The notes under the pieces were generated by a model. That model was not told where the DNA came from and ran no database searches. It worked only from the letters and a program-made list of their open reading frames with translations. Shown one piece after another: positions 1 through 64,000 of a stretch of DNA of 64,000 nt. A program made the translations under genes and the position numbers. Each line of letters opens with the position of its first letter. The stretch's first letter is position 1. This stretch comes from Monosiga brevicollis MX1 (Eukaryota > Opisthokonta > Choanoflagellata > Craspedida > Salpingoecidae): NCBI RefSeq assembly GCF_000002865.3, contig NW_001865039.1, positions 2,672,537-2,736,536 on the forward strand, in the 5' to 3' direction.

Positions 1-2963
1 GCCAGCTATTCCGTTCGACATGCCGTGTATCATGCTACTGGCAACGATGGTTGTGGCTGATCAATTCTGCCATTTTAGAAAATAACGTGACCACCGCGGT
101 GAACAAGCAGCGCAAGATTTATTGGTTTGAAAAGTTTCTTTGGTTCATCAGGTGCGTAGGGGACAACTGGAGTATGGCAGGCTTGTCAGACTCATTTCGA
201 GGCTTGGTTCGGGACCTGCTCTGACCGCAACGCTCGCTCGTTTTTGCAGCTCCGAAAACTACCTCGTGATTGGCGGAAGGGACCGGCAGCAGAACGAGAT
301 TCTGGTCCGCCGTTACTTGAAGAAAGGTCCGTGCCCGTGTCCGTGGATGACATGCGGCCAATACGCAATCTGCCCAGTCAAAACCACAAGTGGATCTTCT
401 TCCAGTTCCCTCCGCTCATGTCTTGTGCCGTTTGATGCAGGTGACGTCTACGTACATGCGGATCTACACGGTGCAGCTAGCGTCATCGTCAAGAATCCAC
501 GCGGCGGGGACGTGCCTCCAATCACGCTCCAAGAGGCCGGCCACATGGCTGTCATTTACAGCGGTTCCTGGGAGGCGCGCATGCCGACCAGCGCGTGGTG
601 GGTCCACCATGATCAGGTATGCTCCACATTCTGCTGTGCTAGATCGTTTGTAGTGGCGTGCTAAGCTTCATGCATTTGAACTTTTGCATGTGCACATGAA
701 ATTAGGTTTCCAAGACAGCACCAGCCGGCGAGTACTTGAGCACGGGCAGCTTTATGATCCGTGGAAAGAAAAACTACCTGCCGAAGGTCGAGCTTGTCAT
801 GGGCTTTGCCATTCTTTTCAAGGTTAGTATGAGTTTGAATTGGCACTTTGCAAAAGGGACACACACCGAAATCGGTTGACGCTCTGGTCAGGCTCATGCG
901 CAGCACTGTGCTTTGGTTTCAGGTGGACGAGGGCTCGGTGGCTCGGCACGTCAATGAGCGACGACCCCGTGGGTTGGGTGAGGCCTCTGAAGCGTCGTCT
1001 CCCGCCGTATCCCGACCGCCCGAGCCCGTCGAGGCGTCCTCAAGCGGTGCAGGGGACGCCTCGCCAGTTGCTGCTGAAAGCGAGGCAGGGGATTCTACCG
1101 CCACGCAGAATAAAAACAAAGCCGAGAGCCAGCCAGCTGGTACTGCTGTGGTTGCTCCAGAAGTCCCGGCTGAATCCTCTTCTGCAATGTCCACAGCGGC
1201 GGCCATGGCGTTTCCAGACACGGAAATTAGTGTCGACTACGCATCAGCCACGCCGAGCGCCAGCGTTTCACGCACGGTATCCCACGCCCAATCAGAGGCT
1301 GACACTGCAGTGCGCAGCCGAATGCAGGGAAGCAAGGCGCGACTGAGTGCCAAGCAGAAGCGCCAGCTCAAGAAGAAAGGCTACACGCCAGCGCAGATGA
1401 GCAGCTTGACCGCCGCGGAGCTGCAAGAGCTGACTGGGGTTGACATTGCCGAACCAGCTGGGGTACCGGAGCATTCTCCAGCCGTAGACGCAGAGGAGAG
1501 TGGAGAAGACAGCGAAGGCGAGGATGATCAGCGCAACGAACACGCCCAACAGCCCGCGGTGCGCGGGAAGCGTGGCAAGAAGAAGAAGAAACAGCAAAAA
1601 TATGCCGAGCAGGTCAGCTGGTTGAATGAACATTTGCTTGATGTGCTGTTGTCATGGTTCTAGGGTTAGTCGTCGCCGCGCATGTCGGATTGTGTGGCTT
1701 ACCGTGCCTTGCACGATTTTGGCGTTATGTGCTTGCAGGATGAAGACGAACGTCAACTGCGTCTCGATCTTTTGGGGTCTGCTGGCCCACAGCTGAGCCG
1801 CGCTGATAAGCGGGCGCGTCGCAAGGAAAAGCTTGCCGCCAAGCAGCAGGCAACGCGTGATGTCCAAGGTCTCGTGACCGCATCCGACCTTTGCCTCTCA
1901 TATACCGCATCCAGCCATCGCTAACTGCGATATGCTTTTGTTGCGATTGTGAAACGAAAATCTCGATCCGTCTGTAGGTGCCCAGGGCAAGGATCAGCCT
2001 TCTGAGGCTGTGCTGCAGCAAATCAGCTCTGTCACAGATCGCATCATGGCCACAGCCGAGTCAGTGGGTCTGGTGACCACTGAGCAGACATCGAAGCAAG
2101 AGAAGATTGATGAGCAGATTCAAGCCCAGGAAGAGGTAAAGTACATCTGCTTGTGCTTTTCGCCGAGACCTTTCGCGTGGTCATGAAAGTATCAGTAGTA
2201 GTAGCAGCAGCTGCTGCGGCATGCCAATTAGGCGAAGGGCCACGGCTTTTGCTTTCCTTTGTGCGACTAAGGCTTTTTTGTTCGCGATTTGATTCTCTGG
2301 GATAACTTGGTTTCAGGAGGAGATTCGCCGACTGCTGGAAGACGAAAACATCTCACAGCTTGAAGAGGACGAGAGGGTTTGTTCTGGCACCCCTTGTGAC
2401 TTTGCATAGAACCCTTGCATGGGTGCATGACAGTGCCTGAAACTCATCTTCTGTTTTCTATGCCAACGTGCAGGATCAGCTGACCTACTTGGACGCCCTC
2501 ACAGGCTTGCCTCATCCTGACGACGAGCTGATGTTTGCCCTGCCCGTGGTTGCACCATATGGCGCGGTGCGGCAATATCGCTTCAAGGCCAAGATCGTTC
2601 CCGGCGAGCAGAAGAAGGGCAAAGGTACGACGATGTGCAGGAGGGCCCTCGATCATGCCACCAAGAATAAATATAAATTGAGGAAGATCGTGCCCAGTCA
2701 GCCATGAGCGTGCTTGCTTAAATACGGACCACGTTGGCATACTATGTCGTGCTACTAACATGAACCTCACGCCACATTTCTGCTTGGTAGCTATTCGATC
2801 CCTGATTCACCACTTTTGCACGGAGACTGGGGCGTCTTCTGCGGAGGTTGATGTGATCAAGGCCATCAAGGACCTGGAACTCTTCCGCTCCGTCCCGGGC
2901 AAAATCAAGGTCATGGCGGCGTCCAAGACGACAGGCAAGGCTGCTAAAGGCGGCAAAAAGTAG
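1..2963 (+). CDS. NEMF: NEMF/Rqc2 (Tae2) ribosome quality control factor, 3' part
   Basis: The 5' end is cut by the window. NEMF/Rqc2 binds stalled 60S subunits carrying peptidyl-tRNA and drives C-terminal tailing in ribosome-associated quality control; that role is family knowledge. Exons read about 91-151, 250-326, 441-616, 706-822, 923-1612, 1739-1868, 1978-2135, 2317-2376, 2474-2624 and 2791-2963, all joining in frame at GT-AG introns. The first four hold the NFACT-R domain ([45 protein letters not shown]). The 690-bp exon 923-1612 is a low-complexity Ser/Ala/Glu linker with basic KKKKK runs. The last exons give the NFACT-C domain ([22 protein letters not shown], then the lysine-rich tail [12 protein letters not shown]). 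The order NFACT-R, charged linker, NFACT-C fits the family. Confidence 0.93.
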
Positions 2964-3258
2964 AAGAAGAAAAAAACAAAAAAACAAAAAAACAAAAACA
3001 AAAACCACACATCAGGCAGCCGAACCACTTTTTAGGCTCTTGTCTGACGCGTGGTCCAAGCTGCAAAATTGGACAATCTGTTGCCAGTCCATCAGGAGTT
3101 AAAGACGACATGAGTCACAAATACCTTCTGGGCAAAAGAGGGAGAGGGAGGGAAGAGAGAGGCGAGAGGAGGGAGGAGAGGAGAAAGAGAAGGGGCCAAG
3201 CCATTTTGTTGCGTTTGCACACTGGGCGTGCTTCTCTTTGGCATGCAGCAAAGAGAGC
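2964..3258. other. Tail-to-tail intergenic region NEMF / RhoGAP
   Basis: 295 bp with an A-rich run after the NEMF stop (2964-3005) and a purine-rich GGGAGAG/GAGAGG run (about 3134-3193). These are probably the two 3' UTRs; nothing else is seen. Confidence 0.6.
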
Positions 3259-5907
3259 TTACGTAATAACTTTGTGTGTGGGATCGCAGAGACGGGAAAA
3301 GGTTTCGTGGGCTGAAGAGGATGACAGATCGGGATATTGCCCAGACAGAAACTCGTAGAGAGGCACAAATTCATCCTCACTCAGGGTACCATTTTCATCC
3401 GTGTCAAAGCGCTACCGGGGGGTCAGATGCATCGTGAGGCACAGGCAAGTGGGACCAAGCTGGGCGAAAAATGGCCCGAGTTATGCGGTGTGCGTGAGTT
3501 TTGATCAAGCGGGCCTTCTTGAAGTCACCTTGAAGAGCGCAGCAGTGGTGCGCAAGATTTGCGCCTGCGCATACGAGGTCACGAGGCTGCTGCGAACGCA
3601 CCAGCTGTATAAAAACACAGCGCATGGAGTAAGCTGTACGACATGGGCAGACGGTCAGTTTAAACGCATTGTCAGAGGCATCGCACTTTTCAAAAGAGGC
3701 AAGATCCACCCCAGGCATGCCCGTTGCCATGGAGTCGTAGGTGTCCTCAAGCTCGTATGACCACACCAGGCCCTGAAGGAAGCCAGGGGTTGGACATGGG
3801 GGTAGAAGGTCAGCGTTGGATTGACTTGCAGCAGAATATGGGTCCAGGGTAGGCGTGAGAACACTCGTCTCGACGCACCAGTTCATAAACAGCTTTGCGA
3901 AACTCCTCCATCGTCAGGAATTCGCCATCGAGCGCATGCTGCATGAAGAGACCATATAGTACGTCGTGGACGTGACCACGGACGCTCCGGCCGCGGAACA
4001 GGGGAACTTTGACCGCCGGGGTATAGCGGACAGAGCTCAGAGCTTCCACGATTCGATCGTGTGTTAGCATGTACGTGACTGCCTTTGTGTCAAGGCTGGG
4101 GAGCGCACGTTGGTTCATCGTGAGAACAAGCGGTTTAAAAAAAGAACTTGAGGCGTGGACAGCATGGGCTACGATGTTTGTTCAAGGCGAGCGCCAGGAT
4201 CGACGGGCATGAGAAAGTACGCACCCAGAGTTTTTCAGAGCAGCCATCATGGCAGCAGGTTCGTTGCCTGCATTCGGGGCCAGGATGGTGGGGGCCAAAC
4301 ACACGGCCAGGTTGGTGGGCGTCATCTTATTGATGGCCGATTTGGCCGTAATCTACCAAATGGGCACCACGAAATCAGGCGGCAAAGGGCTCAGCGCTTG
4401 GGGAGCATGGCAAGTTCTGCAGGTACGGCATGTGGAACACGTACGCGCCGCCAGTGGGACAAGAGCAAGTGGGCACAATCGCGGTGGTGTGGAGGCACCC
4501 GGACCATGATTGCACACAAGCGATCAACGATGGCCTCCTCGTCCTTCTCCTTGACAGCCTCAATGATCTCAGGGTAGCTAAGGTACGCACACACGCGCAC
4601 GTGTGGACGCACGCACAAAAGAAGAAGGCCAGTCAAGAGAACGCGTCCATTCGTGCGCCCAGAGACTGCGACCTGCGACGTACAGAAATTTGGTGAAGAG
4701 GGGTTCGGGCAGGGCAGCAAGGTAGCGCTTGAGGAGAGCAGCCACGGTGTAAAGGTCCATGTCTGTGTTGGCCGGGATCTGCACGGGAAACAAGGGTTGA
4801 TCCGGGAGATCTGAGGGTGCGACGTGTGCATGGAGATCATTGTGCGCCGACAGAACAAGGGGTAGCCTGAGGTGAGCAACCAACTTGACGGTAGAGCGGG
4901 TCAGCGTTTAAGCGCTCGTGCATAATGGTAAGACTGCGTGCATCGCCGGAGATGCGGTAGATGCCCTCTAAGGTATGCACAAGCATGAGAGGAGCGGGAT
5001 TGAAAGGCCCAGAACAACAAGACTAGTGTAAACAAGACGGCCAACATGTTGCCTGTACCAAGGTTGGCGGCATTGCAGTCATCCAGGATCTGGGTGCACT
5101 GCGTAATGATAGAGGGTACGTCTGAGCCTTCGCGCTCGCAGGCGGCGCTCAAAGGTAATCCAAAGAGGCCCTTGCCATCGCTGTACTGCAACGTCATGAA
5201 GAGGTAACCTGCATCACACGAAAGGTGAGTCGTTGTCCGGTCTGGGTCCAGGCAAAAACTGGCTTGTAGGCCAGCCGATCATTTTTCTCGTTCTTGCTTT
5301 GAGTCGCACTAGCTCCTACCAGCGTGTTCATTGGTCTCGGGATACGTCAGAGGCAGATCGAGTTTGTAGCGCTGGGAGCTCAGATCCAGCTCGTCCAGAT
5401 TGATGGTGGCAACACCGCAAAGGTCATTCTTAGAGAAACTGGCCATCATGATCAGGGGCAGCAAAGACATGGAGGCAGGAAAGCAAGACAGGTCAGAGAC
5501 GAATTGTTGTTATACAACGCCGGCGCCATTGCCGCGTGCCTTAGGAGAACAAGGCATGAGCGCACCGGTCCCAATCGTAGACGACAACCTTGACAATGCC
5601 ATCCCGGGGAGCGTTGAGGCAGAGCACTTCATTAAAGTCAGGGTTGAGGGTCTTCATCTGGGTTTTGGATCGGACCTGGGATACAAATGTGCAGAGCATC
5701 ATTTGGCGAGTGTCAAGTTGCGGGATGCGCTGGTTGCAAAGCGCACAGTCGTCGAGCGGGCGCTCAGCCCGCGCTGCCCACCTTGGGAGGGTCTGCCTGT
5801 GGGCAAGAAAATTCGACAAATGGATCGGAGTACCCGTTGCGGTCCATGGCCAACAAGTCGCGGCCTGCTAGCAGCGTAATCTTCAGCGTACCGCCCTCGG
5901 ACGCCAT
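3259..5907 (-). CDS. C2-RhoGAP-EF-hand protein (Rho-family GTPase-activating protein)
   Basis: Multi-exon gene on the minus strand. The start ATG at 5905-5907 opens a C2 domain (LKITLLAGRDLLAMDRNGYSD, then LNPDFNEVLCLNAP and VVVYDWDR across an intron). Next comes a RhoGAP domain with the arginine-finger motif GIYRISG (about 4940-4965), CEREGSDVP upstream of it, DLYTVAALLKRYLAALPEPL (about 4710-4770) and MTPTNLAVCLAPTILAP (about 4270-4330). The C-terminus has an EF-hand-like segment (DGEFLTMEEF, about 3900-3940) and a good EF-hand loop DTDENGTLSEDE in the last exon 3259-3411. The stop is at 3259-3261. RhoGAPs switch off Rho/Rac/Cdc42 by supplying the catalytic Arg; C2 and EF-hands suggest calcium or phospholipid control (inference). 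I do not recognise a metazoan orthologue with this domain order. Some middle exon borders are uncertain. Confidence 0.85.
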
Positions 5908-7245
5908 CTTGTCTTGTCGTGTAGTTGCAGGATCTGCAGTCCAAGCAGTCCAAGCACCGAGCATCAGAGTTGGGCGCGCCCTCGGATCATCCCACCATGG
6001 ATAAAAACAACAGGTGTTTCTCAAAGCAGACAGAGTTCATGCCACGCTTTTCTCCTTCATGTTTCAAATCCATCACCCCCCGCCACCCCCTCCCCCACAA
6101 AAACAGCAACCGGTCCGATCAGACGAGCTTCGCCAGACTGCTGCGACTGCCATTTGTACCCAACACACACATACACACACTTCAGAAAAAAAAAAAAAAA
6201 AGCCCTTAAAGCACCAAACTTTATCTGACATCTCACCCCAAGAGAACTTATCTGACATTCTGACATCCGCCAGCATGATGCCCTCTCTCTTCGATGGAGC
6301 CTCTCGCTCCTTCTTTTCCTTTCCTGGGAAAGGCAGCGGCAGCTTTCGCTGGCTGTCTGCAGGGAGGGTTGTGGTGGAGGAACCATGCGCTGGCAAGCTC
6401 GCCTCTTGGCTTGGTCTCCAGCCTGGTTCTGAACCACGTCCACATTATCATTGCCAGGACCTGATTCTTCTTTTCAATTCAAGATCAAGACGAAGCATCA
6501 CGTCTTCGTGACAACATCACACACATGTATGTTCAGGAAGAATTTTTAATTTTCAGCTCTTTCTTTCTCTCTGCGTTTGCACGTCAACCTCGACCCCTCT
6601 CTCACTTCTGACAATCATTGACCCCAAACCTCTGGTTTTACCATGATTTACCCCTTTTAAGTTTGCGGCTGACATTAAATTCTCTTCCACTACCACACCC
6701 CATCAACCCTCTCTCTCCAATTTACCAGTCACCGTTGCCCATCTCTATAGCCCATCTCTGCTCTCTGCCCCCTTGTCCTCCAATTCCCAATTTCCTCCGA
6801 CTGGCTGTGGCCCGTGCCCCGATACTCGGCCCCGGTTCACTGATACTGTCGCCAAGGGCAAGCGCATGATCTATTTACTTCAACTTCACCAATTCGCGTG
6901 TTCCATTTTGACGGTTGGTTCGGCGCCCCCACAAAACACGCTTCGCAGGGCTGGGCAGCACACGAGTCCTGGTCCTGATTGAACCTTTTCTGGACAAGGA
7001 GGCAATTGTGAATTCTGAAGGCCCATCAGCAGCTTGGGGGTGTCTGATCGGCGCCAGCCCCTCGGCCACCCGTATCTACACAGCGACGCCATTCTTGCCA
7101 TTGTTGGAAGTCGACGTTCTCACCACGGCATTCGACGCAAGCTTGACCGTGGGCGCGCACAGCCTTTTCTCTTGCGCGCCCGCGCTGGTCCGCGCTCGCT
7201 CAGCCGTCTAGGCGAAGCACTCGATTGTATTTGCGTCCGCCCAGC
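5908..7245. promoter_or_regulatory. Divergent promoter region, RhoGAP gene / ENT transporter
   Basis: 1.3 kb, pyrimidine-rich on the + strand (CT-rich at 6279-6325, 6560-6610 and 6700-6780). It holds a poly(A) run at about 6186-6201 followed by two copies of a TATCTGACAT motif (6221-6231 and 6249-6258), the second with an extra overlapping TCTGACAT. No conserved coding frame is seen. Confidence 0.45.
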
Positions 7246-8940
7246 ATGGGTGGCCGAAAAGCGGCGGCCTATCAACCGCTGCTTTCTGCCCCATCCATCG
7301 ACGGGCAAGACAATCGCTCGTCGCGCTACGATGGCCGTGTCGGTGGTGGCCATCGGCCTTCCAATACCCTGAGCCTCAACTTCGACCACACTAACAAGGA
7401 TGATAGCGAGGATCGTTACGAGCTTCTTGTGCAACACACCACCGTCAGCTGGACCCTGCGCTTCCTCTTTTTCCTGTGTGGCGTCAGCACCTTTGCCCGC
7501 AGCGAGGTTGTACTCATGCAGACGCAGATGTACGCTGAATGCTTCGGTCTCGGTGAATACTTTTATGCACTTGCCAGTATCTCCATCTTTATGCCAGGCA
7601 TTCTGGTTCAAATGCTCCAATCCAAGTTTGATGCACGCCTTGATCAGCACTTTGGAACAGCGCGCTCCGCCACCTGGCGCATTATGCTGGCTTATCTCGG
7701 TATGTTTTTGCGGTTGCACGAGGCCACGCTGCCGCACTTGTGTTGTTTCTACCTCTGATTGGGCGACAAACTCACTCGCTCTTCTCCATTATTGCTACCT
7801 CTCCCCTTGCTGCCCCCGGGTGTCAGTTTCCTTGACAGCCCTGATTGTCCTGGTCATCATGACGCGTGTCAACACCAACCTGCAATCCTCCGCGCCTTTC
7901 GTATACTTCCTGCTGAGCATCATGGGCCTGGGCATCTCCGTCTCCTTTGGCACTTACACTCAGATTGTCTCCATGTTTCCACCCGAGCTCCATCCCCTCT
8001 TCTTCTTTGGTACCTACGCGCCGTTTTTCGTTTTTGCCCCCGTGAACATTGCCGTCGGGAACCTTTGCGAGAAGGCAAGTGACCCGAATATCGCTCGCTC
8101 CGATGCTGTGTGTATCCGTCTCGGTCTAACCTTTGTTCTCGTGCGGGCATGCACGTGTTCTGCATGTACGCTTGTTCTCTTCAGAACAACGGCGTGTGGA
8201 GCTTGCGTTGGGATAGCATCGATATCTACTACACGGTCGGCGTGGCTCTGTCAATTGCGGGTGTACTGAGCTTTCTGGGCGTTGTGCGCTACCCCAAATC
8301 CAGGTTGCTCTTTGATCGCAAGGACGCTGAATTGCGTGCGCGCAGTCACCACCGCTTCGTCATTCCGGTTGAACAAGACAATCTTGAGGATAGTACGGGC
8401 GCGCAACTCAACTTGAGCGTGGCCCGTAAGGCCGTGTTTGATGAGCTTAGCCTGCATCTTCGTGATTACCTGCGCCTTCTTTGGCAAGAGTCTTTGACCC
8501 AGGTGCTGGTCACCATCTGTTCCACCCTCTTGGCCGCCTTGTACATTGACTTTAAGCCCACACACTTTGAGAATCTGCCCACGATTCTCATGTATGACTA
8601 CTACATCTGCACCTCCCTCGGCGTGGTCATGACTTCTTGGCTACCGTTTCGGCGCCTCTTCACCCCATCTCGCATCTTGATCCTGGCCGCCTTGCGCCTG
8701 GCCCTGGTCCCCTTTGCCGTGATGGCAATCAATGGCATCATTGGTACCAACGACTACGTCCTACTTGCCATCAACAGTGTCCAGATGTGGCTAGCAGGCA
8801 TCATCTTCTCACTTTCTTTCTCTCTAGCCTCGGATAAGTTTCGCAGCAAGCCGGCTCGCACCCGCGCCTCGACCATCATGAATGTTGTCTATTACGTTGC
8901 CATGGCCATTGGTATGGGTGTTTCCTTTGCTTTGCACTAA
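7246..8940 (+). CDS. ENT/SLC29-like multi-pass transporter
   Basis: Three exons: 7246-7699, 7827-8074 and 8185-8940, giving 485 residues. The upstream in-frame reading opens with non-ATG codons, so ATG 7246 is the start. The cytosolic N-terminus (about 60 residues) is followed by about ten hydrophobic segments, a hydrophilic central loop (about residues 270-320) and a C-terminal half. In that half the order YDYYICTSLGVVMTSWLPF, an Arg-containing helix (LILAALRLALVPF) and a final helix with MGVSF resembles equilibrative nucleoside transporters. The family has 11 TM helices and about 450-500 residues, consistent here. The substrate is inferred from family only. Intron 2 (8075-8184) uses a GC donor (gcaagt); it is 110 bp and must be removed to keep frame. 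The head-to-head neighbour is the RhoGAP gene. Confidence 0.72.
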
Positions 8941-9386
8941 GTTTCACAGTTCCAGTCACATCATCACGCTTTGCAAGGGTACCGAGCAAGTTTGTTTTCC
9001 TGTTCTCGTGCAGATCGCTCTCGAAACGATTCAATGGTGCTTGTCAAGAGTAGACGAGCCAACGCATTACATCTTCCACTCCTGGTCGCGCCTAGCACAT
9101 GTCCATGTGTTGCGCGTGGCGATATCCTGTTACAAAGCACACTGCAATTGAGCCTGCGCCTTTCTTTCTCGCACCTTTTCTGTTGATCCGAGCACGGGAA
9201 ATGGCCGGCGGGGAGTCGAGCGTCAGCAAATGCAAAGATGCGCCTTTAAAAACCACGATGAATTCATTTATCTAGTACTTCAACTAAAAGTCTACATCAG
9301 TGTTTCGCCTGTTTGGCTTGCTTGGCACCTTTTTGCAAAGTGAAACAAGTCAGGATATGAGATAGAAAGAGAAGACTCAGTACAGG
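8941..9386. other. Tail-to-tail region ENT transporter / Eaf6
   Basis: About 450 bp, presumably 3' UTRs. On the minus strand, about 9303-9340 reads KKGAKQAKQAKH before a stop, which could be a last basic Eaf6 exon. This is undecided. Confidence 0.4.
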
Positions 9387-10367
9387 TCAAGGGTCGTCCC
9401 GATATTGGTGAGTGCTCGCTGACCGACCTGTTGCACTTGCTTCGCCCTGGGACGGGCCACGCTTGCTTCGTGGCGTGTTTGACGTTGCGATTGCCGCCTC
9501 GGGTGTGTTCTTCCTTTCAGTATCGATGTCAGTCACTTCAGTCTTGGGCATGAGCTCATGTGGACCGCTGAGGGTGGCGGGAGCCACGTTGGGCAAGAGT
9601 GGTACGGCCGGCTGCGTGATCAACAGAGCGGTGTGCCAACGTACACGCAAAAAAAGCAAGTGGCCGCAGGTTTTTAGAGGATGTCTTGCAAAACGACAGC
9701 AGATGATCAACGTGCCACAGCGGCGCTTGGGAGGAGCATGACTTGACACATACCAGTTCTGACCAAACTGACGAGCGAGAAAAGATGTGGTGCTCTGGCT
9801 TGACTTTGGGCTTGACAGGGGCTTTATCGTGGCTCGACCTAGAAGCAGGGCAGGTGCATTCCTTTTGTTCATCCTCGCGATTGTTCCCATGGCCACCAAG
9901 CAAAGCCGGGGCTCGGAGACGCCTTACGCTTTGAGGGCTTCCCAGCCAATCACGGCGTTTCCAAAGGTGGATTCATTCAGATACGAGTGTTCATAGTTGA
10001 CAATCTAGCCAAACCACCAGCTGTGAGATGCGGCAGGGTACGCAGTGCGTGCGGGTAGCAGCAAGGATATCAACTACGCGCAGGAACACACCTGACTGTG
10101 AATTTCACGCAGATCTCGCTGCCACCGCAAAAAAATGACAAAGGAGAGCAACCGTGAGACACAAGCAGGGTTCATTGTCATTCACTCGATCGCTCGCTCA
10201 TATAGCACCACCCGCACCTCAATTTCGCTGCGCCGTTGCATGAGGGCCAAATAGGCACGTTGCGGGTCATGGGCCACAGCTGCAATGGCACCACCAGTGG
10301 AAGTGGGGGCAGTTGCGGCAGTGGCACCACCCACCGCCGCCTTGCGGCCTTCGCTTCGTCGTGGCAT
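9387..10367 (-). CDS. MEAF6: Eaf6/MEAF6-like histone acetyltransferase complex subunit
   Basis: The start is ATG 10367 (MPRRSEGRK). Exons are 10218-10367 (50 codons, Ala/Thr-rich N-terminus), a 27-bp micro-exon 10092-10118, 9928-10004, then about 9730-9890 and 9387-9625. The join QRRSEIE|RDLREIHSQ|IVNYEHSYL aligns without gaps to the Eaf6 coiled-coil-to-SYL block, followed by GNAVIGW and later IFSRSSV, which match the family signature (GN-I-GW, LFSxSS). Eaf6 is a small subunit of NuA4 and MYST-family acetyltransferase complexes. The frame across the intron near 9928 does not close cleanly with GTAAGG as donor, so one splice site there or the assembly is uncertain. The C-terminal end (stop at 9387, or a further basic exon near 9300-9330) is also uncertain. 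The gene is head-to-head with the kinase gene, 544 bp apart. Confidence 0.72.
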
Positions 10368-10671
10368 TTGCGCAAGCGCTGACCAGGCTCTTGCTCCAAC
10401 GAACATACACGATCCAGATCCAGGATGAGAACGGGCCTGCAAGCTCTCTGCCCGCAAACTTTATGCACCTTCTCCACAATTGATGCGAGAATAAGGGCGA
10501 GGACGGGGGTCAAGGCGAGGACGAGGAGGACGAGGACGAGGACGAAGAGAAGCCCCCCCGAAAAAAAACGGTTCAAAAGACTGAATGTCAGACTTTTGAT
10601 CCTTTCCTCTGACATCCCATCTCTCTCTCTTTCTTTCTTCTTCTCTCTCAGACACTCCATCTCTCTCTTTT

Positions 10672-10751
<80 letters not shown>

Positions 10752-10911
10752 GTCTTGTTGTGCTTTTCCTTTGTGTCTTTGCTCTTTACTTCTCAAACCG
10801 ACCATCTCTCTCTCTCTCTCTCTGTGCATTTTGTTTGGGCTCGAGCGACGGGCTTGGCCTGTGGTGCCGCTGAGGGGGGCGTGGCGGGGGGGTCACCGAA
10901 GTAGGGGTTGC
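10368..10911. promoter_or_regulatory. Divergent promoter region Eaf6 / AGC kinase with CT tract
   Basis: 544 bp between start codons. An A run (10561-10568), TCTGACAT at 10608-10615, and a CT-rich block from 10616 to 10820 including a long pure (TC)n (about 10675-10746). The block is pyrimidine on the kinase coding strand. Confidence 0.5.
10675..10746 (+). repeat. (TC)n microsatellite
   Basis: A pure CT dinucleotide run of about 72 bp lies within the kinase promoter/5' UTR. Confidence 0.97.
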
Positions 10912-13900
10912 ATGATGGCCCAAGCGGTCGCAAGCAAGGCCATGGCGGCAGCCAGTCCGGGGCAAAGCCCAGCCGCGGGATCATCCAAGCCCGCGTCGCG
11001 GGGACGCTCTGGAACGACATCGCGGAAGCAGCGCTCTCTGTTTCGACGTCGACGTTTGGGTGCACATACTTTTCAAAGCGCTGATGAGTTTGATACCATC
11101 GCCGTGCTTGGCACTGGCTCTTTTGGCAAGGTGTGCCCATGGTGACTACGGGGCGGGAGAGATGCTGCTGTGCCAGGAGCCGTATGCAGTTTTCCCAAAT
11201 TGACCAACTCACATGGGCTTCTTGGTCCTCTGCCGTTCGACTATCCAATAACTTGCGGCACAACGTTTTTACAGGTGTTCGAAGTGGCGCACAAACAGAC
11301 GCAAGAGCGGTTTGCCCTCAAGGTTCTGGACTGGGCAGAGATGCAGCGCCTCGATATGATTGATCAGCTTGAAGCTGAGAAGCACATCATGGTAGGTCTT
11401 GAGCATCGCCACATGTCCAAGCCGCCCACCTACGATGGTTCCCTTGATTCCATCGTGCTCCTGCCTATCTAGCGCAAGCTCGGTCAACACCCACACATAG
11501 TCGGCCTGTTGGCGACCTGGACGTCAGCCACCGACCTATACATGCTGCTTCAGCTCGTGCCAGGCACAGACTTGTTCGAAATTGTCCGAGCACACAAAGT
11601 GGTGCCTCCTCCACGTGCTGCTCGCTACATTGCTCAAATCGCTCGTGTAAGCTTTGGTTTACTTTTCATGTCATTTGACCAGCTTTCTTGCAGCCGTCAC
11701 CCTGTTTGTGTTGCTGCTGCGAGTCGGCTTTACCGCCTGGTCCTGGGCGACTTTCGGCTGGCCGTTAGCCTTGTGCTCACGAATGTTGTCATGGATAGGG
11801 GTTGGACTACGTTCACCACAAGCACATTATCTATCGGGATCTCAAGCTGGAAAACCTGCTCCTTAACGAGGCAACTGATTCGGTGCTGCTCACCGACTTT
11901 GGATTGGCCAAGGACGTGCACTCTCGCAACGGAAAAACAAAGACCATCTGCGGCACAATCCAGTACATGAGTACGGAAGTGCTGGCTGGTATGCCATACA
12001 ATTATCGAGTTGATTGGTGGTGCTTGGGTGTTGTTTTGTTTGTGCTCATGGTGGGCAAATACCCCTATGGCCAAGTACGTTTTTGACTCGCTTGCATCTG
12101 CGCCCAATTATTGGCACGACCGGAACAGAACAGAACAGAACAGAAAAAAAACTAAAAAAACTTATTCTCTGCGCACGTTTGCTCTAGGGGATTGAGCGTC
12201 TGCAATTTGATCGCAGCGCCAATGACCGAAACATTATGTTGCGTCGCATCCGTGAAACGGAACTACAGTTCAAGCGACCCGTTTCCCCGGCCGGCCGGGC
12301 TCTCATCCAACGAGTATGTTGTTGCCAGAACTCAGCTGCATCCGCGCAATTATGCTTGTGCACGAGCTGTAGAAGCAGTTTGTGCCTGTGCTCAAATTTG
12401 GTCTGTGCTTTCTCGGTAGCTTTTGACCGACGAACCGAGCAAGCGCTTGTGCTCCTACTCAGCTCTGCTGCGTGACCCGTGGTTTGATCTCGTGCAAAGA
12501 GAGGATCAGGACGTTGATGGCCAAACAGCGGCCTTTGACTCAGATGCGTTACCATCGGGCCGTGGCTCAGTCTTTTCCGATGCCTCTTCCTCTGGCACAC
12601 CTGTACGTTGAGCCGGCCCCTTCCTTGTCTCTTCTTCTATTTGTGTGCATGCATGTGGCTTGTTCTATTGACTTGATGGTCACGGTAAAAGAAAACAAAA
12701 ACAAAAAAAAAATGCATGTTCGCCCTCAACCAAAACTGATTGATGGTATGGCAGGCCTTTTCGTTCGAGTCCTTGCTCGCCGAGCCCATGGCCGAGACAA
12801 CGACTCTTCCTGCTCGCGAGCCTTCTTCACCGCACAGAAAGGATGCGGCAAATCGGTCTCTTTCCAGCTCGCCCATTGCTACCCGCCGCCACTCACCGTC
12901 CCGGCTGCGTGAGGTGCTCGGTCTCAATCTTGGCGATGGGCGCCGCCGAAGCAGCACTGCCGGCAACAAGTCTCGCACCGATGATGAAGATCTTTTCTCC
13001 ATTCTGCGTCGCCATCATCGCAAGACGCGCCGGCGCACTGGCTTGCTACCCAAGTCTTACGTCTGCTCGCCTCGAACCCTCGTGCGGGCCGAGGGGATGC
13101 GGGCTTCCATGTCAACCACCTTTTCACTTTCTTCCGAGGGCTCCCAGCACGATCAGCTAGACCCGGCTCGCTTCTCCCCGGGACATCAACCTCGCGCTTC
13201 CGTGACGACCGCCTCCCCTGCACGCCAGGGTAGCCGACTGTGGCCGTTTGGTGGAAATCGGCGACATAGCACACCGGCAAGGGATCGTGCTCAGAGCGAA
13301 GCGACCGGTGCCGAATCCTTGGCGCAGCTTTTTGACCTGGTTGCAGACATTCAGGGCCTTGACTACCATGACCAACGCAGCCCCGCTGCAGTTAAATCGC
13401 GTGGACGGACGCGACGCTCGAGCAGCAGTTCTTTATTGCCAGAACCCCGCCAGCCTTCTCCATTTCGCGCCTCGTCCCTTGTGCTACTCGAATCACCCGA
13501 GGCATCATCCCGACCATTTTCAGGATCGCCAGACCTGGACGGCGCTGAAGACGCTAAAGGCGCTGCCTCTGCACGGATCAAAGCGCTTGCTAGCGCCTTT
13601 GTTGCCAAGGCCATGCACGAAGCTTTGGCTGAGCACGGGGGCGGCCTCGACCTGGCGGCTGCAAGGCCCTTGCCTACGGCTTGCCCCGTGATCCTCGTGA
13701 CATCAACAGACGGTATTTCTACTTCTGACCAGTTCAAATCCTCAGGTTCAGTGCAAACTGAACACGAGACCATGTTTCTGGAGCCGGATGCTACGGCCGA
13801 GGCAAACCAAGCAGCCGACCTGCAGAGCCTCTCCAGTCAGGCAAGCGTAGAAAAGACATCAGGCTCTGGTGTGGACAGTGTGGATCTACATGCTGAGGCA

Positions 13901-13999
13901 ATCGACGCGGGCTGGGGCTTGAACGCGGATTCAGACATCGACACTGACTCCGAGTCAGATTCGGACAACAGCTTGAGCGAGATTGAATCGTTCGTGTAA
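10912..13999 (+). CDS. AGC-type Ser/Thr protein kinase with long Ser-rich tail
   Basis: Seven exons close in frame: 10912-11130, 11275-11391, 11473-11646, 11799-12074, 12188-12313, 12420-12602 and 12755-13999 (779 residues). The kinase domain spans about residues 57-360: glycine loop LGTGSFGKVF, catalytic Lys in FALKVLDW, catalytic loop IIYRDLKLENLLL (the YRD form is typical of AGC kinases), DFGLAKD, activation segment TICGTIQY and VDWWCLGVVLF. In place of the usual APE motif it reads STE (YMSTEVL), so the Pro is lost but the Glu kept. The last exon encodes about 415 residues of low-complexity Ser/Arg/Pro sequence ending in an acidic Asp/Ser run; I see no clear hydrophobic motif of the S6K/AKT kind. 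The nearest subfamily is undecided (S6K/RSK/AKT-like). A long CT tract lies 100-300 bp upstream. Confidence 0.87.
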
Positions 14000-14355
14000 G
14001 AGCACGACGGTGCCCTGTCTCACCCCCTGACGCTCTTCTGTCGTTGTTCGTCCAAGCAAGCCCGGTAACAATTGAGCCATCAAGATCCTAGGGATGATAA
14101 ATTGGCACATGCCAGCAACCCAAGATTGGAGCAGGCGCTACATCGCGAGGACTATGAATGTCTGAAAAGAAGAGAGAGAGAGGGAGAAAAAAAACAGGCT
14201 ATGCTCCGATGCGGAAAAGGCAGTGGGAAGGCACAGCATAAGTAAGAGGGGGAGCGCGCGGGCAGGGCGTCGGATGATCGGTGACTGTCGAAAGGCGATT
14301 GAGAGTTCACAGTGATGGAGTGGAAACAACTTCACCAAAGAAAACAAGAAAGAGA
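14000..14355. other. Tail-to-tail region AGC kinase / ARL5
   Basis: 356 bp, presumably 3' UTRs, with a short GA-rich run (about 14167-14190). No feature is recognised. Confidence 0.5.
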
Positions 14356-15410
14356 TTAGTGCTTTCGAGTCATTTCATCCGTCAGCCACTCCATGCCCTC
14401 GTACAGGCCTTCACCAGTCAGTGCACAACAGGCCTGAATGTGCCAGCTATGGTCTTTGATCGAGGTCAGGTTGAACTGTTTCGAGATTTCCGCGGCTGAC
14501 ATGGCGCCCTAGAAAAGGATGACGGGAGACATGAGTTGGAGGTGGAGTTCGTGGGAAGCAAAAGGCCTCGAAAGCTACGCGTACAAACCTTGAGATCTTG
14601 CTTGTTGGCCAGGACCAATAAGCGTGCCGACTTGAGATCGTCATGCGCAAGCATGGTGTACAATTCTTCTTTGATGAGAGTCAATCGCTCGCGGTCTGTT
14701 GAATCGATCACCAAAAGCACTGCCTACATCGCCACATTGGTGTGGTCACGTGGCGTTGGCAATTTGTTCAAGCCGTTCGAGCCGAGATTGAGAACACCAC
14801 GCGCTAGAAGAACACGGCCGACCGGTTGTCAAAATCCTGTGACAAACCTCGACGGCATTGTAATATGTTGACCATGAGGACCTCAGGCTCTCTTGGCCAC
14901 CCACATCCCACATGAGGAATTTGAGATTCTTGAATTGAATCTATTGGTGCTCAGCGTGTGTTCCATGAGATTGAAGAGGGCGGAGCAAAGAGCCACTTGA
15001 GGAGAATTCAAATGACAAACCTCCTCCACATTGCTGCCGATGGTGGGAGAAGTGACCACGACATCATTCAAGAGGCTGTAGGCACACGAGCAAGTGTGAG
15101 GCGCCGACGAAAGCTCGGGGCTGGGCGAAGCGAGAATCTGTGACGAGGGCAGAACCAGCAGCTAGCCTGTCCCCAGAGCTGTCTTGCTGAACGTACTACT
15201 GATAGAGAATGGTGGTCTTGCCAGCGTTGTCAAGACCAACGATGATCAGCTTGTGCTCTGCAAACCGACAGGAATCAGGCGAGCTGAATACCACGCCCGA
15301 CACAGGGAGCGGGGTGATTTATCAAGTTGTCTCGGCGGCGTATCCTTGCCAAACTGACCTTTGCCATCACGACCCCAGAGATTGAAGAGATTGCTAAACC
15401 AAGATCCCAT
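14356..15410 (-). CDS. ARL5: ARL5 small GTPase (Arf family)
   Basis: Six exons all join in frame: 15359-15410, 15197-15257, 15021-15075, 14848-14940, 14589-14723 and 14356-14508, for 182 residues; ARL5 is about 179. The N-terminus [12 protein letters not shown] has the Gly2 used for myristoylation in Arf proteins and an amphipathic helix. GTPase motifs are present: GLDNAGKTT (P-loop), [13 protein letters not shown] (switch I), WDVGGQES (G3, switch II) and ANKQDLK (G4). The C-terminal [20 protein letters not shown] matches ARL5 closely. ARL5 acts at the trans-Golgi in endosome-to-Golgi transport with GARP (family knowledge). A GA-rich tract (CT on the coding strand) at 15625-15657 lies about 215-250 bp upstream. 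Confidence 0.96.
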
Positions 15411-16354
15411 CGTGTCGGGAAACACGCTGTTTTGGCCCGTCACTCCCAGCGCATCGCAGACAAGCAGAAGTCGGGGGGGGAAGGCAGCTAAACGGCTGTG
15501 CTTGCCAAATCAGAAAGCACGAGGCAAACCAAAGTCCTGTGCAGTGACCGATCCGGATGTACGTGAGGCAACACAAATGGAATTCACATATAGACCGGCA
15601 GAGGGGGTGCGAGGGAGCGTTTGCGAGAAAGAGAGACAGAGAGAGGAGAGAGAGAGCGGGTGCAAAAGCAAAGCTTGGTGGCACAAGGGAAGCAAAATCC
15701 CACCACACGAATGCACGCTCGGCACACAACACAAGAGGGATTGTAGGCAGATCAATCAAAAAGGTATCGGTGGCTGCAGGCAGCTCAGGCGCGTAGAAAA
15801 GCATGCGCGGCCAATCATCGCTGCCGCATGCTCCTTGCCCGCACAAGACGAGTATGGGCGGCCATCGGATTTTTTTTTTTTGTTACCAAACAAACCTTCA
15901 GCAAACAACGTGTACGCCTCACTTGCGTATTGACGGAATACTCGGTTTCACACCGGGGCCTGCACTCCGAGGCAGGACGCGCCTTTGGCCTTTTCCGCGG
16001 CAGCTAGCACAACGCCTGCTCTGCTCAACGATGACGAGAATGGAGTCGAAGAGGAGCCGACCGGATGCAGAGCTGCGCGCGTCTCGATCAAATTGTGAAG
16101 TTGGATGAGATGAGTCTCCCAGTCTCTCAGTCTCCTCACTTTTCCATGCGCACTTCTTGCCTTAAAAATGTCAGATAAGTGTCCGCTGAACGAAAAGACT
16201 TGAGAAACGAGCCAATGGCACAACCAGGAAGGAGCATCAAGAGCCGCGTTGATTACATGTAGTTCTGAATTCAATTTGTTTGTGAAACATTCTAGCTCGA
16301 CCGTCACGACCTGGGCATGGACAAGAAAAGAATGGGGGCACGCAGACACGACGG
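15411..16354. promoter_or_regulatory. ARL5 upstream region
   Basis: The MED13 3' end faces the ARL5 5' end. The region contains a GA-rich tract (15625-15657; CT on the ARL5 strand), a T run (15870-15880) and, on the minus strand, an exact CTTATCTGACAT (16169-16180), the same 12-mer as at 6247-6258. No coding frame of note is present. Confidence 0.45.
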
Positions 16355-19300
16355 TTAGATGCTCGAAGCCTCAAACAGGTGAAAGGGCACCAGAGCGCCA
16401 GACGCGGTGCTTGAGCCAGGGGCGGTGGTTAATGCGCCGAGGTTGTAGAATTGTTGAGCCACAAAGTGGAGCATAGTTGACTCATCGTCGTCCATGGGGG
16501 AGTGCCGTGCCTGCGCACCGTTTCCTTCTGCCCGCTTGCAAAAGAGCAAGCGATAGCGCATTTGCACACCCAAACGCGCCAAGACCAGAACTCGCTCGTC
16601 TCCAACGCCAGTCTCTATACCAATGCCGGCAGGAAGCTGCTCTGATGGCAAGCAGGGCAAAACTCTTGAATGTGCCTCTGCACGAGTGTCCGGATGACAC
16701 AGGCTGCCATGTGGATCTTGCACCAAACATGTCAAACTCAAAATGGAATGGTTCTCGTCCTGCCACTGTTCCAGGTGAAATGCAGCACGCAGAGCAGGAG
16801 CAAGGTGCTGGCTTCGTGCCGTCACAACTGCTACAATGTGCCAGTGGAGTCGGCTCAGCTGCACCACATGGCCGCAGCGCGCAATGACGTCATGGGCGAT
16901 GGCCTCTGGAGTTCGGTGGCCGGCCCCAAGCTTGACATGCTCTGTAAAAGTTGCCTTGGCGTCTGTGTACACACAAACACACCCGTCCTCGTTGGGTCTG
17001 ATATCAATGGCCACGTGCAGCACGCGCAAGCGAGGCAAAAACTTGAGTCGTCCGTCCACGGCACACAACTCGGTGCGATCATTCATGAGTGAAGCCAAAG
17101 AGAATTGGCGATTGCTGATGACAGTCGTCATGGCACCGTTAGAAGTGCCTGAGCGTCGTCCCAGCGTGGCGTACAGCTCCTGACAAAGCGTCTCCAGCTC
17201 ACTCATGCGCAGTACGCCGCGCTGATAGCGAGGCTTCAACAAGAAGGGCTGGGGTACAAGATGCAGGTTTTGTGGCATGACAGGCGCAGCTGTCCCCTGC
17301 AGGGCTTGACCCAGGTTTAAGTGTGGCACACAGGAGATGATCAGGAGATGGAAGGTGTCAGGGTCCACATTATCCCAAGAAGCCACCTCGGCCTGAACGC
17401 GAGCACGAAGCTCGGTCACAGCGTCGCTTGGGTCTTGGCTGGCCTCGGGAGAGAGGGTCAAGATGGCGTCGTCCAAGAGCTCCCATGAGCCATGACCACC
17501 CTGCTTGTACTGCCCTGCGGCATTTGAAAGCGTCTCCATGAGCTGCTGTGTGGCCAGGCTTTCCATGTGCGCGTCAACTACCACCAAGGATCGTAGGTTG
17601 CAGGGAGGGGCGATGGGGTGGCACCCCATCCGACCCAGCAAGGGTAAGGCGGAGGCAGAGACTTGGATATGGTCGAAAATGGGGTGCTTGGTCACAACGT
17701 CAGGATCATCCAAGGGCTGCACGGAGGTGCCCTCAAAGACAGCGCTGTCCACGCTCTCAAGTGGCGCCAGCGCCTTCTGAGCCCCATGCATGGCCATGCG
17801 CTGAGTTTGGCGCCAGACGCGTGAGGATACGTTGGCGATGGTTGGGGGTGGGCGAGGAGGGTACAATTCGAGAAAGAAAGGATCAATCAAACGCTGCATT
17901 CCAGAGTGGCTGTGGACGCCTGAGATTCGGTCCAGCTCAACTGCTTCAACCTTCACGCGCGGTGCCTGCACGGCCAACTGGCTTTGTTGCTGCGACCGTT
18001 TGGCAAGGTGACGCGCACGCCGCGAAACAGGCTTGGCACACAATGCATATCCCCTGCTGAGTCGCCACGCAACAGGGGACGGCTTGAGATTATCACACGC
18101 GGTACTTTTGCTTGCCGCGGTTGCTGCCATTCCTGTTGGCACTGCGTTGGTGGGGAGCAAGCTGGCTTGCCGAGCGATATAGCTGGCATGAACCACCCGG
18201 CTCAAGTGCGAGGCCTGCGTATCAAATCAACAGCGGATGCACGATGGGGCTTTTTTAGCTGCTGCAGAAAGGGGATTCGAGAACTAGGCTGAAGAGGTGA
18301 ACGTACCGGAATATAGGAAGGGTCTGCGCGATAACAAGAGGGAATAAGGGGGTCAACCGAGTGAGTGTCAGAGAGAGCATCAGCGGACACTCTGCCATGA
18401 TCGTGCATGGGGCCAAACAGGGCTGGGTGCTGGATCAAGGATGTAGCAAAGTTGAGGGCACATGCATCCGCGCTCTTGGCACGCGGACCACCGAGTCCGT
18501 CCTCGATACCGGCACCGGTGCCATCCAAGCAGGCATGCGGGTTGTAGGGAGATGCCTCCGTTGTGTCCACAACGGGAGGGGCCGAGTCCATCGTGCCTGC
18601 ACGGATGGACTGGTGGAAAGATGACATGCCCTGGTCTGCAGATGCTTGTGTGGTCAGCGGGGGCGCAGGTTGTGGCGGTACAAACGCTTGTGGGCCTGGT
18701 ACAGGGGTGAGCGAATCCGACGCGCCTGAGGTGACCGACAATGGCTTGGCCAAAGTGGAATCATGTGCCAATGGCTCCGACCCTGGCGTCAGCGTGTTGG
18801 GTACTGCAGGGGTAGCCGGATGGCTATCGTTGGTTGTTGAGTTACGGTGGCCTGAAAAGTCCATGGGGGATGCTGCTAAACGACCCTTGGCGCGGAGCGC
18901 TGCAGTCTTGGTCATGGGTTTGGGTGAAGTTCGCGGCCCCATCGAACTCTTTCCACCATGGTTGGGCAGCTTAGCGCGTTTCTGGCTAAGATACTTTGGG
19001 GCTGCGGGCCAAAACATGCATTCGTAAAAGTCAGGCGGTCGCACCACGAACAACATCATCAAGAACATCAACAACAAAAATAACGCGGTGGCAAGCACGG
19101 CGATCCACCATTTGTATTTAGTTTTTGGTTGATCCTAATCGTACCTTTGTAGGCTGGTTCGAGCGAGCCTTGCTGCGCTGATCTGTGCAGTTGTTGAAGC
19201 ACGTCGACGCGAGGGTGTCGCCGTAGTTTTTTGACCAAATCAGATGTGGCAGTGAGAGTGCCGTCTCCGTCACCATCGGTTGTACTTGCTGAGAAGGCTA

Positions 19301-19833
19301 CTAGCTCAGCTTTACGAGGTAGTCTGTGTAAAAAGGTGCTCGCTGACACGTCTCGGGGCGTGATGCCTTCCGCTGGTGTGATTGGAGATGCATCAGGGGA
19401 CGGCGGCCGCATGGCACGCGAGTACAGCTGTGCCAACTCCAGCATGCTGCGAGGATACTGTCGGGAGGGGCAAGCAAGACGTGCAATAAGAGGCCGTGCG
19501 ATCATGCTGGAAATGATCATTGCCAGGTTTAAGGTGATCGCACGAGCTCACCTGCATTTGGTGGGGGCTCAACCGATGAGGTACCAACATGCAGTCGGGC
19601 TCGACGGGGGTAAAGCGCAGAACCAGCCAAGATGTGCCCCGGACACTGTTGTCGGTCTCGGGCAACACGGCTGCTTCAACGCCAAAGTGCATCAACTCTC
19701 GTTCTGTGCATCCACTATGACCACAGTAGCAGCACAAAAAGGGGGGGGCACACATTGTGAGTCTGGATCTACGGGTACAGAAGTCCGCGAGAAGTGTAAG
19801 GAGGTAGCATCATCGCGTCGCGTCTTACAAGCT

Positions 19834-19867
<34 letters not shown>

Positions 19868-20583
19868 CCGTTGCCGTTGTCGTTGTCGTTGTGGCGCGAC
19901 GTGGGTTGCAACAGGACAGTAGCTCCACGAACGGGAATGCCATGATTTATCAAGCGTCTGGGCAACCGATGCAAGTGTGACGTGAACATGAGATATGTGC
20001 CTGTAGAGCTGGCAGGCCGGATTGCACATGATGCGCAATAACATACAAGGCACACCACCGAGCAAATGCGTTGGTGACATCCCCGGAAGGTGGCTCGAGG
20101 TCTTGCCAGGCCGTGGCTAAGTCCGGGGCAGGCATGAACGAGCCGGTTGAGAAGAGGAGTGGACTGGCCAGACAGGGCAAGGAAAACAAAGTCCAGTGTT
20201 GTTTCCTAGGGGTGGCCGATGGAGGAGCGCAGAGAAGTAAAACAGGTCTTACCTTCTCCTAATGATTTGAGCTGGGGCTTCGTCTTGAAGTACTCCAGCA
20301 AGGTTGGAGTGGGAACGCTGATCAGGAAGCCAGTTGTGCCAGAGCTAGAGGCCGAGCTTTTGACAACCCAAGCACATGGTTGTGGAGCATGAAGCAAGAA
20401 TCTCAAGTTTTCCTCGCTGAACCAGTCATTTGGCACAGCCACTTGTCGCAAGCTTTTGAGGGGCGCCTGAGGCAGTGGTTGATGTGATGCGCAGTGAGCA
20501 AGCCAAGAAGATGGAAAAAGGCTGAGGCCCCTCAGAGCAAAGGTGCGCGATGACGAGAAGTTGCAACGTACAAGCTTGAACAT
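16355..20583 (-). CDS. MED13: Mediator kinase-module subunit MED13-like
   Basis: The last exon, 16355-18214, encodes 619 residues matching the MED13 C-terminal region: ALPLLGRMG then SLVVVDAHMESLA, FHLLIISCVPHLNLGQAL, MNDRTELCAV with LHVAIDIRPNEDG, SRLHWHIVAVV, SLTCLVQDPHGSL, and the terminal FVAQQFYNLGALTT plus VPFHLFEA. Upstream exons include about 18307-19005 (Pro/Ser/Thr-rich linker), about 19148-19460 (starting YPRSMLELAQLYSRAM), about 19548-19720 (WLVLRFTPVEPD), and the 5' exons around 19900-20190 and 20250-20583. MED13 bridges CDK8-cyclin C to core Mediator and so represses or tunes Pol II transcription. The protein is shorter than human MED13 (about 2170 residues), mainly in the middle. 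N-terminal exon joins are uncertain; ATG 20583 is provisional. Confidence 0.8.
19832..19893 (+). repeat. GTTGTC hexanucleotide repeat in a MED13 intron
   Basis: About ten imperfect units of GTTGTC/GTTGCC (GACAAC on the coding strand). A related unit set occurs in the HECT gene intron at 43305-43365. Confidence 0.9.
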
Positions 20584-21150
20584 GACGAATGCTGATGCGC
20601 CACGATTTAGACAAGAAATAAGGGAGCACCCCAACAATGGTGTCTGTGCACGCCCTGAAGGGCGTCGAGCGAGCAGGGACCGATGTGGCAATGCCGCTTT
20701 GAAGACTACTCAATCCCGGTCATGTGTGACGATGGCGAGCTTCAGCCATGGCACTGAGAGGCCTGCGTCTGAAAAAAAAAAAAAAGGAGAAAGCACAGTG
20801 AGGTTGGATACGAGGAGCATGGGATGGACGGAGGAAGGAGGCGCAAGTGAATAGTGAGAGAGGAAGCCAATGCACAAAAACGAGGTTTAGCGAATACAGC
20901 GGCAAACGTAGATTAACAACCCCCAACCCCTCGATGCATGGCAGCGAGGAAGAGACAAGTCCAATGTTGAATCGAAGTGAGGGCGTACTCATCATGAACC
21001 TGCGTGCATCGCTGTATCATTGTGTATGTGTCTTCGCTAAGTTCGACCGCGTGTGTGCGTGTGTGAAGCAAGAGCGTACCAACGCCAAGGAGCCGAAGCG
21101 CCGGCACATTCCCAGCGAGCAGCCTCACAATCTAGATAAGCAAAGGTCGC

Positions 21151-21240
21151 CAATAGAAAATGAATCAAGGACAACCAGAAGCACAGAGTTGAACCCAATA
21201 GAAAATGAATCAAGGACAACCAGAAGCACAGAGTTGAACC
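21151..21240. repeat. Two exact 45-bp tandem copies
   Basis: 21151-21195 and 21196-21240 are identical as read; the unit begins caatagaaaa and ends gttgaacc. The unit is a multiple of three but I see no gene that uses it. Confidence 0.95.
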
Positions 21241-21551
21241 CCGTAGACACGCACTGCGCCTCTCAGCCACCAGCATGTGAGGAGCACACACAGCTGAGGC
21301 ATGGCTTCACCATCGATCAGCGCAACCCTTGATGACACACGCTGCTCAAACCCAGAGAGGGAGGCATCCCACCTTTTTGGCGTCCACTTGAAAACACACT
21401 TGGCACCCCTTATCAAGGCTCTCCTCAACTATCCCAAGACTGCTGCAGTCACACGGGCTCTCCAACCAAAAACAGGCCGTGCCGTATCACGTCGTACCAG
21501 GTGCAAGCGCAAAACTCGTGCACTGCCCTCCTGTGCCGTCTGCTTGCCGTT

Positions 21552-21672
<121 letters not shown>

Positions 21673-21736
21673 TAGCCAGCACAAAGCAAACACAAGCGTA
21701 ATTATACAAGGAGAGAAACACTAACAAGGGGGTTCT

Positions 21737-21982
21737 TCACTCTGACTTGGTAGGCCTGTCGATATCGAGCACGGCAGCTGGACTGATCTCAAGGGAACTC
21801 AGCCGATTGACCTCTTGGGAAGGAGTCACTACCCTCACCGCCAAACCCCTCACGCCTGCACCACCCGCGCTGCCGAACAAACCATAACCGCCACTGCCGT
21901 TTGAAGTCAGGTCCCGCTTTCCAGTGAGCGAATAACATTTGGTAGTCACCGGCGCCAATGTCAGCCAGTTGTGATCAGGCAT
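21737..21982 (-). CDS. Hypothetical 81-residue open frame between MED13 and RanGAP1
   Basis: ATG 21982 to TGA at 21737. The frame is Gly/Ser-rich in the middle (GSGGYGLFGSAGGAG) and shows no known domain. A candidate donor (GTGAGG at about 21836) suggests it could be the first exon of a longer gene running toward 20800, across the GT repeat. No conserved protein can be read there. It is reported because this is the largest unexplained interval on the left half of the window. Confidence 0.22.
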   Translation of the reverse strand: MPDHNWLTLAPVTTKCYSLTGKRDLTSNGSGGYGLFGSAGGAGVRGLAVRVVTPSQEVNRLSSLEISPAAVLDIDRPTKSE

Positions 21983-22334
21983 AGTGGAACCTTTATTACA
22001 CTTTCACAGGGCACGTTTGCTCTGACGGTTTTTGTCTACTTTTTTTTGATCACTGCTGCCAGTCGGGCCGCGAGCTGGTTTGGAAGGAGGGTCAACTTCC
22101 CATCTGCACTGGATGCCCTTTGTGCACATTTGGGTTTGCTGTGATACGAGACGTCAGGCATAGGGCTTTGCTCTGCGTTGCGACATTGGTGATCCACCAC
22201 GGTATGTCATGCGTGCTACACACGCACTCGTACACCACACGGTGACAACTTCTGGCTCGGCGCAAGCCATGTGTCGGCCACTCTCGCCCAGCGGCGGACT
22301 CACTCATGCTTCCCGACTGACGGTGTCGCGATAG

Positions 22335-25300
22335 ATGGGGTTTTACGATGAGGAGCGCGAGGCGCTGCGTGAGCGCCCCACCACCATTTCCTTCATGATG
22401 CAGCAAAAAGCAGTGCGTCGCTCAACAGCCCTGCTTTTTGTTTCCCTGCAGACGGCTGGCTCCAGACGGCTATGTCTCCTCAAGTCTCGTCTCATGCCCT
22501 GCTCTTCTCCTTTATCAGATCGAGAGTGCCGAAAGTGGCGATGAGGATGCTAAGGCATTGCTGCAAAAATTGAAGGATGCCAGTAACCTCCAGGTCTGTG
22601 CTTACCTCTGGACTTAACGACCTTGAACGCAGCTTTTGGCAGACTGCTAGCCAAATGCCATGCCTGGCGCACATGCTGACTATCATGCTCTTTGTTGCCA
22701 ACACACCCTGCAAAACAGGCTATTGAACTCACGGGCAGCAGTTACAGCAAAGAATTTTGTTTTGAGATGGCAGATGCTTTGAGCGCCCACCCCTCCATCG
22801 AGACTGTCCTCTTTGATGACATGTTCACGCGCCGCAAAATCCCCGAAATTCACCCCGCGCTCTCGCGCTTTGCCCACGTCTTTCTCAAATTTGACAATCT
22901 CACCTGGCTTGACCTCAGGTAAGCATTCCTTGCCCTAGTGGTCGCGGTCTTTGGATTTCCTTTCACCGGCCATCTCATCGCGAATGCCACGAACTCCCCT
23001 CCCGCCTGTACTCCTGATAGCGACAACGCCGTAAATCCGCAGGGTGCAGAAAATCTGTTTCCTCTTATTTCCCGCTGCCTTACCCTCAAACGCCTCGTCC
23101 TCAACAATACGGGTGTCGGCCCCAGCGGCGGCGCAGTACGTATCGATGAGCTTGAACCTATAATGCTTCAACCCTCCATGTCGACCTCGCTGTTTCTGAT
23201 CGTGTGGTATCATATTCCTACGCATAGACCGTGGGCAAGGCCCTGCAAGCAGCCTGTCGTTTGGGTCAGGAAAAGGGCACCCCCTACGCGCTCGAGGCCT
23301 TTATCCTCGGCCGTAGCCGTCTTGAACTCGACGGCTCCATTGAGATTGGCAAAGCCTTTGAAGTACGAGCCTCGTTCCCCTCTTCACGCATTCCTTTTCC
23401 CTTTGCTTCTTTTCTTTGGTTCAATCCCGCTGCTGCTTTGTGTGTAGATGATGGGCTCGCTGCGCGAGGTGCGCGTCAACAACAACGGCATCTATGAGGA
23501 GGGAATCGTGGCGCTGGCCCGTGGCCTGGCGCACAACCAGAATCTCGAGGTAAGCCATTTTGGACAGCAGTAGATGCAGCAATTAGTCCTGCATGGTCTT
23601 CACGCCCGGCCAACTGCTGCACTTGATATTCTTCAAGACGGGCGCCTTCTTCTCTCGCGCCACACTCACACGCCCTCTCTCGCTTCCTTTCCCCCTTACC
23701 CGTCTCAATGTCTCACCAGATCTTGGAGTTGTCTGATAACGCCATCAAACGCCGCGGTGGCATTGCTCTCGGGCACATGGCTCGTCGGTACGTTCGGCTG
23801 CCCCAACAACCGTGTCCTGGCCTGTGCTGATGGAGCTTTTGTTATGTACCACGCGACACCGTTCCGTAGTTGCCCCAATCTGCACACGGTTCTTCTTGAG
23901 ACCACATGCCTCAGAGATGCGGGGGTGATCCCCATTCTTGAAGGCCTAAATGGTACGGTGCTTGCTTCTTGTGGCACCACTTGCAGTGTCTGGACTAATG
24001 CTAGCCGCGTTTTTGGTTGCTACTTGTCATGCCTCTCTTGGCCAACACTTTTTACAGGCGCCAAGCAGCTGAGTCACCTCGACATTTCATACAACGACTT
24101 GACAAAACAAGTATGCATGTGCAAGACAAGCCGCCTCTCATTGCCGCTCCTTCCTCATGCATCTCCTGCACCTTGGTCTGACTTGATCGTGCTTGGGCGC
24201 ACAGAGCTTGAATGTGCTTCTGTCAATCTTGAAGGGCAAGCCTGTGCGCCAACTCGAAGCCAATGGCAACCTCTTTGGTGAATCCGGCCGTTCCGCTCTT
24301 TCGACAAGCTACACAAGCCAATTGGGGGAAATGAGTGACAACGAAACGTCAGCTGAAGAAGATGAGGAACCCGAGGACGAAATTGACTACGACGATAACA
24401 TGCCCACCGACAAAGTTTTTGAGTGCGTGGCTGTCACGCTGCCTTTGCCCCAGCCGTTTCGCGCGTCCCGCTCATCCAGCCATTCTGGGCCTAATCGCTC
24501 CTAGTGCCGCTACTGCGTCTGTCACACAGCAACTGGCCCAGCTTCCCATCGACACAGCGACCACCCCACAGATCACCGAACAACAACGCCTCACAACTAG
24601 GGGTGAACCACTCGCACATTCCGTGGCTAGCCTGGCCATGGCCGTTCAACATTCTAGCAACAAAGTTCGTTGGGCGACAGAAGTAGTTGGGACTGGCGTT
24701 GCCGCGATGTCGTGATCGATTAAGAGGCTCACATCACTGTCGGATCTTTAGGCTGAGACCATTGAAACACACGCAGCTGCGTATGCGCGGTACCCCAATG
24801 CATTGCGGGACATTGCTTTTGAGGTTGGATGTGCCACTGCTTTGAAAATACTCGATGACATGCGCTGACAACTCATGCGTGTGCGCTGCGTGGGTACATG
24901 CCAATTGCAGTTGTGCGTGCTGTCGGAGACGGAAGGTCTGGTGCACCTCATCGACTTTATCATGAAGCCAAGCGTGGACGTGCTGGTATGAGCTGTTTGT
25001 TCAACTGTGATGTTTTTTTAATTTTTCTTTCAGTACGCTTGCCCTTGATCTCACCTCCGTTGCACCTCCTGCGCAATAGTTTGGCTTTCTCAACAGCATG
25101 TGTGTCGGCCTCGGCCTCATCAAGGCAGAAACCATTGTGGTTGGCAAGAAACTTGCTGGTGCGTGCACGCTCGCGCTTTCTTTCCTTTTCACTCTATCGC
25201 ACCTTAATAAGGATGTTGCTTGACTATCGTGTCGTGGCTAAAACACTCTTGTGTAGATGCAAAGCGTGTGCCTTTGGATGAACCCGTGAGCGAGAAGCGC

Positions 25301-25402
25301 ATGTTGGCAGTCTACAAGGCCCTTGAGGCCACGGCCGGTGTGTTCCATGTCGCGTTCAGGCCCACATTCGACTCTGCTTCTTGCATCTTGCCACTTTGAC
25401 TT

Positions 25403-25490
<88 letters not shown>

Positions 25491-25821
25491 CCTTGGACGC
25501 CCTATCCACGCATTCTCACTGTTTGCTGTTGTTCATTCATGCACATGAGTCTTTCAGATAAACTGCCAGAAGTCATAAAAAATAGTTTGAAGAGCTTGGC
25601 CGACACGCATGCCATTGAGGAGCGCGCCAAGAATCCGTACCACTCTTTTCTCAAAGAAGGTGCGTGCAGTCACTGTAACGAGCCTTGAATGCACCGATGA
25701 GATTTTAGGCGGCCGTTGGCTGACACGTCGCCTTGCCATTCCCGATTTCATAGGCCCCTACTTAAAGGCTGGGAACCCGGTGAACCAGGCGAGGTTGCAA
25801 CTCCTCAAAGCTTTCAACTAG
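22335..25821 (+). CDS. RANGAP1: Ran GTPase-activating protein RanGAP1
   Basis: Seventeen exons close in frame: 22335-22412, 22519-22593, 22719-22918, 23021-23135, 23228-23362, 23448-23549, 23720-23787, 23870-23952, 24058-24110, 24205-24422, 24505-24682 (or 24664), 24752-24823, 24911-24985, 25080-25158, 25257-25337, 25558-25659 and 25754-25821. The product is about 593 residues (human 587). The N-terminal two-thirds are RNI-type leucine-rich repeats (LVLNNTGVGPSGG, VNNNGIYEEGIVALA). The catalytic block ILGRSRLELDG corresponds to the AGRNRLE arginine loop. It is followed by an acidic stretch (EEDEEPEDEIDYDD) and a C-terminal alpha-helical RanGAP1 domain (MCVGLGLIKAETI). This C-terminal domain is the animal-type part that in vertebrates is SUMOylated and binds the pore. 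RanGAP stimulates Ran-GTP hydrolysis in the cytoplasm and sets nuclear transport direction. A (CA)n tract sits in intron 15. Confidence 0.95.
25404..25487 (+). repeat. (CA)n microsatellite in a RanGAP1 intron
   Basis: About 84 bp of pure CA lies between the exons ending 25337 and starting 25558. Confidence 0.98.
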
Positions 25822-26022
25822 CCACCGCAGCGACGATTGTAACCAAGTCCAATGTTTGCCTTGGCGACCCCCGAATTCATGCTAAAACCCGGCATTTCAG
25901 AACGGAACTCGATCATGTTGGCGTATTGACACTTTTTTTGACTGCAGAGCCCGTGAGGGCTGCCCGGGACATAGCGGGATGCTAGATGTTGTGAATTTGG
26001 AGAAGCGCAAAACGTTGCATGA

Positions 26023-27601
26023 TCACGGACGCAAGGGCTTAAGTCCCAGCATGGCACGCTGACGATTTGCTTCGGCAATCTCTTCCTCTTGAGTCTGATG
26101 GGCGATGCAGTCAAAAAAAAATGAGGCTGTTTGAACCAAGCGGCACCGCCCATGAGGAGGCACTCAAAAACAATCGACCTTACCTTTGGCTTGCCTGAAC
26201 GACCGGCAGGAGGGGCCGGGTCTGCATTCCCTGTGGCCTTGCTCTTGGGAGTTTTCAGTTTCAGTTTCAGTTTATTGCTCTTGGTTCCTCCGCTTGCAGT
26301 ACTGTGCCGACCAGCAGCCTCCATGGCCCGTAGGTCTGCCATGGGATCCACGTCTTCATCGCTTTCATCTTCCCGTTTGGGGACAGGTGGTCGTGGTGGC
26401 GAGCGCTCCGCCCTAGTACGTCGGTCGCCATCTCGCGACAAAGGTGTTTCACCTGACCAATGTTTTATATCGTGAGGTATAAAAAAAAGCCCCAATCAAA
26501 CCAAAGCAGCGCGGGACAGGGCATGCTTTGCGTCTCAGTATTTTGGGCCATGGTAACGTACGACGGGGTGACGGCGAGCGGGAATAAGAGCGTCGGCGGG
26601 GTGATGGCGAGCGGGAATAAGAGCGCCGGCGTCGATAAGGTGATGGAGAACGGGTGCGTCGACGACGCTCATCAGGCGACCGTGAACGACGACGAGCTGT
26701 GGACAGGCGTGAACGGGTTTGAGGAGAATCCGGCGATGTGAGCCAAAAGAGCCAAGGGGTTGTCAAGGGGAAAAGCAGCACAGCTTCATCAAAAGCATGC
26801 AAGGCCGGGCTGATCAGAGGCATACCAGGAGGCGATCGAGAGCGAGAGCGCCGATACACCGGGCTACGGGAACGTCGGCGCGGGCTGGGGCTACGGCTAT
26901 AGCGACGTCGGGGGCTACGACTGTAGCGACGTGGGCTGCGGCTGTAACGGCGTTGAGGGCTGCGACTGCGGCTGCGACTATGACTACGATAACGATGGCG
27001 GTCCCCATCGGACCGGCTCTTCTCTTGCTTGGCTTGAGCTTCGGCAGCAAGTTGACGCTCCTGCTCTTCGGCCTCGGCTTCTTCAAATTCGGCTTGCAGC
27101 GCACTAACGCGCGGTGCAAGTTGATCGTTGAGCTCCATGGTATAGCGCGCCTAGCACCAGCACGGCAGTAACGCACGTCGTGAATGATCAAGTGCGACAG
27201 GAGGCAGGAAGCGGTCAGGAAGCAGGCATCAGAGCAAGACGTCAGAAAAAAATGTCGGTTGCATTCGAACCATCAGACGAGGTAAGATAATGTCGCACAC
27301 GCGGTCCTCTCGCAACAGCTGGTCCACAAACTCATCCATGTGCATAAGTTCGTACTCTAAGTAAGATCGCAAGGGATGGATGAAGAAACGCCCTCTGGCA
27401 CTGCAACAAGTGTGTAGAGGAGTGTGACAGGGCGGCGGGGGGTGTGCGTTAATTGCAACCTACGCCCATCACGCTTCATATGACGCAGCTTGCGGAAGTC
27501 CTCGAGAAAAGGTTCGAGATACTGCCAGTAGATTGAAGGAGACAAGTGAGTATGAAGACAAGCAGACTCACAAGTCTTTCCATCCCTTCTTTTATTTCTT
27601 T

Positions 27602-27633
<32 letters not shown>

Positions 27634-27708
27634 TTTGGCCTCTGGCCCACTCGTTAACNNNNNNNNNNNNNNNNNNNNNNNNNNNNNNNNNNNNNNNNNN
27701 NNNNNNNN

Positions 27709-27739
<31 letters not shown>

Positions 27740-28353
27740 ACAAATTCCAAAACAAGAGGTTGAGGCTCACCGAGTAGCACTCCTTGGCGGTGCCCACCAA
27801 ACGTAGATAGAAAACACCAAGAGCCTGCAAGTATCTGACAGAGTTGATTGACATAGGAGCACGCTGTGTGAGCATAGGGAAAAAAAGGTCGTGCTGGGTG
27901 GGAGCGAGCTGAAGCAGGCAAGCAGATGCCTGCTGAATGCCGAAGAGCTGAGGTCGTACTTGAAGTCTTTGGCAGCGATATAGGCATAAATGATATCTTT
28001 GTCTGGTGCCAATTGAAGCAGCTTGAGAGTCAGGCAGAGGAAGGGGGTAGGTTTGATGCTGCCCCCATAGACACCGCCAATGTGGTCCAGCTGTACCGCT
28101 TTGTCGATAACGGTTTCCGCTATCAAGCACGAGAGTGAGCGGCTGGCGCGTAAGCAGCAGAGAAGGAAGGACGATCGTTGGGAACCACCGATAAGACGAG
28201 GCCAGGCGCCATGCGAGACAAACCGGTCAGCGCGAAGCAGTGCTCCTTCCAGTAGAGCGTGTCGTAGATACGAGTGCGAATGATCTTCTCGACCAAAAAC
28301 TGTGGGTTGGCGCCGTGGACGGTGCCAGCATCGCCGACGGTCTTGTTGGCCAT
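26023..28353 (-). CDS. PRPF38A: Pre-mRNA splicing factor PRP38A
   Basis: The start ATG 28353 gives MANKTVGDAGTVHG then NPQFLVEKIIRTRIYDTLYW, near-identical in layout to PRPF38A. Later exons give GGVYGGSIKPTPFLCLTLK, DFKYD, FYLRLVGTAKECYS|YLEPFLEDFRKL, and MDEFVDQLLREDRVCDIILP. Next comes the coiled coil ELNDQLAPRVSALQAEFEEAE, then a long RS domain (RYSRSPRR-type repeats, about 26530-27040). The final exons hold an acidic/Pro segment, a basic KLKLKLKTPK stretch and the conserved-looking tail EANRQRAMLGLKPLRP (stop 26023-26025). PRP38 is needed for spliceosome activation at the B complex stage. A 50-N assembly gap (27659-27708) with flanking homopolymers falls inside an intron, so the coding frame is unaffected. 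The gene is tail-to-tail with RanGAP1, about 200 bp apart. Confidence 0.94.
27659..27708. other. Assembly gap (50 N) flanked by homopolymers
   Basis: A run of 50 N is preceded by long T runs (about 27600-27637) and followed by about 31 C (27709-27739). It lies in the PRPF38A intron between the exons ending ECYS and starting YLEP. The true length is unknown; homopolymer failure during sequencing is the likely reason. Confidence 0.98.
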
Positions 28354-29090
28354 GGCGTCAACCGGCAAAGGCCCGGGCCAAAGACTCAAAAGCTGTCGTC
28401 CGATTTGACCATGAACAACCCCAAGGTCCACAAGCCAAATGGCCTCTCTGCCCGTTTTGCTTTTCCCCCCTGCTTCCCGATGCTTGACCTCGTATCATCC
28501 AACTTTGTTGGATGCACCTCGGCAGGCACAGAGCACGCGAGCTCAAAAAAAAAAAAAAGAAAAAAAACCTTGAGCGTTGAATTTATCTGACGTTGCAGTT
28601 GGTAGCGACAATGGCTTTGGACTGTCGTTCTGGAGCTCTCTCTCTCTCTCTCAAACTCTCTCTCAAAACCAATTCATTTCTTCTCTTCTCTCTCTTCCTT
28701 CACTTCTCTCTTCTCTCATTCAGTTCTCTCTCTCTTCTCTGTTCCTTCTCTTCCTCTCTCCTCTCTCTTTGCTGTTTATTTTTTGTTCGAACCGACGGGT
28801 TCGTTCAGTGTGCCTGCTGGCAAGAGAATTGCGTGCGACGGTGTGCCAAGACTTCTCGGTCTGGGTCCACCCGACTGGCAATTGGCCGGCTCTTGGCTGG
28901 GAGCTTTCGCACTTGCGAATGCTCCCGCCTCGGGTAGTATCCAGTTTTTTGTTTTGTTTTTCAACTCGCCCCGCCTCCACATACATACTTGTGCGCCACA
29001 CGCCTTGACGGGCCAAATCAGGCGCGAGCTCAACCTGTGCTTTAGTCTTGTGGCCGCTCAGTTCAGGAGGCATCGACAACACAACTCGCC
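28354..29090. promoter_or_regulatory. Divergent promoter region PRPF38A / HECT ligase
   Basis: 737 bp. An A run (about 28541-28567), then TTTATCTGACGT (28582-28593), then a CT-rich block (28633-28775) with CTCTCAAACTCTCTCTC units, in the order seen at 10561-10820 and oriented toward the + gene. No coding frame is supported. Confidence 0.5.
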
Positions 29091-31185
29091 ATGCCCATCT
29101 CTCGCCGCCGACTTCAAGCATGGGAGCGCGCAGGGCTCGCCAATGTGACTGCGCGCACCAGCAGCCAGCCAGCCTCCCTTGACCCAGGCAGTAGCATCCC
29201 ACTCATCTCCGATACCCGCCTCCTGGTCGGTGATGGGGTGGACATCCTCGCCCACCGTGGGGCCATCTCCTTCTCACCGGTTCGTGGCAGTGCTCCACTG
29301 CTCGCTGTTTAGCTTTGTATTCTTGTTGTTGGCACAAGCTTGCCCGTGCTGCTGGTCGAATAGCCAGTCCCGTGCTGCTCTCATGCCAAGCTAGCCTTCG
29401 CAAACACTCACCTCACCACCAATTCCCAGACACCATCGCCAAAAAAGGAAGACGGACTTCGAGCTCAGGGTGAACTTGCAATCCAGCTCGACAACATTGT
29501 GGCGTTTCGCATTGCTGCTCTCAAAGGTGCGCCAGACTTGGCCTATGGAGGACGTGACCTGGGTGACAATCTCATCCTTCAAATACATTGATGCGCCTGT
29601 TTCTTGCCTCTCATAGCCTTAAAGCATGCCTCAAACCAAGTCCGAAGCGGCACTCAGATTATGGCCTTCGCCTCAAGCCCGAAAGGACGGGAAACTACAG
29701 GTATTAATCAGAACAATCCGCCCACCAACCGCTGCTGTAGCTTTTGCTTGCCCTCGCGCTCACTCGTTCCTCGCCGTGCTTCTGTAGCCGGGGGGAGTTC
29801 AGGCCGTGCCGTTGTGACAACAGACCCAGTTGCGCAGCTCACGCTGGCCCTACTTGTGCCCCTTCTGGAGTCGCAAAGCCGCACCGATTCGAGCCTCATC
29901 CCCTCCACCGTCAATGCGCTGCTGCTGTTCCTCAAGTCGCTCTCCCCAGACGCTCTCAAGGTCAGCTCACCAAGCCACAACACTGATGCACCCTGCAACC
30001 CTGCTCTCGTTTGATCCAACTTGCAGTTGTATGTAGCCACAGTGGGTGGGAAAGACAAAAAAGCTCGGTTCTCACCCCTCCATACCACCAATACAGAGTG
30101 CTCCACAAGCAGCTTTGAAGGGGCTAGAGCGCGTCTTGCGCAGTTGGTTACAAATGGGCCCGGAACAACTGGCTGCTGCTGGTGTGCCAATTGAAGATGT
30201 GGCCAGTGGCCTCACTGTTTTCACATTGGCCCGGTCAGTGCCTTCGTTGGGCAATGTCTACCCGATAGTCCCCTCGCTGTGACCCCAGCTGCTCTTGGCA
30301 CACCACGCTGTCTCATCTTGCAGTGCTCTGCCCCTACGCAATGTTGCAGTGACAATGTTGAAGCCTATCTCGAACTTCTTTGCGAATTGCTCAGCAATTT
30401 GGATCCTGATGCTGAACTTCCCGTGGGCGACTACTTGCGCAGCTTTGCCCAGTCCAAGCTGCGCCTCGTTCCCCCCATGCTCATTCAGTCCAGTGCCTGG
30501 CCGCTCGTCGCCGGTGGCCGCGATAGCCACGAAGGCCGACGACAATTCCATCATCCACAGCACCCGCATCCTCTCGTGCGCACCCTCCGCAACCAGGGCT
30601 GGCACTGTGATGGTACGTGGCCTCACGCTTGGCTTCAAGCGACATTGCTTCTTCTTGGAAATTTGAATGACACGGCTGCGCGGTGCGCCTGCATGCGTCG
30701 TCCACACATTCACGCTCCCGATGTGCGTAGGCGGCTGTGGCTACAAGTCATCGCGCAACTCGTTCCGGCCCCGCTACAGATGTCGCGATGGTGCGTACGC
30801 GTGCGTAAAAACGACGCAGCGAAAGACTGCGCGGGTTTTCCCCGCAACGTTGGGCTCAATTTTTGAGCTGTCCGCCCCCTTCTCTGCTCATGTTCCCATA
30901 TATTGCGCTTGGCCTTGCAGGATGTGATTATGACCTGTGCGCGCAGTGCATGGGTGATACAGTAAACGCCGCCTATTCCTTGGCTGCTGCTGATGGCTAC
31001 TTGTACATCCTGAGCAACGAGGGTTGCTCCATAACGCAAGTGGGAACGGGCTATCATGGCACCGTGGAAGGCCACATTTACCACCAACGTACCGGTGAGT
31101 GGGATTTCTTCCCTACACGCTACTGCAAACCCCCTTTGCCATGTCTTAGCCGACTACCAAGCACTTGACCGCCCACCGACATCTC

Positions 31186-31222
<37 letters not shown>

Positions 31223-34200
31223 GCGTCATGTGCTGCCGCACCCCCGCCTCCTCGCAGGAGTCGAGCCCGGCACGATTGCCACGGCGGACGGTTGCCTTCT
31301 ACACTTTGCCAACAAACGCGTCATCAAGGGCGCTCTGGCTGAAGTCCTGAGTTGCAGCACCCTCCAGCCGGTTGGCCTGCTCCTACCCCCGCCGGATGCA
31401 CAGGCCAACCTTCGGCATCACCAGCGTCGACAGCTTCATATTTGGTCTGATGGTCACTATTTTTTCCGCATGCGTTACCGGGATCACAATGAATCGCTGG
31501 TGGACGTTGTGGTTGAGCAGTTTGCCCTGCCCACCGAGCTACCGTGGCAGCAGGCCAATCCGCCCGTGGCTGAAGCCACTGTTCAAGCACATGCTCTTCG
31601 AGCAGCCGTGTCTCCCTGGACAAATGATCAAGGAGAGACGTGCCTGGTGGTAGCCGACTTAACGGCGAGTGCCACCGAGTGCCTGGCCGGCACTCTCTGC
31701 ACAGGTGACGTGGTGCTTTCGGCGCAAGGTACGCCCGTGAACTCTTTGGAGGATTTTGATGCAATCTTGGTACGGCTTGTCGCTCAAGAAAGTGAAGACG
31801 CGAGTGGGCAATCTGCGACTGCCCCTGCTCAGGCCTCAGAGGGAGGGCAGCACAGTGAGACATCTGAAGCAATGCTGAGCATCTCGTTTCAGCGCCGTGG
31901 TTCAACCTGTATTCTTGAGCGCATGAAAGTACTTCGCCCCAGTACCAGCTCCGAGAGTGCATCCAGCACCAATAGCCAAGACGGCGACCACAGTAACGAG
32001 CCTAGTGGTTTCAAGCTGGGCTCGACTGCCGTGGGCCACGATGACAGCGCCAATGGCGAGGAAGCTGCGGGCAAGACCACCTGTGGCTTGAGCAAAAGCC
32101 TGCTGCGTAATTGTTGCGTGACAGCGATCGGTGATGCTGTCCTTTTGCTCAACGTATCGTCAGCCCCGGGCTCCTGGGCAGCTTATGGGGGCCGCTCCTC
32201 CGAAGCGGCGGGGCTGATAGAACATTACGCCTTTGATCTCAATACCGGACGGGCTGTCTCGCCGCAATCCTACATTTCAACCGCCACCAGCAACTCAATA
32301 TTTGAGGGCGAGGGGGGTTTGTCGGTGGCCTTGACAACTGACCCGCAACACCAATGCTTGTGGGGCTATAATGGCACCACGGTCGAGGCCTTCTCGTGGA
32401 CCGACTCGCCTCTGTCACAGCAGCCTCTGGGCGCTGCGCTTCGGCTGTCGGCAGATCTTGGCGCTGGTGAAGCCTGCTCGCGATCTGCAGTTGTGCATCT
32501 ATTAGCACGGCTCGTCAACCAAGCCGCCGCACGCAGTTCCTCCGTCTCTTTCCGTGCCGTTGAAACCATGCTCACATCGGGCGCGGAACAGCTCAGCCAG
32601 GCAACCAAACCCAGCACTCAACTTGAGTTGGCATCAGCCCGACAGGTGCTGTGTGCTTTTGGCGAGGTGTTTGCCGCGCTCAAAGATGACCCCAATCAAA
32701 AAAACCGCGGCTCCTTGGACGAGCTACTGCAAAGTCTATATCATGTTTTGACGCGCTGCCGCGCCCTTGCCAAATCCGCCGACAGTAGTTTGGCAAGTGA
32801 CCTCAGCACCCTGACCGGATATCTTGAGGAGTGGGCATTCAACGACGGTACCGACAGCGGGGAAACTCACACCCGAATCGCCGCAGCTAATTCGCTGGCT
32901 CACGGCCTGGGTCTTTTATACGATGGGCTTGACGCCCAGCGTGCGCTATTCTTCCGGGCGCTGGACACGGCGGCGACCAGTCCTCGCGTTATGAAGCCTC
33001 TATTCACGGAGCTCATTGTGAACTGTGACCTGCAGACCGAGTCAGGTCGCGAACAGCTATTAGCATTTGTGGGTCCAGTCGTTGCGGCTGCCGAACACCG
33101 CCTGACAGAGCGAGTGCGCGATGCTGTGCAAGCGGTGCTCACCCATAACTTGTCGGACTCCAACAACAGCAGCAGCGCCCAACCGTCCATGGATGGTCCT
33201 GAGCGTGCCGATCAACCTACGTTGGTGCTCGCGCGCATGTGCGGGCGCCTTTTTAGCCAAACCAGTGAAGATGACGCCTTGGTCGCACAGCGCCGCGTGG
33301 CCAGTCAGCTGTTGGCCGCCACCTCAAGGATCCTACGCCTACTACAGGAACTGCTTGCCGAAAGCTTGTCCGACGAGCGTCGAAACAGCACTCTCACGGG
33401 AGTCTTGAACGCTCTGTTCACGGCATCTCTTCTCGGCCGGTGTGTGCCCTACGTCCTGTACAGTAGCCGGCGTGTGTGGGCTGACTTGGAGCTGCAAAAA
33501 GAAGCAGAGGCCAGCGCCAGTCTTTTGGCAGAGCTTTCCCCGGTACTGGTCCCTCGGCAGCAGCGTAAGCCCATTCGTAGCCAGCTGGCTCAGCCTTGGC
33601 AGGCTGGAATCCTCTTGGAAACGCCACACCCGATTTATGATGACTTTAGATTCCGGCGCACGGTCACGTCCGCTGGCGCCAGCTGCCTTTACTTGATCTT
33701 TGACCCTCGCTGTGCTACCCAGTATGATTACGATAAGGTATCCATCTATGCTGGTGCCTCAGACTCGGCACCCTTGGTGGCGGAGTTTGGTGGCAACACA
33801 CATGGATTCGGTTCGGGTGTGTTAGGCGCTGGTTGGCCTCGCCAGCCTGTGCAAGTGCCTGGAGACACGGTTACGTTTGTGCTCGACGTTCGCTCCGCCC
33901 GTGAGTCAGCCACTCCTGACGCCGCTATGTTTGGCTTGGCGGTTGAAATCAAGCGCGGGGGACACGAGTCATCGGCGCATTTCACGCCCTGCTTCGCTCT
34001 CGACCTTCATCTCGTGATGTTGAATCGCCTCACCCAGGCCATGGCCGACATGGACGGCGCTGATGAGTTCGAGCCACATGCGCTTGAATCAACCGTCACC
34101 CGCCTTTTCGAAGATGCCGGCATGCTATCAGCCTTTTATCTCCAGGGTCTAGCTTTGCCCGCGAATTTACGCGCACACTCGCCAGAAGAGCAGGCGCGCG

Positions 34201-37200
34201 CCCTCGGCAACCTTTTGGACACGGGCGCTGCTTTAACTTTGGAACCGGACGCCCTGGCTGTGCTGCGAGAAGTTGTCAAAACCAAGGCCGTACCCATGAG
34301 TCCCCGCCTGGCTGCCATGCTGCGCCCCGACGTATTTGAAGGCCTCATGCTGACGCTAGTCACGCAACACATTGGGGCCTTTGAAGAAGTTGAAGCCTTT
34401 GCCCAGAAGGAACGGGATACACTCAACCCCTGGCTTACCAAACTCGTACGCGAGACACTGCGCAAGACCGATGCCTTGTTCCGCAAGCTGGTAGGACTGG
34501 CTAACCTCGAGCGCCAATGGACGCAAGCGCTCGAGGAGTTTGTGGACGACCCCAGTTTGGGCGTCGCTGATCAAGGCGTCTTTTTCTCGACGTGGCATGC
34601 CGACGAGACACGCTTACCCAGCCTTCGATCCCTGTGCATGCTCTTCATTCCGGCTGAGCCCCAGAGCGATGCGGCTGACATGGTTCGTGCTCTGACGCAA
34701 GAATTCGAGCGCCTCGTTGATTACCATCGTAGCTCGGGTGCTGTTGTTTCCTTTGAACAGGAACCCATACGTCAGATAGGCAACGCACTCTTGTCCCGCG
34801 CCAAGCTACTCATCAAATTGCAATTGCTGGAGCCCCCCGAGGGCGAAAACTGGGAGCGAGGCTCCCCCGTGGGCCGCACTAGCTCTGGCGTGGGCGCCGG
34901 CACCGATCGCTCTCTTTCCCGCACCCTCTCGCATGAAGGAAGGCCGGGCGTGTCACGCCAAGGCTCGGCACCCCCTCTGCTGCAACGCTTAACCAGCCGG
35001 CCATCAGACGCATCCTCGCTGGCAACTGTCTCGGATACAAACCAAACTTCCCCGCCAAGTGGTACTGAGACGGACTTGGTTGACAGTGTCATTGCTGGTT
35101 TCTTCCACTTTGTCAGTGATGGCGCCTTTTGTCAACATCCCATCAGCGGCCCAGACGTATGCCTTATCATGGCATCGCAGGGTGAGCGAGCTTTGGCCCA
35201 TGTCGTTAAGCTTGAGCGGCTGTGTGCCCTTGTCAAGATTGTACAGCAGCCTGCAACCCCGGCCGTGGCCATTCGATACGTTATTGAGGCCGTCAAGGAC
35301 TTCTTGCTGCAACATCATGAAGCGCTGCGGCTAGCCCTCAGCGGGAAACTGGACCGCATTTGTGCCGAACTGAGCACCTTGCTTTCTGCTTTGGTAGCCC
35401 TGGCCAAGCACGACCCTGACTACCACGTCGGGGTTCTTGCGTGCTTGTTCTTGCCCGTTCGACCCCGCGATGCACTCTTGCTGCGCAGCAGTGGTCTCAC
35501 GGCGCTGCTCGAGGTCATGTGTGAGGAACCTTTGTATTTCCGGGAAACAGATGTTGCTGACAACCTCTTGTCTGCCCTTCAAGCACTGGCTGATCAGTGC
35601 CTCGACTGGGAGACCAGTGTTTCTGGCAACCCTGGTGACGGGCGGCAACAGGCACCATTTGTGAACGAGTTGTCCAGTGTGCTTGGAGGACAGCTGGCCG
35701 CCTGCGTGGTGCAGCTCGAGGCGACGGCAGATGCGGATGCCAATGTTGACACGGCGCGCCTGCTGTCATTGACCTTGGACATCCTCCACCTGCTTGACTA
35801 CATTGCGGGCAGTCGATTCGGCCAAGGCATTCTCGCGCGTGGCCCGATCATGCTCGGCCTTTTGCGCCTGCTCACCTTGCCCATGGTGGTGCCACGCATC
35901 ATTCAAGTGCTGTTGCGCCTTTTGGCTGTGGCTCTGCCGGCCTGTCAACTGGGATCGGCCGAAAGCGAGGCACTGGCGGTCATGCTGCGCGACATTTCGC
36001 ACGGCTCAGTGGCTGCAAATGCCACGGAAGCCATTTGCAAAGTCATCCTGCACCGCATCGGGAACCTCATGCGCAACGTCGTCCATGCACCTTTGGGTGA
36101 AAATCCTGTGCCTGTCTCCGATACAGCGACCACGCCAAGTACACCCCAGCCAGTGAGCTCGCGTGATGAGGGTAGCGCACGCGTGACAGCCCCCGTGGCT
36201 GCTGATCCCCACGCCTCTGCCCCCATGGAGCAAACCCCGCCGGCTCGGCCACGATATCTGCCGTTTGCTGACGGCAGTGCCTCGAGCGCGGGCGAACCAG
36301 GTCAGCGCATTCACGAGCATGGTCTTCGGCTCACGCACAACCCGTACTCGAACGAATCTGCATCGTGGCAGTGCGACCTGTGCGCTTCGGTCGGCTCCAA
36401 CGAGGTTTATCATTGCCCCAGTTGCCACTTTGACGTGTGCCCCGATTGCGTGCTTTCCCTTCTCGACCGCCCAGGCATGCCCGAGTCGGCGCCCGCTTCC
36501 CCCTCGGGAGCAAGCGCAGGAACAGCTGGTCTGATGAAGGCCAAGCCTCCTGGCCAGTTTGTAGTGCGCCTGCATCGACGCCCAGACCAAAGCCCCCGTG
36601 ACATTATCCATCCCTTACTGCGCTCTGGCAGCCGACTTTCCGGTCGCGATGGCGAGCCCATTGAAAATATTATGCGAATCGACCGCGAGTTGGCTAGCAA
36701 CGCCTCCATCGTCATCCAACAGGGCCTGTACGACGACTGCGTTCGCCGAGCCGTCGAACTAGCCGGCATGGGCATGGTAGCCTCCGTCGAGCGCCAAGAC
36801 ATGGCCGCGGGACACGCAAGTGCCGTGGCCAATGCCAGCCGGCGGCCGCAACACCGTCAAGGGCCAAGCTCGGACATGCGCCAAAGTCAAATGCGCAATG
36901 AAAAACTGAAACAATCACGCACGGGCCGCCGCTCTTTCCTCTCTGCCGCCGCCGCTGGTGAATGCATTCACCAAGTCATCCTTCTGGTACATAGCATCGT
37001 CAGCCAGGAGAACGGCCCCGCTTCGCGCTGGACCCGTGCTCTAGAGGGTGTGCTCGAGGCAGTGGTCAAGCACATTCCTACGCTGGTACCTACGCTGGCT
37101 GGTGCCGAACGCCTACCCCGCGAAGACGACCTCGATCAAGCGGCTCTGGCGCTTGGTGCCCTGGCTATTCTTGGCGGTTTCCGAGAAGAGGTCCATGCTG

Positions 37201-40200
37201 GCGCGGACGTGTTGGTTAGCAAGCCGGGGTTGATGCCGATCATCGGCACGGTGGACGTGCTCGACCCCAACCGCAACGAGGCTGTTGTGTTTTTGAATGG
37301 TGTGGCGGAGAAGGTGCCGCTGAGCTGTTTGCAGTCCCAATTTGAGGACCCGCCGCACCATTTGCTGCGCTTGTTCCCTGCAACCTTCTTTGGCGCTCTG
37401 CAGGGTCTTTTGCAGCAAGGCTATGGCCAACCCCTGGGCGTGCAGTGCTCGTCGACCGAGACCTCCAAGGTGCTAGAGGGGCATCGATTGCTCGCCGAGA
37501 TGCGGACGCGTGCCTGCCTGGTCTTGTCTGCGCGGATGAAGGACCGAGGCATGGCTCAGGCTTTCATGGCGCAGGGTGGGCCGGCGCTAGATATAGTTGT
37601 CAAGCTCGCTCGTGAGGCCCAGCGAATGGCTGGCGAACCAGTCCATACGCTGCAGTCCACCGGAGCTCGCCTGCGTGCCGCATTTTTCGAAAAGTCCAAG
37701 CCAGCACCGCGCAACAAGAGTGCAGGTGGTGACGAACACACTGTCTCCAGCCTGCGCTGGGTGCCAACTCAGCAGTTTCCACCCATGCACGGCGTGGTAT
37801 TTTGCTCCAACAACCTGGGCATGCGGTCCTTGGGTCTTGCGCTGATGGATCGTCGCGAAGCCATGACGCACCGCACAGTGACTGCTCTTGCGTCGCACAA
37901 CATCCCCGCCAGTTGCGAATGGTTTTATTTTGAAGTGCGATTGGTGGCGTACATGGATGGCTTGGATTTTGCTCTCGGACTCACGCCGCGTATGAACGAG
38001 TCGAATGGAGGCTCCGACGACCTGCGGTGGCCGGCTGGGTCTGTCCTCCTCCACGAGAGTGGACAGGTCAAGTATCAGCGCTCTAGCGAATCGAGTGAGG
38101 ATCATTCAGAGCAGCTCAGACTGCGCGCGGGCGATGTGCTTGGCTGCTTTTGGCAAGCGGACTCGGGTACGCTACAGTTCACTCACAACGGCCGACTCTT
38201 GGAGGGCAAGCTACAAGGAATCCCGCGCAGTTCTTTTCCTGTGGTGCGCATGGGTCGCGGTCGCATGGAGGTTCTGGCCAATTTTGGCTCCAGCCCTTTT
38301 GTTTTTGACGCTGCGCGACACTACCGGACCCAATCCCACGCAACGTCAAGTCAGGATGACGCTGAAGATCCCAGCAACCTGTTTTCGTTTTCCATGTTTG
38401 CAGAGACTGAGGAAGACGTGCAGGTGCCCGCGAGCAAGCACCGCGTGCCTGAAGTTGAAGCCGTAATCGACGCGGATGATTGGAAAGGATCGGGAGATCA
38501 GCCCTATGCTCTTGTGCAGGCAAACAGCTCCATGACTGGCCAAACAGCGGTATGTTCGTGCCCGGTGCATCCCTAGTCAAAGAGCATGCAGTGCCACATG
38601 TTGACTTGTGGCTGTATCGTGGGCTGTTCTTCATTCTTTTAAGTTTTTGTGTTGTTTCTTGCTTTTGCCGCCTGCTTCTGTCTTCTTCTTCTCTCTTCTT
38701 CTTGTTCTTCTTCTTCTTCTTCTTCTTCTTCTTCTTTCGGTTTGTTTTGTTTTGTCCCTTTGAAAGGAAGGGTTGGGGCATTCAAACTCATCTACATTCC
38801 ATGTCTTCGTGCTCTTGAATATGTACTGCAGTTGGGTGTTGGCGAGGAAGAGGTTGAAGAAGAGGACATGACGGCCAAGCTCATCAAGGCGTGGGAAACG
38901 CAAGTGTTTCCACAAATTAGCTCGCGGTTTCGAAATAGCCAGGAGCGCACAAGTGGACTGCAACAGATTCGTGGCGCCTTGGAAATGGGCATGGAAGACA
39001 TTGCGCGTATGACCATTGAGACCTTGTATGAAGAAAACGGTGGTGTACCAGACAGCATCCACTTTCCCTCATCCGAGGAGTTGCGTGAGCAAGGATCACG
39101 TCTGGCGGCAGGCAAGATCAAACCAGGAATGCGTGTCCGCATTCTAGAAGTCAATGATAGACACGATGCCGAGGGCACGCTTGCGGAGGTGGCAGCCACG
39201 GAATGGCAGATTGGAACCGTCGTAACAGTGGACGAGAGCGCCAATCTGGCCCTTGTTGACGTGTACCTAGCCATGGATGCGCAGCTCATTCAATGGTGGT
39301 ACCCGTTCAACATGTTGGAAGAAATGGATCATCGGGCTGCGCCGACCGCTGATGCCCACGCACAGGGGGAGCTGCTGGTCATTGAGTCTAAGTTGACCCG
39401 ACTCACCTGTCGCGAGGCCGTGTTGCATCTTCATAACCATGACGAGGCTCGGAATACGACCCTTGTATCCCATCTGGATCTTCTGCGCCTCTTGTTGCTG
39501 TCGCACATCCGACCATCCCTGCCTGGAGCTTGCATTCTACAACACCATGTGGCCGAGGCCATGTTTGACCCCGATGCTCGCGAGGCCCTGCAGGACCAGG
39601 TACACGCGCTGCTGCAGCGCTGCAGCTCTAATGCGGCGCTCAACCAGCTTGTGACCGATGCCTGTGGGCCCTTGCTCCAACCTGCCGGTCTTTACAAACG
39701 CTGCAACATGCCGGTAGAGGTTGGTCGCCGTCAGTACGATGTGGCCTTTGATCGAGGGGCTGCCGTTGTCGTGCAGGCGCGTGCCTGGAAGGGAGGCGCC
39801 GTGCGTGCTATGGGACCGTCTGCGCAGGATGGCCCCTGGGCCCGCTTCTACGTGGGTTCCATGGGCACGGGCCCGCGCTACGCCGTCTACCCCACTCAAG
39901 CGGCCAGTATGCGATCCCCCGTGCCTGCTTTGTTGTTTTCCTCCAAGACTCTACACGTGCGTACAACCGCACAAGACGAGCACCCCAACGCGCTCTTGGA
40001 AGCCTCGGTCGTGCCTGAGGACTGGCCTGTGGCACTGATGCTGATTCAGCATCATCTTGCTCGAGCCTCGGCCGCTATGAGTGGCCTGCATTTGGCCTCA
40101 GGCCTACGCTTGCGTTTGCTGGAGGCGTGCGCCAAGCTTGGTAGCCAGCCTGATATGACCCCAACTTTGCGTGAAACATTGCTACACACTGCTGCCCAGT

Positions 40201-43200
40201 TGTTGCGGGCGAGTCACTCGACGCTCAAGGAGAGTGGAGGGCCGAGTGCAGATCTTCGAGCTGCTTTTGACCGCATCTGGCGTGCCTGCAGCGCCCTGCA
40301 CGCTGAGCCACAACCGACTCTACAGGCCTGCCAATTCTCAACGCTCTTCATGGCATTGCTTGAGGCTGCTGCCGCATTCCAGGAAGTTTGCGGCTACCAG
40401 ACCTTTGCCACGGGCACTGGAGGCGATTCAGATGCCGAACACTCCTCACTGACCAGTGCAGCCTCCACGACGGACCCTTCCCCTGCTCCATTCGAACCTA
40501 GCCTGGCTTTTGGCGGTGACGGTCTTGATCTCGAGCTGCCTTCTGACGCCGCCGCTAGCGTGCTGGCGGCCTTGCGCGCGCCAAGCGAGGACCCGGCTCA
40601 AGGCGACTCCGAACATGACAACGATGACAGCGCAGACAGGGTGGCCGCCCAAGCCGATGCGATGGGTGCACCTATGGTGCCACGCCTGGCGCGTATTGAC
40701 TTTAGCATGCCCCGACGTCGTGGGCGCCGACAGCTGGCTGCACGGGGTCGACGCGTTGCCGCACCAGTGCGGTTTGGAGGTAGCGACGTAGCCGTGACAC
40801 CTCGCAACGAGAAAGAAGCGCCAGCCTGGTTTCGCTCGGTGGTAGACACGGGTTTGCTCTGCGAGCACCTTGCCCTGTCTCAAGCCACCGATGCTACTGA
40901 TGCCGCTGACGCGGCGTTTCGGGCAGCTCTGCGCTGTGCTCATAAGCAAACTCAGCGATGTGATCCTCTGCGCCGCATGCTGGTTTTGGCAGATGTGCGC
41001 CTCAATTTGACTCGGTTGGAATGTCAGCGTCATTTGGCAGCAGCACTGGGCACTTCGCACGGATATCGCGTGATACACTCGAACACAGACGCTGCAGACG
41101 ACGCAACGGCGACCGTGACAGATGGTGTGCTTCTGCTCGAGCTAGAGGATGAATCGCACGCTTTGGTCTGGATTCGTCAGCTCAAGGAGGATGTACGTCT
41201 TGGCACGAATGGCCGGTGCGCCATTGGTCTGGTCTGCGCAAATGGCGATCCGGCTGAAGGCGAAGGAGACGAGGACGAGGCCGACCATGAGCAGGACCCC
41301 AACGTTGCAGCACCGTCACAGCGCATCGCAATCGGGCAGGGCCCGGCCACTGCATCAATTGAGTGGTACGTGGCCCCACGCGAAAGTACCAATGCCTCCA
41401 TTCAGTCACACGTATGTGGGCACGTTGCCAGCAAGTTTGCGGACGATAGTGGTCTGCGCAGTGAGCTTCAAACGTGCCTCAAGGAGATCCTGGCCCCAGG
41501 AGTCACCTCTGTTGCCGCAGATGCTGGGAGCAAGGAAGACGCTCCTGTTGTTGCCATCAAGGTCGACGAGGTCTTGCGTGCCGTACCGTGGCCGCTAGTT
41601 GATTCTCTTGTGCAGCCAGCACATCGGTTGCGGCACCTTTTGAACCACATTGAGCCCAACTCGGAGCACGTTGCGACCGCACTGAATATGCACGCTGAGA
41701 ATGGTGTTCTCACGCTGGATGGCCTCTTCAACTATGTGTTTTTGGAGCTTCAGGACGGCCCGATGCGCGTAGCCCGCGCCGTGATTCGCTGCGGATTTGA
41801 CCTTGACTTCCGCCCCCTGTACGAGGTGCAATGGTTTCGCGCACTCGAGTCCACGCTGCAAACACCCTGGACTCCGCGCGCGGACGAGCAAGTGATTCGT
41901 TTGGGTGACTCGCTGGCCGCACGCCTTCATGTGTCCGCGCGTGATCTCGCGTTGCAGGATATCAAACTGACTGCAGTAGCGCGTACCGACCGCGCCTACG
42001 CAGATCTCTCGTGCTTCACGGATGCTCAGATTCGACTGCGTTTTGCGCTGCTGCGCATTCTCAACACCCGTTTGGCCAAATCCTTACCCTTGATTGACCT
42101 GCGTCAGCCGTGTCTCCCAGGTAGTTTGTGTGCGCGCGTGAGCGGAGCTCGGCATGCACTGTTCTACGCGACTCAGCAACAATTTGCTCAGGCCTTGGTC
42201 AACGATACCTCGGAGCGCGTAGACCCCAAGGGGCCGGAACTCGTCTTGGATGCGCTAGAGGGTGTCAACTTTGCAGCAGGTACAGGCGGGCCGACAGATG
42301 AGGATGCAACCCCCAGTGCTGCGCGCGGGACAACACTGCAGCAAGTCGACGCGAACGATGGCGTCAGCGAAGCTGCTGCAGGAGATGAGGTTGCCGGTCC
42401 CATGATTCCGAACGAAGAAGGCAACGAGGCTTTGGCTGATCCTGCAGCAGCGCCAACTTTTCACGGACCCGGTGGACGACAAACGCACCATGGAGCATCA
42501 ACTCAGGGCGGTGGCGTGACGGACTCCATCGTGGGTCGGGCCAAATACGCTGAGACGCAGTTCTGGCAAGCTGCCGGGCAGGTTGCTGCCATGGAACCGG
42601 GCTTGATGCGGGTCAAGAAAGCAGCTGGTGGTGATCCCATCTACCCGCTGCTGATCAAGTTCACAGGCGAGCGGGTGGCCGGCAACAGCGGCAGTTTTCG
42701 CGAGTTTATGCAACGTATGGCCAATGACTTGCATGGCGCGCAGTTGAGCTTGCTCATCAAGGCTCCAGCAGGTGCCTACGGACGCAACAAAGGCAAATGG
42801 ATCATCAACCCCGCCCGCTTTGACTTTGCAGTCTACAAGCAATATGAGTTTCTTGGCACGCTGTTTGCATTGGCCATTCGATCTGACGTTCCATTACCGT
42901 TGGACATCTTGCCCAGCTTCTGGAAGTGCTTGGCTGGTTGTCCTCTCAGCAGCTCCGACCTCGCTGACTGTGACTTTTTGTTAGACACACGCTTGCAGGA
43001 ATTGAAGCGCTTGGGTGACGAGGATGAGTTTGACGAGTATGTTTTGCAACACGGCTTGACGTACAGCATGCACACCCTACTGGGCGAAGAGCGTGCCGTA
43101 CCACGACCGGCGGGTGCCTCAGACGGACCCCATGCACTGCTGCGCTTTGCCGACCGCCACGCCTACATCAAAGCAGCGACTCATCAACGGTTGCTTGAGC

Positions 43201-43992
43201 TGAGCAATCCGCCTGCCTTTGAGGCTATGCGCAAGGGCTTTCGCTCAATTTTGCCACTCGAGCTCCTCGCTGTCGCCTCCGCACCGGCAAGTCGATCGTT
43301 TTTGTGTGGTTGTCGTTGTCATTGTCGCTGTCGCTGTCGTTGTCGTTGTCGCTGTTGCTGCTGTTGGTGGTGTATCGTCTCTTTTCCAACTTTTTACTTT
43401 TTGCTCCCCGCCCACTTGTTCCTGCTCACTTGATCCTCGCCATGGCCATAGGGTTTGGAACGCATGGTGTGTGGTTACCCACACATTGACCTTGCATATC
43501 TGCGACAGCATACTACCTATGCATCCGGTTTGACGCCCAATGATGCCCATGTCGAGGCGTTTTGGGCGGTGCTTGCTGAATTTTCGCAGGAGGAATTGCG
43601 CAAATTTGTCAAATTTGCTGCAAACCAAGAGCGATTGCCAGCCGACAGTGGAACGGATGTGCACCAACCACCGCTGCCCATGAAAATCGCTCAGCCTGAC
43701 CCCGATGAGAGCCAGGCCAATGCTGATCAGCGCTGGATTCGTGCTGAGACGTGCATGTTCATGCTCAAATTACCCCGCTACTCTTCTAAGGTTCGACTTG
43801 GCCCACTTGCACCCTCTCACCGCGCAGGCTTGTCCATTTCAATGGGTTTTGTCTGGGATTGGCTCCCATGTTGTTCCTGTTGTTCTCAAGCTCACTGTGC
43901 CATGGTACATGGTCATGGTCTTTATTTAGGATATTTTGCGCACGCGACTGCTTCAAGCCATGGCAACGCGCGATGACCCATTAGTCGGTTGA
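29091..43992 (+). CDS. HECTD4: Giant HECTD4-like HECT E3 ubiquitin ligase
   Basis: Twelve exons close in frame: 29091-29279, 29430-29526, 29617-29700, 29787-29959, 30097-30233, 30350-30612, 30731-30790, 30921-31094, 31258-38549 (7,292 bp), 38832-43286 (4,455 bp), 43452-43790 and 43930-43992, giving about 4,441 residues. Visible parts: a ZZ/DC1-like zinc finger near residues 305-350 (GWHCDGG...RYRC..CDYDLCAQC); a PDZ-like stretch (TGDVVLSAQGTPVNSLEDF, about 31690-31770); a CUB/PHR-like block (YDYDKVSIYAG...EFGGNTHGFG, about 33720-33800); a second finger (WQCDLC...YHCPSCHFDVCPDC, about 36360-36450); SPRY (about 37795-38330); a MIB/HERC2-like segment (about 39120-39330); and a HECT domain from about 42640. 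The catalytic Cys is in ETCMFMLKLPRYSS (codon 43752-43754, about residue 4409), just before the C-terminus, as HECT chemistry requires. The intron at 43287 uses a GC donor. The substrate is unknown. Confidence 0.9.
31191..31221 (+). repeat. Poly(T) tract at a 3' splice site
   Basis: About 31 T precede the acceptor of the 7.3-kb HECT exon, so the polypyrimidine tract is unusually long; length may vary between alleles or reads. Confidence 0.95.
38706..38736 (+). repeat. (CTT)n in a HECT gene intron
   Basis: Trinucleotide run within intron 38550-38831. The frame stays open through it by chance, but the protein-consistent acceptor is the CAG before 38832. Confidence 0.9.
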
Positions 43993-44273
43993 TGGCCTCC
44001 ATACGGTCTCCATACGGCTTCCATACGGCCTCCACACAATCTGGTCAAAGTGAAGGTCGCACGCACAAGGCCCTCGTGGGCATCGACATTTTTGTACTGT
44101 ATCTCTTGTGTGCGGGTGTAGGTGTGTCTGTGTCTGTGGGTGTGGGTGGAGGTGTGATGTTCGCCTCGGTCGTTTGTCAGTAATTTTGGTAATTTTGGTG
44201 GTGTTATGAAAGATCTCTCGTCCAATTGAACCATAGTCACCCAGGGCACCTTTCTGACACTTTTGAGCTCACC

Positions 44274-45870
44274 TTAGGCTGTTGTCGTTTCGTCGACATC
44301 AGCTGGAGCCGGCTCGTCACCAGGAAATTCAACATCCGTTTCCGACAAAGAGATGAGCCGGTTGCTGTTGTCCATCAACTCGGCAATGGTGATGCGCCCA
44401 CGTCGCTCAATAAACTTGACAACTTCACTCAGTTCCTGAACACGAAGAAATTGTCCCATCAGTAGGCCGCGGCAGTAACGCGGCAACCGCTCTACAGGAC
44501 AGCAGCAGAACATTTCAACCCACAAACCTCCTCTGAGATGAAGATGTATTTGCCTCGGTCGTCGGTCAAGCCAGTCAAGCGACCCTCCGCCTCTAGTTGC
44601 TGTATCCGTTCGATCGTGTCCTGCGTCTTGAGACCAAAGTGTGCGGCGAGGTCCTCAAGTTGTACCACCTTCTTTTCTTTGATAAAGGAGACAAACTCAT
44701 TGAGAAGGGATTGTGCCTAAAAAAAGAATTTTTTAAAAAAAAAGGTGGGATCGAAGCGCCATCGCCATCGCGTACACGTCATCGGGTAAGAGAGTGTGGA
44801 CAACCATCTATTGAGAACGGCATGCAATGCAATGCGCGCAGGGATGGGCAAGATGGGCGGGATGAAGGCACCTGGGCTTCGTGATCAACGTCCAACTCGC
44901 CACTCTCCTCAACCACAAACATGGATTTGAGACTATTGTATTCCTCAAGTTCTTTTTGACGCTGTGCCTCACGCTCGCGTTCCAACTCGGCCTCACGTTG
45001 GCTGAGCGTGCAGATCGTATTGTCAAGGTGTGATCCGGAACGAGCAGCGAGAAAGAAATGAGAAACACATTGCTATAGCTGCCCAAACCCTGTCGTCGTG
45101 AATACAGCAGCTGATGGCAACCCACCGTTCATCTTCAGCCTCTTCGGCTTCGCGTTCTTTGCGCTCCTCCTCCTCTTGATGCTGCAAGAGCTTCGCTTGC
45201 TCGCGCGCTTGTGCCATTTCCTGCATAGCAGTGCGCGCAAATGGCGGCAAATTGACGGATGATGCAGGGCCAAGATTTTATACGTGTGTTGGAGCGACAA
45301 TTGGGAACCGCACTTCATTGCGACGACGACGCTCCTCCTTTTCTTGCAGCTTGCGCGCCTTCTTGACACCCAGCTTCTTGCCATTCTCATCATACATGAA
45401 GTTTTTCACTGTGCGAGAAGGCAGGCATAATGTTGGTTTGGTTTTCTCGAACAAAGAGACACTGACAACCACAACGGGGCTATCAGGGCGACTCACATCC
45501 TTCGTTGCCTTCCTCGCCGTCTTCATCATCCGTGTGGCCCTGGTCTCCGGCCTGACGGGGGTTGACCTCATCTACGACCAAATTACCGTGCGGTGGCCGG
45601 CGCGGTGTGCGGCGGCGAAGACCACCAGGCCGGCGCCCACCAGCTGCTGCGCCATTCTCCTTGTCATCATCATCTAAAATGCCATGCCACGAGTGAAGAA
45701 ATTGGTCCATGCAACCGTGCCTGATCGCAGCGCATCGAGGGCGCGACGGAAACGCTCAAAAACACACCGGCAACTGGCACGACCTCCTTGGCCTGTGAGC
45801 GACGGACGAAAAGGAAGGCAGCAGCAACGATCGCAAGGCCCAAAAGGGCGTAGATCAAGGGCCCCCACAT
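44274..45870 (-). CDS. DDRGK1: DDRGK domain protein 1 (UFBP1), UFMylation adaptor
   Basis: Start ATG 45870 gives [21 protein letters not shown], an N-terminal membrane anchor, which fits the ER-anchored family. Seven or so short exons follow: an acidic/basic linker (about 45500-45670), a lysine-rich [20 protein letters not shown] exon (about 45300-45412), a coiled coil ([20 protein letters not shown], about 45125-45225), [21 protein letters not shown] then SMFVVEESG (about 44870-45000), and a winged-helix/PCI-like C-terminal domain with [20 protein letters not shown] and the signature DDRGKYIFI, ending [21 protein letters not shown]. The stop is 44274-44276. In animals DDRGK1 recruits the UFL1 ligase to the ER for UFM1 attachment to ribosome and ER-phagy targets (family knowledge). 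It is 281 bp tail-to-tail from the HECT gene. Confidence 0.95.
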
Positions 45871-46421
45871 GTCAGTGTCAAAAGGCACCGTCACGCTCAA
45901 ATCAATCACACATGCACCCGTCCCCTCTGCATCCGCCCTGCCGGCTTGCAACGCGTGCCCAGAGGTCGTCGCCTCAAATCCGCGCAGCAACCAGAAAGAG
46001 AGAGAGAGAGCGCTGAAGTTGAAAAAGTGATCGGCAAGAGATAGTGTGATAAATGCCACACTATCACAACGCGTGGCGCCTTTGGCGCTCTCTCTCTCTC
46101 TCTCAAACTCTCTCTCTCAAACTCTCTCTCAAACTCTCTTCTCTCAAACTCTCTCTCTCAATCTCTCTCTCAGACTCTCTCTCTCTCTCAATCTCTCTCT
46201 CTCATTTTTTGATGCCCATCGACCACGAGCCAGAGGTTGCCGCCAGGAGAGTTGCAGTAGAAGTGCCATTGGTCTTCAGCGACGCCTTGTGCGTGGGCGA
46301 GTGCAGCTGGCTGCGTGAACCACGATTAGCATTAATTGCTAGTGCTGAGCGCGACGTCGAGTCGACCCTCGCTCGCCTTGACACACACACACACACACAC
46401 ATACACAGAGCACGGCACAAA
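45871..46421. promoter_or_regulatory. Divergent promoter region DDRGK1 / mL43
   Basis: 551 bp. A 9-bp perfect inverted repeat (46040-46048 and 46057-46065), then a CT-rich block (46087-46205) with CTCTCAAACTCT units, pyrimidine on the mL43 strand, then a CA run (46381-46400). Confidence 0.5.
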
Positions 46422-46981
46422 ATGGCTTCAACGCGATTTGCGCGCTTCGTTCCCCAGCTGCGTTTGCTGCGCGCGAGCTATTGCAAAGGCGGTGACAGCT
46501 CCAAGGGCATGCGGTCAGATTTGTGCAGATGCTCAAGCGTTTTTCCCTCCGCTTGACTTTACGTGTGGGCTGTGCGCGAAATTAAGCTCGCTGTGGTTGG
46601 GTGCTCTCGCAGGGAATATATTCAAAGCGTGCTGCCCTCTGTGGCAGAGGAGGCACCTTGGACTGTGTTTCGCGTCGAGCACAACGGGGGCCGCCACCCC
46701 TACCTGGAGGGTCACTTTTGTATGTGGCAGCGAAGCCACCCCTTGCTGAACGCGGCGGTAGCCCGGCTTTGCTCCGTCTCACGTGCTGTCTGTCCGTAGT
46801 GAATGGTCGTACCCGCAAGTTCTGCGTCAAAAACATGTCGACAGTGGAGATCGATGGGCTGATGAGCCGACTTCAGGCTGAGGAAGGCTTCAAGGCCGTC
46901 AAGGACAGTCACTGGACCAAAACGCGCCGACCCAGCATCCAGGGCACCTGGAATGCGTTTTTGAACAGCAAGCAACAATGA
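46422..46981 (+). CDS. MRPL43: Mitochondrial large ribosomal subunit protein mL43
   Basis: Three exons: 46422-46513, 46613-46719 and 46800-46981 (126 residues), with closing phases 2 and 1. The N-terminus is short and basic without acidic residues (MASTRFARFVPQLRLLRAS), as expected for mitochondrial targeting or the family N-terminus. The fold is thioredoxin-like L51/S25/CI-B8: REYIQSVLPSVAEEAPW, GRHPYLEGHF, then VKNMSTVEIDGLMSRL. The closing motif RRPSIQGTWNAF matches the mL43 PSIQGxWxPF signature. It is shorter than human mL43, which has a C-terminal extension. A CA repeat (46381-46400) and a CT tract (46087-46205) lie in the 5' region. Confidence 0.9.
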
Positions 46982-47632
46982 AAGCGCTCGAGGCATATAA
47001 CAAGCCAACAAGCACGAGTTTGCGTAAACATGCACACAAGACCATCTACTTCTCTATTTTTCAGCGACCTTCTCGACCAGAGGCATTGCTGTCTCTCCTC
47101 CTTTAGAGCTCTTTGCACTTGGTCCATCAACAGGATCAAGCTCTTCGCGACTGCCTTTGAATTTCCCCCATTCCCACACCCACAATCGACAGCAAAAGAT
47201 TATAATCTCATCTGCATTGGAGGGCCGCTTCAGTTTTGAATCAAATTTCTATGACCACACTATAGTGCGCGAGCTCGCCTGCAACCGCAAGTCCGGGGGA
47301 GGCGGCGACAAGAACCAAAAACACAAATTCATGAAAGAACGCCAGAAAAACAATCAGAAGAAGGGGTATGCCACTTGGAGTATGCTCACCAAGCAAAGTA
47401 GAAACAGACTAACGGACAGACAACAAGGCAAAGTGGCATCATGAGCCCGCTCTGCGCGCTGCGCAGGTGTAGCGGAACATGGGCATGTGCTGAGCGAAAA
47501 AGTTGCCACGACAGTTCACCCAACAAACAATAACACATCTTGCATGTGTGACAAGTCAAGGGGCACATGATAAGGTTGCACAGATAATGATGCGAACCAA
47601 GGACAAGAAGATTAACACACACGTGGCACCCT
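46982..47632. other. Tail-to-tail region mL43 / DP
   Basis: About 650 bp of apparent 3' UTR sequence. No domain-bearing frame, repeat or RNA gene is recognised. Confidence 0.5.
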
Positions 47633-49008
47633 TTAGGAGGAGGATGTCGGGGCGGAGCGAGCCGCCGCCGCCGTTTTATTGCTCGCGGCTGCAGTTGCAC
47701 TTTGCGAAACCGTGCCGATGGATGCTGTCGCTGACGCGGTGGCTGCGGTGGCCGCGGTGGACGCAGTGGCGGCAGGTGCTGGCGCAGCAGCTGTGGCTGG
47801 TGCTTGGGGTGCCCGGGCACGACCTTCTTGTACCATTTCGTCCAAAATGTGGCCCATTTCAGCGGGCAACAAGTCCCGCGCCAGTGCCACTTGCTCATCG
47901 CTGATGGCTCCAGTCTCGAGGCCGAATGTGAGGCCTAGCTGGCTAAGGACTTGCAAATCGTCATGGATAACAAAGGGCTCGTTGAAATCAAAAAAGTATT
48001 CGCTCCTGAAGGTGCATTGACAAAAGTTCCAGGAGGTGTGCGGACCACAAAAGAATCGATGGGTCAGGCTAGCGCGCAAGAGGCATGATTCTCACCGGTC
48101 GATAACGGATGGGGAGGGGGGCGGGCAAAGGCGGCTGAGCAAGCGGGACGAGGAGGAGAGAAGATGTCACACAAAACGTACTGATCGGCGGCCATTTGGC
48201 AATCAATGACAGCAGACTGCCGGGTGCTCACTATGACAAAGGGTAACTGTATACTGTCGTGCTCCTCGGTCGATGGATTCTCCTGCATCCTGGCCTGGTT
48301 CCTTTTGATCAGATTTTGAAAGGCAATGTGCTAAAGAGCGCAGACAGTGTCATCAAATCAGGTGTGTGTGGTGGAGCAAGCAACGCTCCCACAGATTGGC
48401 CCTTGGTGCCGGATGAACATCACAAACAGGGTGCCCTGGTAAATTACTCCGGAACATATGAGCGCGTGTTTTACCTGAAGGACAAGCGCCTGGAGTTGTT
48501 TCTTCAACTTCTGGACTTGCTCCTCCTTCTTACGCTTGGTAGCCGCGTATGTGCGCGCTTCTTGGGTGACATTGGTCGGCAGCCCTTCCCAGCGAATGCA
48601 CTTTTTATCCTTGGAGATGATGTTGAGCGCCATCAATACGTTGAGGGCATCGTAGACGCGCCGGCGGATGTTCTTCGGCTCGCCGTCATCATTGGGATCT
48701 GGGTTACTCTGCAATTCGCGTTGGTGCTGAACCACGAGTTCATCTGCCACCTAAGAGTGATGGGATGTTGAGGTGGGCGCCGTGAGGCCCGGCGGAGGCA
48801 GGCAAGGCAAGGGCAAGCCCCGACCACCGCGTGGGCTCACCTCACTGTAGGTCGTGACGTTTTTCTCCTGCACTTTTGCACAGACCATGGTGGCAAAGTG
48901 TTTGAGCCCACGGGAGGAGCGATCCACCTTCTTGCGCTTGGTGTTTGGTGAGCCATTACTATGAAAGGGGCGAACGGGGTTGAGGTGCACAGGCAGCATT
49001 CTGGCCAT
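47633..49008 (-). CDS. TFDP: Transcription factor DP (E2F dimerisation partner)
   Basis: The DNA-binding winged helix is clear: GLKHFATMVCAKVQEKNVTTY, SE|VADELV, and NIRRRVYDALNVLMALNIIS followed by KDKKCIRWEGLP, the DP signature rather than E2F. The dimerisation region follows: a heptad coiled coil (EEQVQKLKKQLQALVLQ), QIAFQNLIKRNQA, LPFVIVSTRQSAVIDCQMAAD, then FFDFNEPFVIHDDLQVLSQLG, LTFGLETG and ALARDLLP. The tail is low-complexity Ala/Thr, ending at stop 47633-47635. DP pairs with E2F to control S-phase genes. Start ATG 49008 (MARMLPVHLNP) is provisional: an alternative short upstream exon (ATG near 49076) was considered but does not join in frame. A GA tract (CT on the coding strand) lies at 49372-49406. 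Confidence 0.93.
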
Positions 49009-50194
49009 CAGCTGCTTGTATGGTCTTTCGCCCCAAACAGTGCAAAAGGCAACACAGACCTCATCGACGTCGCCATGGCTGGCGGTGCGTGTGCGTGAGA
49101 AGCAACGATGAGGCGGTCGCACGTGTGATCGAGTCACCGAAACGATGGCGGAGGTAACTGCAAGGGTGATGCGTGGGCGGGGAGGGGTGCCGAACTGACA
49201 AAACTGCGAGGGTGGGCGCGCCTTGGCTCACGCTCCTTTTGAAGTCAGATGACAAACGCAACACAACGCCTCTCGCTCACACACATCAGGCGCTTGAAAA
49301 GGCCGGCCCTCATGTAAACGAGATGTCCCCCTGCTTCACTGGCGCCGGCACGCAAGCCTTGTCGAATAATTCAGAGAGAAGTGAGAGAGAGAGTGAGAGA
49401 GCGAGATCAAGAGCGCCAAGAGCGCGAAAGGAGAAAGTGCTTGAGTAGAAGTTGTTGTTGATGTTGTTTCAAATGCTTTGTAGGGAGATGCAAATGCTTT
49501 TTTTCACGGCAAGAGAAGCAGGCGCGCGGGACAGGAGAAATGCAGCCGAGACGGGGCCACTCAGAGATGTGATGTGGTGACGTGCCGAATGTGCGTCAGA
49601 AAGCCCGCGCGCGGGATCGACCAAAATCCCGAGGGGCCGCGACCGATTGTGCCGAACCTGAACTCACTGACAACTTTAGCCAGGTTTGACTATTATCAGT
49701 TTACGCGCGTTTGACCAAGTTTTGGCGGGAAACAAGCCAATGAGCGCGTGGTAAACGGATGTTTAGAGTCGTTTTTGTTACACTTTTCAAAAGCATACGT
49801 GTGATGTTTTGTACACTTGTTGTGTGGGTTTCGAGAGTTGGCGGGAAGCAAACTGTTTGATAATCAACATACTTTGGACAGGTTTTTCAGAGTCAAATGA
49901 TTGTCAAATCATCCTGACCCGCGATCAAACGACTACCAACGATCTCTCTCTCGTCTCTCGTCTCTCTCTCTCTCGTCTCTCTCTCTCTCTCTCGTCTCTC
50001 TCTCTCTCTTCTTTTGTCTGTCTCTCTCTCTCTGTCTCTCAAACTCTCACTCTCTCTCAGAGCTCGATCGAGTCAATTCCGAGACCAGCAGCGCGGTGAA
50101 CGGGCAGTGTTGTGCCAGAGCATCTAGACCTCATTAGGTGACCAGCTTGTCTTTGTAATTCCTCGCAGCATACCCACCTACGACGACCACCATC
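49009..50194. promoter_or_regulatory. Divergent promoter region DP / SmD2 with E2F-like sites
   Basis: 1.2 kb. GA tract 49372-49406 (CT toward DP), CT block 49941-50060 (toward SmD2), and between them a GC-rich set: GGCGCGCGGGA near 49521, palindrome CCCGCGCGCGGG at 49604-49615, TTTGGCGGGAAA at 49721-49732, and TTGGCGGGAA at 49838-49847. Confidence 0.6.
49721..49732 (+). promoter_or_regulatory. Consensus E2F/DP binding site
   Basis: TTTGGCGGGAAA fits the canonical E2F element (TTTSSCGC-type, either strand). A second partial site lies at 49838-49847. Confidence 0.6.
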
Positions 50195-50662
50195 ATGTGA
50201 GTTGGCTCTGTTCCTGCCCTGGAGTGAGCGGCCGCCTTCGGGCCTTATCGCCTCAACTTTGCGCCGGTTTGCTCATGGTGGCGGGACCTCATGTGCTCAC
50301 TGCTTTGCAGGGCTACGGAAGTTGCTCGCGGCGAAATGCCTCAGGAAGAGCTTGAGAAGATTGAGCAGCAAGAGTTTGAGTCGGGTCCCATGTCCGTCCT
50401 CACACAGAGCGTGAAGAGCAACACACAAGTGCTCATCTTCTGCCGCAACAACAAGAAGCTGCTGGCGCGTGTCAAGGCCTTTGATCGCCACTGCAACATG
50501 GTCCTCGAACAGGTCAAGGAGATGTGGACCGAGACCCCCAAGGCTGGCAAGGGCCAGAAGAAGAAAAAGCCCATCAACAAGGACCGTTTTATCAGCAAGA
50601 TGTTCTTGCGCGGTGATACCGTTATTCTCGTCCTCCGCAACCCCATGGCAGCTGAAGAGTGA
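50195..50662 (+). CDS. SNRPD2: Spliceosomal Sm protein SmD2
   Basis: Two exons: 50195-50196 and 50311-50662, 117 residues. The intron splits the start codon (AT | G): exon 1 carries only AT of the ATG before donor GTGAGT, and exon 2 supplies G then GCT ACG GAA. The protein begins [20 protein letters not shown] and contains Sm1 ([37 protein letters not shown]) and Sm2 ([15 protein letters not shown]), separated by the basic GKGQKKKK linker typical of SmD2. It belongs to the heptameric Sm ring of U1, U2, U4 and U5 snRNPs. Length matches human SmD2 (118). An alternative in-frame ATG at MPQEELEK would lose eight residues and is less likely. Confidence 0.95.
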
Positions 50663-51957
50663 TTTAGCTAGTCACCTTGTGAATCGCCGCTGCTACCATT
50701 GCTGCTGCTGCTGCTGTCCCCATCGTGCCCCTCCTTGGCCCTTCTAGTCGATTGCCTGTTCCGCTTGCTTCTACTTTGCCCTGTTGCGCCTTCTTTTTTT
50801 TTTTTTCCATTTCGGACCGCACCTCTCCTTGTATGATTGCCGTGCGCCCCAAACCAACATGCCAAGCGGCATCAATGCTGCGCCCCTACGTGCTTGCTGA
50901 TTGGGGGGGGGGGGATGTGCGTCCACCATTTCTGGTTGACACGCTTTTTGACCCCCTGACTCATCACCTTGTGTCAGCGTGCGGACCCGGGCACGATTGT
51001 TGCCGGCTGGGTTTCTTTCCTTTTCTTCACTTGTCTTCCATGGGCTGTACTCTGCCGCGCCACGCGCGGGGCGATTTGGATTGTATGCTCTCGCGACGCA
51101 GCGTGCGAGCATGGCAATCCCCGCTGCTTGTTTTACTTTTCTTGTCTTGTAGCAAAGCCTCGGAATGTCTGTGTTCATTCCTTCAGCTCTTGGGGTCACG
51201 GCCACATGATTGGTTTCACTGCCAGAACAGTCTTAACGTGGGTACCGGGGACTTGGACAACCCCAAAATAGAAAAAAAAATTGACACCGGAAATGATGAT
51301 GGCATCGAGTCGAAAAGAGACAATTCTATTAATTCTGGTGCACTAGCTCGGGGCCCCAATGCCGTGACGTGATGATCCCAATCCGAGAGCAAAGCCTGCA
51401 AGAAGCTATGGACAGAGTCACAAAGGCAACGCAATAAACTCACATTGGTCAGCTCTCGGATTTAAAAAAAAAAAGGAACAGGACACTGCACAAGGTGAGT
51501 GTTCTAGTTTCCTGCCCCGAGCTGTAAGGAAATCCCCAAACAATCGGCTAGGCAAGACGAGTCTAAGCCAGAACAAAACACATGCACACAAGAAACATCA
51601 ATCAATCACTCGCCAGAGGGTCGATCGGTGCGACTGACAATGCTTTGTCACAAATGCATGTCGACGACAGCAAAAGAGGAGAGGGGGAAGAAATAAAGAC
51701 AAGGACATGAAACAGGAAAGGAGAGCGGGCAATGTCAAAAAGTACACAAGGACGCATGTACGCGTTTGTCGCCGCAAGAGTCAATCAACATGAAGATAGA
51801 GTACGGAAAACAAGAAGAAAAAAAGTACAAAAAGAGCCAGATCTGACCAAACATGTCCAACGGTACGAGAGCACGAGAACAATCACAAATGGGTGGGAAG
51901 GAGGGCAAAGCAGACGAGCTCCGTCAATAGAAACAGAGCGCAAAGCCGGCCGAGCAC
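50663..51957. other. Tail-to-tail region SmD2 / LIM protein
   Basis: 1.3 kb with a T run (about 50795-50808), a G run (50903-50914) and AT-rich stretches. No gene is supported; it probably holds long 3' UTRs. Confidence 0.45.
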
Positions 51958-53286
51958 TTAGACGCTCACGTCGGGGCGTCCCTCCTCAAAGGTGTAGCGG
52001 CCACGAAGCTTGAAAAGCTGTTTGAAGTGAGCCTTGCAGTAGATTTTGCCTTCTAGAGCGGCGTAGTTGCCCGTGTTCACCTTGCAGTTGCACTCGGCAC
52101 ACCGGAAGCACCACTTGTGAAAGAGCATGCCGTCAGCCTCGACCTTTTCCATGGCGTAGACGGGGCGTGTGCAAACGAGGCATTTGTTGCTGCCGGGTGC
52201 AAACTTGGCCTGCGCCGCCGATGCCGCGGCCGACGTGGGGCGGCTAGAGACGGTGTGTGAGCGCTGCACGCCGTATGATGGCGTTGGTGTCACAGCGACA
52301 TTCAAGTTATTTTTCACTGGCTCGGTCGCCGGGGGGGAGCCTGCACGAGGTGGCGCAGATGTCGAGGCGGCGAGGGAGGCGGGGGTGCTGCTGGCACCGC
52401 TGGGATGGCTGCGCTCCTCCGTCGTGTTGGTAGTGGCCTGCGTATTGGCTGTGCTCAGGGAGAAGCCACCTCGAGCTGGAGAGGCAGTCCCAAAGGAGAC
52501 GGTGCTAGAGCGAGGTAAGGCAGAGAAGGAGGCTTGATTGCCCGCAACCACGCGACTACCCGCTGGGGTTGCCTTGACAATCTCGGGTTGAGCTGCCTTG
52601 ACAGGAGTGGAGGCCACGCTAACTGAGGTCGCCGTGGTCACGTTGTTGGTACTGGAGACGGTGTCGGTGTTGGCGCTGGTGTCGGTGTTGGCGCTGGTGG
52701 TGTTGGCCGACTTGAGGGGCGAAGAGATGCTAAAGCTTGCAGCGGGCGTGGAGCGGGCCGGAGTTGGAGCGGCGCTAAAACCACCTGAACCGGCGGCGGC
52801 CGGTGACTTGAAACCGCCGAGGGTGCCAAAAGAGGCCATGCGCTCACGCAGGGAGGGAGTGTGAGGAGCATCATTGGTGCCCTTGGTAGCCTCGGTCTGA
52901 GCTTGGGCTTGGGCCTGGTTCTGGCGCTGTTGGGCGGCGCGCTCTTGGCGACGCTTTCGACGGGCGGCCTGACGATCCTCTTTTTGCTTGGCGAGAATCA
53001 TACGCTCGGCTTCGTTGATAGGGCGACCATGCTTGTGTGTGGGGATTTCTTCGCCTGACGAAGACCCGTCATCCGAGTCAAAGCGCGGCTTGGGTGGCGG
53101 ATCAGCAGACACTGCTGGGCCAGAACTTGACGCAGGGGCTTTGGCGGTACTGGCCGGGGTAGCTGCGGGGGTCGTGTTGAAGATGCTGGTCGCAGGCTTG
53201 GCGCTGGGGATGGTAAAATTGCGCTTAGTTGGGGTGGCCTGGGCCTCAAACAGGCTCGCCCGGAAGGCGGTGCCACCGGATGCCAT
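51958..53286 (-). CDS. Single-LIM-domain protein (EPLIN/LIMD2-like LIM)
   Basis: Uninterrupted 442-residue frame from ATG 53286 to stop 51958-51960; intron-free coding is unusual in this window. The N-terminal 360 residues are low-complexity Ser/Thr/Ala/Pro with a charged patch (NEAERMILAKQKEDRQAARR) and repeated SFGT and GGF-type motifs. One LIM domain lies at the C-terminus, about residues 370-430, with all eight zinc ligands visible: CLVC, FHKWCFRCAEC and YCKAHF. It resembles the LIM of EPLIN/LIMA1 and LIMD2, which bind actin or adhesion proteins. The disordered arm suggests a scaffold (inference). No catalytic domain is seen. Confidence 0.88.
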   Translation of the reverse strand: MASGGTAFRASLFEAQATPTKRNFTIPSAKPATSIFNTTPAATPASTAKAPASSSGPAVSADPPPKPRFDSDDGSSSGEEIPTHKHGRPINEAERMILAKQKEDRQAARRKRRQERAAQQRQNQAQAQAQTEATKGTNDAPHTPSLRERMASFGTLGGFKSPAAAGSGGFSAAPTPARSTPAASFSISSPLKSANTTSANTDTSANTDTVSSTNNVTTATSVSVASTPVKAAQPEIVKATPAGSRVVAGNQASFSALPRSSTVSFGTASPARGGFSLSTANTQATTNTTEERSHPSGASSTPASLAASTSAPPRAGSPPATEPVKNNLNVAVTPTPSYGVQRSHTVSSRPTSAAASAAQAKFAPGSNKCLVCTRPVYAMEKVEADGMLFHKWCFRCAECNCKVNTGNYAALEGKIYCKAHFKQLFKLRGRYTFEEGRPDVSV

Positions 53287-54916
53287 GGCGCCAAAGGAAG
53301 TGAATCACTGCTCGGTCTACAGCGACACCAAGGTGTTCCAAATGATTGGGCGTGTGCCAGGTGCCGGGTGCTCTGCGTCGTGCTGAGTGTGCTGTGGCAG
53401 CGATTGACAGGGGTCGAGATCGCTCAACGCCAAGGAAGCAGGACACTGCTGAAAAGAAAAAAAAAGTAGAAGAAGAAGAAGTAGCCCACAAAGACAAGTC
53501 CGACTCGTCCGGTGCCGAGGGGCAGTTTGATGAGCCGATCAGAAGAAGAAAAAAAGAAAAAAAAAAAAGGACCTGTTCAGCGCGCGCACCAGGAAAGTGT
53601 GTGTGAGCGCGTGAAGCGCGTGAGACCGAGAGACAGAGAGAGAGGAGAGAGAGAACAAGAGCGCGCGCCTCCGCTCGCGCGTCAAAGAGAGCCAGAGACA
53701 GAGAGAGACGGAGAGAGACACACAAAGTAAGAACAAAGGGAGAGACAGAGATCAACTCATGTACAACAACAAAGCCACTATACAATAGAAGGCCAAAGGG
53801 GGCGTCGGGTGTGTGACTGTAAAGGAGATGATCAAGGCGACTTGCTGTGCAATCTGCACGATTGACAGCTTTGGATAAGGGGTTGTCATGTGTTTTGGTT
53901 TCTTTTTACGTGTGTTGGACTGATGGGTCTTGTTTTGACTTTGGGCTTTGGGAACCAGTGCAGCTGCTTCACCCTCCTTCGCTTGTCTCAGGCAGCGGCG
54001 GGTTTGTAGACCAGGGCAGAGACACCGCTGCTCGCTGGCATACATCCAGATGTATTGGGCTGTGCCTCATCACACCCACCGCGCGCCCCTCCTTGATCGA
54101 CGCCGCCCTTTCCAGCCTCGCTCATCGCCACACACCGCATTGGATTACGAAATCAACGCAAAACTGGTGTTGTCCACACCCAACGAGTCGTCCTCAGCGG
54201 GGGTTGCGTGTGCTGGGTGATCCCATCCTCCTCCACAGTGATGCTTGGCTTGGGGGAGCAGAAACATTTGGTAGCACGACGCGGGAAATGACACCGATTT
54301 CCTGTAGCGCCATGTTCCAAACAACAACACTTGCTTGCAGAGGAGACACGTAACGTAGTACTCTGCAGAGAAGAAGTGAATGCAATTTTGAATGCTATCC
54401 TCTTTTTCCCGAAACGTACGACACTGGTTCATTTCCTTGGCTGCACTGGCGGCTTGCCGGCTTGGGTTTTTTTCCTTTTTTTTTTAAAGCAAGCACCCTG
54501 CTTCAAGCTCATCGGTGTCGAACGATCAGACCAACATCTTTGGTCTGCCTGTGGAGCTTGGCTACGCTTTGGCCATTGGTGGCCCGTCTGGGTCGGCCAC
54601 GAGCATTCGGGTTGAGATCATTGGCAGCTTTTTGCCGTCTGCAGGTGCGTCGCTTCCCACGCCTTTTCGGGTTGATTGGAGCCGGTGGTCTTGCCACTTG
54701 CCAGCCACCGCCTGGCGTGGCATCTGCTCCACGCCCTTGATCAGCGCACCAAGCACCAGCACCATACCCATCCATTTCGACGCCATTGCGAAGACACTTA
54801 GACCCATGATGCCACTGCCTCCTGTTCTTTCTCTCTCTCTCTTCTTTCGCCTTGCTCTCGCAGGCAAGCAGTAGCCAGCCGCCGCTGCTCTTTTGAGAGC
54901 TTCATCACCACCAGAC
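53287..54916. promoter_or_regulatory. Divergent region LIM protein / AMPK alpha
   Basis: 1.6 kb. GA-rich tract 53627-53722 (CT on the LIM strand), a short CT run at 54823-54848 (toward AMPK), and the weak frame 53752-54045. Nothing else is recognised. Confidence 0.45.
53752..54045 (-). CDS. Hypothetical 97-residue frame with hydrophobic C-terminus
   Basis: ATG 54045 to stop 53752. The N-terminal half is polar and basic; the last 40 residues contain two hydrophobic stretches (IAQQVALIISFTV and LAFYCIVALLLYM). It lies in the divergent region between the LIM gene and AMPK alpha. There is no family match by eye, and it may be chance. Confidence 0.18.
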   Translation of the reverse strand: MYASEQRCLCPGLQTRRCLRQAKEGEAAALVPKAQSQNKTHQSNTRKKKPKHMTTPYPKLSIVQIAQQVALIISFTVTHPTPPLAFYCIVALLLYMS

Positions 54917-58226
<3,310 letters not shown>

Positions 58227-58811
58227 CGCACGTGACGGCTGGTCCGTCGCGCCATCCATGCTCTTTGATCGAAGCTGAATAATTGCAACCCTTTGTCGCG
58301 CATTCGTGGTCCTTTTTTTTTTTTTTAATTTTTTTTTGTTTGTTTGTTTTTTTTGTTCTATTCCTTGTGACGTGTTTTGGTACCGCCGTAGGGCCCCGAT
58401 CTGCGCGCGCACGAGGCTCCTCAAAGCCTCGCGTCACTCATCCTTCGTAGTGTTTGGTTTTGTTTTTACAATCCAACGTTTTCTCTCTCCCAAGATATCT
58501 CCTTTTTTTTTTTGCTTTTTCTTTTTTTGAACTGGTTGTCAGCTGACAGTTTCTTGTGCGGATTGTGAAAACTCAAGGAAGTGCAATTGCGGCCAGTCAT
58601 GTTGGTTTCAATACTGAGGTAAGAGAACACCGCACGCCAACCTGGGCATGCGGCCAAAAAAAAGTGAAAGTCAAAAGCAAGGGAAACTTGGAGCGAGAGG
58701 GACAACAATGGATGGCTACGGGACGGGGCTCGCGAGAGCAAAACAAGGCCTGCTAGGGCCCCTGTAGTCCAGCATAGTGCCCATATGCGACAATAACCTG
58801 CATGAACCTTC
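58227..58811. other. Tail-to-tail region AMPK alpha / creatine kinase
   Basis: 585 bp with several T-rich runs (58312-58350 and 58502-58530) that suit 3' ends. No coding feature is seen. Confidence 0.5.
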
Positions 58812-61620
58812 TTACTCGGTCAGCTCCTTGGGCAAGGGCTCGCCAGCAACAAGAGCCTTCTCTGCGGCAATCAGGACCTGAACGCCATCGATCATGGTCT
58901 GCACCAGCTCCACCTCAGACTTGCCAAGACGCTCCTTGTTGGAGAGATCATACACGCCACCATCGCTTTCGCTGTGCTCGCCGTGGATGCCACGGGGCTG
59001 AAGGCGCAGCTTCTCGCACCACTTTTTAAAGTCGGGGTGTGCACCCACCTTGGGCAGCTTCACGTGCACTGAAGCGCGCATGCCCGTACCGCAGTTGGTG
59101 GGGCAGCTGTGAATGAAACCCAAGTGCTCGTTGTGAGCAAACTCGAAACCCGCGGCCTTGATCTTCTCCTCAACCGCAGAGATACCGCGCGACAGGCGCT
59201 CAAAGATCTGCAAACACAACACAATTCAGAGAGTAGAAACGATGCAGTGAGACGAGCTCCAGACAGGGTGAAAAAGAGTCATTTCACTTCGCCAAGCGCA
59301 GTGTGAAGACAACGACACACCTCCTTGGCATCCGAGCCCTTCTGCATGGAGATGATGCGCATCTGATCCTCCTCGTTCACCCAGACCAAGAAGGTCTTCT
59401 CGTTGTTGTGGAAGATACCACGGCTCTCAGGCCAGTCACGGTTGGCACCAGCAGACTGCAGGAAGCGATCGCCCTTCTTGAAGAGAAAGTGATCGGCCAC
59501 AAGCTGCTTGCGGTCGGCCTCGGACATGGAACCCAGCGAGTAGTAGGTACCGGCCAGGTCGCCCTCGAGCTGGTTCAGCGCCTCGACCACAAGTTCCTCG
59601 ACCTTGCGACGGTTGGCGCGCGAGATTCCGGGAGACAGACCCAGACCCTTGATGTTGCGACCCACGCGAATGCGAGTGGAGATGACGTAGTCACCCTCCG
59701 GATCAGGCACACCGCGAAGCTTGCTGGCATCCATGTCGGAGACATGACGGTCAGTAGGCCTAAACGCCGAAGAATCAAGGAGCAAGAACAAGACAAGGTG
59801 AACACCGCGTGAGCAACACGTTGCGCTTCTTTTCTTTTCTTGTTTTGTCAAACAAACCAAAAATCAAAAAAAAAAAACCATCAAGGCATCAAGACAGGAA
59901 TAGCAATCAGCGAGCAAGTAGGAGGAAAGCAGTCCCTGCCAGCCAAAAAAAAAAAAAAAAAGGAGAGCGAAGCACATGCGAGCTTACTTGTAGCCGTTGT
60001 GGTAATCCTCGATGACGGCGTCGAACACGGGTGCAAAGACAGTGTACGACTCCTATGAAAGCCACCAGAAACGTTTAGAGGTGACGCCTCGCCGGAGGTT
60101 GATGTGATTCTGTTTGTCGTGCGCTTGAGCTTTAGGAGCCGGTGATGGGGGGACAGGTGGCATACCTCGTCACCAGCATACAGACCAACACCAGAGTCCT
60201 GGTTGTCCACGCCGCTCTGAATGGCGTGCTGCAGAGTAAAGCCAGAGGGCGTCACGCTGTTGATGAAAACAGACATGGCCGGCATTGCAAGCCAATACAA
60301 TGTGACAACATGAGGTGATGGACCGGCGCTGCAGAGCTCGCGGCATGAGCGATAGATGTGCAAGCACGGTCGTCGACACGTCGACACGAACCGGGTCTCG
60401 CACTGGAGGTAGGCGTCCTTGGTCAGATGCTTCTTGAGAAGGGAGTGGGAGGACTCGTCAAACTTGGGATAGCCGGCCAGGCCAGCCGCAGGACCAGCGA
60501 GCTGGGAGCGGCTCTGTTCACTGTGGAAGTGGCGTTCCATGGCCTCCAGTCGAGCAACCAAGTCCTCCAAGGCAATGCGCTTGGCATCGTTGTTGGCAGC
60601 CGCAGCAGCGTTGGTCGCGGATGAGGTCGCCTCCTCGGCGGGCTGAACCTAATCGAGGCCGTCACGGGCATGAGATGCTCTCGGGAGGGTGGAAGGATCA
60701 AGGCGGCGCAAAAAAAAAAAATTTGACGGCTGTCGCCGTGGCAATGCATACTCACAGCTGAAGCGGGTTTGGCTTCATCAACAACGACAAAGGAGGTTTC
60801 AACCTCGGCGGGGGCAGCTGCGGCAGGGGCGACGGGACCCGGGCCAGCAATCGTGGCACCCGTGCCATCAAATACCTATGAAGGTCGATGGTGGTGTCGG
60901 TTGGACACAGTAGACAAGAGTCGGAATGAACAGGAGGAGAATATTCAAGTATCGCTCCTCATTGAGCCACAAAGTGAAATCGTCAAGCAAGACCCAATTC
61001 TACCCACCTGAGCAAACTGGACGCCATCCTGATTCCAGGTGAGGGTGATGGAGCCATCCTTGTTCTCGGCAATATCGAGTTGATCGTAGGAAGGCTCAAA
61101 GTCGGCCGCAGCAGTGCCAACGTTTGAAGCGCTGGCACTTGAGGGTGCAGAGGCAGTGGCAACCTCGGGGGCTTCGGGGGCCTCCATGGGCAGCACGTTG
61201 TTGTTGACGAGGAAGCCATCTGACACCACCTATACCAGAGTTTGCCCTCGATGAGTGTTCTCTTTCTTTCGTTTCTTGGTGTGTGGGTCTGTGTGTGTCT
61301 GTGTGTGTCTGTGTCTATGCTTGTGCCTGTATGTGTCTGTATGTGCGCGCGCACACAGGAAAACGACAAGTCGCATGGCCTCAAGAAACCTTGGACAAGG
61401 CAAAAATGATTGCGAGGTGTGTGAGGTGTGCCCAGCAAGGACGTACCGCGGCAGCGGCACCGGCGCCAAAAATACCACAGGCAACCTTCAAGGCGGTGCT
61501 GGCCGTATCGGTATCACCACCACGGGTTTGGTAGGCCATGGAGCGGATTGCCGTCATGGTAGCGGGGGAGCGCAGCACCTTGGAGGTGACGGTGCGCGAA
61601 GCCACAAGTCGTGCTGCCAT
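58812..61620 (-). CDS. CKMT: Creatine kinase with mitochondrial-type leader and long N-terminal extension
   Basis: Phosphagen kinase. The start ATG 61620 opens a basic presequence ([20 protein letters not shown]) followed by RGGD and a short hydrophobic run (exon 61447-61620). The next exons are [20 protein letters not shown] with a Ser/Ala/Glu linker (about 61015-61232), an Ala/Pro-rich piece (about 60760-60875) and a coiled piece [19 protein letters not shown]. The core then follows: [90 protein letters not shown] and [20 protein letters not shown] with the reactive Cys; the C-terminus is at 58812. The NEED box and both Arg-rich sites are present; features such as WPESRGI and ISMQKG point to creatine rather than arginine, but this is not proven. 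The extension between leader and core is much longer than in animal CKMT. Confidence 0.92.
61447..61620 (-). other. Creatine kinase leader exon (paralogous to 62830-63000)
   Basis: 58 codons from ATG to a GCG|GTACG donor in phase 0. It shares VLRSP, RGGDxDxAS and xALKV with the first exon of the neighbouring 79-aa gene, and the same intron position. The next exon shares the pattern G-x-x-V-N-x-N-x-L-P. Confidence 0.85.
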
Positions 61621-62528
61621 TGCGTCGGATCAAATTGCTTCTGTCAAAAGAGCAAGCAACGAGTCAACCTGATGAGGGTATGTGTGCATGTGTTCAGGCA
61701 GAAAGAAATCTGGGAAGGCAGGGCTTTGGGATGGATCACGGCGTTGACTTGGATAGGGCAAGTCCCCAGGACCGCCCCCGGCGCGACAAAGAGCGGAGCC
61801 AAGGCAAGCAACAAAGTGCATGTCAAAGTTTACCACGAATGTGACCTCCCTGGCTCTCAACCTCCTTAACATTGCTCCCCCCCTCCCCCCCCCCCCCCCC
61901 CTTTTACTCTCCCCTCTCCTCCCCTCTCCTCCCTCACACACGCTGACTGCCATTTGAGCACCAGACCCACTGGCATCTTGGTTACCCAGGGAACAAGGCG
62001 TGACACCAGTGATGGGATGTTGATGCCTACGTACCTCTGGTTTGCTTTGGAGATGGAAACATGGAAAGTACCTGATCCCCTCTCACCGGTTGTTACATGC
62101 ACGTGGGAACGAAGAACGATTGTCATCATTTTTTGGTTTGTGGTTTTGTCAGACTTTCTGTGTGTGTGGGTGGCCGGGGCGCCGGTGGAGTTGGCTGGGC
62201 TGGGTGTGGAGGTGCGCATCCACACACGCAGTGCCAATGGTTGCCAAAAGATGGACGCTACCAAATTGACCATTGCTTGCTCTAGTGAAGCCCAGCGGTA
62301 CAGGCTTCGGGCTTGATAATAATAATCAGCAGCAGCAGCAGCAGCAAGTGACAATTGATTGAAATGGTAGGGGGTAACATGCAGATTTGTCTGAAGCGTG
62401 GTGGTATGGAAAGAAGCTATGGCAAAGCCGAAGCCACGTTTGCCTTGGAGCAGCAACAGCGCCGAATTTGTGCCCATGCCCGTGTGCTACAAAAATTACT
62501 GGGCGCGATAAGAATTCGATACTATGGC
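61621..62528. promoter_or_regulatory. Region between creatine kinase start and the 79-aa gene
   Basis: About 900 bp: a C-rich run (about 61876-61902), a GCA repeat (62329-62346) and no supported exon. It should hold the creatine kinase promoter and the 3' end of the small gene, or a single long intron if the two leaders are alternative first exons. Confidence 0.4.
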
Positions 62529-63000
62529 TTACTCGGGCCGCTCGTCGTCGCGCAATGGCAACATGTTGGTGTTGACGATGCCACCCAAATAGGGATACTG
62601 TTGAGATCATTCATGGACATTCACAGCGCCAAGCATCAAGCACAGTACAAACGTGTGTGAGCCAAGACCTGTGCCATCACATTCTCATGCTGCCGAACAA
62701 ACGGCTGCGGGAGCGATGATGGCCGGCACAGCCCAGGCCCATCATCAACCCATGCCATCCCACAAGTTTGTTTTCTCGTCCTTCTCCCTGGTCCCTCGTG
62801 TCAACAGCGAGCTTGGGGGCAGCGCGTACCGCTGCAACAGCAATTGTCGTAACCACGGCGACAGAAACCTTGAGCGCCATGCTAGCTTCGTCCGAGTCCC
62901 CACCACGGAGATGGTAGCCCAGCTGGCGGCGGCCCACAGTGGGGATTGGAGAGCGCAGCACCCGAGCGGCGACCGTGCGCGTTGAGGTCAAAAGGGCCAT
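62529..63000 (-). CDS. Small mitochondrial-type membrane protein, paralogue of the creatine kinase leader
   Basis: Two exons, 62830-63000 (57 codons) and 62529-62597 (22 codons plus TAA), give a complete 79-residue protein. The intron 62598-62829 is phase 0 with a GTACG donor and CAACAG acceptor. The protein has a basic, acid-free start (MALLTSTRTVAARVLRSPIP), then RGGDSDEASMALKV, a hydrophobic segment (VSVAVVTTIAVAA), and the tail GGIVNTNMLPLRDDERPE. Layout suggests a mitochondrial presequence plus one membrane span. I do not recognise the family. It may be a respiratory-chain accessory subunit (inference only), or exon 62830-63000 may also serve as an alternative first exon of the creatine kinase, since both leader exons end in the same phase. 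Confidence 0.6.
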
Positions 63001-63702
63001 GGCTGCCTAACAAGAGGAAGAACCTTCAACGTCTCAAGAACGAAAAAAAGCCAAAAAGGTTTGTGCCCGTGTGTGCCTGTGAACCACCAAGGTGTAAAAT
63101 GCATAAGATGCACCGTCTTCCAAAGAAGCCTCGATGACTGTACTGGCGCTCAAGCCATGGCCCACGTCAATTCTCACCTGCGATCCGAACGCATTGCATG
63201 TGCCATTCACCCCCTAGCCGAACCCCTCACCCAATGCCCCGAACGCCCCTGCATCTCGTTGCACACCTCTTGCACCCCTGTCCAGCTAGATAAGCCAGCA
63301 CAACCTTAGCAGTGGAAGCGTGCAGCAAGATTCGCCTCTTCTTACACCTACACCTTCCTCCCCCGTCAAAACCTCATACGGAGGGAGGTCACAGTCCCCT
63401 CTTCTCGAATTCTGTGCCGCCCTACGAACCAGCCAATTGCTGACAAATCAGCTGAAATGTCAGCACAAGCGCCCCCGAGCGGAGACACTTTTTCACCTGT
63501 TCATCGAGACAACTTCGGTCACGTACCAAGTGTCATCCCTTATGGTTTGACCGTTGAGATTCGTTCTTCCGTTACAATTTCCGTTGCATTTTCCTTCTCC
63601 TCAACGGTGAGTCCCCACCCTTCCTCATTCCTCGCATGCGCTGCCATTTATTGATGCGTGAACCATCTCACCTTGCCTTTCTTTTCTTTGCGTGCAGCCA
63701 TT
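63001..63702. promoter_or_regulatory. Divergent region small mitochondrial protein / zinc-finger protein
   Basis: 700 bp. A likely 5'-UTR intron of the zinc-finger gene occupies about 63607-63698. TGTCAGC/GCTGACA words occur near 63439-63465. No coding exon is certain. Confidence 0.35.
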
Positions 63703-63996
63703 ATGGCGACTCCTTCTCCGGTGTCTTGTGCAATCTGCAACATGCTTGTCTCGGATTCCAATGAGCAACGCCATGTTCAAACGCACCATTCCACTCCACC
63801 CGATCTCCGCCGCCCTTCCGAGTGCTTTCCTTCTCTGAACTGGATTGACTGTCCTGCGCCAGGATGTGTGTGCTCAATGCGCAAGGGCGATCCGCTGATG
63901 GCGCACTACATTGAAAGCCATCCTGTACATGCCAACGAAAATTTGACCACCTTTTTTCCCAGCGCTGTTTGCTGCGACTGCGGCCACTGTCCTTAA
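63703..63996 (+). CDS. Small Cys/His zinc-finger protein, possibly incomplete
   Basis: ATG 63703 follows a likely 3' splice site (gtgcag at about 63693-63698), so a 5'-UTR intron is probable. The donor may be at about 63607 (GTGAGT). The frame runs 97 codons to TAA at 63994-63996. Two Cys2His2-like units are visible: CAIC...HVQTHH, and CPAPGC...LMAHYIESH, then a Cys-rich end CCDCGHC. The stop may be bypassed by a splice beyond the window edge. Function is unknown; nucleic-acid binding is only a family-level guess. Confidence 0.5.
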   Translation: MATPSPVSCAICNMLVSDSNEQRHVQTHHSTPPDLRRPSECFPSLNWIDCPAPGCVCSMRKGDPLMAHYIESHPVHANENLTTFFPSAVCCDCGHCP

Positions 63997-64000
63997 TCGC

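Follow-up and report, generated by a model that had tools for sequence, protein, structure and literature searches.

How did a phosphagen kinase gene of the choanoflagellate Monosiga brevicollis come to begin with a leader that resembles the product of the small gene beside it, and what might this leader do for the kinase? The first-pass annotation of the window, the 64,000-nucleotide stretch of DNA analysed here, had proposed a creatine kinase that gained a mitochondrial address and a membrane span by tandem duplication of a neighbour's leader exons or, alternatively, one gene served by two alternative first exons. We followed up both proposals within one 39.5-Mb M. brevicollis genome of 57 contigs. 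In this genome, two exon stretches of the UNC18 gene match PDB chain 2xhe_A, the UNC18 protein of M. brevicollis, with full identity. The two gene models were built from splice consensus and family match, and all transcripts discussed are predicted.

Results

Gene models

The small gene is predicted to encode 79 aa in two exons, and the adjoining kinase gene, in the same order and on the same strand, 587 aa in eight (Table 1). All introns in the two models are GT..AG and keep the reading frame. The first exons end in nearly the same phase-0 donor, GCG/GTACGT in the kinase and GCG/GTACGC in the small gene (the slash marks the splice site), which bears out the common GCG/GTACG donor noted earlier, and the acceptor of small-gene exon 2 reads AACAG/T. 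The second kinase exon, previously placed at 61232, starts at 61229 in our model. The small-gene stop and the kinase start are separated by 908 bases. Between the two genes neither AATAAA nor ATTAAA occurs, and AATAAA is likewise absent after the kinase gene.

Pyrimidine-rich, acceptor-like tracts ending in AG lie 6 and 20 bases upstream of the start codons of the small gene and the kinase (63007-63030 and 61641-61660, respectively), and the sequence allows for an intron in the 5' untranslated region of each gene. A plus-strand frame at 63703-63996 (MATPSPVSCAICNML...) has weak, sub-threshold matches to C2H2 zinc fingers. Since it starts about 700 bases from the small-gene start, a bidirectional promoter region may serve both.

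Table 1. Predicted features of the small gene and the kinase gene, in window positions.
Feature	Position	Strand	Description
Small gene exon 1	62830..63000	-	presequence-like N-terminus, RGGDxDxASxALKV, hydrophobic run
Small gene intron 1	62598..62829	-	232 b, phase 0; no alignment with kinase intron 1
Small gene exon 2	62529..62597	-	YPYLGGIVNTNMLPLRDDERPE, then stop
Kinase exon 1	61447..61620	-	leader, homologous to small gene exon 1
Kinase intron 1	61230..61446	-	217 b, phase 0; located in the alignment column of the small-gene intron
Kinase exon 2	61008..61229	-	codons 1-22 homologous to the entire small gene exon 2; then Ala/Ser/Pro-rich linker
Kinase exon 3	60756..60875	-	linker, without credible relative
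Kinase exon 4	60392..60648	-	end of linker, short coil-like segment (also in C51 paralogue), start of kinase N-domain
Kinase exon 5	60166..60256	-	arginine-kinase-type substrate loop DSGVGLY, residues 278-284
Kinase exon 6	59988..60052	-	
Kinase exon 7	59321..59759	-	catalytic domain, NEED motif
Kinase exon 8	58812..59207	-	catalytic domain, CPTN and GEHSES loop, stop

The two leaders are homologous over their full length

A global alignment of the small protein with the kinase leader pairs identical residues at 36 of 79 positions and needs a single 1-residue gap. Both N-termini are rich in Arg, Ala and Ser, a composition that would favour a convergent, generic presequence resemblance without homology. 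Against shuffled sequences, the alignment reaches a z of 27.5 over the whole length; the presequence by itself scores 6.5, the remainder of the alignment 22.6 and exon 2 alone 8.7. In each of these four comparisons, none of 5000 shuffles attained the observed score. A search of the whole genome with either leader (E up to 10) listed three matches, the two exons of the gene itself and exon 1 of the other gene, the latter with E 3.1e-8 and 5.5e-8 in the two directions. As the residues downstream of the presequence suffice for a significant score and the cross match falls just in the adjacent gene among the matches listed, the resemblance is not one of generic presequence composition. Together with the shared intron column, this refutes the convergent explanation, to which we assign a vanishingly small probability; the shared leader proposed from the first reading is real.

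The intron interrupts both leaders in the same alignment column and in phase 0, which indicates copying at the level of genomic DNA. The two proteins agree at 11 of 14 positions in the motif before the membrane-span-like run, RGGDxDxASxALKV, and at 6 of 10 in the motif after it, GxxVNxNxLP; the run between these conserved flanks is kept mainly as hydrophobicity. The leaders had been described as diverging after the second motif. The motif is present as described, and homology continues past it, covering the small protein from its first to its last residue and ending in ERPE / EAPE. Exon 2 of the other gene is absent from the matches listed in both genome searches, and homology of this exon is established by the pairwise alignments. 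Among the matches listed there is no credible further leader copy in the genome, just the two neighbouring loci; the search scores the best candidates only, so that weak relatives could escape it. A match of the kinase leader to an unrelated frame (L027:717-544, E 0.009, 29% identity) came from a local search, without composition correction, of the 10 kb surrounding the paralogue; it is absent from the genome-wide matches listed and was taken as chance. Order and strand, the intron column, homology over the full length of the small protein and the restriction to two loci among the matches listed support the earlier proposal of a tandem duplication of leader exons.

The same data bear on the proposal that transcripts can also run from small-gene exon 1 into kinase exon 2, so that the kinase would be made in two forms that differ in their leader. 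The phase-0 donors would permit this splice, joining small-gene exon 1 to kinase exons 2-8 leaves an open frame of 586 codons, and a precedent is described in rice and maize, where one presequence serves two proteins through alternative splicing (PMC2631504). Against it, the small gene possesses an intact second exon with its own stop codon, this exon is homologous to kinase exon 2, the small-gene frame looks selected (see below), and no sequence feature requires a longer splice across the 908 bases between the genes. We consider such alternative first exons improbable.

The duplication is old and the small gene probably selected

No noncoding DNA of the two genes is similar in register. Similarity does not exceed chance between the introns (p 0.20), between the upstream regions (p 0.32) or between the DNA past the small-gene stop and the remaining part of kinase exon 2 (p 0.11). 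In fourfold-degenerate boxes, third positions agree in 12 of 23 cases, compared with 43% expected from codon usage. The NG86 method gives dN 0.56 and dS 1.02 for the leader (5-95% range of dS 0.70-1.52, 300 bootstraps), dS being probably underestimated, and the 5-95% range of omega is 0.32-0.82 in the same number of bootstraps. With introns and flanks that no longer align and synonymous sites near saturation, the leader duplication must be old. The similarity of the proteins has outlasted that of the surrounding DNA and is therefore probably selected. In simulated neutral copies, start and frame were kept in 520/4000, 193/4000 and 120/4000 cases at 0.3, 0.5 and 0.6 substitutions per site, respectively; the simulation includes substitutions alone, and indels would lower frame survival. 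With indels disregarded, an open frame could thus survive by chance without this being very improbable. By this weak test, selection has probably maintained the small gene as protein-coding.

The 79-aa protein has no relative in Pfam, in NCBIfam, which is built for bacteria and archaea, or among PDB chains (E up to 10). A profile of the small protein and the kinase leader matched one PDB chain, a serine hydroxymethyltransferase, at E 0.14, which we attribute to chance. Identification of the small protein with EMRE, the regulator of the mitochondrial calcium uniporter, was rejected, as a better EMRE-like frame exists elsewhere in the genome. This frame (G000:C54:1553595-1553792, minus strand, L028) ends in ...SFVEDNDIWHYEPDDD and weakly matches the Pfam family DDDD, with E 6.8e-4 when the genome was searched and, below the cut-off, E 0.0025 for a 48-residue piece. 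It is a candidate EMRE of this choanoflagellate.

A paralogue without the leader

A second kinase, on contig C51, is identical to the window kinase at 282 of 355 core positions (79%). Its N-terminus, MVSAAIRSALKVGAGVAAGAVAFGATATTEDKSG, is short and hydrophobic with a peak of 1.44, and the paralogue shows no match to the window-kinase leader among the genome matches listed. When this N-terminus was aligned to the kinase leader, 207 of 3000 shuffles and 1104 of 5000 class-wise shuffles reached the observed score, and homology was not found; with the small protein the counts were 1702 of 3000 and 2813 of 5000, no similarity beyond chance. Both kinases share a coil-like stretch just before the core (score reached by 4/5000 shuffles, for a stretch picked after viewing the alignment).

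In the window kinase, the leader is followed by an Ala/Ser/Pro-rich linker of about 115 residues, which contains another hydrophobic window, a weak one (1.12 at residue 146). No credible relative of this linker was found in the genome, the sole outside match listed having E 0.19. Leader and linker are also unmatched among the 49 PDB chains listed, where the best stretches begin at residue 218 or later. Pfam matches of the linker to PF14362 (E 0.021) and PF01213 (E 0.14) and of leader residues 3-69 to PF14272 (E 0.031; 14.8 bits against a cut-off of 27.3) are below cut-off and were taken as chance.

Since the C51 paralogue lacks the leader yet shares the coil, leader and linker look as if they had been placed before an older coil and core, and the leader was probably added to the window kinase. 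The hydrophobic N-terminus of the paralogue might be what is left of a leader that both kinases once had. Since the paralogue, too, may be bound to a membrane, the mitochondrial address need not be an innovation of the window kinase. From the earlier claim that the kinase gained its mitochondrial address from its neighbour, we retain the addition of the leader; the neighbour is just a possible donor, and a membrane or mitochondrial location may be older.

For the direction of copying, we lean towards a duplicated small gene that fused to a coil-bearing kinase. In the reverse course, part of the kinase 5' end would have been copied later, and the copy would have gained a stop codon and become the small gene, which now encodes a leader-only protein, functional or not. 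The tandem layout and the end-to-end homology suit this second course equally well, and the hydrophobic N-terminus of the C51 paralogue may mean that leaders are old in this pair of kinases. Against it, the remainder of kinase exon 2 is untraceable past the small-gene stop, although any trace would have decayed by now; a tblastn search with the linker gave just weak matches beyond the homologous stretch. The open frame, the splice sites and an omega below 1 speak against a dead copy. We regard the partial copy as possible, but doubtful.

The kinase is of the arginine kinase type

The kinase matches PF02807 and PF00217, the N-terminal and C-terminal ATP:guanido phosphotransferase domains, with 103.8 and 250.8 bits (cut-offs 25.7 and 22.4). 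The name creatine kinase given in the first reading has to be replaced. Counted by eye, the GVDN-AGDEE loop has 8 residues in the window kinase, as in both domains of 4rf6 and in 3ju5, which are named arginine kinases, and 12 residues in the three creatine kinase chains used for comparison (u6284, u17832 and u3639). The second specificity loop reads GIHGEHSES in the window kinase and GTGGVDTAAV in creatine kinase. The spider arginine kinase is described as holding arginine by the loop residues Asp62, Ser63, Gly64, Val65, Gly66 and Tyr68, and Glu225 and Cys271 are named as well (PMC5598448). In alignments judged by eye, DSGVGLY corresponds to Asp62-Ser63-Gly64-Val65-Gly66 and Tyr68, while NEED 438-441 and CPTN 491-494 correspond to Glu225 and Cys271. 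The latter two motifs do not discriminate between the two enzymes, as the creatine kinase chains have NEED and CPSN. With the short DSGVGLY loop and the GEHSES loop, arginine kinase is the better name for the window kinase.

M. brevicollis is listed with arginine kinase in PMC3679164 and PMC6429109. Four more phosphagen kinase domains, alike by eye, lie in long open frames on contigs C27, C56 (116839-118659) and C29 (L002, L003, L004, L005); an 815-codon open frame is reported for both C56 domains, and one C29 domain is followed by a run of PEADPA repeats. Conejo et al. 2008 reportedly described three arginine kinase genes in M. brevicollis, two of them CK-like, and presumably the window kinase and the C51 paralogue are these two CK-like genes.

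Predicted targeting

Both leaders contain 5 basic and 0 acidic residues in their first 30, and the hydrophobic peak over 19 residues (KD19) is 1.74 in the kinase leader and 1.85 in the small protein. The helical moment of the presequence is modest (0.31 and 0.43). Both leaders have the bipartite pattern of a basic, acid-free presequence followed by a hydrophobic segment. With leaders of this kind, the protein is imported, the presequence is removed, the span is arrested in the inner membrane and the C-terminus comes to lie in the intermembrane space.

Discussion

The reading that we consider the more probable, from sequence and prediction, is an old tandem duplication that gave rise to an inner-membrane-tethered arginine kinase facing the intermembrane space, with the same module also existing as a stand-alone protein. 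An old local duplication of DNA, as shown by the homology and the shared intron, left two neighbours with one 79-residue module. The stand-alone protein would consist of a basic presequence, RGGDxDxASxALKV, one membrane span and the tail GxxVNxNxLPxxxxExPE; in the kinase, the module would form the N-terminus and be joined to the arginine kinase by the Ala/Ser/Pro-rich linker. The kinase precursor would be imported and lose its presequence, and the span would anchor it in the inner membrane with the kinase domain in the intermembrane space. There, the enzyme might turn ATP leaving the carrier into phosphoarginine, as animal mitochondrial creatine kinase does with creatine. Since the flanks of the span are conserved, and the span itself mostly in its hydrophobic character, the module probably does more than serve as an address. 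The flanks may have a binding role common to both proteins, through which the module might dock the small protein and the kinase on one inner-membrane partner.

Animal mitochondrial creatine kinase is also a phosphagen kinase with a leader and works in the intermembrane space, as predicted for the M. brevicollis kinase, which differs by its arginine-kinase-type loops and its predicted membrane anchor. Mitochondrial arginine kinase is on record in Limulus and Manduca. In plants, the rice rps11-1 presequence was seemingly copied from atp2 and others (Kadowaki 1996, cited in PMC2631504). The likeness lies in a nuclear gene whose mitochondrial leader seems to come from another gene. In M. brevicollis, by contrast, the unit copied amounts to a whole small protein with a predicted span and a conserved tail, the partner is adjacent, and the cargo is a phosphagen kinase and not a gene moved from the organelle. 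In Trypanosoma brucei, AK3 is described as an arginine kinase with a calflagin-like N-terminal tail (PMC4517888), that is, as a paralogue relocated by an N-terminal extension that resembles another protein family. There the tail is flagellar and proposed to be acylated, and the relation to calflagin is given as a proposed similarity without a tandem neighbour (PMC4517888). Among open-licence PMC papers, we found no title or abstract opening that describes the leader of the window kinase. Copied presequences and a borrowed-looking arginine kinase tail are already known; what differs in the two predicted genes is that the N-terminus of a kinase is formed by a small membrane-protein-like unit in its entirety, which also persists as the gene next door.

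A more specific role for the 79-aa protein would be that of a subunit or adaptor of, for example, an ATP-exporting or ATP-making inner-membrane complex. The kinase with its built-in copy would then plug into the same site and receive ATP directly. We offer this as a speculation that is unlikely to be correct in this form. If true, a duplicated subunit would connect a phosphagen kinase to the source of its ATP, an arrangement that arose in a close unicellular relative of animals and separately from animal mitochondrial creatine kinase. If the flanks bind a common partner, a docking module would have been identified. The locus would show phosphagen kinase relocation in the closest unicellular relatives of animals, with the donor or the copy still adjacent.
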